Assembly: GCF_028368975.1 (NCBI RefSeq)
Contig: NZ_JAQNDM010000001.1
Coordinates: 372,001 to 436,000 of the forward strand
From: Stigmatella ashevillena
GTDB taxonomy: Bacteria; Myxococcota; Myxococcia; Myxococcales; Myxococcaceae
Length of the DNA stretch: 64,000 nt
Direction of reading: 5' to 3'
Below the pieces are notes generated by a model. It had not been told where the DNA came from. It made no database searches and saw only the letters and a list, made by a program, of their open reading frames with translations. A program made the translations under genes and the position numbers. Within the stretch, counting starts at the first letter, position 1, and each line of letters starts with the position of its first letter. Of this stretch, positions 1 through 64,000 are shown piece by piece.

Positions 1-417
1 GTGATACACGTGGTAGATGAGGACGAGGTTCTTGCCTCCCTCCATGAACTCGATGAGCGACGTGTAGAGCGTCGGCCGGATGCGCCAGTGGCTGTACGCC
101 CCAGGCCCCGTGCGCGATGCATCCACGTACTGCGGTATCTGCTTCCAGTTCAGCTTGTTGTTCGAGAAGTCTCCGTCCCGGTCGAAGTCGAAGCTCGTCA
201 CCCAGTCGTAGCCGTGGCGACCGTCGTTGCCATTGCCCCGCTTGAGGACGATGGGCGCGTAGTACTGGAGGAACGCCTGCCGCTGCGCCGTCGTCAGTGC
301 CCACGCCTGTGCTTGGGCGTCCGCGGGCCAGCACAGCACCGTGACAAGGAGCGCGAGCACGGCACTCAGGCCGAGCCCTCGGAACAACGAAGCCATTCTC
401 GTGGTGTCTGAAGTCAT
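1..417 (-). CDS. Secreted protein of unknown function (3' end outside window)
   Basis: The frame reads leftward from ATG at 417 and is still open at base 1, giving the first 139 residues. Residues 1-37 look like a signal peptide: Met-Ala-Ser-Leu-Phe-Arg, then a hydrophobic run, ending near AQAQA. The mature part has a Tyr/Asp/Asn-rich stretch (HGYDWVTSFDFDRDGDF) and then LVLIYHVYH at the edge. This suggests an exported protein with an Asp/Asn-rich, possibly metal-binding segment. It loosely recalls Vps62-type or other secreted hydrolase-like folds, but I do not recognise the family with any certainty. The opposite strand is also open here but reads as low-complexity Arg/Pro/Val sequence. Confidence 0.6.
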   Translation of the reverse strand, partial: MTSDTTRMASLFRGLGLSAVLALLVTVLCWPADAQAQAWALTTAQRQAFLQYYAPIVLKRGNGNDGRHGYDWVTSFDFDRDGDFSNNKLNWKQIPQYVDASRTGPGAYSHWRIRPTLYTSLIEFMEGGKNLVLIYHVYH

Positions 418-444
418 GCCCCTAGGAAACCACAGCGTCACCGT

Positions 445-1527
445 TTACAGAATGGGCTTGCCCCGATTGGGCTGGAACCGCTCCGCTTCCTTGAAGAACT
501 GAGTGAGCGAGTACTCCAACAGCGATTGGCGCGACTGCATGTACCGGCGGGCCCGGAGGAAAGGCAGCCAGACGCGCTTGCCCACACGCACCTGGGACTC
601 CTCCATCTTCTGCCGCAGCACCCACGTCCCGCCCAGCCGCCGCACCAGCACGTCACCCAGGTAGACGCCTAACGCCGGTATCGTATGTCCGTCGATGAGT
701 TCGCGCGTGTACCGCTCCGGGAAGTTCTCCCGCCAGAAGTAGAAGTCGAGGTCCGTGAGAGACTCGGGCGTCTCCTCCATAACGGAGGGCACATGGGCGT
801 GCAGCGCCGCCACGAGTCCTTCGGACAGGTCTCCGTAGGATGTGAGGACGCGCTCCGGATTCTCCACATCTGCCGACAGGGCGACAGAAAGCCACTCCTC
901 CGGCTCCGGAGGCCGGAAGGCGTTGAGTTCGGCAATCTTCCGTTGCCGCTCACTGATAGGAGCCCTGTCCGCCACCTGCGAAAGCAGAGGTACCAAGTCG
1001 GGATGAAAACGTGGTTCCACCGGGGCGAGCGCGGCACTTCGCTCTCGTAAGGTACGCAGCACTGTGTCGAAGTCGAGATCCGGCCGAAGGTGAACATGGG
1101 CACGCGCCTGGAGAATGCGTGCCTCGTCGCTGGCAAAGTCGGCGGCGGTGGGCCGCAACACCAGCAGCACGGAACCGTTGGGGAGAGCTTCCACCTTGTG
1201 GGCCGGAGTGGAAAACACTCGCTCACGCCCGATGGATTCCACTAGCTTCGGGCCAAAGACGTTGAGCCAGCACACTTCATAGACTTTGTCGTACCCATCT
1301 CTCCTGGCAATTTCGACGTCACGACCAAAATAGGGAGCATTCGTCAACTGCTCTTCGGCCAGGCTCGTCGCGGTGGCATGCGTGACTGGGTAGTAGGTGG
1401 CCCAATCGCGCACCAGCTCCACGAAGGTGCGACATCGATTTTCTTCCTCCAAGAAGGAGAGAGGCTTCAATGCAATTCCAACAGACAGCTCGGGGACTGC
1501 TGGCAAGAGCCTGAGTCGAAGCGTCAT
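445..1527 (-). CDS. Conserved myxobacterial-type protein, candidate immunity partner
   Basis: A 360-residue soluble protein with no signal peptide or membrane segment. Its start (ATG at 1527) overlaps the stop of the upstream gene by 4 bases, so the two are translationally coupled. Segments such as VCWLNVFGPKLVESIG and LVLRPTAADFASDEA are of a kind I associate with uncharacterised myxobacterial proteins encoded next to toxin-like genes. The coupled two-gene layout, the accessory neighbourhood and the IS remnant just upstream fit a toxin/immunity pair with this as the immunity or accessory gene. That role is inference; no catalytic motif is visible. Confidence 0.6.
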   Translation of the reverse strand: MTLRLRLLPAVPELSVGIALKPLSFLEEENRCRTFVELVRDWATYYPVTHATATSLAEEQLTNAPYFGRDVEIARRDGYDKVYEVCWLNVFGPKLVESIGRERVFSTPAHKVEALPNGSVLLVLRPTAADFASDEARILQARAHVHLRPDLDFDTVLRTLRERSAALAPVEPRFHPDLVPLLSQVADRAPISERQRKIAELNAFRPPEPEEWLSVALSADVENPERVLTSYGDLSEGLVAALHAHVPSVMEETPESLTDLDFYFWRENFPERYTRELIDGHTIPALGVYLGDVLVRRLGGTWVLRQKMEESQVRVGKRVWLPFLRARRYMQSRQSLLEYSLTQFFKEAERFQPNRGKPIL

Positions 1528-2369
1528 ATCCAGGGCGGGACTCTTAGACTCTTACTACGATAGAGCCCGATGGTTATGTTCTTGCCCCCGCGCTCCTCTT
1601 CCAACGCCTTCCAAACCGAGTCGCGGGAATACTTGCGTCGCCGTTTCCCCTCAACGATGTCGGGCATCCAGTCTCCCGCCCAGCGTTCAAGTGACTGCAG
1701 GAATGGCTCAACAGCTCCCTCCAACGCGCCTTGCCGCGATTCCGCGAAGCGCAGGTCCGCTTTCGCCACTCCCACGTGCGTCTCGATGCGGGGCCGGTCG
1801 AAGTTCTTGAGCCACCTCCGCTGCGCCTGCGGGCGGGCCGCGTCCTCCTCCAGGAGGTCGACCATCTTCCTCTCGAATGCCAGGCCCCAGGCGTATCTGT
1901 CACGAACAAGCCGGTAGCCCGCCCACTTCAGAGGTCCCTTTTCCGCAATCCCCTTCTTGATTTCCGCAGCCCTCGACTCCAGGTACGCCACGTAGTCGGA
2001 CCAGAGTGGCTGCGCAGTGACTTCGGCAGAAGCCGCCTTCTGCAGGGCCTGGCGGTGCCTCGTCAGCTCCACCACATCCATCGACAAGCGCTCTCCCGGG
2101 AACTCCGCCTCCCACTGCTTGAACTTCGCTTCCGCCACCTCAGCCGGGAGTCCGGCCGCCTCGGGTGGCACGGAGGGCCGAGTACTCCCCCTTCGCCCAG
2201 AGCCCCCGCCGGTGGACGTGGCGTTCGCGGGCTCGCGGTACCGCACCGCCAATGTGGCCTGTGCCTGAGCAACGTTGCCTCGCGCCTCGTACAGCGCCCG
2301 TGCGCCCGCCTCACCCCACTCTCCCACCAGAATGGCTGCGTTCCGGTCCTGCTGGAGGTAGCGGGCCAA
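1524..2369 (-). CDS. Unknown protein, possible N-terminally truncated toxin
   Basis: A 281-residue frame whose best visible start is TTG at 2369. No upstream ATG or clear Shine-Dalgarno fits, and the frame further upstream reads as non-coding Arg/Pro/Ser sequence. Residues 1-45 are a helical Ala-rich segment, followed by a Ser/Gly/Arg/Pro linker (about 50-75) and then a charged C-terminal domain ending in GLYRSKSLRVPPWI. A linker followed by a compact basic C-terminal domain is typical of polymorphic toxins. An IS66 tail lies about 120 bp upstream, so the N-terminus may have been cut off by that insertion. It overlaps the next gene by 4 bases. I cannot name the domain. Confidence 0.5.
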   Translation of the reverse strand: MARYLQQDRNAAILVGEWGEAGARALYEARGNVAQAQATLAVRYREPANATSTGGGSGRRGSTRPSVPPEAAGLPAEVAEAKFKQWEAEFPGERLSMDVVELTRHRQALQKAASAEVTAQPLWSDYVAYLESRAAEIKKGIAEKGPLKWAGYRLVRDRYAWGLAFERKMVDLLEEDAARPQAQRRWLKNFDRPRIETHVGVAKADLRFAESRQGALEGAVEPFLQSLERWAGDWMPDIVEGKRRRKYSRDSVWKALEEERGGKNITIGLYRSKSLRVPPWI

Positions 2370-2486
2370 CGTATCCGTCCGGTGGAGGCCGTGCCGGACC
2401 GCTTGAGGACGTGCGAGAGCTGTGGTCGGAGGTGGTCGCGAGCGTGGACGTGAGAGGGGTGACGAAAGAGACCCTGCGAGCGGTGC

Positions 2487-2612
2487 TCAGGAAGAGTCAG
2501 TGGCGCGCAAGCGCTTCCACTCATACGGCAGCAGCTCACCGATGCGCGATTGGGGGTGAGTCTGCACGCGCAGCGTATCCGTCCGGTCAGCGACGTGCTG
2601 GAGGGGCAGAAG
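2487..2612 (-). pseudogene. IS66-type transposase C-terminal remnant
   Basis: About 40 codons end at a stop at 2487-2489 and contain the string HVADRTDTLRVQTHPQSR followed by IGELLPYEWKRL. This matches the C-terminal tail of IS66-family transposases, where a Leu-Leu-Pro-x-x-Trp-Lys motif closes the protein. Nothing upstream in the same frame continues the transposase, so only the tail survives. It sits between the DUF6968 gene and the putative truncated toxin and marks an old insertion. Recognition is by motif only. Confidence 0.5.
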
Positions 2613-2640
2613 GCTCAAGCCTTCGGGAAACCTCACTGCA

Positions 2641-3081
2641 CTACTGACGCTGTCGCCGCTTATACGCTGCTTCAAGCTTGCGCGTGTGTGCAGAAATCTC
2701 GCGCTCAATCATTTTCTCTAGCTTTCGCAGGAGTGCTTTCGGAAGGTGTTCTGGGTAGGTTCTGGGAAAGCCCAAATACCCACCCTTGTCTCCCGCCCAA
2801 CGCAGGCTCCCTTCGTAGGTTTTGCTCAGCTCCCCAGCTGCCCGGAGCGCAAGCTGAAGAGCCTGCATTGAGTCAATTCCCCAAAGCTCAAACAGTTCCT
2901 GTTCCTCAGGGCGGACCCATTCTACACTACACCTGTAGTTACCTGTACCTGAATCTTTGATGGGTTTCCTGACCCGGACAAGAACGTACTCACCAGGCCT
3001 ATTTGTGAGTTCAAATCTGCGTTCCGCCATGATCGGGCCAGTAGGCTGGGTGCCGCGAGGGAGACGAGTTTCTGTAGGCAT
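2641..3081 (-). CDS. DUF6968-family protein
   Basis: A 146-residue soluble protein. The motif GIDSMQALQLALR preceded by YRCSVEW is characteristic of DUF6968, a small family often found near contact-dependent toxin genes. The first ATG is at 3081; an internal ATG at 3030 (MAERRFEL) begins where family similarity begins and may be the true start. The C-terminus is basic and helical (KLEAAYKRRQRQ). The family has no established biochemical role; an immunity or accessory function is inferred from where such genes usually sit. It lies just downstream of a Cys-rich lipoprotein gene on the same strand, 18 bp away. Confidence 0.65.
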   Translation of the reverse strand: MPTETRLPRGTQPTGPIMAERRFELTNRPGEYVLVRVRKPIKDSGTGNYRCSVEWVRPEEQELFELWGIDSMQALQLALRAAGELSKTYEGSLRWAGDKGGYLGFPRTYPEHLPKALLRKLEKMIEREISAHTRKLEAAYKRRQRQ

Positions 3082-3099
3082 TCCGTAAACCTTTTATTA

Positions 3100-3576
3100 T
3101 CAGAAGTAGTTGAAGCAGAAATTTCTGCAATTTGCCTCGCTCTCGTTGAGTTTTGAGAAGCAGACGGCACGTATCTCAGCATCAGAGATGTCGTTGCAGA
3201 ACTGGATGAGCACATGGCCACCGGCAACACAGGAATCAAGGCATCGCTCCAGATTCACAGGACGCTTTGATGCGTCGCCTCCAGGTTTTGACGGAAGAGG
3301 TGATACGGGGGGAGGTCTCCTGGGCACCGATTTCGGCGGTGTGAGCGTGGGACTGGCGGCACATGCCTCCGGATCCTTGGGATGCCGCTTGAGACAGCAA
3401 TCGTAAGTCGTCTTGCAATCGGGAGACTGAGACACGCTCGGTGTGGAGTATGAGGCAGCATCCCCTGCCGACAGAGAAACTGGAGTGACCCGGTCAAGCC
3501 TTGCAGTTCCTCCTATCGATAGACATCCTGAAAGAGCCACGGCCGTCATCCCTTGCATTGCGAAGGTCCGAATCAT
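3100..3576 (-). CDS. Cys-rich lipoprotein
   Basis: The ATG at 3576 gives MIRTFAMQGMTAVALSGC, a short lipoprotein signal with a lipobox (ALSGC); a GTG at 3609 in frame is less likely. The mature protein of about 140 residues has a Pro/Ser linker between two Cys clusters: CKTTYDCCLKRHPKDPEAC near the N-terminus, and CLDSCVAGG through CRNFCFNYF at the C-terminus. Paired Cys blocks of this kind recur in small myxobacterial lipoproteins found beside polymorphic toxin genes. It probably sits in the envelope with disulfides. Function is unknown. Confidence 0.6.
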   Translation of the reverse strand: MIRTFAMQGMTAVALSGCLSIGGTARLDRVTPVSLSAGDAASYSTPSVSQSPDCKTTYDCCLKRHPKDPEACAASPTLTPPKSVPRRPPPVSPLPSKPGGDASKRPVNLERCLDSCVAGGHVLIQFCNDISDAEIRAVCFSKLNESEANCRNFCFNYF

Positions 3577-3803
3577 ATCAGGCTTTCTTGAGCGGTTGGC
3601 GATGGGCACTTCTGGACAGTTCTATCTGCAGTATGCTCTGAGCACCTATATGGCCTGGGAGAACGCTAGAATCGGCAACTTGATGCGTGCAACATCCCGG
3701 AGAATGGGAGTAATCCGCCCCGAGGGAGGACGCCTCAAGACTGAAGGTGGACCGATGCGGGGTCGCGCCTGACAGACAATCTCTATCGCTCTCAAAAAAT
3801 CGA

Positions 3804-3836
3804 ATTCATGAGCTTTCATGATTCATGAGCTTTCAT
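3804..3836. repeat. 17-bp tandem duplication
   Basis: The 16-base string ATTCATGAGCTTTCAT occurs at 3804-3819 and again at 3821-3836, a period of 17. It lies just beyond the stop codon of the kinase gene, which is on the minus strand, within an AT-rich spacer. It contains repeated CATGA and AGCTTT words but no clear hairpin. Function unknown. Confidence 0.8.
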
Positions 3837-3837
3837 T

Positions 3838-5199
3838 TTAGTATTTGTCCGATGTGTTGGGCCTTGGCGGCACACCGACTGGAACGTAACAGGCTCCCTT
3901 CCACTCGTAAAAACTCTCTCCGCAAGGAGGAGAGGCTTGAACGATTTCAACCCAACATCCTCCCCGTATGCTTGTCTGTAAGCGCGGGCACGGTGGACGA
4001 CGTTGTCCCCGTAAAGGCTCCTTGGGCATGTCGAGGGTCAGCCCATTCACCTTGGGCTCTTGTGGCGAGTTGGGCACCGGCAACTCCGCCATGGCCGCGT
4101 CTCCCACGCCTCCGGTTCCACCATCCCTCATACTGGAGAGAGGATCCAAGAGTCCCTCCAAGTTCAGGCTCCCTGAGACCGCGAGGAGAAGCCCGGCGGC
4201 CAAGGGAAGGAGTCCGCTGTGCCACGGCCTCCCAGGGCGAGCCTCAGTGGCCGGTGGGCTTACGGCTTCAGAGGGCTCGACGGAATGGCTTGGGCTCAGC
4301 GGCTCAGTGGCTTCAGCCCCGGCTCCCGCCGCCAAGGACTCCATGGCGGCGGCCAGCTCACCGGCGCTACCTCGGTCCTGGGGCTTGTCGGAAAGCATGC
4401 GGAGGATGACAGACTCCAACGAGGGCGCCAGCGGCTTCACCTGGCTCGGAGGCGCCAGCGCCTCCTGGGTGTCTCGTCCATCATCCCCCACGGGGGTGGG
4501 GGCCGTCGCCAGGGGTGGGTAGATTCCCGTGCACAGGTGGTAGGCCGTCACCCCCAGCGCGTACACATCATCTGCGGGTGTGGCTTGGTACTGAGGGCTG
4601 GCCGCGTGGCGGTGGTTCCAGTGGAACCGCAGCGCCTGGGCACTGCGATAGAGCTTGGTGCCAGGAGCCAACAGCCCCTGGGTGAGTGGGGCGGCTCCTT
4701 CCCAGGTGCCACATCCGAAGTCCATGAGGAAGGCTCGGCCCTCGGGACTGACCAGTACGTTGTCCCCTTTCACGTCCCGGTGAAGCCCTTGCACCGCGTG
4801 GGTGGCCTCCAGCGCCCTCGCCACCTGGGCCAGCAGCCGCAACGTCTGGGATGATGAGGAAGAATGCTCCTTGGCCCAGTCGTACAACCGGAGGCCTTCC
4901 ACCCACTGCATCACCACATAGGGATGGGTGTCTCCCCGGGGGCCCCCTTTCCACGTGCCCCGTCCCAACAGGCGAGGGACACCGGCGTGCTGAATCCGCG
5001 CCAGCAGTCCCGCCTCGCGCTCGAACCGGGGATCATTCGGGTAGCGCGCCAGCTTGAGCGCCACGGGCTGGGCTTCTGTCTGCCCCGACTGGTGCGCCCG
5101 GTAGACCACCCCATACGTGCCATAGCCTGCACGGCCATCCACCTGCCATGAGCCCAAGACGGTACCGCACGGAAGCGTCTCGGGAGTGAGGTTGTTCAC
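3838..5199 (-). CDS. Membrane-anchored serine/threonine protein kinase
   Basis: The start is GTG at 5199, preceded by a GAAGG ribosome site. The 453-residue protein has a kinase domain at about residues 14-290: a glycine-rich loop (GYGTYG, 25-30), the ATP-binding Lys in VALKL (49), the catalytic loop HRDVKGDN with Asp142, and DFG with Asp160. An Ala/Pro/Glu-rich linker leads to one membrane segment near residues 330-350 (LLPLAAGLLLAVSG). The remaining exported tail has paired Cys and ends with a CYVPVGVPPRP segment, a tail I associate with myxobacterial kinases. It would signal across the inner membrane. The substrate is unknown, and no cognate phosphatase gene is adjacent. Confidence 0.93.
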   Translation of the reverse strand: MNNLTPETLPCGTVLGSWQVDGRAGYGTYGVVYRAHQSGQTEAQPVALKLARYPNDPRFEREAGLLARIQHAGVPRLLGRGTWKGGPRGDTHPYVVMQWVEGLRLYDWAKEHSSSSSQTLRLLAQVARALEATHAVQGLHRDVKGDNVLVSPEGRAFLMDFGCGTWEGAAPLTQGLLAPGTKLYRSAQALRFHWNHRHAASPQYQATPADDVYALGVTAYHLCTGIYPPLATAPTPVGDDGRDTQEALAPPSQVKPLAPSLESVILRMLSDKPQDRGSAGELAAAMESLAAGAGAEATEPLSPSHSVEPSEAVSPPATEARPGRPWHSGLLPLAAGLLLAVSGSLNLEGLLDPLSSMRDGGTGGVGDAAMAELPVPNSPQEPKVNGLTLDMPKEPLRGQRRPPCPRLQTSIRGGCWVEIVQASPPCGESFYEWKGACYVPVGVPPRPNTSDKY

Positions 5200-5265
5200 G
5201 GCACACCTTCAGGTAAGGCGGTGGCCTTCGGCCTTCATGCATCCTACCTCCTGGGTTGCTTCACG

Positions 5266-7827
5266 TCAGCCCTCCTTTGAAAGGAAACGCTCTAAGAAGG
5301 GCGCGGTGCGGCTCTTGGTCAGCCGGGAGACCTCCTCCGGTGTTCCGGCCGCTACCACCCTCCCCCCCTCGTCTCCAGCCCCTGGGCCGATATCAATGAC
5401 CCAATCACTCTGCGAGACGACGCGCATGTCGTGCTCGACCAGGATGATGGTGTTGCCCTGGTCCACCAGCCCATTGAGCTGCACCAGGAGCTTCTCGACG
5501 TCCGCCGGGTGCAGACCCGTCGTGGGCTCATCCAGTACGTAGAGCGTGTTGCCACGCTGCACCCGCTGCAACTCGGTCGCCAGTTTGATCCGCTGCGCCT
5601 CGCCCCCGGACAGCTCGGTCGCAGGTTGGCCCAGCCGCAAATATCCCAGGCCCACTTCCCTCAAGACCCCCAAGGACCGGGTCAGGTGCGGCTCGTCCTT
5701 GAAGAACGCATACGCCCCGTCCACCGTCATCCCCAGCACCTCGGCGATGTTCTTGTCCTTGTATTGGATTTCCAGCGTCTTCGCGTTGTAGCGGGCGCCG
5801 TGGCACGTGGGACAGGGTGCGAAGACATCGGGCAGGAAGATCAGCTCGACGCTGACAAAGCCCTCCCCTTCGCAGGTCTCGCAGCGGCCCTTGGGCACGT
5901 TGAACGAGAAACGTCCCGCATCGTAGTGCCGGGCCCGCGCGGCCTTCGTCGCGGCAAAGAGCTTGCGAACGCTGTCGAAGAGTCCCGTGTACGTCGCCAG
6001 ATTGGAGCGCGGGGTGCGCCCGATCGGTTTCTGATCGACTCGCACCAGCCGCGTCACGCCCGCCATCCCCTCCGTGATGCGGCCCCCCAAGGTCAGGGTG
6101 GGAGTCCGCTCCAGTTCCTCGCCCTCCTCCTCCTCCGGGGCAAACTCGTGGCCCAGGTGTTTCGACACCAGCTCCACCAGCACCTGGCTCACGAGGCTCG
6201 ACTTGCCCGAGCCCGAAATCCCCGTCACGGACGTGAACACGCCCAGCGGGAAGCGGACCTCCAGGTTGTGCAGGTTGTTGCGGCTGACCCCTTCCAGGCG
6301 CAACCACCCCTGGGGGGCTCGGGGGGTTCGTCTTGCCCCCTTGCCGTGTCCGAGCAGATAGCGGCGCGTCTGGGAGGCCTCGATGGCTTCGAGCCCCTCG
6401 GGCGGGCCGCTGTAGAGCACGTGTCCCCCCTGCTCCCCCGCCGCCGGTCCCACGTCCACGATCCAGTCCGCCTCGCGGATCACATCCACCTCGTGCTCCA
6501 CCACGAAGAGCGAGTTGCCCGCGCCCTTCAGTTGCTCGAGCGCCGCCAGGAGCGCCTGCGTGTCCGCCGGATGGAGCCCCGCGGACGGCTCGTCGAGCAC
6601 GTACACCACTCCGAACAGTTGGGAGCGGATCTGCGTGGCGAGCCTCAGCCGCTGGAGCTCTCCGGGCGAGAGCGTGGGCGTGCTGCGCTCCAGCGAGAGG
6701 TAGCCCAGCCCGAGCTGGGTCAACACCTGGATTCGCCCCAGCAGGTCCTGGGTGAACCGCTCGGCGACGAGCGCTTTCTCCGGGTGCTCCCGCCTCCACT
6801 TCCCCATCCCTGGCGCGGTTCCCTCCGCCGTGGGGCGCAGCACCTCCGCCACGCGGCCCAGCGGCAACCTCGACAGCTCGCCGATGTCGAGCCCCGCGAA
6901 CGTCACCGAGAGGGCCTCGCGCCGCAGCCGCTTGCCCTCGCATTCCGGGCACTCGGTGCTCAGGAGGTACCGCGCCACCCGCTTCTTGATCGATGCGCTC
7001 TCCGTGGTGGCGAACGTCTGCAGCACGTACCGGCGGGCGCTCGTGAACGTCCCCATGTAGCTGGGGCTCTCCTTGCGCTTGAGCGCCTGGCGCGTTTCCG
7101 CGGGGGTGAAGCCCGCGTACACCGGCACGGTGGGATGCTCCTCCGTGAAGAGGATCCAGTCCCGGTCCTTCTGGGGCAGCTCCCGCCAGGGGCGATCCAC
7201 GTCGTAGCCCAGCGTCACCAGGATGTCCCGGAGGTTCTGGCCATGCCACGCGGGCGGCCACGCGGCGACCGCTCGCTCGCGAATGGTGAGCGTGTCATCG
7301 GGCACCATCGAGCGTTCGGTCACCTCGTAGACCCGGCCCAGCCCGTGGCACCGGGGACAGGCCCCCGCGGGCGTGTTCGGGGAGAACGCTTCCGCAGCCA
7401 AGTGTGGTTGATCCGGCGGATAGTGGCCCGCCCGCGAGTAGAGCAGCCGCAGGGAGTTCGACAGCGTGGTGACGCTGCCCACCGAGGAGCGGGTCGTCGG
7501 GCTGCCCCGCTGCTGCTGGAGGGCCACCGCCGGGGGCAGGCCCTCGATGGAGTCCACCTCGGGCACTCCCACTTGATCCATCAGGCGCCGGGCATAGGGG
7601 GCCACGGACTCGAAATAGCGCCGCTGCGCCTCGGCGTAGAGCGTCCCGAACGCGAGCGACGACTTGCCCGAGCCCGACACGCCCGTGAAGACGACCAGCG
7701 CATCGCGGGGGATGTCCACGTCGATGTTCTTGAGGTTGTGCTCGCGGGCGCCCCGGACCTGGACGGCCTTCGCCACGCCACCCGGATCCTGCGTCTTCTG
7801 GGAAGGAGCTTTGCTGCGTCTGGACAT
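5266..7827 (-). CDS. Short UvrA-like ABC ATPase
   Basis: ATG at 7827 (MSRRSKAP) gives about 853 residues, shorter than canonical UvrA (around 940) and typical of UvrA2-type proteins. Two ABC cassettes are visible: Walker [10 protein letters not shown] and GISGSGKSS, signature motifs [14 protein letters not shown] and [13 protein letters not shown], and H-loops VVEHEVD and LVEHDMR. Zinc-finger Cys pairs occur as [25 protein letters not shown] and CPTCHGAR. The family binds damaged DNA or DNA-bound drugs. The short class usually lacks the UvrB-binding domain and is linked to DNA-intercalator resistance rather than core excision repair, so I give no uvrA symbol. An ATG at 7857 is in frame but unlikely. 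Confidence 0.93.
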
Positions 7828-7872
7828 GTGCGGCCCGACCCTAGGCAACCGGGGCACGGAATGTGGGTCCCG

Positions 7873-9195
7873 CTAACGCTCGAAACGGATGATCCGTTCG
7901 ACGTTCCACATCCCAGGCCGCGCGTCCGGGCGCAGCAACACCAGTTCCGCGGGGTGCCCCACACGCACCGTGCAATTTCTCCTCGGAGGCAGGGGCACCG
8001 TGTCCCCCTCCTTCAGCGCTCCGGGCAGCAGCGGCACCACCGTGAGCCCCTCGGCCTCCACCGTTTCGAGGGCCCCGAAGACCCGCAGGTCGCCCAGCTC
8101 GGCGATCTCTCCCGCCATCACCGCGACGGCCTTGCCTTCCCTCTCCCGCACCGCCGGGCTCGCCGCCACCCCAAGGTCCGCCGTGAAGGCGTCCCCCGCC
8201 TCACCGAAGACCTGTGCTCCCTTCACCACGAGGCGCAGCAACCCCTTGCTCTCGTTCCATGGGATCGACTCGTAGCGTCCCACGTCTGCATCCTCCACCT
8301 TCCCGCTCGCCACCGCCTCCAGCGCCGAGACCAAGGCCACGACGTTCAGCCGGCGCAGCACCTCGTCATGGTCCGCCGTGGGCCAGGGTCCGGTCTCGAT
8401 GAGCACCGTGGGCGTGCCCCAGCGGCCGATGTTGTCCCCGAACGCCCGGACCTCGAAGGCATCGTTGAACCGGCCGATCTGCCCTGGAATGAGCGACTCG
8501 AGCGCGTCCCGGATGACCGCACAGACCTTCTTGGCGAACACCCGCCCCGCGTTGTCACCGCGCGCCTCGTCGAACGCGGGGGCCAGCAGCGAGATGGTGG
8601 CCGGCTTCCGGGTCTTCTCCACCGCGTTGCGCCAATCCTGGTTGTGAAGGTTGAAGCCCAAACAAGGCTGGAGCCGATCCCGGAGGGCCTTGAGCGTCCG
8701 GCCCTCGGGCGTCTGGAGCATCAGCGCATCCCGGTTGATATCGATTCCCTGGGCGTTCACCCGCTGGAAGCGCTCGGCCCCATCCGGGTTGAGCATGGGC
8801 ACGGCGTGCACGGTGAGCCCCGTGAGCAGCGCCTCCACCCGGGGGGCCTCGCGATAACATCGGATGTATTCAAACAATTCGAACAGCGCCGTCGTCGCGG
8901 TCGGCTCATCCCCATGCATCTGGGACCAGAGCAACACGTGCCGGGGGCCGCTCCCAAACCAGACATGGTGGAGCGCCCGCCCTTCCACCGAGTGTCCCGC
9001 GATCTCTGCCTGGAACAGCCCGGGCGCCATCTCCAGGAGACGGCGCACCCAGGCTTCCACCTGCCCGTGGCGCACGAGCGGCAACGGAGGCAATTCCCGA
9101 AAGCGGACGGTGTCCCAAACTTCGGTGATCAAAATGGATGGCTCACTCACGGTCATGCGCCCGGAAAGAAGCGAAAACACCTCAGAGAAAAACAC
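7873..9195 (-). CDS. M14-family zinc carboxypeptidase
   Basis: Up to 440 residues; the ATG at 9156 (MTVSEPSIL) is a plausible alternative start. The zinc site is seen as QMHGDEP (HxxE) and NLHNQDWR (third His). Substrate-binding residues appear in [14 protein letters not shown] and GIDINRDA, and the catalytic Glu lies in LIETGPWP. No signal peptide is evident, so it probably acts in the cytoplasm. The C-terminal 150 residues form an extra beta-rich domain. M14 enzymes remove C-terminal residues from peptides or hydrolyse peptidoglycan peptides; the substrate here is unknown. It is followed 45 bp later by the UvrA-like gene. Confidence 0.88.
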
Positions 9196-9294
9196 TTCGG
9201 AGAGTAGGTGAAGACACGCGCAATTTGGTATGGGTTCACGGGGCCCTCCGCCTCACTCTTTGAACTGCAAGTTTATCAGCAGGAGAAACCCATC

Positions 9295-10122
9295 ATGAAG
9301 CGGTTGTTCAATCCCCTGGTGCTCGCCGCCACGCTGTCGTTCGCGGCCGGCTGCCAGAAGGTCGAGAAGATCGAAGTCAAGCCCGCGCAAGTCACCTTCT
9401 CCACCGCCGGGCAGAAGACGTCCCTGCAGGCCCGCGCGCTCACCGCGGATGGCAAGCCGGTGGAAGACTCCAAGTTCGAGTTCTCCTCCAGCGACGGCAA
9501 GGTCGCCCAGGTCGATCCCTCCGGCGCGGTCACCGCGGGCAAGAGCGGCTCGGCCACCCTCACCGTCAAGAGTGGCGAGAAGAGCGCCACGGTGCCCGTC
9601 ACCGTGAGCATCCCGGCGGCCATCACCGTGAAGGGCGCCCCCCTCACCCTCACCGGGCTCGAGAGCGTGGCCACCGTGGACAGCCAGGTGCAGGATGATG
9701 CCGGTCAGGCCGTTCAGAATGCCGCGGTGGCGTTCGCCAGCGCCGACAGCGCCATTGTCGAGGTGAAGGGCAACCAGCTCATCGCCAAGGGCGTGGGCAC
9801 CACCTCCGTGACGGCCACCTCCGGCGAGCTCAAGCAGGCGTTCGATGTCACCGTGGCCCTGCCGGAGATCTCCGCGGTCGCGATCGAGGCGGTTCCCGCC
9901 ACCTTGAAGGTCGGGGAGAGCACCACCCTGGCCGCCGTGGCCAAGGGCAGCGACGGCGCCGCCATCAAGGGCGTCAGCTTCTCCTACACCTCCAGCGACG
10001 AGAAGATCGCCACCGTGGACGCCTCCGGCACCGTGAAGGCCGTGAAGCCCGGCTCCGCCACCATCACCGCCGCGGGCGCTGGCAAGAGCACCGAGGCGAA
10101 GCTCACCATCAAGAAGAAGTAA
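9295..10122 (+). CDS. Lipoprotein with three Big_2 (Ig-like) repeats
   Basis: The ATG at 9295 follows AGGAG with ideal spacing, so the longer in-frame start at 9208 is rejected. The N-terminus MKRLFNPLVLAATLSFAAGC is a lipoprotein signal with lipobox FAAGC. The rest is three bacterial Ig-like group 2 domains of about 80 residues, each closing with the motif IATVDASGTVKAVKPGSATI or a variant. Such proteins are outer-surface or periplasmic scaffolds or adhesins. The only other feature is the usual Ala/Lys/Thr composition. Function beyond binding is unknown. Confidence 0.88.
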   Translation: MKRLFNPLVLAATLSFAAGCQKVEKIEVKPAQVTFSTAGQKTSLQARALTADGKPVEDSKFEFSSSDGKVAQVDPSGAVTAGKSGSATLTVKSGEKSATVPVTVSIPAAITVKGAPLTLTGLESVATVDSQVQDDAGQAVQNAAVAFASADSAIVEVKGNQLIAKGVGTTSVTATSGELKQAFDVTVALPEISAVAIEAVPATLKVGESTTLAAVAKGSDGAAIKGVSFSYTSSDEKIATVDASGTVKAVKPGSATITAAGAGKSTEAKLTIKKK

Positions 10123-10138
10123 TTCGCGCGGCCCGCCG

Positions 10139-10166
10139 CTCCAGCCTGGACTGCTCCCGGCTGGAG
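10139..10166. terminator. Hairpin between convergent genes
   Basis: A perfect 8-bp stem (CTCCAGCC with GGCTGGAG) and a 12-base loop lie between the stops of two convergent genes. No U-tract follows, so it is a hairpin that may help terminate from both sides rather than a classic intrinsic terminator. Confidence 0.5.
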
Positions 10167-10179
10167 CCTGCAGGGGCGG

Positions 10180-10383
10180 CTACTCCCCGAAGACCTTGCG
10201 GAAAAAGCGGATGATCGAGCGGGAGATCGGCGTGGCCACGGCCCGGACCGAATCGTTCGTGTCCAGCACGACCTTGGGCTTGCGGTCGGGGTCGATCGAG
10301 AAGGTGCTGAACTCATCATCCCCCTGAAGCGCGGTGTAGACCTTGTCCGCACGGCTCTTGGGGGGCGGTTTGGAGTTCGACAT
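10180..10383 (-). CDS. Small basic protein of unknown function
   Basis: ATG at 10383 gives 67 residues starting MSNSKPPPKSRADKVYTALQ and ending IIRFFRKVFGE. There is no signal peptide. The C-terminal helix is amphipathic and basic, which might contact membranes. The frame is well formed and terminates just beyond the hairpin shared with the Big_2 gene. I do not recognise a family. Confidence 0.6.
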   Translation of the reverse strand: MSNSKPPPKSRADKVYTALQGDDEFSTFSIDPDRKPKVVLDTNDSVRAVATPISRSIIRFFRKVFGE

Positions 10384-10419
10384 GGGGAGGCAGCCTATCA
10401 CAACCACCGCCCTGGGCCC

Positions 10420-13203
10420 CTACCGGGGCCGCTTGCTCTCCTGGAACGTCACCGGCAGAGGCAGCTCCTTGCCCTCCCGGATGACCACCACGGTCACCGT
10501 CTCGCCCGGCTTGGAGGTGTTGAGCACGTACATGAGGTCCTCGACGCTCCCCACCGGGTGCTTGCCGAGCTTCACGAGGATGTCCCCCCGCATCAGGCCC
10601 GCCTGCTCCGCCGCACCGCCCGCGCGCACTCCCGCCAGCAGCATGCCCTTCTGCCCATTGGGCGGCCCCGCGTAGTCCGGCACGGTGCCCAGCGACGCGT
10701 TGAAGCTGCGCAAGTCCCCCTGCGGCGTCGGCGAGGGCACCTTCCGGTAGGTGAGCGCCCCCCGCTCCCCCAGCGCCAGGGCGACGGTGGAGGTGATGTC
10801 CGCGATCTGCGCGATGCCCGCCGCGTTCAGCCCCTGCGCCGTGTCCGAGGGCTTGTGGTAGTCCGAGTGCGCCCCGGTGAAGAAGTGCAGCACCGGCACG
10901 CCCGCAGCGTAGAAGGGGGAGTGGTCACTCGGGCCATAGCCGTCCCCGCTGGTGGCGCACTCCACGCGCGCCTGCTCACACGCGGCGGTGACGAGCGGCC
11001 CCCACTCCTCGGCCGACTCCGCCCCCAGCACCGAGAGCTTGTTGCCGCGCAGCCGGCCCACCATGTCCAGGTTCAGCATCGCCGCCACGTCCTTCATGCC
11101 CGCGTCCCCGCGCACGCGCGTGAAGTGCGTGGAGCCCAGCACCCCGGACTCCTCGGCGGAGAAGGCCAGGAAGAGCACGTCCCGGCGCAGCTGCGAGCGC
11201 TTCTCGTTCAGGTGCCGGGCGATCTCCAGCAGCGCCGCCACGCCCGAGGCGTTGTCGTCGGCGCCCACGTGGGGCTCGTGCTTGTCCGGGGCCAGCGAGT
11301 TGCGCCCGCCGTACCCCAGGTGATCGTAGTGCGCGCCAATCACCACCACACCGGGCTGCTTGCCGTGCCCGGCCTCCATCAGCCCCGCCACGTTGAAGGC
11401 CTGCTGCTTCTCGAGCTCCAGTTGCACTTCCAGGCGCGCCTCCACGCGCTTGCCCCCGGTCAGCCGGGCCATGAGGGGCTCCAGCGCCGAGCGCTTCACG
11501 ACGATCACCGGGAGGCCCGCATCGCTCGGGCCCTCGGCGGCGGAGGACGGCAGGGCGGCCTCGGACGGCATCGCCCACTCCTTGGGCTGCGACGACGGCG
11601 CCACTGGCCAGTCCACCACCACGACCGCCTTCGCGCCCTTCTCCCGCGCCACCCAGGCCTTATGACGCAGGTCGCCATAGCGCCGCTGCTTCTCCGTCTC
11701 GGAGAACTCGGGGCTGTCCGGGACGAAGCGGCGTACCACCGCGATCTTCCCCTTCACGTCGAGCTTCGCGTAGTCGTCCACCTTCAGCGAAGGCTCGGAG
11801 ATGCCGTAGCCCGCCAGGACCAGCGGCCCCTGCGCCACCCCTTGCCCGGAGAAACCGAGCACCGTGTAAGCGTCCGCCGGGAGCGCCGTCCCGCCCAGCG
11901 CCACCTGCGTCTTCGGCCCCGGCTTCACCGAGACCGTCACCGGGAACGCCTGGCGGAAGGTGCCCGTGTCTCCCAGGGGCTTCAGGCCCAAATCCCCAAA
12001 GCGCTTTTCAATGTAGGCCCCCGCCGCTTCCAGGCCCTTCGTGCCGATGCCCCGCCCCTCCTGCTCGGCGGCCGCGAGGAACGCGGCATCCTTCGCCACC
12101 CGGTCCGCGGCGGTCTGGACGGACGTCACCGGCGCCGCGTCCTCCACCCAGCGCGCCAGGAAGACGTTGGTGTCCCCCTGCCCCGGTGCCGTGGCCCGGT
12201 TGCTGGAGAACGCCAGCCACTTCCCGTCCGGCGAGAACATGGGGAAGCCATCGAAGCCCGGCGCGGTGGTGATGCGCTCCAGGTTCGAGCCATCCACGTT
12301 CACCGCCCAGATGTCGAACTCGCGCCCCTTGGGGTCCCCATGGTTCGACGAGAAGAGGATGCGCTGGCCGTTGGGGTGGAAGAACGGCGCGAACGAGGCG
12401 GCGTTCAGCCAAGTGATCTGCCGGGCCTCCGAGCCATCGCCGTTGGCGACGTACAGCTCGAGCTTCGAGGGCCGCACCAGCCCCCGGGCCAGCAGCCCCT
12501 GGTAGTCCTCCAGCTCCTTGCCGGGCCGTGGGCGCGAGGCACGCCAGACGATCTTCGAGCAGTCGGCGTTGAAGAACGCGCCCCCGTCGTAGCCGGGCGT
12601 GTTCGTCAGCCGCCGCACGTTCCCGCCCTCCTTGTCCATGCGGTACAGGTCGATGTCCCCGTCCCGGGTGGAGGTGAAGAGGATCGAGCCGTCCTTGGCG
12701 CAGACGGTGCCTTCCGCGTCGTACCCCGGCGTCTCCGTCAGCCGCTTCACCCCGCTGCCATCGGCGTTCGCCTTGAACACGTCATAGGTGTCATAGAGCG
12801 CCCAGACGTAGCCCATCGAGCGGTCTGGCTTGGGCGGGCACGCGTCGCCTCCCAGGTGCGTGGAGGCGTAGATCAGCTCCTGGTCCCCCGGCAGGAAGTG
12901 GGCGCACGTCGTGGCCCCCTTCCCGCTCGACACCTGCGTCTCGGAGAACGGATCCACCGTCATCCGGAAGATGCGGTCACAGCCCATGTCCCCCCGGTTC
13001 GCCTGGAAGGAGAGCTGTTTTCCGTCGAAGGACCAGTAGGCCTCGGCGTTCTCCCCGCCGAAGGTGAGCTGACGCAGGTCTGCGAGGTGCACCTCCTCGG
13101 GCCTCAAGGCCGCCACGGGCGCGGCCGCAGCGCCCGTCGTGGGGCCGGAGGTGGAGGGGGTCGCACAGGAGATCAGGGCAAGAAGGGGCAGAGAACGCTT
13201 CAT
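10420..13203 (-). CDS. Exported TolB-repeat / M28 aminopeptidase / PDZ protein
   Basis: A 927-residue protein starting MKRSLPLLALISCATP, a lipoprotein-like signal. The first 400 residues contain WD40-like (PD40/TolB) beta-propeller repeats such as FSPDGKWLAFSSN and CAKDGSILFTSTRDGD. A PA-type insert follows. The M28 zinc peptidase core shows GAHYDHLGYGG, HVGADDNASGVAALLE and FLAFSAEESGVLGS, which hold the two-zinc ligands and the catalytic Glu, and a final His in YGPSDHSPFY. The C-terminus is a PDZ domain (GLMRGDILVKLGK). It is probably periplasmic or surface-attached and degrades peptides for this predatory or proteolytic lifestyle; the substrate is unknown. Confidence 0.92.
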   Translation of the reverse strand: MKRSLPLLALISCATPSTSGPTTGAAAAPVAALRPEEVHLADLRQLTFGGENAEAYWSFDGKQLSFQANRGDMGCDRIFRMTVDPFSETQVSSGKGATTCAHFLPGDQELIYASTHLGGDACPPKPDRSMGYVWALYDTYDVFKANADGSGVKRLTETPGYDAEGTVCAKDGSILFTSTRDGDIDLYRMDKEGGNVRRLTNTPGYDGGAFFNADCSKIVWRASRPRPGKELEDYQGLLARGLVRPSKLELYVANGDGSEARQITWLNAASFAPFFHPNGQRILFSSNHGDPKGREFDIWAVNVDGSNLERITTAPGFDGFPMFSPDGKWLAFSSNRATAPGQGDTNVFLARWVEDAAPVTSVQTAADRVAKDAAFLAAAEQEGRGIGTKGLEAAGAYIEKRFGDLGLKPLGDTGTFRQAFPVTVSVKPGPKTQVALGGTALPADAYTVLGFSGQGVAQGPLVLAGYGISEPSLKVDDYAKLDVKGKIAVVRRFVPDSPEFSETEKQRRYGDLRHKAWVAREKGAKAVVVVDWPVAPSSQPKEWAMPSEAALPSSAAEGPSDAGLPVIVVKRSALEPLMARLTGGKRVEARLEVQLELEKQQAFNVAGLMEAGHGKQPGVVVIGAHYDHLGYGGRNSLAPDKHEPHVGADDNASGVAALLEIARHLNEKRSQLRRDVLFLAFSAEESGVLGSTHFTRVRGDAGMKDVAAMLNLDMVGRLRGNKLSVLGAESAEEWGPLVTAACEQARVECATSGDGYGPSDHSPFYAAGVPVLHFFTGAHSDYHKPSDTAQGLNAAGIAQIADITSTVALALGERGALTYRKVPSPTPQGDLRSFNASLGTVPDYAGPPNGQKGMLLAGVRAGGAAEQAGLMRGDILVKLGKHPVGSVEDLMYVLNTSKPGETVTVVVIREGKELPLPVTFQESKRPR

Positions 13204-13281
13204 GGCGGGGGGACCATGTCACTGCCCCCGAAGCCTCTCAATGTCCTTTCTGCCGTCCTTTCTGCGGTCCCTTCCGCGCCA

Positions 13282-13497
13282 TTACCTGCGCTTACGCCCC
13301 CCGCCTCCGAACAGCACCAGCAGAATTCCACCCGCCAAGGCCCCCCCTCCTCCCGCGAGGTACAGGGTGGTCTTGTCCGTATTCCGCCCGGTGAAAAGCT
13401 CCGTGGCACGTTCGGCGAGTGAGTCCCTCGCCTTCAAACCCGACCACAACACCACAGCCCCCACGACCGCGAGCACCACTCCCACAAGCCGGATCAC
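13282..13497 (-). CDS. DUF3185-family small membrane protein
   Basis: GTG at 13497 follows a strong AAGGAGGGA ribosome site. The 71-residue product has two membrane helices (LVGVVLAVVGAVVLWSG and TLYLAGGGGALAGGILLVLF) joined by the signature loop FTGRNTDKTT, which matches DUF3185. It ends with a basic cytoplasmic tail. The family has no known function. It is divergent from the Nudix gene, leaving 65 bp between the two starts. Confidence 0.8.
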   Translation of the reverse strand: MIRLVGVVLAVVGAVVLWSGLKARDSLAERATELFTGRNTDKTTLYLAGGGGALAGGILLVLFGGGGRKRR

Positions 13498-13562
13498 AGT
13501 CCCTCCTTCCGCTTCTCTGTTGGCAGCCCTCGCAAACTACCCCGATCTCCAGCGGATCCGGT

Positions 13563-14063
13563 ATGCAGCGCGCCATGCCCTACACCCCCATCATTGGCAC
13601 GCTCGGCTATGTCCTGTCTCCGGACGGGGACAAGGTGCTGCTCATCCATCGCAATGCCCGCCCGGAGGATGCGCACCTGGGCAAGTACAACGGCCTCGGG
13701 GGGAAAATGCAGCCGGAGGAGGATGTGGCTTCCTGCATGCGCCGGGAAATCCGAGAAGAAGCCGCCATCGAATGCGTGGAGATGCGGCTGCGCGGGACGA
13801 TCAGCTGGCCCGGCTTCGGGCCCAAAGGGGAGGATTGGCTGGGATTCATCTTCCGGATCGACCGTTTTACGGGCGTCCCGCTCGAGCGGAATCCCGAGGG
13901 AACCCTGTCCTGGGTGCCGGTCCAGGACATCATGGGCCTGCCCCTCTGGGACGGAGATCGGCACTTCCTGCCCCTGGTTTTCGACGCTGATCCACGGGTT
14001 TTCCATGGCGTCATGCCCTACGCCCACGGCCTCGCGGTCAGCTGGTCGTTTACCCGAATTTGA
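13563..14063 (+). CDS. Nudix hydrolase, 8-oxo-dGTP diphosphatase-like
   Basis: ATG at 13563 (or 13575) gives 166 residues. The Nudix box spans residues 47-69: GGKMQPEEDVASCMRREIRE followed by EAA, matching Gx5Ex7REUxEExGU except that the last Gly is Ala. The flanking HLGKYNGLGGK and the position of the box recall the MTH1-type 8-oxo-dGTP diphosphatase branch, which sanitises oxidised nucleotides. The longer in-frame extension from 13419 is Pro/Ser-rich noise. It is followed by the basic-protein gene on the same strand. Confidence 0.85.
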   Translation: MQRAMPYTPIIGTLGYVLSPDGDKVLLIHRNARPEDAHLGKYNGLGGKMQPEEDVASCMRREIREEAAIECVEMRLRGTISWPGFGPKGEDWLGFIFRIDRFTGVPLERNPEGTLSWVPVQDIMGLPLWDGDRHFLPLVFDADPRVFHGVMPYAHGLAVSWSFTRI

Positions 14064-14138
14064 GAAGGGAGCCGGAGATCACTACGCTGTGTGGAAGCAA
14101 CGCCTGAAATCCTGACGTCACCAGCCATCGAGCCCTCT

Positions 14139-14630
14139 ATGCCCAAGAAGCCCGAAGCCAAAAGCCAAAAGACCTCCTCCGCACGCCCGGTGAAGCGCAC
14201 GCCGGCCCGCACCGCGAAGGCCGCGAAGCCCGCCGCCCAGAAGGCCGCCGCCAAGAGCAGCCCGAAAGCGAGCCAAGGCCGCAATGGCACGAAGGCTCCG
14301 AGGACTCAATCCACCCAGGCCGTGACCCAGTTGGTGGACGCGCTCAAGACCCACCCCCAGCAGAAGGATCTCGTCACCGCCGGGCAGCAGAAGGATCAGC
14401 TCCTGCGCTCGCTCATCCCGCTCTACCTGGCGCGCGCCCTGAACCTGGAAGTCACCTCCGGCACCACCTCCCGCTTCTGGGGGACGTTCGGGGTGAGCTA
14501 CGCCGCGCCCAACGCCGCCAAGGCGCTGCGCATGAACACCGGCTATGCCCAGGAGACCCGCAAGGGAAAGACGATTACCTCCAAGGGCGTCCGCTACGTC
14601 GAGCAGGCCATCAAGCAGGTGCGCGCCTAG
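14139..14630 (+). CDS. Lys/Ala-rich basic protein with C-terminal globular domain
   Basis: ATG at 14139 begins MPKKPEAKSQKTSSARPVKR. The first 60 residues are histone H1-like Lys/Ala/Pro repeats (for example AKAAKPAAQKAAAKS), suggesting nucleic-acid binding. Residues 60-163 form a compact domain with QLVDALKTHPQQKDLVTAGQ and IPLYLARAL, and end VEQAIKQVRA. Basic tails of this kind are common in myxobacterial DNA-associated proteins, where they resemble the H1-like half of HU/CarD-type factors. The globular part is not one I recognise. Confidence 0.7.
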   Translation: MPKKPEAKSQKTSSARPVKRTPARTAKAAKPAAQKAAAKSSPKASQGRNGTKAPRTQSTQAVTQLVDALKTHPQQKDLVTAGQQKDQLLRSLIPLYLARALNLEVTSGTTSRFWGTFGVSYAAPNAAKALRMNTGYAQETRKGKTITSKGVRYVEQAIKQVRA

Positions 14631-14646
14631 TCCAGGCGCCCCGTGA

Positions 14647-14674
14647 GCCGCCTCCCCTCTTATGAGGAGGCGGC
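14647..14674. terminator. GC-rich hairpin between convergent genes
   Basis: GCCGCCTCC (14647-14655) pairs perfectly with GGAGGCGGC (14666-14674) around a 10-base loop. It lies between the stop of the basic-protein gene and the stop of the oxidoreductase gene. No T-run is present. It is likely a bidirectional transcription end point. Confidence 0.6.
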
Positions 14675-14685
14675 CTCGGGGGACT

Positions 14686-15726
14686 TCAGGCCAGCGAGAC
14701 GCGCCGGCCCTCGCTGGCGCTGCGCTGTGCCGCCTCGATGACGCGGATCACCTCCGCGGCGCTCTCCGCCGTCACGGGCACCTCTCCGTTGCCGTGAATG
14801 GCGGAGGCGAGCTGACCGTAGAACTGCTCGTAGCGTCCTCGCTGGGTGGGGACGCTCCCGCCGCGGCTCAACCGGCCGTGGCGCTCCGAGGGCTCGGCCC
14901 CCCACCCTTGCGCGCCCGGCAGCAGGCCCGCCTTGAGCTGCTCCTCCTGGGGATCCAGCCCATATTTGATGAAGGCATCCTCCTCGCCATGCAGGACGAA
15001 GCGGGGCCAAGGCTCGTGCACCACCGAGCCCGAGCGCAGAATGACCCGGAGCTCGCCATACCGCAGCAAGAGGTGAAACCAGTCCACGGCCTGGGCCCCG
15101 GGGCGCTGCTGGCCCAGATCGGCGCTCACGGACTCGGGAAGGCCAAACAGCCGCAGGGATTGATCCACCAGGTGGGCCCCGAGATCCCACAGCAGCCCCC
15201 CGCCGGGCCCCGCTTCCTCCTTCCAACGCTTCTTCACCTGGGGCCGGAGGCGATCGAAGTGGCTCTCGAAGCTGTAGAGCTTCCCGAGCCGCCCCTCCGC
15301 CAGGAGCTGGCTCACGGTCAGGAAGTCCCCGTCCCAGCGCCGGTTGTGGAACACCGTCAGCCGGAGGTTCTGCTCCCGGGCCAGGGTGCCCAGCTGGAAC
15401 GCCTCGCCCGAGTCCAGGGTGAAGGGCTTCTCCACCACCACGTGCTTGCCGGCCAGGAGCGCCCGCCGCGCCAGCGCCGCGTGGCTGTCATTGGGCGAGG
15501 TGATGACCACCAGTTCCAGCGTGGGATCCTCCAGCAGTGCATCCACCGACAGCACCCGGGCGTCGGGCCAATCCCGGGCCACCGCCTCGGCGTTTCGGGT
15601 CGAGACGGCGCTCAGGACGAAGGCGGGCTCCGCCGCGAGCAGCCGGGCGTGAAAGCTCGCGCCGGAAAGCCCGTAACCAATCACGCCCACGCGCATGGGC
15701 TTCTGAGGAGAAGGAAGGTCCGCCAT
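14686..15726 (-). CDS. Gfo/Idh/MocA-family NAD(P)-dependent oxidoreductase
   Basis: A 346-residue protein. The N-terminal Rossmann fold has GVIGYGLSGASFHARLL near residue 15, and the dehydrogenase motif KHVVVEKPFTLD near residue 95 carries the conserved EKP Lys. The C-terminal substrate domain includes GGGLLWDLGAHLVDQSLRLFG, whose His is typical of the family. The overall sequence resembles the YdgJ/YhhX-type branch acting on sugars or inositols. The substrate cannot be read from sequence. It stands alone, convergent with the basic-protein gene. Confidence 0.9.
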   Translation of the reverse strand: MADLPSPQKPMRVGVIGYGLSGASFHARLLAAEPAFVLSAVSTRNAEAVARDWPDARVLSVDALLEDPTLELVVITSPNDSHAALARRALLAGKHVVVEKPFTLDSGEAFQLGTLAREQNLRLTVFHNRRWDGDFLTVSQLLAEGRLGKLYSFESHFDRLRPQVKKRWKEEAGPGGGLLWDLGAHLVDQSLRLFGLPESVSADLGQQRPGAQAVDWFHLLLRYGELRVILRSGSVVHEPWPRFVLHGEEDAFIKYGLDPQEEQLKAGLLPGAQGWGAEPSERHGRLSRGGSVPTQRGRYEQFYGQLASAIHGNGEVPVTAESAAEVIRVIEAAQRSASEGRRVSLA

Positions 15727-15906
15727 GGGGGAACCGTAGCGTGGGGCGGGCGCCGCCCCAAGCCCCCGCCTGCTTGTTTCCTGGGGTGCCAGACGCTCAT
15801 TTCACCAAGGAAGTCGGGAACTTGAGGGGTTGGTCGGCCGCATGTTACGACCGCTCCCGCCAGGGCTGTATCCGCCGCGCATTTCTCTGCTGGAGCCTGC
15901 TTCCCC

Positions 15907-18900
15907 ATGAGCGAGCCGAATGATCTCACGAAGACCTCGTCCTTCGTCTCTCCCCCTTTGCCCCCGGCGGGAGTGCCCGCGAAGCCCGCGACCGAGGTTC
16001 TCGCCCAAAGCCTGGGGACCTTGCCGCCCGTGACGACCGAGGAAGAAGCCCGCGAACGTGTCGCCGCGCTGGACCGGGAAGCGCGCGCCCTGAGCGTCAC
16101 CGAGCCGCAAATGGCCGCCCTGCTCTTTCACGAGCTGGGGCTCATCTGGGAGGAGACGCTCAAGAATCCGCGCAACGCGGCCGTCGCCTTCCAGGCCGCC
16201 TACAAGCTGGCCCCGAAGTTCCTGGTGAACATCCGCGCCGCGCGCCGGCTCTTCGCGGACGTGGGCAACTGGCAGATGGTGCTCCAGTTGCTGGACGCGG
16301 AGCTCAATGGCACGGACGAGGCCCGCCAGAAGGCCGCGCTCCTCTTCGAGAAGGCCACCATCCTCGAGGAGCGGCTGTCCCGCGAGGCCGATGCCAAGGC
16401 CACCTGGAGCCAGTGCCTGGAGCTGAAGCCCACCGAGGTGGCGCTGCTCACCCAGCTCGAGGCCCACTACGCGGCCCGCAATGACTCCGAGTCCCTCGTC
16501 GAGGTGTACCGGCTGCTTTCCAGCGCCCTGGAGACGCCCGTCCTGCGCGCCCACTACCTCACCTCGGCCGGCCTGGTGCTGGAAGAGCGCCTCAAGCAGC
16601 CCGAGGCCGCCGCGGCCTGCTTCCGCGAGGCCTTCACGCTGGATCGCTCGGACCTCCTGTTGCTCGCCTCGCTCAAGCGCGTGGCCGAGCGCGAGGGGCG
16701 CACCGACGAGATGCTGGCCGCCCTGGCCTCCGAGGCCCACCTGCTGGGCACCCAGGCCACCCCCGCCTATCTCCAGATCGCGAAGATCTACGAGCGCCTG
16801 GGCCGCAAGGACGACGCGCTCGCCGCGCTGCTGGCCGCCCGCCGGGTGACGCCCCAGGAGCCGCTCGTCCTGTCGGAGCTGGCCGGCATCTACGAGACCC
16901 AGGGCCGCTACGAAGAGCTCGCGGACGTGCTGCTCTCGTGGGTGGGCTCCATCAACGACGAGAGCGAGTTGGTGGCCATCAACCTGCGCCTGGCAGCCCT
17001 CTATGAAGAGGAGCTCAAGCGGGAGGTGGACGCCATCGCGCGCTATCAGGCCATCCTCTCGCGCATCCCCGGCCATGCCTCGGCGCTGGCGGGCATGGGC
17101 AAGCTCTACCACCGGCTCCAGAACTGGGAGGGGCTGGTCTCCGTCTTCGACGCGGAGATCGCCGCCGGCGATGAGCCCAAGCAGAAGGCCGCCCGCATGT
17201 ACAAGGCGGCCGAAGTCATGGAGGAGCGGCTGGGGCGCCAGGAAGACGCCATCGCCCGCTACAACGCCTGCCTCCAGCTCCAGCCCGGCTATCTGCCCGC
17301 GCAGAAGTCCCTGGCCCGCCTCTACGAGCGCCAGGGCCGCTTCGCCGAGCTGGTGGCCATGTACGAGCAGGACCTGCTCCAGACGGCGGACCGCGACCAG
17401 CTCATCACCACCCTCAACAAGATGGCGGGCATCTACGAGGACCGCCTGAGCGATCTGGTCCACGCGATCGACTGCATGAAGCGCATCCTCGATCTCGCAT
17501 CGGATCACCTGCCCACCATCCGCAACCTGTCGCGCCTCTATGAGCGCGCCGGGCAGTTCCGTGAGCTCATCGAGAGCCAGGAGCTGGAGGCCTCCTTCGC
17601 GGGCGACACCAAGCAGGTGTTGTCGCTGTACCACCGCAATGCGGAGATCCTCGACGAGCACCTGAAGGACCGCGCGGGCGCCATCACCGTCTACGAGCGC
17701 GTGCTGGCCCTGTCCCCCTCGTACCTGCCCGCGCTCAAGGCGCTCGGGAGGCTGTACGCGCAGGAGGGGCGCTGGAACGAGCTCATCAAGATGTACCGGG
17801 CCGAGGCGGAGATCGCCTCCACCACCGAGCAGGCCTCCACCCTCATCTACAAGATCGGTGAGCTGTACGAGCACCGGCTCAAGAGCGAGAACGAGGCCAT
17901 CGCCTCGTACCAGGAAGCGCTGACGCTGGCGCCCAGCTACTTCCCCGCCCTGCGCGCCCTGGCCCGCATCTACCGGACCCAGAACGCCTGGGAGAGCCTC
18001 ATCGAGGTGCTGCGCGCCGAGGCCGCCAACCGCATCGATCCCACCGAGCGCGCCAACGCCCTCTTCCAGGCCGCCGCCATCTGGGAGGATCAGCTCCAGC
18101 GGCCGGAGCTGGCCATCGAGGGCTACCAGGAGGTGCTGCGCGTGGCGCCCAGCCATGCCGCCTCCCTGCGCGCCCTGGAGCGGCTGTATGTCACCCAGGA
18201 CAACACCAAGGAGCTGGTGGCCATCCTCGACCGGGAGACCCAGGTGGGCCACTCGCCGGGCGCCAAGGTGGCCGCCTACCTCAAGCTGGCGCGCCTCTAC
18301 ATGGATCGCTTCCAGGAGCCCACGCGCGCGGCCCAGTGCTGCGAGGCCGTGCTCCAACTGGAGCCGGGCCAGCTCTCCGCCCTGAAGATGCTCGAGCGCA
18401 TCCGCTCCGGGGACCGCGCCCGCCGCGCCGAGCTGCGCGTGCGCCTCTCCGAGCGGGTGACGGACAAGCGCCTGCGCACCGCGCTGCGCCTGTCGGCCGC
18501 CGTGGACCAGGATCAGACGCTCTCCGAGAGCACCCTGGACGAGTACAAGCTGGCCTTCCAGGAGGATCCCGCCGATGTGCGCGTCAGCTTCGCCCTGGAG
18601 CGCGCCATGCGTCAGGCCGGCGACGCCGCGGGCCTCGCCTGGTTGTATGCCCGCCGCCTGGAGGCGGTGACGGATCCCTACGAGCGCGTGGAGATCACCC
18701 TGCGCGCCGCCGACGTGGCCGAGAACCGGCTCGGGGACCTGGAGCGCGCCGCCCAGCTCTACCAGTCCGCGCTGGAGGCCCAGCCGCACTGTCTGCCAGC
18801 CCTCATGGGCTCTCGCCGGGTGCAGCTCAAGCAGGGCAATCCCACCGCCGCCCGCGCCACCCTGGAGGCCGAGGCCCGCGCCAGCAAGGACTCCCGCAGC

Positions 18901-20964
18901 GCCGTGGAGGCGTTCATCGCCGCCGCGAAGCTCTCCACCACCAAGCTCAATGACTTGGACGGCGCCGCTGCCCTCTACCGGCAGGCGCTGGAGCGCGATC
19001 CGCTCAATGCCGTGGCCACCACCGGCCTGGAGGATCTGCTCGCCCAGCGCGGTGGCACCGCGGATCTCGCCGCCCTGCACGAGCGGCGCGGCGAGGCCCG
19101 GCTCGTCAAACGGGATGTCTCCGCGGCCGCGGCCGCCTTCGTCAGCGGCGCGAAGCTCTACCTCACCGCGCTCGATGATCGCACCAAGGCCCTGGCCCTG
19201 GTGGACCGGGCCCTCTCCGCGCACCCGAGCTACCCGGACGCCCTGGAGCTGAAGGGCCGGTTGTTTCTGGATGCCCAGCAGTATGCCGAGGCCGCCTCGG
19301 CGCTCGCGCAGCGCGTGCAGCAGGGGGGCGATCCCCGCCTGCTGGCCCAGCACCACCTCACCCTGGGAGGCCTCTACCAGACGTATCTGAACGAGCCGGG
19401 CCGCGCCGCCGCGCACCTTCAGACGGCGCTCGCCACGCTGCCCAAGAACGTCGAGGCCCTGGACCGGCTGGCCACCCTGCACCTCCAGAGCCGCAACTGG
19501 ACGGGGGCCGTGGACTGCCTCAAGCGGCTGCTGGAGCAGGAGCTGTCCACCGAGGACCGCGCCCGCCACACCGTGGAATTGGCGCGCGTCCACGACGAGG
19601 GGCTGAACGACATGGCCAGCGCCTCGCTCCTGTACCGCAAGGCGCTGGAGCTGATCCCCGGGGACGCCGCGCTGGTGGACCGGCTCGTCATCCTGTACGA
19701 GCGCGCCGCCAACCTGCCGGAGCTCGCGCAGATGTTGGAGGCGCAGGCCACCGCGCTCTCGGCGGACCCGAAGCGGGCCCAGTCCGTGCGGTTGCGGCTG
19801 GCGGAGCTGTATGCCCGCTCGCTGGACCAGCCTGCCCGCGCCGTCACCGTCTACCGGCAGGTGCTGGAGCAGGAGCCGTCGAGCATCCCCGCCCGCGCGG
19901 CCCTGGCGGAGATGTACACCCGCGACAGCAACTCCACGCCCATGGCCATCGAGGAGCACCGGCAGCTGCTCAAGCTGGATCCGGCCCGGGTGGAGAGCCT
20001 CCATGCGCTCTTCAAGCTGTGGGAGGGCCTCAAGCAGTACGACAAGGCCTTCTGCGCTTCGGCGGTATTGCAGTTCCTGCGCTCGGCCACCGAAACCGAG
20101 TCCGTCTTCTACAGCGAGGCGAAGAACCGTCTCCCGCAGGAAGCCCCGGAGCGCCTGGCGCTGGCGGATCTCGACAACGCCCTGCTGCCGCCCACCGCCC
20201 GGGGCCCGCTGCTGGAGGTGCTGCGCGCCATGGGCGATCAGGCCGGCAAGCTGTACCCGCCGCAGTTCGAGATGCTCGGCGTGGACCGGAAGGCGGACCG
20301 GCTCAAGCCGGACTCGGCCGTGTTCAAGGCCATCCTCTCGGTGGCCAAGGTCTTCGGCGTGGAGGAGTTCGAAGTCTACCAGGCCCGCCGGGGGTTGATG
20401 ACGCTGGAGACCACCGAACCGCTCTGCGTGTGCGTGGGCCAGGACGTGGTGCGCAAGTTCAACGCCCGCGAGCAGAAGTTCCTCATCGGCCGCGCGGTGC
20501 TGGGCCTGCTGAACAAGACGGCCATGCTCTCGAAGCTCTCCCAGGGCGAGACGGCGGACCTGCTGGGCAACTCCATCCGCATCTTCGCCCCCCAGTTCTC
20601 CGCCCTCGGCCGGAAGAACGACGAGATGGTGAAGCAGCTGCGCAAGGCCTACACGCGCAAGGCGCTCAAGGCCCTGGAGCTGCCCGCCATGGCGCTCGGC
20701 GATGCCACCAAGGTGGATGCCAAGGCGATGGCCGACGGGCTGGCCGTCTCGGCGGACCGCGCCGGCATGCTGATGTGCGGCGATGTCTCCGTGGGCCTGG
20801 GGGTGGTGCTGCGCGAGGATCCGGCGATGACCAACTCGAAGATCGAGTCCATGGATCCCGTGCTCGCGGCGCTCAAGCAGCGGGCGGATCTGAAGGAGCT
20901 GCTGAACTTCTCGCTGTCGGACGACTTCTTCCGGATGCGGCAGCGGCTCGGGCTGTCCCTGTAA
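15907..20964 (+). CDS. Giant TPR-repeat protein
   Basis: 1685 residues without signal peptide or membrane segment. The first 60 residues are Pro/Ser/Thr-rich. From about residue 60 to 1380 it is a continuous array of tetratricopeptide-type helical pairs of 34-40 residues, with repeating fragments such as YERLGRKDDALAALLAARR, YERQGRFAELVAMYEQDL and AIASYQEALTLAPSYFPALR. The final 300 residues lack clear repeats and carry FGVEEFEVYQARRG and RQRLGLSL at the end; this part is a distinct domain with no motif I know. It is likely a cytoplasmic scaffold. The opposite strand is open for 5.4 kb here only because of codon bias. Confidence 0.9.
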   Translation: MSEPNDLTKTSSFVSPPLPPAGVPAKPATEVLAQSLGTLPPVTTEEEARERVAALDREARALSVTEPQMAALLFHELGLIWEETLKNPRNAAVAFQAAYKLAPKFLVNIRAARRLFADVGNWQMVLQLLDAELNGTDEARQKAALLFEKATILEERLSREADAKATWSQCLELKPTEVALLTQLEAHYAARNDSESLVEVYRLLSSALETPVLRAHYLTSAGLVLEERLKQPEAAAACFREAFTLDRSDLLLLASLKRVAEREGRTDEMLAALASEAHLLGTQATPAYLQIAKIYERLGRKDDALAALLAARRVTPQEPLVLSELAGIYETQGRYEELADVLLSWVGSINDESELVAINLRLAALYEEELKREVDAIARYQAILSRIPGHASALAGMGKLYHRLQNWEGLVSVFDAEIAAGDEPKQKAARMYKAAEVMEERLGRQEDAIARYNACLQLQPGYLPAQKSLARLYERQGRFAELVAMYEQDLLQTADRDQLITTLNKMAGIYEDRLSDLVHAIDCMKRILDLASDHLPTIRNLSRLYERAGQFRELIESQELEASFAGDTKQVLSLYHRNAEILDEHLKDRAGAITVYERVLALSPSYLPALKALGRLYAQEGRWNELIKMYRAEAEIASTTEQASTLIYKIGELYEHRLKSENEAIASYQEALTLAPSYFPALRALARIYRTQNAWESLIEVLRAEAANRIDPTERANALFQAAAIWEDQLQRPELAIEGYQEVLRVAPSHAASLRALERLYVTQDNTKELVAILDRETQVGHSPGAKVAAYLKLARLYMDRFQEPTRAAQCCEAVLQLEPGQLSALKMLERIRSGDRARRAELRVRLSERVTDKRLRTALRLSAAVDQDQTLSESTLDEYKLAFQEDPADVRVSFALERAMRQAGDAAGLAWLYARRLEAVTDPYERVEITLRAADVAENRLGDLERAAQLYQSALEAQPHCLPALMGSRRVQLKQGNPTAARATLEAEARASKDSRSAVEAFIAAAKLSTTKLNDLDGAAALYRQALERDPLNAVATTGLEDLLAQRGGTADLAALHERRGEARLVKRDVSAAAAAFVSGAKLYLTALDDRTKALALVDRALSAHPSYPDALELKGRLFLDAQQYAEAASALAQRVQQGGDPRLLAQHHLTLGGLYQTYLNEPGRAAAHLQTALATLPKNVEALDRLATLHLQSRNWTGAVDCLKRLLEQELSTEDRARHTVELARVHDEGLNDMASASLLYRKALELIPGDAALVDRLVILYERAANLPELAQMLEAQATALSADPKRAQSVRLRLAELYARSLDQPARAVTVYRQVLEQEPSSIPARAALAEMYTRDSNSTPMAIEEHRQLLKLDPARVESLHALFKLWEGLKQYDKAFCASAVLQFLRSATETESVFYSEAKNRLPQEAPERLALADLDNALLPPTARGPLLEVLRAMGDQAGKLYPPQFEMLGVDRKADRLKPDSAVFKAILSVAKVFGVEEFEVYQARRGLMTLETTEPLCVCVGQDVVRKFNAREQKFLIGRAVLGLLNKTAMLSKLSQGETADLLGNSIRIFAPQFSALGRKNDEMVKQLRKAYTRKALKALELPAMALGDATKVDAKAMADGLAVSADRAGMLMCGDVSVGLGVVLREDPAMTNSKIESMDPVLAALKQRADLKELLNFSLSDDFFRMRQRLGLSL

Positions 20965-20981
20965 GCCGTCCCTGAAACCGC

Positions 20982-21713
20982 CTACTCCTGGCGGATGATC
21001 GCATCCGCGGGCAGGCCGCCGCGGATGCGCGCCACGGCCTGCTCCACGGGCGACACCTCGGGCGCCTCGATGGTCACCTTCACCCGGTAGTCCAGCGTGG
21101 CATCGAACACCGGGTAGGAGCCGATGGCCACGTGGGGCATGTCGAGCGCCACCCGGTCCAGCACGGCCGCGATCGAGCTCTCGCCCAGCCGCAGGTACAG
21201 GTTGCACAGGTGCACGGGCGTGCCCCGTAGCCGGGACAGCACCGTCTCCAGTTGCAGCTTGAAGAGCTGGGGCACCCCGGGCAGCAGGAAGATGTTGTTC
21301 ACCGTCAGCACCGGCAGCCAGCTGCCCTCCTGGTACAGCAGCTCCGCCCCCTCGGGCGCATCCGCCAACCGCATGGCCTCGGCCGTGGGGTTCTCGGACC
21401 GCTTGCGCACCAGCTCCACCATCTCCGGCAAGCGCACCACCTGGCGCCCCAGGGCCAGCGCCACCGCCCGCACGGTGACGTCGTCGTGCGTGGGGCCAAT
21501 GCCCCCGCTGGTGAAGACGTAGGCGGCCCGCGCCCGCGCCCGCGCAATGGACTCGATGATGATGTCCACGTCGTCCGGGACGATCTCCACCGAACGCAGG
21601 GGAATGCCCAGCTCCCTCAACCGCCGGATGAGCAGAGGCCCGTTGGCATCCACCACCTTCGCGGTGAGGACTTCGTTGCCGATGATGACCGCCGCTGCGC
21701 CGGTACGCTCCAT
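20982..21713 (-). CDS. CinA-like molybdopterin-binding domain protein
   Basis: ATG at 21713 (MERTGAAAVIIGNEVL) gives 243 residues. The MoCF/MogA-type fold shows IGNEVLTAKVVDANGPLL, TSGGIGPTHDDVT and LLPGVPQLFKLQLE, as in the N-terminal part of CinA. The C-terminal nicotinamide-mononucleotide amidase domain of full-length CinA is absent, so this is the short form, which often acts as an ADP-ribose or FAD pyrophosphatase-like enzyme of unsettled role. It lies 13 bp after tmk and ends the leftward housekeeping block, convergent with the TPR gene. Confidence 0.88.
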   Translation of the reverse strand: MERTGAAAVIIGNEVLTAKVVDANGPLLIRRLRELGIPLRSVEIVPDDVDIIIESIARARARAAYVFTSGGIGPTHDDVTVRAVALALGRQVVRLPEMVELVRKRSENPTAEAMRLADAPEGAELLYQEGSWLPVLTVNNIFLLPGVPQLFKLQLETVLSRLRGTPVHLCNLYLRLGESSIAAVLDRVALDMPHVAIGSYPVFDATLDYRVKVTIEAPEVSPVEQAVARIRGGLPADAIIRQE

Positions 21714-21726
21714 GGGAGCGCCGAGT

Positions 21727-22389
21727 CTAGCGCGCGCGCTTGCGTCCAAGCACGGAGTGAATCTCCACCAGCGCCGCTTCCGTCACCGCTTCCACAGATT
21801 GCTCCCCGTCGATGCGGACGATGGACTCTTGGGACTCGCGTCGGCGGATGGCCTGCTCGTACTGCCGGGCAATGCGCCGCTGAAGCGTGTCCTCCTCGAA
21901 CAGCTCCTTTGCCGCCCCCCGCGCGGCCCTCCTCCGGGCCGCCACCGCCGGGGACACGTGGACGAACAGGGTCAGGTCCGGCGGCACCGCATGCCCGTTC
22001 ACCGCCTCCACCCAGGCCATGGCCAGCGCCTCCCCCTGGTAGGCCAGCGAGGACAGCACGTACCGGTCACTCAGGACGATCTGCCCCGCCTCCAGCGCGG
22101 GGAGCACCCGGGCCTTCAGGTGGTCCGTCCGGTCGGCGGCATACAGCAGCGCCAGCGTCTCCGGCGCCAGCGGCCCCGCCCCCTGGGGCAGCACCAGCCG
22201 TCCCGTGAGGGCCTGACGAATCATCGTCCCGATGGGCCCATCCGAAGGCTCCCGGGTGGTGAGCACGGAGCGGCCCTCGGCCCGCAGGGCGGCGGCGATG
22301 CGCTCGGCCTGCGTGGTGGTGCCCGCCCCATCCAGCCCCTCCAGGACGATGAAGCGCCCCCGGCCCGGCTTCCGGCGCAGGGGACTCAC
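21727..22389 (-). CDS. tmk: Thymidylate kinase
   Basis: Phosphorylates dTMP to dTDP for DNA synthesis. The 220-residue product has the P-loop GLDGAGTTTQAERI, the substrate motif TTREPSDGPIG with the DRY-like DRYVLSSLAYQG, and the LID-region RRRAARGAAKELFEE. The P-loop reads GAGTTTQ rather than the more usual GAGKSTQ (Thr in place of Lys-Ser), which is seen in some tmk proteins of this phylum but should be checked. The start is GTG at 22389, overlapping the preceding stop as GTGA, which indicates coupling. Confidence 0.9.
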   Translation of the reverse strand: MSPLRRKPGRGRFIVLEGLDGAGTTTQAERIAAALRAEGRSVLTTREPSDGPIGTMIRQALTGRLVLPQGAGPLAPETLALLYAADRTDHLKARVLPALEAGQIVLSDRYVLSSLAYQGEALAMAWVEAVNGHAVPPDLTLFVHVSPAVAARRRAARGAAKELFEEDTLQRRIARQYEQAIRRRESQESIVRIDGEQSVEAVTEAALVEIHSVLGRKRAR

Positions 22390-22727
22390 CGGGGAAGCAG
22401 CAAGGTGGGATTGTCCAGGCGCAACCGGCGCCGCAGCTCCAGCATGTCCCCGAAGCGCTTCAGCTCTCCGGTGAGCTCCCGGCGGCCCTTGAGGTAGTGG
22501 GAGACGCCGTAGACCAGCAACCCCAGGGCCAACGTGGTGGCCCCGAAGCCCAGCACGGGAACCTTCTCGGAGTCCCAGAAGAGCTTGGCCGCCGCGCCTC
22601 CCAGGATGAAGGCCACGAAGGTGGCCACGCCCGCGTGGGCGAAGTGGAGGATGCTCTGCCGGGCGGCCAGGGTTCCCTGAAGCCGCTCGAGCTGAGACCG
22701 CAATTCCTCTTGGTTTTCGGCGTTCAC
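22386..22727 (-). CDS. Small two-helix membrane protein
   Basis: The likely start is GTG at 22727 (VNAENQEELRSQLERLQ), giving 113 residues. A short coiled-coil N-terminus is followed by two membrane segments (AGVATFVAFILGGAAAKLF and VLGFGATTLALGLLVYGV) and a basic helical tail (RRELTGELKRFGDMLELRRR). Its stop overlaps the tmk start by 4 bases, and it sits 50 bp after threonine synthase, so it is in the same operon. The same frame is open far upstream, but that part is antisense-like noise within thrC. Function is unknown. Confidence 0.7.
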   Translation of the reverse strand: MNAENQEELRSQLERLQGTLAARQSILHFAHAGVATFVAFILGGAAAKLFWDSEKVPVLGFGATTLALGLLVYGVSHYLKGRRELTGELKRFGDMLELRRRLRLDNPTLLLPR

Positions 22728-22777
22728 AGGGCCGGGGACATAGCGCAGCCCCCGCCTGCCGTCGAGCTTCAGGGCCC

Positions 22778-24111
<1,334 letters not shown>

Positions 24112-24115
<4 letters not shown>

Positions 24116-24684
24116 GAGTCGGCCACCACGCGCGTTCCACACACCGAGCAGAGCTTCCCGGGGCGGGTGGGCGTCCGGCACTTCTGGCAGGGCTTCCACG
24201 CCAACTCTTCCTCGGAGCCCGCTTTCTGGGCCGCCGCGGACGGGGCCACGCGGGCCCGGGGCAGCCGCATGCCACAGCGATCACACACCAGGCCCTCCGC
24301 CTGGACGTTGCGGCAATACCGGCAGATGACGGCCCCGGTGGGCGCCGCGGTGCGCACGCCATCCGCGGCGGCCCGGCCCGTGTCCAGGTCCTGCACCGCC
24401 TCGACGTTGATCGGGACCACCACCGGCGCCGCGCGGGTCGTCTCCATCTCCGGGAGCACTTGCGTGGGAAGATCCGGTCCCGATTTCTGGCGCGTGAAGT
24501 CCAGCTCGGGCAACAGCTCGGACGGCACCGCGACCCGACCCCCCGTGTGATGGGTCTGCTCCAGCTCGGGCAACGGCGCCACCGCCACGGCAGCGGCTTG
24601 CGGCGCCTGCTGGAGCTTCTTGCCACAGTTCTCGCACTCGCTCCCCTGCGCCTGGGAGTGCTCGCACATCGGGCAGATGATCAT
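24112..24684 (-). CDS. Zinc-ribbon protein
   Basis: 190 residues with three Cys4 knuckle modules: CPMCEHSQAQGSECENCG at the N-terminus, CRYCRNVQAEGLVCDRCG in the middle and CQKCRTPTRPGKLCSVCG at the end. A low-complexity Pro/Ala/Glu linker joins the first two and carries repeated LPELE/LPELD/LPEME motifs followed by TH or TR. The LPE(L/M)-x-x-T repeats may be phosphorylation or FHA-binding sites, which is inference. It overlaps thrC by 4 bases and lies 49 bp after pcm. Role unknown; possibly a protein-binding adaptor. Confidence 0.75.
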
Positions 24685-24733
24685 GATCTGAAGGTTAGCG
24701 GGCCGCGCGCCCTGGGAGCAACGCTGGGCCCCG

Positions 24734-25369
24734 CTATCCCGGAGATTGGGCTTCGCCCGTCATGGGCACGAACCGCACGGGCAGCAGGCGCTCGACCCGA
24801 GGCAACTTCCCCTCCCCGGAGCGGGTGATGCGCAGCAATTCCTGAGGGCCGCCCTGAGGGCCGATGGGCATGACCATGACACCACCCAGTTGAAGCTGGG
24901 CCAGAAGCCGGGGAGGTACGGCCTCCGGGGCCGCCGTGCCGATGATGACATCGAATGGCGCGGCCTCGGGCCAGCCCTGCGCCCCGTCGGACTCGCGCAG
25001 GAAGACGTTCTGAAACCCCAGCGCCTTCAGGAGGGTGTTTGCGGAGCGGGCAAGCGCGGGGACGATCTCGACCGAGTAGACCTCATGGCACAGCTGGGCG
25101 AGGACAGCCGTCTGGTAGCCCGAGCCCGTTCCAATCTCCAGCACCCGCTCGCTTCCTTGCAGGCCCAGCGCCTGGGACATCAAGGCCACGATGTACGGCT
25201 GGCTGATGGTCTGCCCGTAGCCAATCGCCAACGGGATGTCCTCGGTGGCGGAAGGACGGATGGACTCCGGAATGAACGCGGCGCGATCCAGGTGCGCGAT
25301 GGCCGCCAGCACACGGGAATCCTGAATCCCCTTCTTGGCCAGCGCTTCCGCCAACACGTGGTCTCCCAT
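24734..25369 (-). CDS. pcm: Protein-L-isoaspartate O-methyltransferase
   Basis: Repairs damaged aspartyl and asparaginyl residues by SAM-dependent methylation of isoaspartate. The 211-residue product has the family hallmark QTISQPYIVALM, the SAM-binding motif VLEIGTGSGYQTAVLAQL and the DVIIGTAAPEAVP motif. Length and order match the family. The start at 25369 gives MGDHVLAEAL. It is in the leftward block between recG and the zinc-ribbon gene. Confidence 0.93.
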   Translation of the reverse strand: MGDHVLAEALAKKGIQDSRVLAAIAHLDRAAFIPESIRPSATEDIPLAIGYGQTISQPYIVALMSQALGLQGSERVLEIGTGSGYQTAVLAQLCHEVYSVEIVPALARSANTLLKALGFQNVFLRESDGAQGWPEAAPFDVIIGTAAPEAVPPRLLAQLQLGGVMVMPIGPQGGPQELLRITRSGEGKLPRVERLLPVRFVPMTGEAQSPG

Positions 25370-25448
25370 GGCTGTCTCCTCCCGCTGTCTCCGCCCTACA
25401 TAAGGATACGCATGCCCCCCGGAGTGAGAGGTAGGAGATTCTCCCCCT

Positions 25449-28064
25449 CTAACCTACCCGGGCCAAAGCCAGGCGGCCCTCCCAGCGTTCTTCCAGGGCC
25501 TTCACGAGCCCCTGGTGCTCGGGCGCCTGAAGGAGGGCATCCCGTTCGAGAATCCGCCGGGCCTCGGCCTGGGCCAGGGAGAGCAGATCCCCATCTCGGA
25601 CGAGGTTGGCCACCGCCAACTCCGGAAGGCCGCTCTGGCGCGTGCCGAGAAACTCCCCGGGCCCGCGGATCTCCAGATCCTTCTCCGCGATGATGAAGCC
25701 ATCGCTGCTCTGCTCCATCACTGCGAGGCGCTCGGAGGACTCCCACGAGCGGGCCAGGCTGGCCACCAGGTAGCAGAAGCTGATGGCCGCGCCGCGCCCC
25801 ACCCGGCCGCGAAGCTGGTGGAGCTGCGAGAGCCCGAAGCGCTCGGCGGCCTCGATGACCATCACGGAGGCATTGGGCACGTCCACGCCCACCTCCACCA
25901 CGGTGGTGCACACGAGGATGTGGATGCGCCGCTCGCGGAACGCCTCCATCACCGCGTCCTTCTCCTCGGCCTTCATCCGCCCGTGGAGCAGCCCCACCCG
26001 CGCCTGGGGAAACACCTGCTGGAGCTTCTCCGCGCCTTGCGTGGCGTCCTCCAGGTCGAGCTTCTCCGACTCCTCCACCAGCGGATAGACGATGTAGGCC
26101 TGGTGTCCTTTGGCGATCTCCGCGCCCACGGACTCGTAGACGCGGGCGCGCTGCTGCTCGTTGAAGATGCGGGTGGCCACGGGGGTCCGGCCCGGGGGCA
26201 GCTCATCGATGATGGAGACGTCCAGATCCCCGTAGAGCGTCATCGCCAGCGTGCGGGGAATGGGCGTGGCGGTCATCACCAGCACATCCGGCGTGGGCCC
26301 CTTGCTCATCAGCGAGTGGCGCTGGAGCACGCCAAAGCGGTGCTGCTCGTCGATGACGGCGAGCCCCAGCCGCTCGAAGGCCACGCCTCCCTGAATGAGG
26401 GCATGGGTGCCCACGGCCAGGTGAATCTCCCCCTGGGCCACGGCCTCGCGCACCTCGCGCTTGTGCTTCGCCGTCCCGGCGGCGCTGACCAGCCCCACGC
26501 GGAAGCCCAAGGGCTCCAGGAGCTTGCGGAAGCTGCGCTCGTGCTGCTCGGCGAGGATCTCCGTGGGGGCCATCACGGCCACCTGGTAGCCATCCTGGAG
26601 CGCCAGCAGCGAGGCCACCACGGCCACGGCCGTCTTTCCGGAGCCGACATCGCCCTGGACGAGCCGGTTCATGGGCTCGGGCCGGGCCATGTCCTGGGCC
26701 AGCTCCTCCACGACGCGCGCCTGGGCACCGGTGAGCTGAAAGGGCAGCGCCCCCCGGGCCTTGGCCACCCGCTCGCCGGAGACGTTGAAGGCGATGCCCT
26801 GCTCCGTCTTCACGTTCTGGCGCTTGAGGCCCATGCCGAGCTGAAGGAAGAACAGCTCATCGAAGGCGAGCCTCCGGTGAGAAGGGCTCTGGTGCGCATC
26901 CAGCGCCTCCAGGTGCGCGGTGTCCGGAGGAAAGTGGATGCTGCGCAGCGCCTCGGGCAATGCCACCAACCCGAGCCGCTTGCGCAGCGCCTCGGGCAAC
27001 GGCTCCTCGATGTGCTGGGCGTAGTTCTCACTGACGCGGGAGGCGACCTCGCGGAAGGAGCGCTGATCCCCCCGCTCGAAGCCGGGATAGACGGGGACGA
27101 TGCGGTTGAAGTGGACGGAGGAGGACTCCAGGTCCTCCGCGGGTTCGATCTCTGGGTGGGCCATCTCCCGTCCGGACATGGAGGCACGCACTTCGCCGGA
27201 GAGCACGAGCCGCTTGCCCACGGTGAAGCGGCTCTTGAGCCACGGCCCCGCGTGGAAATACGTGGCGGCGATGCTGCCCGACCGGTCGGCGACCACGGCC
27301 TTGAAGTAGCGCTTGCCATTGCGGCCCGACACGTAGTCCGCCGTCTTCACGAGGCCCACGGTGACGCCCCGTCCCCCCGGCTCCAGCTCGGCGATGGTCT
27401 TCAGCTTCCGCCGATCCTCGTAACAGCGCGGCAGCAGGAAGAGGATGTCGCCCACGCGCCGAAGCCCCTTCTTGTCGAGCGCCCCCAACAACCGCGGACC
27501 GAGCCGCTTGCCCAACGTCTTGAGCGGCGTGGACAGAGGCCCCGAGCGGGGCGCGATGGAGAGCAGCTTCGCCTCCGCGCGAGACTCCTCGGCACCGGCC
27601 GCGCGCTTGCGCTTCTTCGCGGGGGCGGGCTTCTTCGCCCCGGCGGGCGTCTGGGCCGGGGCAGGCGGAGGCTTGGCGGCGGGCCGCGGCGCCGGCGCAG
27701 AGGCCAGTGCCTGAGGGCGGGCCGGCAACGGAGCGGGTTCCGCGGCCTTCCACCGGGGAACCCCTTCGCGCGCTGGCGCCGCGTCCTGGACCACCAAGGC
27801 CAGCTCGGCAGGCAGCACCAGGCCACTGAGCTGGAGCGCGGACACGATGCGCCGCAACGCGGCCTTGCGGCGCTCCACCACGGGCGCATCCACGTGGGGC
27901 AGCGCGGCGCGCAGCACGCTCAACGCCTGGGCATCCACCCCCGAGGCGCCCGCGAGCGCCCGCTCCAGCAGGCCGCGCAAGTCCCTCACGGTGGAGAGCT
28001 GGGCGAAATCCCGCTGACAGGCGTAACGGAGGGGGCCGACGAGGCTGGAGAGAGGATGGCTCAC
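25449..28064 (-). CDS. recG: ATP-dependent DNA helicase RecG with N-terminal extension
   Basis: Rescues stalled replication forks and branch-migrates recombination intermediates. Best start GTG at 28064 (VSHPLSSLVGPL), giving 871 residues against the usual 690 or so. Residues 1-200 are an added region: a helical segment followed by a Pro/Ala/Lys-rich linker (PAKKRKRAAGAEE). The wedge/OB domain begins near LLFLLPRCYEDRR. Helicase motifs: VQGDVGSGKTAVAV (Walker A), VIDEQHRFGVLQR (DExH type), MTATPIPRTLAMT, HGRMKAEEKDAVM and HQLRGRVGRG. A GTG at 28169 is also in frame. Lies 111 bp after greA. Confidence 0.95.
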   Translation of the reverse strand: MSHPLSSLVGPLRYACQRDFAQLSTVRDLRGLLERALAGASGVDAQALSVLRAALPHVDAPVVERRKAALRRIVSALQLSGLVLPAELALVVQDAAPAREGVPRWKAAEPAPLPARPQALASAPAPRPAAKPPPAPAQTPAGAKKPAPAKKRKRAAGAEESRAEAKLLSIAPRSGPLSTPLKTLGKRLGPRLLGALDKKGLRRVGDILFLLPRCYEDRRKLKTIAELEPGGRGVTVGLVKTADYVSGRNGKRYFKAVVADRSGSIAATYFHAGPWLKSRFTVGKRLVLSGEVRASMSGREMAHPEIEPAEDLESSSVHFNRIVPVYPGFERGDQRSFREVASRVSENYAQHIEEPLPEALRKRLGLVALPEALRSIHFPPDTAHLEALDAHQSPSHRRLAFDELFFLQLGMGLKRQNVKTEQGIAFNVSGERVAKARGALPFQLTGAQARVVEELAQDMARPEPMNRLVQGDVGSGKTAVAVVASLLALQDGYQVAVMAPTEILAEQHERSFRKLLEPLGFRVGLVSAAGTAKHKREVREAVAQGEIHLAVGTHALIQGGVAFERLGLAVIDEQHRFGVLQRHSLMSKGPTPDVLVMTATPIPRTLAMTLYGDLDVSIIDELPPGRTPVATRIFNEQQRARVYESVGAEIAKGHQAYIVYPLVEESEKLDLEDATQGAEKLQQVFPQARVGLLHGRMKAEEKDAVMEAFRERRIHILVCTTVVEVGVDVPNASVMVIEAAERFGLSQLHQLRGRVGRGAAISFCYLVASLARSWESSERLAVMEQSSDGFIIAEKDLEIRGPGEFLGTRQSGLPELAVANLVRDGDLLSLAQAEARRILERDALLQAPEHQGLVKALEERWEGRLALARVG

Positions 28065-28175
28065 GCGCGAATCCGAGCGCTCATCGTAAGGAGCAGGGAT
28101 GACGTCCCGCACAGAATGAAGCCGGGGGAGCGAGCACGTGCCCACTCCCCCGGTTGCTGCCCCGGCCACGAGGCG

Positions 28176-28685
28176 TCAGGGTGAAGGCGCGGACTCGTCG
28201 TCCGCCGGATCCTCGAAGCGGATCTCCTGCACCTCATACTCCCGCTCGCCCCCTGGGCTGCGCACGAGGGCAACATCTCCGACCCCTTTGCCAATCAGCG
28301 CCCGGGCCACCGGCGAGGTGACGGCCAGCCAGCGCTTCTTGATGTCGGCTTCCAGCTCCCCGACGATGCGGTAGGTGACCGTCTTGTCCGTCTCGGAATC
28401 GAGCAGCACCACCGTCGCCCCGAAGATGACCTTGTCACCCCCGAGCTTGCTGGTGTCGATGACCTCGGCGCGGGCAATCCAGTCATTGAGGTCCAGGATG
28501 CGGCCCTCGATGTGCCCCTGCTTCTCCTTGGCGGCGTGGTACTCGGCGTTCTCGCGCAGATCTCCATGGGCCCGGGCGACCTCGATCTCCCGAGAGATCT
28601 TCCCGCGCTCGACGGTCTGGAGCTGCTTGAGCTCCTCCTTGAGCTTCCGCAGACCGGAGGGGGTCATCGGGATGTTGCCGCTCAT
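28176..28685 (-). CDS. greA: Transcription elongation factor GreA
   Basis: Stimulates RNA cleavage in backtracked RNA polymerase. The 169-residue product has an N-terminal coiled coil (residues 8-75; LKEELKQLQTVERGKI and then HGDLRENAEYHAAKE, which holds the acidic tip). The C-terminal domain has KVIFGATVVLLDSETDKTVT and the ending SPVARALIGKGVGDVALV. An acidic tail of about 10 residues (DDESAPSP) is extra. First gene of the leftward block; a divergent spacer of 199 bp separates it from the FHA genes. Confidence 0.92.
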   Translation of the reverse strand: MSGNIPMTPSGLRKLKEELKQLQTVERGKISREIEVARAHGDLRENAEYHAAKEKQGHIEGRILDLNDWIARAEVIDTSKLGGDKVIFGATVVLLDSETDKTVTYRIVGELEADIKKRWLAVTSPVARALIGKGVGDVALVRSPGGEREYEVQEIRFEDPADDESAPSP

Positions 28686-28884
28686 CGAAACTGCTCCTTC
28701 CAGGGCAAAAAATAAAAATGGCCGCCTGCCAGCGCACCCCCTTCAGGGGGATGGCCGGAGAGCGGCTACCGCGAAGCTGCCCCGAATGTAGGAGAGGTTT
28801 GACTATCGGGCAAACGAAAGCTGCCGACCTCCCCAGAGAAGCGTCTAGGTGTTCGCCGGGCAACCAACCCACTAGGCTGGATGC

Positions 28885-29412
28885 ATGCTTCTGGTTCGCG
28901 AGGTCCGAGCCCTGGCGGGCAATCTCCAGAAGGAGGACTTCCTACGGCAGGTCGGGCCCTTCGCGCTGGTGAGGCATCCGCCGGATCCCGTCGTGGAGCG
29001 GCTGTCGATGCGGCTCGGCGTCCACCGCACGCGGGTGTCGCGCTCCCCAGCCTCCGCGAAGATGCTCATGGCGGAGCTGCTCCAGCACTTGGACGATCTC
29101 GGGGTGGCCACCCTTCCCCCCATCCAGGGCAGCGACGCACTGCACATCGGCCGCTTGCCGGACAACGATCTGGTCGTGGACGACCCCTCCGTCTCCAAAC
29201 GCCATGCGGTGTTGCGCTGGGATGCGCTGGCGCGCCGGTGCATGCTGACGGACATGGGCTCCCGCAATGGCACGTTGATCAACGCCGAGTACATCCGGGA
29301 TGCCAATGCCCTCGTGAGCGATGGGGACATGCTGAGCTTCGGAGATACGGAATTCTGTTTCCTGGAGACGCTCAGTCTCCTGTCGATGCTGCAAACGGCG
29401 CACTACGCTTGA
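28885..29412 (+). CDS. FHA-domain protein, first of a tandem pair
   Basis: 175 residues. The C-terminal half is a forkhead-associated phosphothreonine-binding domain with the fingerprint IGRLPDNDLVV, DPSVSKRHAVLRW and DMGSRNGTLINAEYI (Gly-Arg, Ser-x-x-His, Asn-Gly). The N-terminal 65 residues (VGPFALVRHPPDPVVE) match the start of the next protein, so the pair arose by duplication. No signal peptide; a cytoplasmic partner for serine/threonine kinases. The downstream paralogue starts 12 bp after this stop. Confidence 0.9.
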   Translation: MLLVREVRALAGNLQKEDFLRQVGPFALVRHPPDPVVERLSMRLGVHRTRVSRSPASAKMLMAELLQHLDDLGVATLPPIQGSDALHIGRLPDNDLVVDDPSVSKRHAVLRWDALARRCMLTDMGSRNGTLINAEYIRDANALVSDGDMLSFGDTEFCFLETLSLLSMLQTAHYA

Positions 29413-29424
29413 GGCAAACCCCAT

Positions 29425-29946
29425 ATGATTTCGGTCAAGGAATTGCGAGCACTCGGCACCTCTCTCCCATTGGAGGGCTTCCGCCGCCAGTTGGGCCCCT
29501 TCGCGCTCATCCAGCGCCCGCCCAGCGAGGACCCCACGGCGGGGGCGAACACCACCCGGGTGGCGGATCCCAAGGTGATTGAGCAGGGCATCGTCTCGCT
29601 CCTGTTCGAGTTCGACGAGCTCATCGTCGCCCTGCTGCCCCCGCTGGAGGCGACCGACGCGCTGACCATTGGCCGCATCACCGGAAACGATCTGGTGCTG
29701 GAGGATGGCTCGGTGTCCAAGCAGCACGCGAAGCTGCACTGGAGCCAGTCCGAGCGCCGGTGCACGGTGAAGGACATGGGCTCGCGCAACGGCACCTTCC
29801 TCAACGGGACGCTCATCATGGACCGAGAGGTGACGCTGCGGGATGGCGACATCCTGAGCTTCGGCCACGTGCAGTTCTGGTTCCTGTTGAGCGAGACCCT
29901 GCACGCGCGGCTTCGCGGAGAGCTGGCGGGGGCACGCCGCAAGTAG
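29425..29946 (+). CDS. FHA-domain protein, second of a tandem pair
   Basis: 173 residues with the same layout as the preceding gene: N-terminal QLGPFALIQRPPSED, then an FHA domain with IGRITGNDLVLEDGSVSKQH and DMGSRNGTFLNGTLIM. The two differ mainly in the linker and end. They probably bind different phosphoproteins or form a heterodimer. It shares an operon with its neighbour and with the SH3 lipoprotein gene 33 bp downstream. Confidence 0.9.
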   Translation: MISVKELRALGTSLPLEGFRRQLGPFALIQRPPSEDPTAGANTTRVADPKVIEQGIVSLLFEFDELIVALLPPLEATDALTIGRITGNDLVLEDGSVSKQHAKLHWSQSERRCTVKDMGSRNGTFLNGTLIMDREVTLRDGDILSFGHVQFWFLLSETLHARLRGELAGARRK

Positions 29947-29979
29947 CGCATTGCCCGGTCTTGGGGTTTCCTGGGACCA

Positions 29980-31920
29980 ATGCGTGCTTGGAATCGTGCC
30001 GTCCGGCCCTGGGCGGGGATGCTGCTGGGGGTGTTGCTCCTCACCGCCTGCGGGGACGCCCAGGAGATGGTCGTCCTTCATGAGGCGCTGGAACTCCGGG
30101 ACGACCCCCGCGAGGAGGCGCCCGTGGCCGGAAAGCTGCCCCTGGGCACCCGGGTGAAGGTCCAACCCTCCCGCCCCTGGGAGGATGCGGCGTGGCGCCG
30201 GGTGATGACCCCGCAGGGGATGCGCTGGACGAAGCTCGAGGGGCTCGCGCCCTTTCCGCTCCAGGGCGAAGCACGCTTCGTCTGGCAGGAGGAGCTTCCC
30301 GTCCACTCCACCCCGGACCCCTCGGCGCGCATCGTCGAGACCCTGAAGCTGGGAGAGGACATCCACCTGCTGTCGGCCCAGGTCCCCGGCGCGGCCGGGT
30401 ACACCGGCGTGATTCGCCAGGGCACGCTGCTGGGCTTCGCGGAGGCGTCCGGTCTCGGTACGGAGAAGCCCACGGTGGAAAACCTCCTGGCCAGCGCCCG
30501 AGGGCTGCTCAAGCAGGGGGACTTCCCACAAGCGATGCAACGGGCCCGGTCCGCGAGGGCGCTGGCCGAGGGCGCTGGACGCAGTGGGGCCCTGGTCGAT
30601 GCGCTGGAGCGCGCCGGGATGGAGCCAGAGTCGCTCCAAGCGGAGTTCGAGTTCAGCGAGAAGGCACGCGGCACGGAGACCCCCCGCTCGGGCACCAAGG
30701 GCTGGGTCATTCCTTCCCGGGTCCACCTCCGGGAAGGCGCGGACCTCCGGGACACCATCTTCACCGTGCTATCGGCGGACGCGGCGGTGGAGGTGCTGGA
30801 CATCCAGCCGCCCTGGGCGCATGTGGCGCTCGCGACGCAGCAAACATCCTGGATGGCGGTCGACCTGGGGGACTTCGCCGAGGTTCGCAGTGGAAAGGTC
30901 CGGCGCGCCACCTTCTTCACCCAGCAGCGCAGCCAGGACCGGGGCTACCTGCCCATCTCCTCGCTCCAGGCCAAGCGCCTGAGCCCCGCCGAGCAACAGG
31001 CCAAGGCCCTGACGCTGGAGCCTGGCGACGCCCGGCTCGAACTGCTCAAGCGCGCCGTGGCACTCGCGGACCCGGGCGAGCTTTCCCAGGTGGCCCCGGC
31101 GCTCATCGACGACGCTTTCCAAGAGGAGCGGTACCGGCTGGCGGTCGCCGCGGCCCTGCGGCTGAAGGCGGCTGGCCCGAAGAACGGCGCCACGGCCCGC
31201 AAGGAGTGGAAGCTCGAAGCGGTCACCAGCCTCTATGGCTGCACGGGCCATCCCCTGGAAGCGCGCGTTGAGCAGGTGGAGTTCGCGCTGGGGGCGGAGT
31301 TCCCCAAGCCCCAGGGCACGGTCTGTGCCCAGGTCTCCGGCCTGGAGTCCCCGTGCGATGTGTGCCTCTCGAATCTCTCCGACTACGATGCCGAGGCGCG
31401 TCAACACGTCCTGCGCGACAAGGCGGGCGTCGACACCCTGCTCAGCGAGCACGAGGAGATCATCACCCAACACTTGAAGGACTCCTCGCGGCTGGAGAAC
31501 CTCTACGCCAAGCCCTCGCGGATGCGGGTGAGCGTGAAGCCGGGCTCGGGGCTCTCCTCTCAAACGCTCTACCTGTTCGAGCTGCCGCTGGAGGTGAACC
31601 GCTACCAGGACAAGGCCGTGCTCACCCCGGCCTTCCGGGAGGCGCGCATGGCGGAAGTCCTCCTGCCCCTCGGCTCGGGAGAGGGCCGCTGGGAGTACTG
31701 GATGAGCACGCTCCAGTGGGAGGACTCGGTCCATGGCGCGCTCTTCGCGGGGGATGCCACGGCCGCCTGGAAAGTCATGCAGGACTTCGCCCAGGCGTTG
31801 AAGAAGGAGCCGGAGACGTTCCTGGGCCGCAACGAGTCCCAGGGCGTGGTGTACGCGTTGCACATCTCTCGGCACTGCGGAAAGTGCCCCACGCGTCAGA
31901 AGCCCCTCCACGGTCGGTGA
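29980..31920 (+). CDS. SH3-domain lipoprotein
   Basis: Start ATG at 29980, or the internal ATG at 30019 (MLLGVLLLTAC). The N-terminus has a lipobox LLLTAC. At least three bacterial SH3-like segments follow: residues about 30-90 (ALELRDDPREEAPVAGKL), 95-160 (LPVHSTPDPSARIVETLKLG) and 240-300 (RVHLREGADLRDTIFTVLSA). The C-terminal half is a larger region with paired Cys (SPCDVCLSNL, HCGKCPTRQ). SH3 domains of this type bind cell-wall peptides. It likely works at the envelope; the link with the upstream FHA genes is only positional. No enzymatic motif seen. Confidence 0.75.
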   Translation: MRAWNRAVRPWAGMLLGVLLLTACGDAQEMVVLHEALELRDDPREEAPVAGKLPLGTRVKVQPSRPWEDAAWRRVMTPQGMRWTKLEGLAPFPLQGEARFVWQEELPVHSTPDPSARIVETLKLGEDIHLLSAQVPGAAGYTGVIRQGTLLGFAEASGLGTEKPTVENLLASARGLLKQGDFPQAMQRARSARALAEGAGRSGALVDALERAGMEPESLQAEFEFSEKARGTETPRSGTKGWVIPSRVHLREGADLRDTIFTVLSADAAVEVLDIQPPWAHVALATQQTSWMAVDLGDFAEVRSGKVRRATFFTQQRSQDRGYLPISSLQAKRLSPAEQQAKALTLEPGDARLELLKRAVALADPGELSQVAPALIDDAFQEERYRLAVAAALRLKAAGPKNGATARKEWKLEAVTSLYGCTGHPLEARVEQVEFALGAEFPKPQGTVCAQVSGLESPCDVCLSNLSDYDAEARQHVLRDKAGVDTLLSEHEEIITQHLKDSSRLENLYAKPSRMRVSVKPGSGLSSQTLYLFELPLEVNRYQDKAVLTPAFREARMAEVLLPLGSGEGRWEYWMSTLQWEDSVHGALFAGDATAAWKVMQDFAQALKKEPETFLGRNESQGVVYALHISRHCGKCPTRQKPLHGR

Positions 31921-31985
31921 GCCTCTTTCAGCCATCCCTGGAGTACAGGTTTTCTTCGTTTAGGACCGGCCTCACGTTGGGGCCC

Positions 31986-33023
31986 ATGAATACCAGCGCC
32001 GACGCGTCCCGATACCCCAAGGACACCCGGGCGCGCACCCACAGCATCAACTACGCCATCCGGAAGGAAGAGCACCGCCTCCGGATGCGGCACGCCTGGC
32101 TCCAGTACCAAAGCCAGATGGGTCTGGGCTTCCTTCTGGCCAGCCTGGCGGCGATGGCAGGGATCGCCTCTCTTTATTTGAGAGGACATCTCGCCTGGTG
32201 GTTGACCCTTCCGCTGATGGCGCTGCCCCTGTCCATCGTCCATGAGCTCGAACACGATCTCATCCACCACCTCTATTTCCGGAACCACCCCTGGTTCCAG
32301 AACCTCCTCATGGGGGTGACCTGGGTGTGCAAGCTGGGCATGAACCCGTGGACGCGGCGCGAGCTCCACCTCAACCACCACAAGGTGAGTGGCCAGCGGG
32401 AGGACATCGAGGAGCGAATCATGGGGCTGGGCATCCGGAGCCTGCTCTTGCGGCTGGTGCTCACGGCCTCGCCGCTGAGCAGCACCTTGCTGCTCCTGGA
32501 GATCCGCCGGGATGTGCCCGGCTTCCAGCCCCGGAAACTCCTCGCGGGGCTGCTGCCCTCCCTGTTGATCGCCGACCTGCTCCTGGCACTCGCCTTGCTC
32601 TACGGGGTGTCCACCGACTTCTCCCCAGCAGAGTCTTCCGGGATGCTGCCCGCCTGGGGGTGGCCGTGGGTCCGAGGGGCCGTGACGCTCTGGGTGCTGC
32701 CCAACGCCCTGCGGCAGGGCTGCCTGGCGCTCATCTCCTCATACAGCCACTACTACGAGGACATCCCCCAGGGTGATGTCTTCTTCCAGAACCAGATCCT
32801 CCACCATCCGATGGTGTGGCCGCTCAACCTCTTCGCCTTCAACTTCGGCAAGACGCACATCATCCACCACTTCGTGGCCAACCAGCCGTTCTACTTGCGG
32901 CAACTGGTCTCGTCCGTGGCGCTCGAGGAGTTGAAGAAGCAAGGCGCGCGCATCAATGACTTTGGCGTCATCTCGCGCGCCAACCGGTGGGGCAACCCCC
33001 GCTATTCGATCTTGAACTCCTGA
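31986..33023 (+). CDS. Membrane fatty acid desaturase-family enzyme
   Basis: ATG at 31986 gives 345 residues. The diiron His boxes are HELEHD (HxxxH), HLNHH (HxxHH) and HIIHH (HxxHH), with hydrophobic membrane spans before and between them. It belongs to the acyl-lipid desaturase/hydroxylase superfamily. The substrate is unknown. The 22 bases at the end overlap the stop of the convergent metallo-beta-lactamase gene. A second desaturase-family gene lies at 46.8 kb and is only distantly similar. Confidence 0.88.
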   Translation: MNTSADASRYPKDTRARTHSINYAIRKEEHRLRMRHAWLQYQSQMGLGFLLASLAAMAGIASLYLRGHLAWWLTLPLMALPLSIVHELEHDLIHHLYFRNHPWFQNLLMGVTWVCKLGMNPWTRRELHLNHHKVSGQREDIEERIMGLGIRSLLLRLVLTASPLSSTLLLLEIRRDVPGFQPRKLLAGLLPSLLIADLLLALALLYGVSTDFSPAESSGMLPAWGWPWVRGAVTLWVLPNALRQGCLALISSYSHYYEDIPQGDVFFQNQILHHPMVWPLNLFAFNFGKTHIIHHFVANQPFYLRQLVSSVALEELKKQGARINDFGVISRANRWGNPRYSILNS

Positions 33024-34552
33024 GGGCCGCCGAACGGCCAGAGGAACCCGGGCAGCCGGACCTCCTCGGGCGCCTTCCGTCCCCGCCAGCGCCAGGCCTC
33101 GCCCGGGCGCATCAGCAACGCCCGGGGGCCCTCGCCTTGCTCCTGGCGCACCTGCGCCAGCCGCTCCGGATAAGGATCCGCATCCGGGTTCTCATCCAGG
33201 GTGCTGGCCCCCGCGACAGGCTCGCCGGGATACCCCGGGTAGCGCGGCCCCATGCCCTCGCGCCAGTACCACGGGGCCCCGCCATCCGCGCAGGGAACGA
33301 CATAGCGGGCACCGAGCAGCGCCCCGAACTCCAGCGCCTCCTCCGGCCCGGCCATGAGCTGCTGCGGCCGGGTGAGGGCGTCCAGGGGCACATCGACGAG
33401 AAAGGCATCCAGCGTGGAGAACCCGAAGAAGAGCGGCTTGAGCCGGAAGCCCCGCACGCCGCAGAACAGCACATCCACGGGCCCTTCCTCGCGCACGCGG
33501 CGGCAGACCTCCCGCATGTCGCCTCGCACGTCGTGCCCCGCATCCGCGAAGAAGGCCGTCGAGAAACCGGGCGCCCGCACCAGCCAGGTGTTCCCCTCGT
33601 TGAAGAGGCCTGGATAGAGCCCCTGGGCATCGGTGGGCTGCTCTCCATGGAAGGGCAAGGCGCGCACGGTGAGGTCTCCCACCTGCCGCTCCTCACCCCA
33701 GCGCAGGGGCTCCACGCGCGTGAAGCCCAGCTGCTCCAACCGCAGCACACAGTCCGTGGAGAAGAGGCTCTCTCGCGCCACCGCCGGCACGAAGATGCGG
33801 GTGTCCCGGGGCAGCCGCACCAGGGAGCCCAGGTGGAAGTGGTCCCCGTGCGAGTGGGTGATGAGCACCGCGTCCACGGGCCCCAGGTCCCCCGGCTGCA
33901 TGGGCGAATACCCGGGCACGTCCACCCCGCTCGAGGGCCGGAAGTACGGGTCCACCAGGATGCGCGCCTGCCGCCCCGCCACGAGCACGGTGTTGTGGCC
34001 CACGAAGAGCGCCCCGGGAGAGGGAACCTCCACGGGGCCCTCGTGACGGACGAGCCACCCCGCCGACGCCATGTCCGAGAGCAGGGCTCCCACCGCGGGC
34101 GCCGCCGAGAGGGCACGAAGCTCGGCCCGGGTGGCTCCTCGTGAGAGGGCGGCCAGGAACTCCGAGAACACGGGCCACTCGCCCGGGGCCACGGGGACAT
34201 CGAGCCCGAGTTGCTCCTGGCGCAGGTGGAGCACCCGGGGACGGTGACGCCGGGCATCCGGGAACAGCACCTCCTGCCGCAGCGTGCGCCGGCCCCGCCG
34301 CCGCTTCCCGTCCTCACAGAGCGCGGCGTAGCGCGGGGTCTCCTCCAGCCACCGAACCAGGGAACGGGCCTCCTGGAGCGCCCGCGCGGGCCCCAGCACC
34401 GCGAGTTGCCGCTTCAGCGCGGCGTGGGCCCTGCGCACGGGCCGCGAGGTGGGACCCTGGATGCTGCACCCCAGGTCTTCATGGTGCTCGGCCTCAGTCC
34501 GAGCCGAGGCGAGCACCGCCAGACTGACGCCACGATGGAGGGTGAGCCTCAC
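33002..34552 (-). CDS. Metallo-beta-lactamase-fold hydrolase with N-terminal extension
   Basis: GTG at 34552 gives 516 residues. The metal site is THSHGDHFHLG (HxHxDH) in the C-terminal two thirds; other ligands probably come from LPFHGEQ, FFADAGHD and CADGG. Residues 1-150 are extra, with a Leu/Arg-rich helix and no motif I recognise. The core resembles UlaG/NAPE-PLD-type hydrolases that act on lipids or lactones. It ends convergent with, and overlapping, the desaturase gene, so both could act in lipid metabolism (inference). Confidence 0.82.
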   Translation of the reverse strand: MRLTLHRGVSLAVLASARTEAEHHEDLGCSIQGPTSRPVRRAHAALKRQLAVLGPARALQEARSLVRWLEETPRYAALCEDGKRRRGRRTLRQEVLFPDARRHRPRVLHLRQEQLGLDVPVAPGEWPVFSEFLAALSRGATRAELRALSAAPAVGALLSDMASAGWLVRHEGPVEVPSPGALFVGHNTVLVAGRQARILVDPYFRPSSGVDVPGYSPMQPGDLGPVDAVLITHSHGDHFHLGSLVRLPRDTRIFVPAVARESLFSTDCVLRLEQLGFTRVEPLRWGEERQVGDLTVRALPFHGEQPTDAQGLYPGLFNEGNTWLVRAPGFSTAFFADAGHDVRGDMREVCRRVREEGPVDVLFCGVRGFRLKPLFFGFSTLDAFLVDVPLDALTRPQQLMAGPEEALEFGALLGARYVVPCADGGAPWYWREGMGPRYPGYPGEPVAGASTLDENPDADPYPERLAQVRQEQGEGPRALLMRPGEAWRWRGRKAPEEVRLPGFLWPFGGPQEFKIE

Positions 34553-34587
34553 GCGGGGGACACCATGGCGTCAGGGAGGGCCAAGCC

Positions 34588-36414
34588 CTACGGCACCACC
34601 TTGATCCGGCCCAGCGCGGGAACGGTCAGCGGATTGTTGGCGCGCATGTAGACCTCCAGCGCGTCCACGTCGATGGGGCCGATGAGCAGGTCCTTGCCTT
34701 CGGTGAACACGGAGTAGTTGTCACCGCCCGAGGCCATGAAGTTGTTCATCGAGACCCGGTAGGTCGTCGTCGCCCCGATGGGCTGTCCGTTGAGGGTGAG
34801 CGAAGAGGCATCCACCTTGCTGCCCGTGGGCGCCGACACCGAGAAGGTGTAGGAGAAACCCTGGGAGACCTGCATGATCGACGGGTTGGCGTTGATGGGC
34901 GGGAACTGCTGCTCCAGCACTCGCCTGAGCTGATCACCGGTGAGCGTCAGGGTCGCCACGTTGTTGGCGAAGGGCTGCACCGCGAAGATCTCCCCATAGG
35001 TGACCTCCCCTGCGCTGATGTCGGCGCGGATGCCGCCCGGGTTCATGAGGGCGATGACCGCCCCGCCCTTCTCCGGAGCCTGGGTGATCGCGAGCATCGC
35101 GTCCGCGATGACGTTGCCGAGCACGGACTCGCCCGAGTTGGTGGCCGAGGGGACGCGGACCGGCCGGAGCAGATCGCTCGGCGTGTTGCCGACGACCTTG
35201 TCCCGCAGGGGCGCGGCCTTGGCGACGTAGCCCTTCACCAGCGTGTCCACGGGGGCATCCGCCGTGTCGCGGGTGACGATGACGTTGCGCGCGGTCACCG
35301 ACTTCACGTCATTGGTGATGTTGTTCAGGACCATGTCGACGTCCGTGACGATGCGCCCGTAGCTGGCGCCACTGGTGACGCGGATGCCGTTGAGCACGCA
35401 GTTGTACGCCTGATGCGTGTGGCCCGAGACCACCAGGTCCACTTCCTTGTCGAACCGGTTGACGATGTCCACGATGGCACCCGAGATGCCATTGCACTCG
35501 TCGTACAGCCCCTCCGCCACCTGCATGCCACCCTCGTGGATGATGACCACGACGGCCTTCACGCCCTGCTGGTTCAGCGTGGGGATGAGTGCGTTGACGG
35601 TGTCCGCCTCGTCCTGGAACGTGAGCCCCTGGATACCGCTCGGGTTGACGATGGTGGGCGTGCCCTCCAGCGTCATCCCGATGAAGGCGACCTTGATGCC
35701 CTCGAACTCGCGGATGGCATAGCCCGGGAAGAGCGTCTGCTTGGCCGCCACATCCGTGAAGACGTTGGCCGAGAGGAACTTGAAACTCGCGCCTGCGAAG
35801 CTCGCGCTGCCTTGGCAACCATCCACCGGGTGACACCCACCGTTCTGCATGCGCCTCAGCTCGGTGAAGCCCTCGTCGAACTCGTGGTTGCCCACGGCGT
35901 TGAGGTCCAGGCCGATCTCGTTCATCACCTCGATGGTGGGCTCGTCATGGAGGATCGCCGAGACCAGCGGCGAGGCACCGATCAGGTCACCCGCGGACAC
36001 GACGATCGTGTTGGGGTTGTCCTTGCGCAGCTCCGCGATGTGGTGGGCGAGATACGCCGCGCCGCCCGCGGTCACCACCCCGCCGTCCAACGCGATCCGA
36101 ACGGAGCCGTTGCTGCCCGTGGGGGCTTCCAGGTTGCCGTGGAGATCGTTGATGGAGAGCACCTGCACCCGGACATCGCGCGAAATGGGGGGCTCTCCGC
36201 CATCCGTAGGGCCACCATCCGTGGGGCCACCATCCGTGGGGCCACCATCCGTGGGGCCGGCATCTTGCAGCCCACCGTCCTGGGGCTGGGGCTTATTGTC
36301 ATCATCGCCACAGCCAGAGTGAGTAACGAGCAGAGAAGCAACGGCACAGACCCCTACGAAAAAAAGGGCCGTGGAACGTTTCGCGCCACCAGGGGCAGAA
36401 GAGGACTGGGACAT
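34588..36414 (-). CDS. Lipoprotein 5'-nucleotidase/metallophosphatase (UshA-like)
   Basis: 608 residues. The signal peptide ends in a lipobox near SLLVTHSGC (Cys at about 35), followed by a hydrophilic linker with four PTDGG repeats encoded by 15-bp units. The metallophosphatase domain shows SINDLHGN, VSAGDLIGAS, AVGNHEFDEGF and VVSGHTHQ, the dimetal-binding set of the 5'-nucleotidase family. The C-terminal nucleotide-binding domain has LMNPGGIRADISAGEVTYGE and LEVYMRANN. It would hydrolyse extracellular nucleotides or phosphate esters while tethered to the outer membrane. Confidence 0.92.
   Translation of the reverse strand: MSQSSSAPGGAKRSTALFFVGVCAVASLLVTHSGCGDDDNKPQPQDGGLQDAGPTDGGPTDGGPTDGGPTDGGEPPISRDVRVQVLSINDLHGNLEAPTGSNGSVRIALDGGVVTAGGAAYLAHHIAELRKDNPNTIVVSAGDLIGASPLVSAILHDEPTIEVMNEIGLDLNAVGNHEFDEGFTELRRMQNGGCHPVDGCQGSASFAGASFKFLSANVFTDVAAKQTLFPGYAIREFEGIKVAFIGMTLEGTPTIVNPSGIQGLTFQDEADTVNALIPTLNQQGVKAVVVIIHEGGMQVAEGLYDECNGISGAIVDIVNRFDKEVDLVVSGHTHQAYNCVLNGIRVTSGASYGRIVTDVDMVLNNITNDVKSVTARNVIVTRDTADAPVDTLVKGYVAKAAPLRDKVVGNTPSDLLRPVRVPSATNSGESVLGNVIADAMLAITQAPEKGGAVIALMNPGGIRADISAGEVTYGEIFAVQPFANNVATLTLTGDQLRRVLEQQFPPINANPSIMQVSQGFSYTFSVSAPTGSKVDASSLTLNGQPIGATTTYRVSMNNFMASGGDNYSVFTEGKDLLIGPIDVDALEVYMRANNPLTVPALGRIKVVP
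36196..36255. repeat. 15-bp tandem repeats encoding PTDGG linker
   Basis: Three identical 15-base units (GCCACCATCCGTGGG) run from 36211 to 36255, and a fourth, diverged unit precedes them at 36196. On the minus strand each encodes Pro-Thr-Asp-Gly-Gly, making the flexible linker between lipobox and catalytic domain of the nucleotidase. Units in this frame could change in number by slippage. Confidence 0.9.
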
Positions 36415-36513
36415 GGGGACCCAAGGAAATATCCGAAAACAGGCTCGCGAGGAACCACCCCGTCAGTCACGATCGAGTCACCCCTATTCATCACGGAATT
36501 CCCCGGAACTGAC

Positions 36514-37365
36514 ATGCTGACCACCGTGCAGGCAGGGCCCTACACCGTCCGTGGAATCTCTCTCGGCGGCGTGTACACCTCGCTGCAAGTCCCCGAGCTG
36601 GGGGTGGTGCTCGACGCGGGCGTCCCTATCCGATCCTTCGCCGGAACGGACATGCTCTTCTTGAGCCACGGCCACCCGGATCACTCCAGCGCGTTGGGCT
36701 CCTTGCTGGGAATCCGGGGGTTGATCGGAAAGACGTCACCGCTTCAGGTGTTTCTCCCCGCGGAGATCGAAACCGCGGTTCAAGACACCTTGGTGGCCGC
36801 TGGGCGGCTGCATCGCTCCTCCACCACCATCCAGGCCTTCGCCATGCGACCGGGGGAGGAAAGACACCTCTCGCACGGTCTCTGGGTGCGGGCCTTCCGC
36901 ACGCACCATGCGGGTCCATCTCTGGGCTACCAGTTCCTGCGCCGCGTCACCAAGCTGAAGCCCGAACACCAGGGAATGCCGGGCGAGGAGATCGCCCGCC
37001 TGCGCAAACAAGGCGCGGACCTCTTCGAGGAGACGGAGCGGCTCGAGCTGGCCTACGCCACCGACACGCTGTCGGACGTACTGGAGACGGCCCCCGAGGT
37101 CCTCCTCAGCCGCGTGCTGATCCTCGAATGCACGTACCTCGACGCGAAACACCCGGTGGATTCGGCCCGGGAGCGGCTGCACACCCACCTGGAGGAAATC
37201 ATCGCCCGGGCCGACCGCTTCCAGAACGAGGCCCTGGTGCTGATGCACTTCAGCCAGGCCTACTCACCGGAGCAGGTCCACACCGTTCTCCAGGAACGGC
37301 TCCCTGCCCTCCTGAAGGACCGGGTGCGGATCTTCGCGCCAGACTCCGGCCGCTGGTTCGGCTGA
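36514..37365 (+). CDS. RNase Z-like metallo-beta-lactamase-fold hydrolase
   Basis: ATG at 36514 gives 283 residues. The HxHxDH metal motif is LSHGHPDHSSAL near residue 50, with further metal ligands plausible in RTHHAG, YATDTL and LMHFSQAYSP. It lacks signal peptide and membrane spans. Similar proteins in this fold include tRNase Z and lactonases; the substrate is unknown. It is divergent from the nucleotidase gene with 99 bp between starts. The frame is open for a further 1.1 kb upstream, but that lies antisense to the nucleotidase. Confidence 0.82.
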   Translation: MLTTVQAGPYTVRGISLGGVYTSLQVPELGVVLDAGVPIRSFAGTDMLFLSHGHPDHSSALGSLLGIRGLIGKTSPLQVFLPAEIETAVQDTLVAAGRLHRSSTTIQAFAMRPGEERHLSHGLWVRAFRTHHAGPSLGYQFLRRVTKLKPEHQGMPGEEIARLRKQGADLFEETERLELAYATDTLSDVLETAPEVLLSRVLILECTYLDAKHPVDSARERLHTHLEEIIARADRFQNEALVLMHFSQAYSPEQVHTVLQERLPALLKDRVRIFAPDSGRWFG

Positions 37366-37372
37366 GGCCTCG

Positions 37373-37972
37373 TCACCGCGCGGGGGGCCGCAGGGTTTGG
37401 AGCTCCTCGAACAGGGCGCGAAGCGGGGGCGTCTCCATCACATTCTGGGCGGAGGCGAAAAACTGGGAGAGGTCCCCCATGCCCTGGTGCTCGTAGACAC
37501 ACGCCTGGAGCCCCATCTCCAGCCGGTCCACTTGCCGGACGAGCCGGGCCTCGAACGAGGAGCCCTGCTCGTACTCATCCCAGAGCGCCAGGTACTCCGC
37601 GCCGCGGGGCAGCTTGCCGAGGATCTGCTCCACGGCCCGGCGCTCCAGGGCATGCTTCTGTGCACGGTCCACACCATCGTGGGGGGTGATGTCGCCCACC
37701 CGGGCTTCGCCCAGATCGTGCAGCAGCGCGATGCGCACGGTCTTGAAGGCATCCGCCTCGGGAAACCAGCTCTCGGCGATGAACAGGCACAGCAGCGCCA
37801 CCCCCAGCGAGTGCTCACCGACGCTCTCACAGCGCTCCGGGGGCACCCCCACGCGCAGCCAGCCCTGCCGATAGAGCTGCTTGAGGTGGTTGAACTCGAG
37901 GTAGGCCTCGATGAGAGGCAGGGTCGCCCTCCCAGCCAGGTGGGCGATGGGAGGCGGGGCTTTGGTCTTCAT
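37373..37972 (-). CDS. HD-domain phosphohydrolase (YfbR/HDDC2-like)
   Basis: 199 residues. HD-domain metal ligands are visible in ESVGEHSLGVALLC and RIALLHDLGEARVGDI, then EYEQGSSFEARLVRQVDRLE. This arrangement matches 5'-deoxynucleotidases of the YfbR/HDDC2 group, which remove phosphate from deoxynucleoside monophosphates. The start is ATG at 37972; the stop of the upstream membrane protein lies 5 bases before. No signal peptide. Substrate specificity is inference from the group. Confidence 0.85.
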   Translation of the reverse strand: MKTKAPPPIAHLAGRATLPLIEAYLEFNHLKQLYRQGWLRVGVPPERCESVGEHSLGVALLCLFIAESWFPEADAFKTVRIALLHDLGEARVGDITPHDGVDRAQKHALERRAVEQILGKLPRGAEYLALWDEYEQGSSFEARLVRQVDRLEMGLQACVYEHQGMGDLSQFFASAQNVMETPPLRALFEELQTLRPPAR

Positions 37973-37977
37973 AGGGG

Positions 37978-38460
37978 TCAGGGCGCGGCGGGGGCGGCCT
38001 TCTCGTGCCCGGGACCGGGGCCCATCTGGATTCCCGCGGGAACGAACTCACCGCCAGGACCCACACCCCAAAGCGAATAGCGGCGGGTCGTCACGTCCTT
38101 GAGCTTTCCGGCCTCGTAGCAGAGCACATACAAGGTGGTGGACGGCTCGGTGAGGGAGAACTGGCCGTGCTGGAAGCAGTCCAGTCCCTCCGCGCTGCGC
38201 TGGCGGCCCACCGGGCGGCCCAGCATCCGGAGGACCTCTTCCTGGGCCATTCCCGGACTCACCATCTTGATGCCGTTGGCGGTGATGATGCGCATCGAAC
38301 CCGGCACCTCGTGCAGCGACACCCAGGCCGCCAGGGCTCCCAAGAGGGGCACCGCCAGAACCAGCCACCAGCGGCGATTCGAGGAACGCCGCACACGGAA
38401 CGCGCTAAAGAGGACTTCATCCGTCGAAGTCCCCTGCCCGCTCACGGAGGAAGGATTCAT
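37978..38460 (-). CDS. Single-pass membrane protein with SmpA/BamE-like segment
   Basis: ATG at 38460 gives 160 residues. A basic N-terminus (FRVRRSSNRRW) precedes one membrane helix (WLVLAVPLLGALAAWV). The exported part contains GMAQEEVLRMLGRPVGRQR, the pattern seen at the start of SmpA/OmlA (BamE)-type modules, and one Cys pair. The remainder ends in a Gly/Pro-rich tail. Its stop is 5 bp before the HD gene start, so they are cotranscribed. Function unknown; the BamE likeness rests on one short motif. Confidence 0.65.
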   Translation of the reverse strand: MNPSSVSGQGTSTDEVLFSAFRVRRSSNRRWWLVLAVPLLGALAAWVSLHEVPGSMRIITANGIKMVSPGMAQEEVLRMLGRPVGRQRSAEGLDCFQHGQFSLTEPSTTLYVLCYEAGKLKDVTTRRYSLWGVGPGGEFVPAGIQMGPGPGHEKAAPAAP

Positions 38461-38604
38461 GCTGTCGGGTACGCTCACGCCGCCTCTCATGCCGCTGTCT
38501 CCCGGAGGAATGCAAGCAAACCCGCCAGGGGCACGGCCCCCTCACCGCGCTGAAGCGGTGGGCCCAGCCTAACCCCCTGCCCCCAGGAGTTCATTCCCAT
38601 GAGC

Positions 38605-39633
38605 CTACACCGTCTTGGGCTTGCGTGCCTCGATGAGGCTCACGCCGCTCGGGGAGGAAGTGATGCGCTCCAACGCCCAGCCGGTGCTGGCGAGCAGCGC
38701 CTCGTACTCGCGGGCCGTGCGCTCGCGTCCATCCGCGAGCACGAACATGTTGAGGTCCATGAGGGCCGTGCGCGAAGGCTCCCCGCTGTCCGGCATCACC
38801 ATCTCCACCACGATCAGCCGGGCTCCCGGCAGTGCGGCGCGATGAATCTGCCGGAGAATGGCGGTGGATGAGGCGTCGTCCCAATCATGAAGGATGTGCT
38901 TGAGGAGGTAGGCCTCCGCGGCGGGAATGACTGGCTCGAAGAAGCTCCCCGCCACCAGGTCCATCCGCTGGCTCAGCCCCTCCGCCTCCACCTGGGCCCG
39001 GGCTCCGTCGATGACATGCGGTAGATCGAAGAGGATGCCTCGGCAGGAGGGGTAGACACGGAGCACGGCGGCGAGCAACACGCCCTGGCTGCCCCCCACA
39101 TCGGCCACGCGGGCATAAGGTGAGAAGTCGTGGAGGCGTGCCACTTCCGTGGCGACGAAGCTGGAGTAGCTGCCCATCGCACGGTCGAAGTGCAAAGCCT
39201 CCTCCGGGTTCTTCTCGTAGTGCTCCCAGATGTTGGCCCCCAGCGCCGCGAGTGCCGTGGAGCGCCCTGTCTGCACGGCAGTGAAGAGCTCTCCCCAGGG
39301 CCGCCAATGGCCTGGGGCGGTCATCATGATGGCCATGTCACGCATCGAGCCGGGCACCTCCGAACGGAGGCAGGCCCCCAGAGGGGTAAGCGTGAACGTG
39401 CGGGGAGGCACCTCCGTGAAGAGGCCCGCGACCACCCCCGCGCGCATCAGGCGGTACAGCCCATCCGGGTTGGCGCCTACCCGCGGCGCCAGCGCATCGC
39501 TCGAAAGAGGACCGCTTGCCAGCAAGTCCGAGAGGCGAAGTCGCGCGACCACACCGATGATCTGGGAAATCCAGTAGCTGGAGATGTGCTCCAGGAGCTG
39601 CTGCGAGGGATTCGGCGGAGGTGTCGGGTCCAT
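38605..39633 (-). CDS. SAM-dependent O-methyltransferase (plant OMT/hydroxyneurosporene type)
   Basis: ATG at 39633 gives 342 residues. An N-terminal dimerisation/winged-helix part (HISSYWISQIIGVVARL and ANPDGLYRLMRAG) is followed by a SAM-binding domain with VADVGGSQGVLLAAVL and LKHILHDWDDASSTAILRQI; the HDW motif holds the catalytic His. These enzymes methylate hydroxyls of aromatic or polyketide products. No biosynthetic cluster surrounds it, so the substrate is unknown. An in-frame upstream start at 39696 is less likely. Confidence 0.88.
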   Translation of the reverse strand: MDPTPPPNPSQQLLEHISSYWISQIIGVVARLRLSDLLASGPLSSDALAPRVGANPDGLYRLMRAGVVAGLFTEVPPRTFTLTPLGACLRSEVPGSMRDMAIMMTAPGHWRPWGELFTAVQTGRSTALAALGANIWEHYEKNPEEALHFDRAMGSYSSFVATEVARLHDFSPYARVADVGGSQGVLLAAVLRVYPSCRGILFDLPHVIDGARAQVEAEGLSQRMDLVAGSFFEPVIPAAEAYLLKHILHDWDDASSTAILRQIHRAALPGARLIVVEMVMPDSGEPSRTALMDLNMFVLADGRERTAREYEALLASTGWALERITSSPSGVSLIEARKPKTV

Positions 39634-39766
39634 GGAGGTCGGAACCCTATTCCAACACGAAGTGCAGAGCCCGTGGGTTCCTAGCGCGAACACCACCCGG
39701 CATATCCTCCTCTGCCGGACGTCGGCTCCCCTAACCTGTTCCCCTGCTCACAGAACGGGGGGCCCC

Positions 39767-41116
39767 ATGCTCTGGCGGATTCTCTGGAAGGTCGAAGCGC
39801 TGATTCTTGCGGTGCTCGTAGGGTGCACTACCACCCAGCAAGGGATCCGGATGGACTCGGGAGCCGAGGGAGAAACGCTGCTCTACATCTCCCGCGTCGC
39901 CACGACGAAGCCGGTGGAGGTGACACCGGAACAAGTCACCGAGGCGATCCGGAGACTGGCGCGCGAGGTGCGCTTGACGGGTTCACCCCGGGAGACAGTA
40001 GAACGGCTGTTTCAACTGGACGCGCTCTATGGGGATTACCTCTACCTGCTCCGAGAGCGAAAGCTCGTCCCTTTGGAGTCGGGCATGCCCCTGGAAGGAG
40101 CGTTGACGGAGGGGGAACAGAAACTCGTCAACCGTTACAAGGCATGGTGTCGGAGTGCTCAGGGGGTGGAGGGCGATTGCCTGGGCGCGCTCGTGGGGGG
40201 CAAACACCTGGACATGCAAGGCCGATACATGCTGGCCATGGCCTTGAGCAAGAGCCCCGTTCTAAAGGAGTTCCAGAAGGCGCTCGGTGACATGGTGAGC
40301 ATGCGGGCCGTCCTGCAAGCAGCGATCGGCACGGTCGTCACGCTGCTCGTCCTGCTCGCGTTGCCTGAGCCCATAACCAAGTTTGTGGCCGCGTGGGCGA
40401 CCGCAGCGCTCGTGCTGTGGGTCGGTGCCTTCACGCTCTACAACCTCGTGAAAGGCTGGTTCGAGTTGATGGAAGAGGTGAAGGTCGCCACCACCTTCGA
40501 GGAGATCCGCGAAGCAGGCGAGAAATTCGGCCGACTGTTCTCACGTGAAGCAGCGCAAGCTTTCGCCATGATCGTGATGGCGCTGCTCACGCACAGCGCG
40601 AAGGGGTTCGTGGAACAGGTGGAGACGCTGCCCGGATCGGCACAAGTGTCGCTCCATGCAGTTGAGCAGGAAGGAGTCCTGTTATCCGAGGTGGGCGCAG
40701 TGGAATCGGTAGCCGTGACGGAGGACGGATTCCGCATGGCGCTGGCCCCGGGCGCGGTGGCGATGGCGACAAGCGGCGGGCGTCGCAATCGCGTTGAGGA
40801 TCACCACATCGGAACGATCGCGAACGAGATCTCGACCTTGCGTGGTGGCCCGTGGACCCCTCGCCTCAAGAGGCTTTTCGCCAGGGCGGGAATGCGGCTG
40901 ACGGACGAAGAAAACATCGTGCCCCTCAAGGGGCACAAGGGGCCGCACCCGCAGCGATACCATGAGATCGTTTACGACCGCATCGACAGAGCGTTGGGAG
41001 ACTGTCGCGCCATTGCGCAATGTCAGGCAAGGTTGATCCGCGAGCTCCAGAGCCTCGCAGAAGAGATCGCCACACCCGGCACGGAGTTGAACCACCTCGT
41101 CACCCTTGGGAAATGA
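39767..41116 (+). CDS. SitA-like lipoprotein toxin with AHH-type nuclease domain
   Basis: ATG at 39767 gives 449 residues. The N-terminus MLWRILWKVEALILAVLVGC is a lipoprotein signal. Two hydrophobic segments (VLQAAIGTVVTLLVLLALP and WATAALVLWVGAFTLYN) lie mid-protein. The C-terminus carries an AHH-type HNH nuclease domain: DHHIGTIANEIS (Asp345-His346-His347), then TPRLKRLFARAGMRLTDEEN, VPLKGHKGPHPQRYHE and YDRID. In Myxococcus, SitA toxins are outer-membrane lipoproteins exchanged between cells and neutralised by a SitI protein encoded downstream. The layout here fits. The naming as SitA-like is inference. Confidence 0.8.
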   Translation: MLWRILWKVEALILAVLVGCTTTQQGIRMDSGAEGETLLYISRVATTKPVEVTPEQVTEAIRRLAREVRLTGSPRETVERLFQLDALYGDYLYLLRERKLVPLESGMPLEGALTEGEQKLVNRYKAWCRSAQGVEGDCLGALVGGKHLDMQGRYMLAMALSKSPVLKEFQKALGDMVSMRAVLQAAIGTVVTLLVLLALPEPITKFVAAWATAALVLWVGAFTLYNLVKGWFELMEEVKVATTFEEIREAGEKFGRLFSREAAQAFAMIVMALLTHSAKGFVEQVETLPGSAQVSLHAVEQEGVLLSEVGAVESVAVTEDGFRMALAPGAVAMATSGGRRNRVEDHHIGTIANEISTLRGGPWTPRLKRLFARAGMRLTDEENIVPLKGHKGPHPQRYHEIVYDRIDRALGDCRAIAQCQARLIRELQSLAEEIATPGTELNHLVTLGK

Positions 41117-41132
41117 CGCTAGAACTTTCTCT

Positions 41133-41696
41133 ATGACCCAGCGCTTCTATAGGCTAGCTGACGACGTTAACGTCCCCCGCCGCTGGCACCTGGATACTCC
41201 CGTCGACAGCCAGGGCCAGAGGGTGCACGACTGGGACTTCAAGCGAGGAACGTCCGTACATGTGGAGGGACGCTTGAGAATTCCCATTGAGATCGCGGGC
41301 AGGCCGCTGGACTTCTCCGAGGCAGGAATCAGGATCCCCATCGTCCACGTCAAAGTGGCCTCCATGCTGGCGGAACGGGCTCGTGGTGACGTGCAACTGA
41401 TCCCCGCAGACATTGAGGGTCAACCGGATCAATACCTCGTCCTCGTCGCAACGCGCCTCATCCGTTGCATTGACGAGAAGGCATCCAGGATTCTGCTCTG
41501 GACCCATGAAGATGGAGAACCGGACAGGGTTGGCCAATATCGGGACGTTCGGGACCTGCGCATCGACAAGGCAAAGGTGGGCGGCGCAAAGGTATTTCGC
41601 CCCGAGGGGTGGGAGGTCGCCCTGATCATCTCCGAGGAGATCAAGAACGCCCTAGAGCACATGGGCGCAACGGGCACGCGATTCACGGAGGTTTAA
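41133..41696 (+). CDS. Imm11-family (MXAN_0049-type) immunity protein
   Basis: ATG at 41133 gives 187 residues, starting 16 bp after the toxin stop. The ending FRPEGWEVALIISEEIKNAL followed by MGATGTRFTEV, and the middle segment RLIRCIDEKASRILLW, match the DUF1629/Imm11 immunity family first seen in Myxococcus xanthus. The opening MTQRFYRLADDVNVPRRWHL also fits. No signal peptide, so it acts in the cytoplasm, where the toxin nuclease would work. Adjacent placement to an AHH toxin is the expected cognate arrangement. Confidence 0.85.
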   Translation: MTQRFYRLADDVNVPRRWHLDTPVDSQGQRVHDWDFKRGTSVHVEGRLRIPIEIAGRPLDFSEAGIRIPIVHVKVASMLAERARGDVQLIPADIEGQPDQYLVLVATRLIRCIDEKASRILLWTHEDGEPDRVGQYRDVRDLRIDKAKVGGAKVFRPEGWEVALIISEEIKNALEHMGATGTRFTEV

Positions 41697-41780
41697 GCCA
41701 CTCTCCGCAGTCGCGGACACAGGCGGTGGGGTGGAACCACAACCGGCGAGGACCGCGAGCAGCAGTGGGAGAAAAGGCAA
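41652..41780 (-). pseudogene. Truncated lipoprotein start on the opposite strand
   Basis: A 42-codon frame from TTG at 41780 reads MPFLPLLLAVLAGC followed by GSTPPPVSATAESG. This is a textbook lipoprotein signal with lipobox, followed by a Ser/Thr/Pro stretch typical of a mature lipoprotein start. It then hits a stop after running antisense into the end of the immunity gene. It looks like the 5' end of a lost lipoprotein gene, possibly another toxin in the same locus. A chance match cannot be excluded. Confidence 0.35.
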
Positions 41781-42450
41781 AGGTCGTAACGAAGCCGAGG
41801 TGTGCTCCTGAGGGCCCGGGATCAGACCACCCTGCTCCCATCGGTCCGCACATGTGGAGCGCGGCCAAGCCCTGACCGCATCGCCCCATGTGAGGGAATG
41901 GCCCTGGGGAGGAGCCGAGGGGAAGGGAAATGATGCACAAATTCCGGATCCGGGTCGTCAATGCCATTTGGTTGAACGCGCCATTCCTCGAAGCGGCGGC
42001 TGCCAACCCCTTGAGCACAGGACAGGTGGGAGCTTGGGCTCTCGTGCCGGACCCAGGCGTGCAGGTCCCCTGTGTCCAACCCACGTGTCAACCCGGGACC
42101 TGCTGGCATACGCAGTGTCTGCCTGGACTTGTTGGGTAACAACCAGGATTCCCGCTCAACCCGTTATGAAGGGTTTCCTTGTTGACAGGGCGTCCGTTAT
42201 ATTGGATATTCCTCTGCCAAGATGCCCATGACGCTATGAATGCGTGCTCGAACTCGGTTGGGCAGACGTCCTTCAAGGATGACCATCCCGCGCCCGCGTT
42301 CATTGCCGTGGCGCAACTCAAGCCAGATCCGCTGGTAGGTCTCGGGAATGTCGCTCTCTGAATCCCGGGGGACCCGGCGACCACGCCCGGCGCCGCACTG
42401 GCCAACGTCCGGCGGCTGCATCGGCAGCGGCGCGGCGGACAAGACAAGCC
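41781..42450. other. Gene-poor stretch between immunity gene and lyase-like gene
   Basis: About 670 bp with lower GC and no convincing gene. Short open frames exist on both strands, including an 88-codon leftward frame at 42197-42463 with a charged segment (PETYQRIWLELRHGNERG), but none has a motif I recognise or a good ribosome site. A sigma70-like promoter candidate lies at 42182-42210. The stretch separates the toxin/immunity locus from the lyase/porin pair and may be an insertion scar. Confidence 0.5.
42182..42210 (+). promoter_or_regulatory. Candidate promoter for lyase/porin pair
   Basis: TTGACA at 42182-42187, a 17-base spacer and GATATT at 42205-42210 form a sigma70-like promoter in an AT-rich patch, reading toward the lyase-like gene 265 bp downstream. 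The -35 is perfect; the -10 matches four of six positions. No start site is known, and the long leader is unexplained. Confidence 0.4.
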
Positions 42451-42474
42451 ATGACACCGTCACAAGGAGTCTCG

Positions 42475-44115
42475 ATGTCCCAAACAGTGCTGTACGTGAT
42501 CATCGCAGCAATGTTCCTACGCGCGGCGCCGGCCCGGGCTGATGTGACGCTTGATGGCAAATCGGCCACTCCCGAAGCGATCGCCGCCATCGCGCAAGGC
42601 CAACCCGTGAAGATCGCCCCCGAGGCATTCAAGCGCATCGAGCAGGCGCACCGGGTGCTGCTGCAGGCCGCGGCCGAAGGCCAGACCATCTACGGCCTGA
42701 CCGTGGGCGTGGGCTTGAACAAGGACCGGGCCATGGTCGACGCGCAGGGCAAGCTTACCGAGGAAGTCATCGAGGCGTCGCGGCGCTTCCAGGTCGGGCT
42801 CATCCGCGCGCACTCCGGCAGTGTCGGTCCCGATATGGATGTCCGGACGGTGCGGGCGACGATGGCGGCCAGGCTCAACACCATGCTGGTCGGTGGGGCG
42901 GGCGTTCAACCGGAGGTCATCGACGCCTACGTGCAGTTCTTGAATCGAGGCATCGCGCCGGTCATTCCGACGGGCGGATCCCTGGGCGAAGCCGATATCA
43001 CCATCATCAGCCATGTCGGGCTCGCGATGCTCGGTGAGGGCGAGGTCTATTACAAAGGCCAGAAGACCTCCGCGGCGAAGGCGCTCCAGGCCGCGGGCGT
43101 GAAGCCGGTGAAGCTGTTCGGCAAGGACGCCCTCGCGATCCTGAGTTCGAACGCGTATTCGGCGGGCATGGCGGCGCTCGCGCTCAACGACCTGTCGCAC
43201 CTCATCACCGTGAACAAGCTGGTGTACGTGCTCAGTCTGCAGGCGATCAACGGCAACGTGTCGCCCCTGCTCGAGGACACGCTGGCGCTGCGCCCCTTTC
43301 CCCAAACGGTCCGCGCGGGAGCAGAGCTGCGGGAGCTGCTCTCCGGCTCGAGCCTGTGGAACCAGGATGCCACGCGCCGGCTTCAGGACCCGCTCAGCTT
43401 CCGCGACAGCGTCTATGTGCTGGGCGAAGTGACCCGCACGTACGACGAGGCACGCGGCCTGCTCAACATCCAGTTGAACTCCTCCGACGACAACCCGGGC
43501 GTGGCGGTGAACGTGACGCCGAAGTCGCAGCGCTGGCAGGAGAAGAAAAGCTACGTGGTGGCGAATACGGCGGGCGCGGTGCTGCCCAGTGCCAACTTCG
43601 AGCCGCTGCCCTGGGTCCTCGCCTTCGAGCAGCTGGGCATCGCGCTGGCGCACAACTCGCTCACCTCCGCGCAGCGCATCATCAAATTGGACGACCCCAA
43701 CATCACCGGCCTGGAGCGCTATCTCGGGACCGAGAAGACCGTGCATGCGTTCGGCGCGATGGAGAAGCCGGTGGTGGCCCTGGCGCTGGAGAACAAGGTG
43801 CTGGCGACCCCCGTGTCCACCGAGTTCTTGCCCGTGGCGGGTGGGATCGAAGACATCGCGACGAACGCGCCCGATGTCGTGAAGCGCGTCCAGAAGCAGA
43901 TCGACAACAGCTACGCGCTGCTCGGAATCGAGTCCATTCACAGCGCCCAGGCCATTGACCTGCGCCGTGCGAGCCGCAAGGAGTTCACGCTCGCGCCCGC
44001 GACCGCGAAGCTCTACGACGCGGTACGGCGCAAGGTCGCGTTCCTCGACGAGGATCGTCCGTTGACACCAGACTTCCGCGCGGCCGCCGAGGTCCTGCGG
44101 AACCACCACAATTAG
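42475..44115 (+). CDS. Exported ammonia-lyase-like protein lacking the MIO triad
   Basis: ATG at 42475 follows AAGGAG at 42464-42469. The 546-residue product starts with a signal peptide (AAMFLRAAPARA, cleavage before Asp). The HAL/PAL/TAL fold is clear: YGLTVGVG (Tyr73), RAHSGSVG (His113), QDPLSFR (304-310), SANFEP (Phe375) and GIEDIATN (Glu459). The Ala-Ser-Gly triad that self-cyclises into the MIO cofactor is missing: where enzymes read GSVGASGDL this reads GSLGEADI (168-175), one residue shorter. By eye, the usual Asn of LLNGTQ is Ser (224 or 225) and the Tyr of QDxYSxR is Leu307. It may bind rather than deaminate, or use other chemistry. Confidence 0.85.
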   Translation: MSQTVLYVIIAAMFLRAAPARADVTLDGKSATPEAIAAIAQGQPVKIAPEAFKRIEQAHRVLLQAAAEGQTIYGLTVGVGLNKDRAMVDAQGKLTEEVIEASRRFQVGLIRAHSGSVGPDMDVRTVRATMAARLNTMLVGGAGVQPEVIDAYVQFLNRGIAPVIPTGGSLGEADITIISHVGLAMLGEGEVYYKGQKTSAAKALQAAGVKPVKLFGKDALAILSSNAYSAGMAALALNDLSHLITVNKLVYVLSLQAINGNVSPLLEDTLALRPFPQTVRAGAELRELLSGSSLWNQDATRRLQDPLSFRDSVYVLGEVTRTYDEARGLLNIQLNSSDDNPGVAVNVTPKSQRWQEKKSYVVANTAGAVLPSANFEPLPWVLAFEQLGIALAHNSLTSAQRIIKLDDPNITGLERYLGTEKTVHAFGAMEKPVVALALENKVLATPVSTEFLPVAGGIEDIATNAPDVVKRVQKQIDNSYALLGIESIHSAQAIDLRRASRKEFTLAPATAKLYDAVRRKVAFLDEDRPLTPDFRAAAEVLRNHHN

Positions 44116-44142
44116 GCTGGCTCGAATTCTTCGGAGACGACA

Positions 44143-45369
44143 ATGAGCAACACGCGAAGAAGGCCGTGTTTTCCCGCGCTGATGGCAGGCGCCCTGATCA
44201 TGGCTACCAGTACCGCCGCCAGGGCCGATGATGATGCCCCACTCGGGGTGTTCAAGCTGGGCGACGGGACTTTGAAGGTGGGTGGCGCGCTCCGCATCCG
44301 CTTGGATGCCACACTGGACGCTCCCAAACCTACGAGCGGCATCTCCTGGGACATGGCGTGGTTGAACATCAAGTACGACTCCCCCACGCTCTTCGGCGCC
44401 TTCCAGTACCGCTTCTACGGTGGCACCAATGCCATCGGGTACGCGGACACCACCAACCTGGGGCAGGAGAATTACCTCACGTTCGCGTACCTGGGCTACA
44501 ACCTCAACAACGAGCACAGGCTCGCTCTGGGAATGCACCAGATACCGTTCGGCATCCTCCCCTGGGTGAGCAGCTCGTTCTACCAGACCATGGCCAACGT
44601 CATTGGTCTGGAGGATGTGCACAACGTCGGTATCAAATACAACTACAGAGGTAGCGCGCTCACCCTCGATGCTGCCTACTACCTGCGCGATGGCGGCAGC
44701 TACTTCGGCCCGACGAAGGATGCGAACCGTTACTCGATTGGCTTCGTTCAGCACGACAGCTACGTCGAGGGGGGCACCAACAGCCGGGAGCGGCACCAGT
44801 TCATCGGGCGCGCGGCCTACACGTTCGCCCATGGCATGGAGAGTTCGTCCGAAGTCGGCGCCTCCGGGTTGTACTCCAGGATCCAGAACCTGGATACCCG
44901 CGAGTCCGGCGGCCGGCTGGCCGCCGCGCTCCACCTCGTCGGCAATTACGGCAGGGTCCGCACCATGATCGAGGCCGGTCTGCAGCGAATCGACCCTCGG
45001 AACCCGGACCAAAACCCCTCGCTCATCACCCTGGGCGGCTTCGGCGGCTCCTTCAACGTGGCCACCAAGGGGAAGTTCCTCTCGGTCGACCTCAGCTACA
45101 ACGTGCCGGGCTCGTGGGCATACGTCAGTGGCGTGAGGCCGTATCTGAACTACAGCGTCTTCACGAAGGATGAAGCGGCGTTCAAGAACTCGCACCGCTT
45201 CTTCGCGGGCACCTCGTTCTCCCTGTACGACCGGTGGTGGATCGCCGCGGAGTTCCGCTTCGGCAGGAACGATCCGTACACCGGCTCGTATGTGAATGGC
45301 CTGGGCGTGGGTGGCGACGATCTGTGGCACAAGGCCTACTTCATGAACGTCGGCTATTACTATCCCTAG
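44143..45369 (+). CDS. Outer-membrane porin
   Basis: ATG at 44143 gives 408 residues with a signal peptide ending near TSTAARADDD. The mature part is beta-barrel-like: alternating aromatic and polar residues (FKLGDGTLKVGGALRIRLD, WLNIKYDSPTLFGAFQYRF) and a C-terminal YFMNVGYYYP that ends in aromatic residues, as needed for Bam-dependent assembly. It begins 27 bp after the lyase-like gene, so the two form an operon. It would let a small substrate cross the outer membrane. The ligand is unknown. Confidence 0.85.
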   Translation: MSNTRRRPCFPALMAGALIMATSTAARADDDAPLGVFKLGDGTLKVGGALRIRLDATLDAPKPTSGISWDMAWLNIKYDSPTLFGAFQYRFYGGTNAIGYADTTNLGQENYLTFAYLGYNLNNEHRLALGMHQIPFGILPWVSSSFYQTMANVIGLEDVHNVGIKYNYRGSALTLDAAYYLRDGGSYFGPTKDANRYSIGFVQHDSYVEGGTNSRERHQFIGRAAYTFAHGMESSSEVGASGLYSRIQNLDTRESGGRLAAALHLVGNYGRVRTMIEAGLQRIDPRNPDQNPSLITLGGFGGSFNVATKGKFLSVDLSYNVPGSWAYVSGVRPYLNYSVFTKDEAAFKNSHRFFAGTSFSLYDRWWIAAEFRFGRNDPYTGSYVNGLGVGGDDLWHKAYFMNVGYYYP

Positions 45370-45387
45370 CGGAAGCCCAGCCGCCGG

Positions 45388-46719
45388 TCAGCCCTGTGAG
45401 GGGCTGACGCCGTGGGAGATGGAGGGGCCCGGCGCGAGACCGGGCTTGAGGCTGACGAGGGCGGGCGCCGCCAGCACTGCGGCGATGATCACATACCAGC
45501 CGGGAGCGAAGACGCCGCCGCGCCCCGTGAGCCAGGCGAGCACCGCCGGCGCGAAGCCACTGAACAGGGTGACGGCGAGGTTGTAGCAGACCGACACCCC
45601 GGTCGAGCGCACGCGGGCCGGAAACAACTCGGCGAGCGTCGAGGGGGCCACTCCCACGAAGCAGCCGACGCCGATGCACAGCAGGGTCTGGGCGGCGATC
45701 AGCGAGGCGAGGCCGTGCTGAGTCTGCACGAGCCAGATCATCGGGTGGACCAGCACCACCAGCCACAGGGCCGCTGCAATCAGCACGGTCTTGCGGCCCA
45801 GGCGGTCCGAGGCAATCCCGGCGAGGACACAGATGGCCACCATGGCGACGTTGCCAACCAGCGAGGCGGTGAAGGCTTCGGACGGGGTGTAGCCGAAGCT
45901 CCGCTGCACGTAGGTCGGCATGAAGATGACGAGGACGTAGCTGGAGACCGTCCAGAGGATCGACAGGCTCGAGCCCTTCAGCACCCTCAGCGGGAACTCG
46001 GACACGAGCGTCCTCAGTGGCCGGACGGGCGCGTCGCCCCGGTGCTCGGCCTCACGCTTGAACTCCGGCGTCTCGTCGAGGGTGTTGCGGATCCACATGC
46101 CGATCGGCGCGATCAGCAGGCCGATCACGAACGGCAGGCGCCAGCCGAAGCCATCCAGCTGCTCTTGGGTCAACAGCGAGGTCACTCCGAAGGCCACCAG
46201 GGCGCCCAGGATGTTCGAGGCGGCCATGCTCGCCTGTAGCCAAGAGGCGTACTCCCCGCGCCGGTGGTCGGGTGCATGCTCGATCAGGAGCGCCGCCGCC
46301 CCACCGACCTCGCCGCCGGCTGAGAAGCCCTGCAGCACACGGCCAGCGAGCAGCAGCAAGGGCGCGCCGACCCCGATGGCCGCATAGGTCGGCGAGACGG
46401 CGATGATCAGAGTGCCCACCGCCATCAGGCCGATGGTGGCGGTGAGCACCGCCTTGCGACCTGATCGGTCGCCGTAGATGCCGAGCAGCACCGCCCCCAG
46501 GGGCCGCACCACGAAGCCCAGCCCGAAGGCGAGAAAGGCCTTCACCAACTCGACGGTCGGGTCGGAGCCGGGAAAGAAGGCCTTGGCGATGGAGAGGGCG
46601 AAGAGGGCGTAGACGGTGAAGTCGTACCACTCGAAGACGTTGCCGCTGCAGGCGGCGATGATCGCGCGGCGGCGGGTGCGCTCATCAACCTCCAACGCTC
46701 GAACCTGACTCTCGGGCAT
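45388..46719 (-). CDS. MHS-family MFS transporter
   Basis: 443 residues with about 12 membrane helices. The family motif GDRSGRKAVL follows helix 2 and its partner SDRLGRKTVL follows helix 8, and the early NVFEWYDFTVYALFA is the signature of the metabolite:H+ symporter branch (citrate, alpha-ketoglutarate, proline/betaine, shikimate types). Starts at 46719, divergent from the desaturase gene with 60 bp between starts, and converges on the porin gene 18 bp away. Likely imports a small acid or zwitterion; the substrate is unknown. Confidence 0.9.
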   Translation of the reverse strand: MPESQVRALEVDERTRRRAIIAACSGNVFEWYDFTVYALFALSIAKAFFPGSDPTVELVKAFLAFGLGFVVRPLGAVLLGIYGDRSGRKAVLTATIGLMAVGTLIIAVSPTYAAIGVGAPLLLLAGRVLQGFSAGGEVGGAAALLIEHAPDHRRGEYASWLQASMAASNILGALVAFGVTSLLTQEQLDGFGWRLPFVIGLLIAPIGMWIRNTLDETPEFKREAEHRGDAPVRPLRTLVSEFPLRVLKGSSLSILWTVSSYVLVIFMPTYVQRSFGYTPSEAFTASLVGNVAMVAICVLAGIASDRLGRKTVLIAAALWLVVLVHPMIWLVQTQHGLASLIAAQTLLCIGVGCFVGVAPSTLAELFPARVRSTGVSVCYNLAVTLFSGFAPAVLAWLTGRGGVFAPGWYVIIAAVLAAPALVSLKPGLAPGPSISHGVSPSQG

Positions 46720-46779
46720 ACCGTGACGTTACGCCAAGCCCACATGGTTGGACAGAGCGCCAGTCGTTATGATGTCGGC

Positions 46780-47784
46780 ATGGTAGCTGTTCCCCCGACC
46801 CCATCTGTCATCGATGTCGACACCGTCCGCGCTCCAGCGGACTCGCGTGGCGTCGCCTGGTGGCGGCGTTGGGAGATTCCGACCTGGCTCGTCGCCGTCG
46901 CCATCTACGGCGCCTGGGCAGGGCTGGTGTTGTTCCATGACGCGATTCCCTGGCCGCTCCTGGTGCTTGCCGGCGCCTATGTGCTCGCCTGGCACTTCTC
47001 GTTGCAGCACGAGGCGATCCACGGCTGGCGGAGCATCCCGCTCTGGTTGCGCACGGCGCTCGTCTGGCCGCCGATAGGGGGCTGGCTGCCCTTCGCGCTC
47101 TACCGGCACAGTCACACCGTCCACCACCGCAACCACAACCTGACCTATCCGGGGCTGGACACCGAGAGCGTGTATCACCGCGAAGAAGACTGGGCCCGCT
47201 ATTCGAAGGCGTGGCGGGCGGTCCTGATGTTCAACCAGACCCTGCTCGGGCGCATGCTGATCGGGCCGGTCCTGCGCCTTCGCAAGCTGTTGCTGACAGA
47301 GGGGGCGCTGGTGCGCGCGGGTGACTTCCGCAACGGCGGCATCTGGTTACGCTTCGCCGTGGGGCTGGCGGCGGTGCTGTGGTTCGTCTCGTCCGTTGCC
47401 CACATGCCGATCTGGAAGTACTACCTTCTGATGGTCTACCCGGCCTTCAGCCTGGGACTGGTGCGAGCCTTTATCGAGCACCGTTGGGGCGAGCATCCGG
47501 AGGAGCGGGTCGCGAGTGTCGAGAGCAACTGGGTTTTCGGCCTGCTGTTCCTGTGGAACAACCTTCACATCGTGCACCACCTGGATCCGGTCCTGCCCTG
47601 GTACGAAATCCCCGGCGCCTACCGCCGCGACCGCGAGGGGCTGTTGCGCCGCAACGGCTCCTACGTGTTCAGGGGTTATGGGGAGATCGCGCGGCGCTGG
47701 TTGCTGAGGCCGGTGTTCATCCCCATCCACCCGCGCGGGGCGCCCGACAAGGCCGTGACGCTCGCGGCGCATCGTGGCGCCTAG
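46780..47784 (+). CDS. Fatty acid desaturase-family membrane enzyme
   Basis: ATG at 46780 (MVAVPPTPSVID) gives 334 residues. Diiron His boxes: HEAIHGW (HxxxH), HTVHHRNHN (HxxHH) and HIVHHLDP (HxxHH), between membrane spans. It belongs to the same superfamily as the desaturase at 32 kb but is not a close copy. It overlaps the PhnD-like gene by four bases at the 3' end, tail to tail. It may desaturate or hydroxylate a lipid or small alkyl substrate handled by the neighbouring transporter (inference). Confidence 0.85.
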   Translation: MVAVPPTPSVIDVDTVRAPADSRGVAWWRRWEIPTWLVAVAIYGAWAGLVLFHDAIPWPLLVLAGAYVLAWHFSLQHEAIHGWRSIPLWLRTALVWPPIGGWLPFALYRHSHTVHHRNHNLTYPGLDTESVYHREEDWARYSKAWRAVLMFNQTLLGRMLIGPVLRLRKLLLTEGALVRAGDFRNGGIWLRFAVGLAAVLWFVSSVAHMPIWKYYLLMVYPAFSLGLVRAFIEHRWGEHPEERVASVESNWVFGLLFLWNNLHIVHHLDPVLPWYEIPGAYRRDREGLLRRNGSYVFRGYGEIARRWLLRPVFIPIHPRGAPDKAVTLAAHRGA

Positions 47785-48590
47785 GCCAGAACAGGGTAGC
47801 CCAGCTCGGCGGCCCGCCGCGCGTGGTCGAGGAGGGCGCTGTACTCGGCCCGCGGCGCCGGCTCGATACGGGAGATCCGCAAGCCGCTCAACACGCTGGC
47901 GAGGCGAGGCTCCGCTGACATCCGGTACAGGCACCGCTGCAGCACGGCCACGGTCGCGTCGTCGGTGCGGGCCGAGGTGACGAACGGCAGGGTGGGGCTC
48001 GATGGCGTCTGGGCGATGACCCGGAGTTCCTCGACCAACTCCGGCTGATGGTCCTGGGAGAAGGCGTAGGTCAGGCAGTCGATCGAGGCGCAGTCGGCGC
48101 CGCCCTCGGCGACCAGCCTCATGCTGGCACCATGGCCACCGGTCTCGAGCACCTCGCCGAAGAAAGGCTTGCCGCCGGCCACTTCCGCCAGCATCCGGCG
48201 CGGCAGGTTCATGCCCGAGTTGGAGTGAAGGCTGTTGAGGGCGAAGCGCTGACCGCGCAGGTCGGCCACCCGGCGCGCAGGCGAAGACTTCCGCGCCACG
48301 AGGAAGGCGCTGTGGGTGGAGCCGGTGCAGCCCGCGGCGTCGTAGCAGGGCCGGGCCAGGAGCCGGTACTGGCCTTGATAGACGGTCTGCAGGGGATAAC
48401 CGCAGACCTGGGTGAACAGCACCTCGTCACCGATCACGTCGGGCACCGGCGGCCGTTCGAACGACAGGCTCTCGGGCACGCCGTCAAGCCCCGCCTCGCG
48501 CAGCAGCCCACTCAGGGCCGTCCAAAAGGCGGTGTTCGCCGCCCGCATGCCAGGGGCGTTGTACATCGGAAGGCTGGCGGTCATCGGCAT
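47781..48590 (-). CDS. PhnD/SsuA-like substrate-binding domain protein
   Basis: 269 residues of the phosphonate/transferrin-type periplasmic-binding fold: SLPMYNAPGMR at the N-terminus, GDEVLFTQVCGYPLQ, ADLRGQRFALNSLHSNSGMN and ADCASIDCLTYAF. It has no signal peptide at the ATG at 48590, which is unusual for a transport binding protein, so it may be cytoplasmic or its start lies elsewhere. No ABC permease or ATPase is nearby. It might sense or carry the substrate of the local enzymes. Confidence 0.8.
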   Translation of the reverse strand: MPMTASLPMYNAPGMRAANTAFWTALSGLLREAGLDGVPESLSFERPPVPDVIGDEVLFTQVCGYPLQTVYQGQYRLLARPCYDAAGCTGSTHSAFLVARKSSPARRVADLRGQRFALNSLHSNSGMNLPRRMLAEVAGGKPFFGEVLETGGHGASMRLVAEGGADCASIDCLTYAFSQDHQPELVEELRVIAQTPSSPTLPFVTSARTDDATVAVLQRCLYRMSAEPRLASVLSGLRISRIEPAPRAEYSALLDHARRAAELGYPVLA

Positions 48591-48650
48591 GCTCTCACCT
48601 TATAGAAACACCAGCGACGATTTGTATAGAGAGACGCTCAGTCCGAGGCT

Positions 48651-49265
48651 TCACCGACGTCGGGGCCCTTGGCGTGATGCGGGACTGTGAGCAGGCGTCC
48701 GAGCCTCAGACGTGCCGTAGCGCAGCCCGTCGATCAGCAAGTCGACCATTCTTCGAGAGTAGCCGGGTGCGACTTCCGCGACGGGAACGCTGAGATTCCC
48801 CACGCCGCGCAAGAGTTCGTACGGATCGATGTCATCGCGAACCTCACCTGCCGCCGCCGCGGCGTTGAGCAACGACTTGAGCACGGGCTCAAGGTGCTGA
48901 CGGAAATACGCAGGCAGCGCCTGATACGCCGGATCTTGGGCATTGAGCGACGCGGCGAGGCCGCGCTTGGTGGCGATCAAGCTCACGAACCGATGAAGCC
49001 ACCGCGCCAGCGCCTCGAACGGCTCATGTTCACGCGCCAGCGCTGACGCGGCAGCCGCGCAGGCGTCGATTTCGCGCCGGTACACAGCGGCGATCAGCTC
49101 GGCTCGCTCGGGAAAGTGCCGATAGACCGTCGCAATGCCGACGCCAGCGCGCGACGCGATCTCGCGTACGGGCGCGTCGACTCCGGACTCGGCGAACACT
49201 GCCTTCGCCGCTTCGAGGAGCAAGTCGAGGTTGCGCTGGGCGTCGGCTCGGGTGGGTTTCTTCAT
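48651..49265 (-). CDS. TetR/AcrR-family transcriptional repressor
   Basis: 204 residues. The N-terminal helix-turn-helix runs through AKAVFAESGVDAPVREIASR, AGVGIATVYRHFPERAELI (residues about 20-60), the TetR fingerprint. The C-terminal ligand domain is unassigned. ATG at 49265. It is divergent from the aldo-keto reductase gene, and two matched palindromes sit in the shared 85-bp region, so it most likely represses the reductase gene and itself. Confidence 0.92.
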   Translation of the reverse strand: MKKPTRADAQRNLDLLLEAAKAVFAESGVDAPVREIASRAGVGIATVYRHFPERAELIAAVYRREIDACAAAASALAREHEPFEALARWLHRFVSLIATKRGLAASLNAQDPAYQALPAYFRQHLEPVLKSLLNAAAAAGEVRDDIDPYELLRGVGNLSVPVAEVAPGYSRRMVDLLIDGLRYGTSEARTPAHSPASRQGPRRR

Positions 49266-49269
49266 GGCC

Positions 49270-49298
49270 TTGACAAGCGGAACACCGTTCCGTATCTA
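49270..49298 (+). promoter_or_regulatory. Promoter of the aldo-keto reductase gene
   Basis: TTGACA at 49270-49275 (perfect -35), 17-base spacer, TATCTA at 49293-49298 (-10). The spacer is filled almost entirely by the first palindromic operator (49278-49292), so a bound repressor would block RNA polymerase directly. The start codon lies about 50 bp downstream at 49351. Confidence 0.7.
49278..49292. promoter_or_regulatory. TetR operator, copy 1
   Basis: CGGAACACCGTTCCG: 6-bp perfect arms around a 3-base centre. It lies between the -35 and -10 of the reductase promoter. Same arms as copy 2, with a different centre. Confidence 0.75.
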
Positions 49299-49309
49299 AT
49301 CATCATTAC

Positions 49310-49324
49310 CGGAACAATGTTCCG
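49310..49324. promoter_or_regulatory. TetR operator, copy 2
   Basis: CGGAACAATGTTCCG with the same 6-bp arms as copy 1 and centre AAT. Centre-to-centre distance from copy 1 is 32 bp, three helical turns, so both sites face the same side of DNA. It lies downstream of the -10 of the reductase and probably near the regulator's own promoter. Confidence 0.75.
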
Positions 49325-49350
49325 TATCGATCAACCGAAAGAAGGATGCC

Positions 49351-50334
49351 ATGACCGCTCCCAGCCGCAAGACGCAACTCGGCAAAACGGGCCCGCAGGT
49401 GTTCCCCATTGCCCTCGGCTGCATGGGCATGTCGGGAGCGTACGGACCGTCTGACGAGAGCGAGTGCATCGCGACGATCCACGAGGCACTCGAGCGCGGA
49501 GTGACGCTCCTCGATACCGCCGACTTCTACGCCAACGGGCACAACGAGTTGCTGATTCGCCGCGCGATCGAGGGTCAACGCGCCAAGGTGCAGCTCTCCG
49601 TGAAGTTCGGAGCGATGCGAGGGCCAGACGGGGCCTTCGTGGGCTTCGACGGGCGCCCTGCGGCGGTGAAGAACTTCGTCACGTACAGCTTGCAACGGCT
49701 TGGGGTCGACTCCATCGACGTGTATCGACCGGCCCGGCTCGACCCGGCCGTGCCCATTGAAGACACGGTGGGTGCGATCGCCGAGTTGGTGAAGGGTGGC
49801 TACGTGCGGAACATCGGACTTTCCGAGGTCAGCGCCGAGACGATCCGTCGCGCTGCGAAAGTGCACCCCTTGAGCGACCTGCAGATCGAGTACGCGCTCA
49901 TCACTCGCGAGCCGGAGAAGACCCTCTTCCCCACGCTCGCCGAACTCGGAATGAGCGCGACACTGTACGGCGTACTCTCCCGCGGGCTCTTGACGGGAGC
50001 GAAGGCCGAAGGCGCACGCACGCACTTCCCTCGCTTTCGTGGGGAGGCCGGCCAACGCAATGCGGCAGCCGTCGCGCGTTTCCACGCATTCGCTGCCGAG
50101 CGAGGCATGACACCTGCTCAGCTGTCCGTGGCCTGGGTGCTGGCGAAGCAACCGACACTCGTGCCCGTGGTCGGAGCACGCACGCGCAAGCAGCTGATGG
50201 ACGTGCTCAGCGCGCTTGAGAAGCCCCTGTCGCCCGCCGACGTCGCGGCCGTCGAGGCAATCCTCCCGAACGATGCGATCGTTGGCGCGCGCTACCCCGA
50301 GCAACAGATGAAGCTCCTCGACAGCGAGCGCTGA
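49351..50334 (+). CDS. Aldo/keto reductase
   Basis: 327 residues with the (beta/alpha)8 NADPH reductase fold. Catalytic elements: LLDTADFYANGHNELL (Asp and Tyr), SVKFGAM (Lys) and the substrate loop IDVYRPARLDPAVPIEDTVG. The cofactor motif VPVVGARTRKQL is near the C-terminus. It follows ATG at 49351 with AAGAAGG upstream. It is under the adjacent TetR protein's palindromic operators, so it is probably induced by an electrophile or quinone-like compound, which is inference. Confidence 0.93.
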   Translation: MTAPSRKTQLGKTGPQVFPIALGCMGMSGAYGPSDESECIATIHEALERGVTLLDTADFYANGHNELLIRRAIEGQRAKVQLSVKFGAMRGPDGAFVGFDGRPAAVKNFVTYSLQRLGVDSIDVYRPARLDPAVPIEDTVGAIAELVKGGYVRNIGLSEVSAETIRRAAKVHPLSDLQIEYALITREPEKTLFPTLAELGMSATLYGVLSRGLLTGAKAEGARTHFPRFRGEAGQRNAAAVARFHAFAAERGMTPAQLSVAWVLAKQPTLVPVVGARTRKQLMDVLSALEKPLSPADVAAVEAILPNDAIVGARYPEQQMKLLDSER

Positions 50335-50365
50335 GACGCGGGAAGTGCTGGCGCTGACGCCGCTC

Positions 50366-51067
50366 TCAGCCACTGCAAGCCATCAGTAATTCGTGGCCAG
50401 CCGGGAATCGCATGGCCACCTCTCCCGGAGACCGGGGCTGGAACGTAATGCCCGTGAAGTCCGGGACCGCCGTCCGGGCCCCGGACTCCAACAGCTCCTC
50501 GCCGCCGATTCCCACGCAGTAGGCCCCCGCCCCAGCGGCAGACCGCACGCCGCTGAGGGAGTCCTCGTAGACGATGGTTTCCGAGGCAGGGAGGCCCAGC
50601 CGCGATGCCGCCAACAGGTAGGGCTCGGGGTCCGGCTTCCCCCGGCTGACGTCGTCACGGTTGACAATCACCGCGAAGCGTCCCGCCAGCCCAAGGCTTT
50701 GGAGGACAAACTCGATCCGGACCTGCCAACCGCTCGTCACCAGTCCGAAGCGGATCCGGTATTCGGCCAGGGACTGGATGTGCTTCTCCACGCCGGCAAT
50801 CGATGCGCAGGGGGTGCGCTCCTCGATGCTTTCCACCCTGTTGCGGATCTCCTGCTTCTCCTCTGCCGAGGCATTGGGAAAGAGCGCGTTCACCGTGTAG
50901 CTGCCCGGACGCCCATGAACGAGCTCGTGCATCTCCTGGTCGCTGATGTGGCGCCCATGGCTCAGGGCCACCTTCCTCCAGGAATGTTCAACGACAGGCT
51001 TCGAGTGGATGAGCACTCCGTCCATGTCAAAGAGGACGGCGGAGAACCGGGAACGGGCTGCACTCAT
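50366..51067 (-). CDS. HAD-superfamily phosphatase (beta-phosphoglucomutase-like)
   Basis: ATG at 51067 gives 233 residues. HAD motifs are in order: VLFDMDGVLIHS (nucleophile Asp and acid Asp), FGLVTSGW (Thr/Ser), GKPDPEPYLLAASRLG (Lys), VYEDSLSGVRSA (metal-binding acids). The alpha-helical cap contains HELVHGRPGSYTV. It dephosphorylates a sugar phosphate or related metabolite. The longer frame to 51436 is not part of it: that stretch is the 3' end of a LysR remnant. Confidence 0.88.
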   Translation of the reverse strand: MSAARSRFSAVLFDMDGVLIHSKPVVEHSWRKVALSHGRHISDQEMHELVHGRPGSYTVNALFPNASAEEKQEIRNRVESIEERTPCASIAGVEKHIQSLAEYRIRFGLVTSGWQVRIEFVLQSLGLAGRFAVIVNRDDVSRGKPDPEPYLLAASRLGLPASETIVYEDSLSGVRSAAGAGAYCVGIGGEELLESGARTAVPDFTGITFQPRSPGEVAMRFPAGHELLMACSG

Positions 51068-51249
51068 GTGGGGGAAAATCCCTGAGGGGTTTCGAGAGTC
51101 CGGCTTGGGTGCAGGCACTCGCCGTCCCCTTGGACGGGACCGGTGGAAAGAGCATACCTCACTCGAGCTTCGGCGCTTCTTGGGGCGCCTTGGGTTCATT
51201 GGGCTGGACTCCACGTGGGACACGCCAGGCCGTATGGGGGCTCGAACCT

Positions 51250-51650
51250 CCTGCGCGCTGTCAATGAGCGCTCGCATGACGGGCGCGCCTGAATCCTTGG
51301 CGCGCCACGTCACGAACTCGCTCAGGTCGATGTGGAGTTCCTCGACCGGACGCCACGTCATCGAGATCTGCGAAGCCATCTCTGAAATGTTCTCCCCGAC
51401 GAAGGTGACCGCGTCGCCGATCGCGACCAGCGCCATGTTCGTGCGCCGCCGTGATGAGGTCCGCGTGGAGCCCGTCGCTCGGCGCGTAGGCGCCGTAGCC
51501 GAAGGCGATCGTCCCTTGCCGCAGCGCCGTCCACTGCTCGACGCTGCTCATCGGGACGAGCTGAAGGCCGACGCGGGGCGTTCTCCTCCGGAACGCCGCG
51601 ACGCCGACGGGCTGCACTCGCGCGTGCGGAAGCTTGCGTTCGGCCCCGAG
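51250..51650 (-). pseudogene. LysR-family regulator remnant with internal deletion
   Basis: Two frame-shifted fragments of a LysR substrate-binding domain run leftward. The first (about 51650-51460) reads FRRRTPRVGLQLVPMSSVEQ and then ALRQGTIAFGYGAYAPSDG; the second (51436-51250) reads ALVAIGDAVTFVGENISEMA and ends FVTWRAKDSGAPVMRALIDS. Aligned with the intact LysR at 56.1-57.0 kb, the second should follow the first after roughly 90 residues; instead they are nearly adjacent and in different frames. The N-terminal helix-turn-helix is absent. It is a decayed gene. Confidence 0.7.
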
Positions 51651-51790
51651 GAGCAGTTCTCCGCCGTCGCCGTTCGAACTCAAGGACTACGAAGGTCTGG
51701 CGAGACGGTCATGAACTCCACTGACGAGACATCTAGCCAGACCGACGCGATCGATAAGCTGAAGAGCGTCATGGATGACCAGGCTTTGCC

Positions 51791-52177
51791 TCAGCCTAGG
51801 ATGAGGCGGAAGACGTGGTTGTAGACAAAAAAGCCTCCGGGCTGACCAGGAATCGGCTGAAGGCCGAAGACCTCGGAGAAAAGCATCGGCTTGTCGAAGG
51901 CGTTATCGATGGCAAGGGTGCCGGTAACGGAGACCAGGACGCCTCCTCCAGAAGAAGGCTGCGCGTCGGTCGTGCTCACTCTGTGCTTGACGTTGGCCAA
52001 CTCAGGCTTGGTCAAGTTGGCCAGGATATTCTGCTGGCCTTGAATCTGATTTCCTTCCCAGGTGAGCATGGATTCGGGCCGGTAGAGCGCAGAGAGGTTG
52101 CTGCGCGAGGCGATACCGCCATCGAAGGTGGTGTAGTAATGGGAAGCGAACGCATTGGCTATGCCATTGAAGTCCAT
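51791..52177 (-). CDS. Eukaryote-type nuclear transport factor 2 (NTF2) homologue
   Basis: ATG at 52177 (or 52186) gives 128 residues, matching NTF2 in length (about 125). Along the whole protein it reads like eukaryotic NTF2: MDFNGIANAF, HYYTTFDGG, LSALYRPESMLTWEGNQIQG, VKHRVSTTDAQPSSGGG, VSVTGTLAID, LFSEVFGLQP and FFVYNHVFRLILG. The Glu of TWEG and an Asp in TLAID correspond to residues that bind RanGDP in animal NTF2. Bacterial SnoaL-like proteins share the cone fold but not this sequence. I counted 174 G/C in 300 bases of the gene (58%), lower than the core genes here. Its role in a bacterium is unknown; transfer from a eukaryote is inferred. Confidence 0.75.
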   Translation of the reverse strand: MDFNGIANAFASHYYTTFDGGIASRSNLSALYRPESMLTWEGNQIQGQQNILANLTKPELANVKHRVSTTDAQPSSGGGVLVSVTGTLAIDNAFDKPMLFSEVFGLQPIPGQPGGFFVYNHVFRLILG

Positions 52178-52832
52178 GTGCGGCATATATCAGCAGGGGC
52201 ATGGGTAGAGGAGGCCCGGCCTCTCTCGTTACGTGTTCCCCCGTCAACTTGTCCACACTCGTAAGGGCTCGGATCAAGCTGTTGCTCATCCCGGAGCGGG
52301 CTCGAAACCCGCCGCCGCAGGTATTTCAAACCCTGCGGCTGCTCCCCACAAATGTGCCCGATAAGTTGCCGCCTCTGAGGTGTTCGTGGCCGCACTCAAG
52401 GACCTGGAGCGACAGTTTGCGCGAGAGGCACGAAGCCCCGCCGAACGGCTGCACCTGAAGCGTCTGACAATGCTCAAGCGCGCCACGTCGAACACGGGGA
52501 GCTGGGCCCACATCGAGGCGGGCCTGCTCCCGCGTGGCGTCCGAGACACGCGGCCTAACGCTCCCACCCGCCCGTCAAGGTGTCCGTGCCCGGCAGGCGC
52601 CTGCGCGCGGCCCTGGAATGTGAATCCATTCACAGCAAGGGGTTGTGAACCCATTCACAGCAACGCCGCTCAAACTCACATTTTCGCCCCAATTGAGAAA
52701 AACACCCTGGCTTCATTTTTATCGTAATAGGGCTCGTCAATATCAGACGTATTCGCTATAAAGCCTTCAACCGGGCAATGCGTCCCAATGCCCTTTTCCC
52801 GGTCAATCCCCCAAAAAAAACAAGGTGGAACC
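52178..52832. other. Spacer with no convincing gene
   Basis: 655 bp between the NTF2-like gene and the subtilisin-like protease. Short open frames occur on both strands, one rightward from 52380 with a Lys/Arg/Leu-rich segment (LKDLERQFAREARSPAERL), but none has a clear start or known motif. Two 16-bp palindromes lie at 52619-52659, and the last 150 bp is AT-rich. It looks like an insertion scar plus the protease control region. Confidence 0.5.
52619..52659. promoter_or_regulatory. Two 16-bp palindromes upstream of the protease
   Basis: TGTGAATCCATTCACA (52619-52634) is a perfect dyad with 7-bp arms and a CC centre. TGTGAACCCATTCACA (52644-52659) is the same with one mismatch. They start 25 bp apart and each is followed by GCAA. 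Two copies of one dyad suggest a dimeric regulator. The first start codon of the protease is 174 bp downstream. The regulator is unknown. Confidence 0.55.
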
Positions 52833-55985
<3,153 letters not shown>

Positions 55986-56101
55986 GTGTTTGTTGCAGTC
56001 AGGGGAAAGGAGCGCTGGACGGTCGTTTCGGCGCTTTGCCCCCTTGGGGCGAGGGGGGGCCGCCGCTCCTGGAGCACCGCAGATGAACGGTCGGAACCTC
56101 G

Positions 56102-56998
56102 TCACCGGCCCGCGTGCACGGAGGTGGTGATCTCGAGAAACGACCGTACGAGCGGATCCTTCTCGTCCGATGCCCGCCACACGACTCGCCCGAGGAACTC
56201 CACGTCGAGATCGCGAATCCGCTTCAGCACCGCGCCAATTCGCACGATCGCCGCTGTGCTCTCCGCGAAGAAAGTCAGTCCCTCGCCGCTCGCGACGAGC
56301 GTGAGCTGCGCCTCGCCATCGGCCTCTTCGTGGACGAGTTTGAGCGGCTGATTCCGCGCGCGAAACGCGGCGATCAGGTCGTCATAAAGCCGGGGGTTCG
56401 CATGTCGCGGTCCCCAGATGAAGCGCTCGTCCCGCAAGTCCGCCATCTTGAGACTTGGGCGCGACGCGAGCCGGTGCTTCTTCGGAAGCACCACGCCAAT
56501 TCGATCGCGAAAGAGCACGCGGGAGCGGATGAGCGGATCTTCCTCGGGCGCGTCGTAGCCGTAGCCCAGCGAGATGCGGCCTTCCCGAAGCGCAGAGATT
56601 TGCGCCTCGTTCACGAGCGGCTGAAGGCGAACCTCCGCACGCGGGTGGCGCGCGCGAAAGATGGAAACGACCTTCGGCAAGAGCCCCGTGTAGGCGAATC
56701 CACCCTCGAATCCGACCACGACGCGGCCGGTGCGCCCCTCCGCGGCGGCTTTCGCGTCCTCAATGGCCTCGGCCGCCCGCGCGAGCGTGGCACGCGCCCC
56801 CTTGAGGAAGCTCTTGCCGGCGGCGGACAACTTCACGCCCCGGCCCGAGGGCACGAAGAGCTCCACGCCGATCTCCTCTTCGAGCTGAGCGATCTGCCGG
56901 CTCAGCGGCGACTGCGAGACGTGAAGCTGCTGCGCCGCACGGCCGAAGTGCTCGGCCTCGGCCACAGCGACGAAATAGCGCAGGTGACGGAGTTCCAT
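56102..56998 (-). CDS. LysR-family transcriptional regulator
   Basis: 298 residues. The winged helix-turn-helix (residues 1-60) reads LRHLRYFVAVAEAEHFGRAA then LHVSQSPLSRQIAQLEEEIG. The substrate-binding domain follows with RISLGYGYDAPEEDPL and LVASGEGLTFFAEST. It is divergent from the FAD monooxygenase gene with 77 bp between starts, the usual arrangement for a LysR activator and its target. An imperfect dyad around TTGTTGCAATCAA (57023-57035) is a possible binding site. A decayed LysR relative lies 5 kb to the left. Confidence 0.92.
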   Translation of the reverse strand: MELRHLRYFVAVAEAEHFGRAAQQLHVSQSPLSRQIAQLEEEIGVELFVPSGRGVKLSAAGKSFLKGARATLARAAEAIEDAKAAAEGRTGRVVVGFEGGFAYTGLLPKVVSIFRARHPRAEVRLQPLVNEAQISALREGRISLGYGYDAPEEDPLIRSRVLFRDRIGVVLPKKHRLASRPSLKMADLRDERFIWGPRHANPRLYDDLIAAFRARNQPLKLVHEEADGEAQLTLVASGEGLTFFAESTAAIVRIGAVLKRIRDLDVEFLGRVVWRASDEKDPLVRSFLEITTSVHAGR

Positions 56999-57075
56999 GA
57001 TTCAGACCTTATGGGTCCTGGTTTGTTGCAATCAATGTCTTGGACGTCAAGGACGCAAGTCCGCATCCTTCAACC

Positions 57076-58584
57076 ATGGACAAGATCTACGACGTCGTCA
57101 TCGGTGGCGCGGGCCCGGTGGGGCTCTTCCTCGCGTGTGAACTCGGAATGCGCGGCGTTTCCGTCCTCGTTCTCGAGCGCGACGAAACAGCAGCGTCCCC
57201 GTGGAAGACAGCCCCGCTCGGCACGCGGGGATTGAACGTTCCCTCCGTCGAGGCGTTCTACCGGCGCGGCATGCTCGACGAGGTTCTCGACCCCGGCGAG
57301 CGGCCGTCTACGCTCAAGAGGACGGCTGGGTTCGAGTACGCGGGTCACTTCGCCTGCATGATGCTCGACGCGAACAAGCTCGATCTGTCGCGTTGGAAGT
57401 ATGTCTTGCCGGGCCCCGCGCTCCTTCCCAGTCCTTCGGAAACGCACCGCATCGAGACCGCCCTCTCTCATCGCGCCGAAGGGTTTGACGTGACCGTCCT
57501 CCGCGGCAAGCCGGTGACGGCCTTCGCTCAAAGCAGCGAAGGCGTGACCGTCGAATCTGGAGGCGAAAGGTTCCGCGGCAAGTGGCTCGTGGGCTGTGAC
57601 GGCGGGAGAAGCACGATTCGCAAAGCGGCCGACTTCGAGTTCGTGGGAACCGAAGCCGAGTTCACCGGCTACTCGGTCCTCTGTGACTTGGACGATTTGA
57701 GCAAGCTCAAGCCCGGCTGGAACCTCACACCCAAGGGCGCGTACATCGTCGCGCAAGAGAAACAGCTTATCGTCGTGGACTTCGACGGCTCAGCGTTTCA
57801 CCGCACGCAGCCCATCACGCGCGAACACTTCGAGACCGTGCTGCGCCGCGTGTCCGGAACGGACGTGAGCGTCACTGCGCTGCACCTCGCGTCGACCTTC
57901 ACGGATCGCGTGAAGCAGGCGTCGACGTATCGCAAGGGCCGTGTGCTCTTGGCCGGCGACAGCGCACACATCCATTCTCCGCTCGGTGCGCAGGGCCTCA
58001 GTACCGGAATCGGCGATGCGATGAATCTCGGCTGGAAGCTCGCGGCCACAATCAAGGGCACAGCTCCGAACGGTTTGATCGACACGTACACGCAAGAGCG
58101 ACATCCCATCGGCGCGTGGGTACTTGAGTGGACGCGCGCGCAGGTCACCGTGATGCGGCCGGATCCCTACGGACACGCCATGGCGAAAGTCATCCGTGGC
58201 CTCATCGAAACGAACGACGGGACGCACTACTTCGTCGAGCGCTTCTGGGGGAACTCACAGCGCTACGATCTCGGCGATGTGCATCCCCTCGTGGGCGCGA
58301 GCGCACCGGATTTCGAGCTCGGCGATGGCACGCGGCTCGGCACCAAGCTCGAGCCCGGGCGTGCGCTCCTCATCGACTTCTCGAAGAACGGCGCGATTGC
58401 GCAACGCGTTCGCCGTTGGGCCTCGAGCGTCGACTACCTGAACGTGCATGCGAAGAACGAACTCGGCTTGAAGGCGCTGCTCGTGCGTCCAGATGGCATC
58501 GTCGCCTGGGTCGGGGAGGACGCGGTGGACCTGGAGTCGCTGCGCGCCGCACTGTCGCGTTGGTTTAGCGCTGCGGAAAGCTGA
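57076..58584 (+). CDS. FAD-dependent aromatic monooxygenase
   Basis: ATG at 57076 gives 502 residues. FAD-binding motifs: VVIGGAGPVGLFLACELG (GxGxxG), LVGCDGGRSTIRK (DG) and VLLAGDSAHIHSPLGAQGLS (GD). The C-terminus has a thioredoxin-like domain typical of phenol/aromatic hydroxylases of the PHBH/MhpA type (ALLIDFSKNGAIAQRVRRW). It would hydroxylate an aromatic ring or antibiotic using NAD(P)H and oxygen; the substrate is unknown. It is the probable target of the divergent LysR protein. Confidence 0.92.
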   Translation: MDKIYDVVIGGAGPVGLFLACELGMRGVSVLVLERDETAASPWKTAPLGTRGLNVPSVEAFYRRGMLDEVLDPGERPSTLKRTAGFEYAGHFACMMLDANKLDLSRWKYVLPGPALLPSPSETHRIETALSHRAEGFDVTVLRGKPVTAFAQSSEGVTVESGGERFRGKWLVGCDGGRSTIRKAADFEFVGTEAEFTGYSVLCDLDDLSKLKPGWNLTPKGAYIVAQEKQLIVVDFDGSAFHRTQPITREHFETVLRRVSGTDVSVTALHLASTFTDRVKQASTYRKGRVLLAGDSAHIHSPLGAQGLSTGIGDAMNLGWKLAATIKGTAPNGLIDTYTQERHPIGAWVLEWTRAQVTVMRPDPYGHAMAKVIRGLIETNDGTHYFVERFWGNSQRYDLGDVHPLVGASAPDFELGDGTRLGTKLEPGRALLIDFSKNGAIAQRVRRWASSVDYLNVHAKNELGLKALLVRPDGIVAWVGEDAVDLESLRAALSRWFSAAES

Positions 58585-58705
58585 ACGCGCGCCCCGGGCC
58601 CGGACGTAATTCCAGAGATTGAGAGGCTGGAGGCAACCTCGGCCGAGGCTGGCCCGATAACCCTGTGCACAGAGCGCCACCCTGTTCGGGCGCTGGAGGT
58701 TGCAC

Positions 58706-59881
58706 ATGGGCATCGACAAGGTCGGTGGTGGCGGTTCCAGCAGCAGCGCTTCGAGCAGGCCCAGTGTCTCCGAGGCCAAGACCTCTTCGCCCACCACACC
58801 TTCGGCGCCCCCCTCCAAGCCTCCCGATGCCGTTCTCAAGTCCGCCTCCGTCCAGGGGTGGACCGGCCAGAGCAGCTTCGCCGCAGCCCAGACCCCCGTG
58901 GTGCCTCCGGGCGTTGCCACCGCAGGGGCCAACCTGCGCGCCGCAGCCCAGTCGGGCACCGCCGCCACGGAGCCGCCCATTCCCAGCAACACGGGCACCG
59001 TGCAGGTGCGGGGCAACACGATGACCGATGTGCAGAAGACAGAGGCCGGTGCGTTGAGGATTGATTCCTCCGCGCCGCCCAGCACGTATGATGGCATGTA
59101 CGTCGGTGCGGACGGCTACGCGTATCCGCCGGACAAGTTCGACGTGACGCAGGTGCCGCCCTTCCAGCCCTCGAATCCTGTCGCGAGCCCCACGCCCACC
59201 ACGTACTTCACCAATGGCATCAACACCCCTCCGGCGGGGGCGATCTCGGGGGCGCAGGCGCTCGCGAACCACACGGGCACCAACGTAGTGCCCATCTACA
59301 ACGCCACCGAGGGCCAGAACAACGACGTCTTCCAGACGGGGCAGGACCGCATCAACTGGGGTGACAACAAGGCCGTGAACACGCTCGCCAACGCCATCTC
59401 CGCCGACCTCGAGGCCGGGCGGAAGGTCAACGTGGTGGGCTACAGCCAAGGCGGCGCCATCGTCTCGCATGCCCTCAACAAGGTGGACCAGCGAATCATC
59501 GATTCCCAGGGGGGCTGGATCAGCAACCTGCCCGTGTTCGGGGATGGAAACCGCCAAGCGCGCGAGCAGATCCTGAGCAACGTCAACGTGGTGGGCATCG
59601 CGGGGGCGGGCAAGAACTTCCCGGCGGGGCCGCAGTACAACTTCTACGTGAACAAGCAGGATCCGGTCCCCAACTGGCTCGGCGTGCACGAGCCCAACGG
59701 CGTCCCAGACACCGTCACCAATGTGCTCACGGGGTCCTCCCCATTGCTGTGGGCCATCAACGGAGGTGGGGCGGGCTTCAATGCCCCGGGGGCTCAGATC
59801 CACACCTTCGATGACCCGGCCCAAGGGTGGCCCAGCAACCACGGGCTCGACACTTACTTCCGGCACATCCAGACGCAGTAG
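58706..59881 (+). CDS. Lipase/esterase-like alpha/beta-hydrolase protein
   Basis: ATG at 58706 with GGAGG upstream gives 391 residues; a TTG at 58700 is also in frame. Residues 1-110 are a Ser/Pro/Ala-rich low-complexity region without signal peptide. The rest is an alpha/beta-hydrolase: nucleophile elbow VVGYSQGGAIVSH (GxSxG) and a candidate His in AQGWPSNHGLDTYF at the C-terminus, with the acid probably in YVNKQDPVPNW. Similar layouts occur in effector-like lipases of myxobacteria. Export is not obvious from the N-terminus. Substrate unknown. Confidence 0.75.
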   Translation: MGIDKVGGGGSSSSASSRPSVSEAKTSSPTTPSAPPSKPPDAVLKSASVQGWTGQSSFAAAQTPVVPPGVATAGANLRAAAQSGTAATEPPIPSNTGTVQVRGNTMTDVQKTEAGALRIDSSAPPSTYDGMYVGADGYAYPPDKFDVTQVPPFQPSNPVASPTPTTYFTNGINTPPAGAISGAQALANHTGTNVVPIYNATEGQNNDVFQTGQDRINWGDNKAVNTLANAISADLEAGRKVNVVGYSQGGAIVSHALNKVDQRIIDSQGGWISNLPVFGDGNRQAREQILSNVNVVGIAGAGKNFPAGPQYNFYVNKQDPVPNWLGVHEPNGVPDTVTNVLTGSSPLLWAINGGGAGFNAPGAQIHTFDDPAQGWPSNHGLDTYFRHIQTQ

Positions 59882-60029
59882 GCTGCGAGTGATCAGAGCA
59901 AGGACCGAAGCCGAAGGCATCCAACGCACCTGCATGCAGTACCTCCCTGTGGTGTTGAGGGGCGGCAATGTGCATGCATTCCCGAAACAGGAACATTCCC
60001 CCGAACTCCCTCCCTCGGCGCCTTTGCGC

Positions 60030-60608
60030 TCAGTACCATCCTGCGTCGCAGCGCGGGCATAACCGGGCACGCTCGTGCTCGGAGAGCGGCCCCTCGAAGC
60101 CACAGGAATAGCAGGTCCGTAGCAAGCCACGGGTGGGACGCGAGGGCTCCTCTGCCGTGCGCGGGGTGGGAGGCAGTGCCAAGACTGCATTCGGGAGCGG
60201 GCTCCCCGGAGACCAGACCACCTCTGCGCGCGGCGCGTCCAGGGGCTCCGGCGTTCCTTCTTGCACGGGTGCGACGAAGCCCGGTGGCAACGCGCGAGCC
60301 GCGTGCCGCTTGGAACTCACGTCCTGGGAAAGAAGCGAGAGCGGGAGACTCCAGCGCACGACCTTCCCTCCGCTGAGATCTGGCAGAGAGAGGCGCTGGA
60401 GGCTCAACTCCCCATTCTTGTCCGCCAGGATGGCGACGACGTGAAGCGTGTCTGTCGTGAGCAAGGGCTCGAAGGCGCTCTGCAACCACACGGTCGCGAC
60501 GGCGGCGCAGGAGGGAGCACGGACCACGGGCTCGACGTAGATATGAACCGAGCCGAACTCGCGTGGCGTCCGTCCGGTGTGGTCCAGGAAGTCCTCATGG
60601 TCTGCCAT
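60030..60608 (-). CDS. Protein with C-terminal zinc-ribbon
   Basis: ATG at 60608 gives 192 residues (MADHEDFLDHTGRTP). The body has a beta-rich domain with no motif I know. The C-terminus is CYSCGFEGPLSEHERARLCP followed by RCDAGWY, a Cys4 zinc knuckle. The gene starts 187 bp to the left of the divergent DUF1349 gene. Function unknown. Confidence 0.7.
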   Translation of the reverse strand: MADHEDFLDHTGRTPREFGSVHIYVEPVVRAPSCAAVATVWLQSAFEPLLTTDTLHVVAILADKNGELSLQRLSLPDLSGGKVVRWSLPLSLLSQDVSSKRHAARALPPGFVAPVQEGTPEPLDAPRAEVVWSPGSPLPNAVLALPPTPRTAEEPSRPTRGLLRTCYSCGFEGPLSEHERARLCPRCDAGWY

Positions 60609-60794
60609 AGGCACATCTTGGCATTGCCCCTCTCTCGGCCACCACTCCTTCGCGCTGACGTGAGCCTCCCCGAGCTGCTCCCTCTGAGGGCCCTGCCCAG
60701 TCCACTCGCCCTGTCCGCTCCTTCCTCTTCGCCGACTGGTGTATAGGGTCACGCACCGCGAGTGGGATGGCGGTGTCTGACATGGAGGCATTCA

Positions 60795-61490
60795 ATGGGC
60801 TCGAAGAGATTCGAACGAAGGACAATCCTCGGCGCGGGTGTGGGTGCATTGCTGGTGCCGACGATCGCCGAGAAGGCCGTGGCCGCGCCATCGGCTGGCA
60901 AGGGAGCGGGAACGACGATGGAAGATGGAATCTGGCTGAACGAGCCGAAGGTATGGAAGCGAGCCGATGGCATCCTCGAGGTGACGACGGACAAGTCGAC
61001 CGACTTCTGGCGTGAGACCCACTATGGCTTCACGCGCGACTCCGGCCATTTCCTGGGTGTTCGCACGGGCGCCAGCTTCACGGCGCAGCTTCGCGTCGAG
61101 GCGGCCTATGAGCAGTTGTATGACCAAGCCGGCATCATGGTGCGCGTCGACAATCGGCGCTGGGTCAAGGCGGGCATCGAGATGTCCGATGGCCAGGCGA
61201 TGCTCAGCAGCGTGCTGACGAATAGCAAGTCGGATTGGGCGACGGGGCCCTATGCACACGACTCCCGCTCGTTCTGGATGCGCGCGACGGTGGCCAAGGG
61301 GGTGCTGCGCTTGCAGGTGTCGGCCGATGGCAAGACGTGGCCGTTGGTCCGGCTCGCGCCCTTCCCGGAGGCCGCGTCCTATCAGGTGGGACCGATGTGC
61401 TGTACGCCAGAGCGGGCCGGGCTGAGCGTCCGGTTCTCGGAGTTCCGCCTCACGCCTCCGCTCGGCAAGGATCTGCACGACCTGACCTGA
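60795..61490 (+). CDS. DUF1349-family protein with Tat-like signal
   Basis: ATG at 60795 after GGAGG gives 231 residues. Residues 1-35 (RFERRTILGAGVGALLVPTI) look like a twin-arginine signal, then AEKAVAAPS. The mature part is the DUF1349 concanavalin-like fold: EVTTDKSTDFWRETHYGF, YDQAGIMVRVDNRRWVKAGI and a final VGPMCCTPERAGLSVRFSEF. The family binds or acts on carbohydrates, but function is not established. It converges on the phosphotransferase pseudogene 32 bp away. Confidence 0.85.
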   Translation: MGSKRFERRTILGAGVGALLVPTIAEKAVAAPSAGKGAGTTMEDGIWLNEPKVWKRADGILEVTTDKSTDFWRETHYGFTRDSGHFLGVRTGASFTAQLRVEAAYEQLYDQAGIMVRVDNRRWVKAGIEMSDGQAMLSSVLTNSKSDWATGPYAHDSRSFWMRATVAKGVLRLQVSADGKTWPLVRLAPFPEAASYQVGPMCCTPERAGLSVRFSEFRLTPPLGKDLHDLT

Positions 61491-61522
61491 GCCAGGAGAA
61501 GTCATCCCCCTCCGGCTCTGCC

Positions 61523-62933
<1,411 letters not shown>

Positions 62934-63173
62934 CTGTTCATCTCGTTCAGCCGTTCAGGGTCGCGAGGAGAGGCGCCATGAAGGGGTCACGGGCCGAGGA
63001 TAGCACGAGGCGCCCTGTCACCGTTCAGCCCCATTCCCGTGAGTCTGACATTGCTGTCCTGGTCCATCGGTATGTGAGGCGCGTCCCCAGCGCATCTCCC
63101 TGGGATGATGTGATGTTTCAGCCGGGCATTGCGATTGCACTGGGAGTGGCATCCCCCCGCCCAGGAAACACTC

Positions 63174-63509
63174 ATGCGCCCCTCTCCGCTCTTCGCCTCG
63201 CGTCACCCCGTGCTGTGCCGCCGACTCCTCCTCATGCCGTTGTTCCTCGTGCTCCAAGCCTGCTGCCTGGGTGAGCCACGGGAAGCGCTGGACGCTCCTC
63301 CCGATCACGAGTGCCAGACGGGCGTCGAGGCGGGCTACGACATCGCCATCTGGGAGTGCATCCAAGAGAATCGCGTCGTCGCATACCGCAGGAGTTCTGC
63401 TTTTGGCTCCTGCTCGGGCGTCACCGAGGAGCGGGTGCCCTGCGGAGAACTCACCCCCTTCGAGACAGCGAACACCGATGAGGTGCAGCGAGAATGCGCT
63501 TCTCCCTAG
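63174..63509 (+). CDS. Small lipoprotein
   Basis: ATG at 63174 with AGGA upstream gives 111 residues. The N-terminus ends in a lipobox (FLVLQACC). The mature part has four or more Cys (HECQTGVEAGYD, IWECIQEN, SCSGVTEERVPCGEL), suggesting disulfides. No family is recognised. It is followed by a convergent gene at the window edge. Confidence 0.6.
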   Translation: MRPSPLFASRHPVLCRRLLLMPLFLVLQACCLGEPREALDAPPDHECQTGVEAGYDIAIWECIQENRVVAYRRSSAFGSCSGVTEERVPCGELTPFETANTDEVQRECASP

Positions 63510-63542
63510 CCCGGGTAATGGAGAGGACTCGGGTGGGTGCGA

Positions 63543-64000
63543 CTATCGCGCCACGGGGAGCGCTCCGCTCGCACTGCTGCTCCTGGCCCTCTGGAGACTC
63601 GGAAGAGGGTCTGCACCGAGGGCCAGATAGATCTCGAACCACGCCAGATATGAACGCCAGGCAGCAGAACGCTGGTCGAGGAGGGAGCGATGCGCCTGGC
63701 CCAGGCGCTTGGGCACATCGAAAGGAAGCTGCGTGCTCCCCCCTGCGTGCAGCTGCGCCGCGAACCAGAGCACCCCCAGCTGACCGGCATCGACCGGCGC
63801 GCGGGTGCGCTCGATCAGGGTGTCAGCATGCAAGATCGCCTCGCCCAACCAGCGGGCCGCCTGCGCCATGTCCTGGCGATCCACGGCATTCTCGGCCAGC
63901 CGCAGCTCCGCCAACGTCACCGCGCCGACGTCCTGATCGCGATCCAGCTCGTCGAACTGCTCCAGGAACAGCGCACGCCGCTGCTCGATCGCGCGGGCAG
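63543..64000 (-). CDS. Helical protein, 5' end outside window
   Basis: The last 152 codons of a leftward gene; the frame is open at 64000. The sequence is Ala/Leu/Arg-rich helical (ARAIEQRRALFLEQFDELD, AELRLAENAVDRQDMAQAAR), reminiscent of TPR-like or helical scaffold proteins. An internal GTG at 63920 should not be taken as the start because the frame continues upstream. Function cannot be assigned. Confidence 0.55.
   Translation of the reverse strand, partial: ARAIEQRRALFLEQFDELDRDQDVGAVTLAELRLAENAVDRQDMAQAARWLGEAILHADTLIERTRAPVDAGQLGVLWFAAQLHAGGSTQLPFDVPKRLGQAHRSLLDQRSAAWRSYLAWFEIYLALGADPLPSLQRARSSSASGALPVAR

Follow-up and report, generated by a model that had tools for sequence, protein, structure and literature searches.

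Eukaryotic-type NTF2 genes in Stigmatella ashevillena and streptomycetes point to a probable old transfer and possible reuse in bacteria

The 64,000-nt stretch of Stigmatella ashevillena DNA analysed here (hereafter the window) carries a gene whose predicted product resembles nuclear transport factor 2 (NTF2), a protein best known for carrying RanGDP into the nucleus. The gene belongs to a clade of bacterial NTF2 copies, has myxobacterial DNA on both sides, and shares an upstream box with its relatives. We favour, with a probability of about 0.6, the explanation that a eukaryotic NTF2 was acquired long ago, spread among bacteria, and was reused as a putative cytosolic binding protein. The gene would have passed from a eukaryote to bacteria in the distant past, then diversified in the Streptomycetaceae, mostly in Kitasatospora-type genomes, and finally reached a few myxobacteria along with its short promoter. 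This suggests that a nuclear-transport gene can pass from a eukaryote to bacteria and then between bacterial phyla, and cells that lack a nucleus but retain an NTF2 provide a natural experiment on the abilities of the protein once its transport job is gone. Searches of an open-licence library gave no report of NTF2 in Streptomyces, Kitasatospora, or myxobacteria, and bacterial NTF2 homologues in a wide sense are already in print in PMC2837639.

The earlier note had placed a protein of 128 residues with the motifs LTWEG, TTDAQPSS, LFSEVF, and NHVFRL at positions 51791-52177, all of which is correct, the coding strand being the minus strand (Table 1). The plus-strand frame across these positions is interrupted by a stop codon, and the last residues of the protein read NHVFRLILG. 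The Pfam NTF2 profile (PF02136) is matched over its full length (positions 1-116 of 116) with 85 bits at a cut-off of 21 (E 7e-24). Since NCBIfam has no model matching the window protein, bacterial NTF2s are easily overlooked. The best phmmer matches in PDB are the NTF2s of Cryptosporidium (3.5e-24), yeast (1.1e-23), and rat (about 1e-12), and Rasputin, p15, and G3BP are much weaker. A profile built from ten bacterial copies retrieves the same eukaryotic families among PDB chains, its sole other row being a peptidylprolyl isomerase at E 1.6. The window protein shares 47% identity with yeast NTF2, 45% with that of Cryptosporidium, and 36% with that of rat; for comparison, yeast NTF2 is 46% identical to the rat and 49% identical to the Cryptosporidium protein. 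Judged from these sequence comparisons, the likeness of the window protein to NTF2 is well beyond chance.

Table 1. Coordinates of the NTF2 gene and surrounding features in the window.
Feature	Position	Strand	Details
NTF2 gene	51791-52177	minus	128 codons plus stop; ATG 52177-52175, stop 51793-51791
Promoter-like stretch TGA-TATATG-CCGCAC	52178-52192	minus	-10-like box 52184-52189, 6 bases before ATG
Short ORF in the "decayed regulator" stretch	51261-51683	minus	Pfam: nothing at E 1e-4
HAD-type hydrolase ORF	50366-51436	minus	Pfam HAD_2 2e-28
Subtilase (S8) with bacterial Ig domains	52788-55985	plus	Pfam Peptidase_S8 4.7e-42

The AlphaFold2 model of the window protein, computed with an alignment of 14 bacterial sequences, has a pLDDT of 92.9 and a pTM of 0.87 and superimposes on yeast NTF2 with Z 20.3 and an rmsd of 1.4 across 120 residues at 47% identity. 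In addition to this predicted fold (Z about 20), the protein has its length, the full PF02136 profile, an identity of 36%-47%, and the acidic Ran-contact residues in common with the eukaryotic NTF2s of yeast (1gy7), Cryptosporidium (1zo2), and rat (1gy6). In contrast to these, the window host has no nucleus and no recognised Ran-like GTPase, the bacterial ATG is preceded by a -10-like box, and the bacterial proteins have loop insertions after D19, near D91, and near P110, with rat L59 and F61 replaced by P and L. The NTF2-like domains of p15/NXT1 and G3BP/Rasputin share the fold, at an identity to the window protein of 26%-29% for p15 and 25% for G3BP, and p15 stands apart at 100/99 in the tree described below. 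Of the 50 structural matches listed, the bacterial proteins, among them SnoaL, SgcJ, the C-domain of the orange carotenoid protein, and Caulobacter CC_2572, also have this fold (Z 15-17), but their identity to the window protein is 10%-19%. At E values up to 1, the window protein matches the NTF2 and NXF_NTF2 profiles only and leaves the SnoaL profiles unmatched; the SnoaL_2 profile is touched weakly by three of the 14 family members (best 1.6e-5, 25.9 bits at a cut-off of 27). The window protein is therefore, as far as its sequence can tell, an NTF2 and no SnoaL-type cousin. This bears out the view of the earlier note that the gene is of the eukaryotic NTF2 type and unlike SnoaL or ketosteroid isomerase (KSI) proteins, and its closest relatives are the bacterial NTF2 clade and eukaryotic NTF2, not ordinary SnoaL-like proteins. 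The NTF2-domain proteins of giant viruses, which share the fold and are presumably eukaryotic in origin, reach at most 23% identity among 12 matches in the viral fold library with E up to 0.001.

The G+C content of the gene was reported as 58% over 300 bases and amounts to 57.0%, compared to 66.7% for the entire window. Its GC3 of 0.73 is the lowest in the range of 0.73-0.94 (median 0.87) spanned by 25 window ORFs of more than 900 bases chosen by a simple gene caller, and is thus low, not alien. Both flanks, named in the earlier note as the place to check for contamination, are myxobacterial by DNA match: positions 50365-51068 are 90%-94% identical to three same-genus genomes, and the DNA from 52730 on is 76%-78% identical to the same three. 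The NTF2 segment itself has a match in one genome only (G103) among the seven searched. Lying within 0.8 kb of myxobacterial DNA on either side, the segment is part of the bacterial chromosome and is not eukaryotic contamination. An ordinary SnoaL/KSI-type protein, or a contaminated or chimeric assembly, would account for a gene G+C below that of the window and for the weak SnoaL_2 matches, but this can be practically dismissed in view of the unmatched SnoaL profiles, the low identity of the bacterial structural matches listed, the myxobacterial flanks, and the presence of the same family in other bacterial genomes.

The stretch next to the gene had been described as a decayed regulator. Decay is plausible, as pieces of the area around 51261-51683 match other places in same-genus genomes at the DNA level, but with no Pfam match for the short ORF the regulator is unproven. 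A clean empty site is not readable in the same-genus genomes because the HAD stretch and the protease are about 0.7 Mb apart in G005. Rfam finds nothing in window positions 51000-53000. A piece of about 92 bases at 52377-52468 recurs at several places in four genomes (G001, G002, G004, and G005) with 72%-92% identity; neither the piece itself in Rfam nor its overlying ORF in Pfam has a match.

One genome per GTDB species was scanned, which yielded ten loci with 58%-77% identity to the window protein, eight of them in Streptomyces (two in one genome), one in Kitasatospora, and one in Archangium lansinium. The genus of the closest match includes Kitasatospora phosalacinea, which makes it probable that this is Kitasatospora as GTDB defines it. 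Among these Kitasatospora-type genomes, 11 of 70 have a match. One of these is a fragment; the other ten extend over most of the length, are free of stops, and have 37%-77% identity to the window protein or to its clade. Elsewhere, matches are rare: four of 392 genomes in the genus of Streptomyces uncialis (one full, three fragments), one of 396 in a spread Actinomycetota sample, which is the search centre itself, and two of 195 in the myxobacterial phylum, S. ashevillena included. None of the six same-genus genomes has an NTF2 match. No relative of the window protein was found in plasmids and phages, and peptide-pattern scans of IMG/VR, which see close relatives only, or two patterns with alignment, gave no carrier. 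The window genome probably got its NTF2 gene from another bacterium. Of the transfer from a eukaryote proposed in the earlier note, the eukaryotic origin is the explanation that identities, trees, and distribution favour, whereas a transfer into Stigmatella alone is at odds with a bacterial clade centred on Kitasatospora/Streptomyces and with the shared promoter box.

The family also has divergent members, namely L036, with 37% identity to the window protein, and L065, with 37% identity to L036. L036 was considered as a bridge to ordinary bacterial proteins and rejected, as its matches in 394 family genomes (11 with a match) are the NTF2 clade, L065, and a second NTF2-domain gene of Streptomyces sp. 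CB02056 (G196). This divergent second gene (L039, G196:C1:875086-875295, minus strand) and the main NTF2 gene are about 2 kb apart on opposite strands. The S. ashevillena genome likewise has a second copy (C2:9421578-9421960) with 74%-75% identity and a one-base frame break in a G run, a break that could mark a pseudogene or stem from a sequencing error. The copy in Archangium, in an open frame with another start, is missing its first 16 codons, leaving the window copy as the only intact one of the three myxobacterial copies found. Broken or partial copies are also present in four sampled actinobacterial genomes, and decay of bacterial NTF2 copies is common.

For the phylogenetic analysis, the bacterial copies were combined with three eukaryotic NTF2s (yeast, Cryptosporidium, and rat, each as the aligned stretch from the PDB match) and fly p15; the second S. 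ashevillena copy was included with its two frames joined and an X at the break, which was removed for the residue alignment. With p15 as outgroup and without the long rows G3BP and L036, NTF2 and the bacteria group together at 100/99, the bacteria alone form a group at 100/99, and the NTF2s of rat, then yeast, then Cryptosporidium split off before the bacteria (91/69, 84/66). When G3BP and L036 are included, NTF2 and the bacteria group at 85/68 and yeast splits first (80/83); with G3BP and without L036 and L012, the value for NTF2 and the bacteria is 82/44. AU tests do not reject a eukaryotic NTF2 clade beside the bacteria (p 0.26 with the p15 outgroup, p 0.25 with G3BP), so nesting in eukaryotic NTF2, and hence the direction of transfer, is not proven. 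The trees place the bacterial copies with NTF2 rather than p15 and perhaps inside eukaryotic NTF2, and a eukaryotic origin of bacterial NTF2 appears very likely.

The opposite direction, in which an old bacterial family gave rise to eukaryotic NTF2, could draw on the unrooted data, which allow a place beside all eukaryotic NTF2, and on a proposal in PMC2837639 that bacterial homologues of NTF2 in a wide sense were its source. We nevertheless consider it quite improbable, given the single match (the centre itself) in the Actinomycetota sample and the two myxobacterial genomes. Furthermore, a root on the bacteria would derive p15 from within NTF2, considering the 100/99 grouping of NTF2 with the bacteria, which counts against a bacterial beginning. 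Within the bacterial clade, AU tests gave p 0.41 for one clade of the three myxobacterial copies and p 0.14 for one clade of the streptomycete copies. The loop after D19 is one residue longer in both copies of the window genome, L012, L004-L007, L034, and L035 than in L008, L010, L011, and L013. This loop would fit receipt of the gene by myxobacteria from within streptomycete diversity.

The -10-like box before the bacterial NTF2 genes is new here. TANNNT is found 6 or 7 bases before the ATG in all 11 actinobacterial copies whose 5' end is readable (L004-L008, L010, L011, L013, and L034-L036), most commonly as TACGTT followed by CCG. Neither of the two copies in the window genome has a strict TANNNT; they carry TATATG and TACAGA at the corresponding position, behind the same TGA. 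When the copies are aligned on the TA, 13 of 13 share the G that lies two bases upstream of the box. As controls, TANNNT was counted at 14 of 156 called gene starts, some NTF2 genes included, and at 17 of 1300 ATGs in eight loci, eight of these 17 being NTF2 starts. The string TANGTTCC, followed after 2-6 bases by a start codon, gave nine non-repeat finds in 385 kb of loci, many of which overlap and most of which were picked for holding an NTF2 gene, and all nine, the one in L065 among them, stand before genes of the NTF2 family. At the DNA level, the window gene and its relatives cease to be similar 1-27 bases 5' of the start codon. A generic sigma-70 promoter and terminator scan of positions 51500-52900 found none, in keeping with a box that lacks a -35 match. 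In Actinobacteria, TANNNT about 12 bp before the start is reported to mark leaderless genes, which make up about a fifth of genes (PMC3160421). The box suggests that the window gene may be a leaderless bacterial gene, with transcription probably beginning at the ATG, and that the NTF2 gene and its promoter box are likely to travel together.

Just upstream of the -10-like box, L010, L034, and L065 contain the palindrome GTGATCAC, possibly a regulator site. No widely shared neighbour gene or conserved operon was found among the NTF2 loci scanned, and no delivery gene was recognised among the neighbours scanned. Some loci share single neighbours, and the remaining neighbours vary from locus to locus. 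A GNAT-type ORF lies 3' of the NTF2 gene in L004-L006 (Pfam checked in L004), and a small ORF with a signal-peptide-like start is found shortly upstream of NTF2 in both L007 (5374-5706, no Pfam match) and L008 (5498-5848, also in its duplicate L009). DUF397 genes are located about 1.2-4.3 kb upstream of NTF2 in L006 and L008, next to a DUF5753 helix-turn-helix regulator in L008 and a similar ORF in L006.

The main-clade copies of the Streptomycetaceae have a GC1 of 0.57-0.71, a GC2 of 0.38-0.49, and a GC3 of 0.90-0.99, a pattern as expected in a high-GC genome for a protein that would be under selection. The window copy was compared with the second copy of its genome with the codons joined and the frame-break junction omitted; the two have 24, 17, and 45 differences at first, second, and third codon positions, corresponding to an NG86 dS of 0.73 and dN of 0.175. 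The NG86 dN/dS of the window gene against L004-L007 is near 0.19; across all 66 pairs, the ratio has its median at 0.63 and goes up to 1.94. We attribute the high values to synonymous sites that are nearly fixed at G or C; at a GC3 near 1, NG86 dN/dS is unreliable and gives no support for selection. These ratios are among the observations that would accord with a gene that spreads and decays without lasting function, a capture of eukaryotic DNA equipped with a functioning promoter, whose losses are balanced by new transfers. The broken copies in four actinobacterial genomes, the frameshifted second copy, and the truncated Archangium copy point the same way, as do the plasmid, phage, and IMG/VR searches, in which no carrier was found. 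Still, we regard a functionless gene as improbable, since ten of the 11 Kitasatospora-type matches cover most of the length and are free of stops at 37%-77% identity, and GC1 and GC2 remain low while GC3 is near 1.

In rat NTF2, nine residues line the pocket for Ran Phe72, and the acidic residues E42, D92, and D94 contact Ran, as described in PMC3549806. The bacterial copies have the acidic residues E41 (13/13), D91 (12/13), and D95 (13/13, a count that depends on gap placement, the same column being Q in yeast and a gap in Cryptosporidium). At seven of the nine Phe72-pocket positions, they resemble the eukaryotic proteins; the exceptions are rat L59, which is P in 12 of 13 copies and A in one, and rat F61, which is L in all 13. 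By the offset of the alignments to NTF2, the window protein has H at rat H66 and the aromatic F3 where rat has W7. The twelve Ran-site positions are more conserved than random position sets (1% of draws as low, with burial uncontrolled), and folding alone may account for the conserved pocket residues. A search of seven carrier genomes recognised no Ran-like small GTPase: PF00071 gave 11 weak matches (23.5-39.9 bits) in the seven genomes, within open frames of 640-1117 codons, and the same search also gives matches in 13 of 14 control prokaryotes. The missing Ran bears on the function of the bacterial proteins, not on their kinship to NTF2.

Inspection of the window protein shows no signal peptide, its modelled first helix begins at residue 3, and we infer from the missing signal peptide that it is cytosolic. 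The protein would form an NTF2-type homodimer, whose pocket with its acidic rim (E41, D91, D95) might hold a loop of a putative bacterial protein partner. This role of the pocket is proposed by analogy to the way NTF2 holds switch II of RanGDP and is the least certain step of the favoured explanation. Changes of L59 to P and F61 to L would fit a changed partner, and we give internal reuse with a bacterial partner an even chance. The possible reuse mentioned in the earlier note is likely, whereas the secretion toward eukaryotes that it also raised has no positive evidence, with neither a signal peptide nor a conserved neighbour.

A related possibility is that NTF2, released by lysis or another route, interferes with nuclear transport in fungi, amoebae, or other eukaryotes by binding their RanGDP or FG nucleoporins. 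If true, a nuclear-transport factor would have been made a tool of the conflict between bacteria and eukaryotes in soil. The acidic rim and most pocket residues are kept, H stands at rat H66 and an aromatic residue (F3) at rat W7, the carriers are soil bacteria, and the distribution of the gene is accessory and patchy, all of which would suit such an effector. However, neither a signal peptide nor, among the neighbours scanned, a conserved neighbour or delivery gene was found, and the changes at rat L59 and F61 affect residues lining the Ran Phe72 pocket, so that we consider an effector role unlikely and prefer reuse inside the bacterial cell.

Another protein of eukaryotic type is encoded close to an NTF2 gene in a streptomycete. 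The translationally controlled tumour protein (TCTP) family is known from eukaryotes, and a full TCTP gene (L008:1513-2028, minus strand, same in L009; Pfam TCTP 1.2e-46, PDB TCTP 1.1e-31) lies about 4 kb from NTF2. In tblastn, relatives are found on six Streptomyces plasmid records, five at 65%-66% and one at 33% identity. Streptomycetes may hold a wider set of eukaryotic genes. Transfers from eukaryotes into Streptomyces have been reported for the galactose oxidase-like gene glxA (PMC3543389) and for a Hymenoptera-type antimicrobial peptide (PMC6406012). These two have other functions, whereas NTF2 is a nuclear-transport protein and has reached myxobacteria too.
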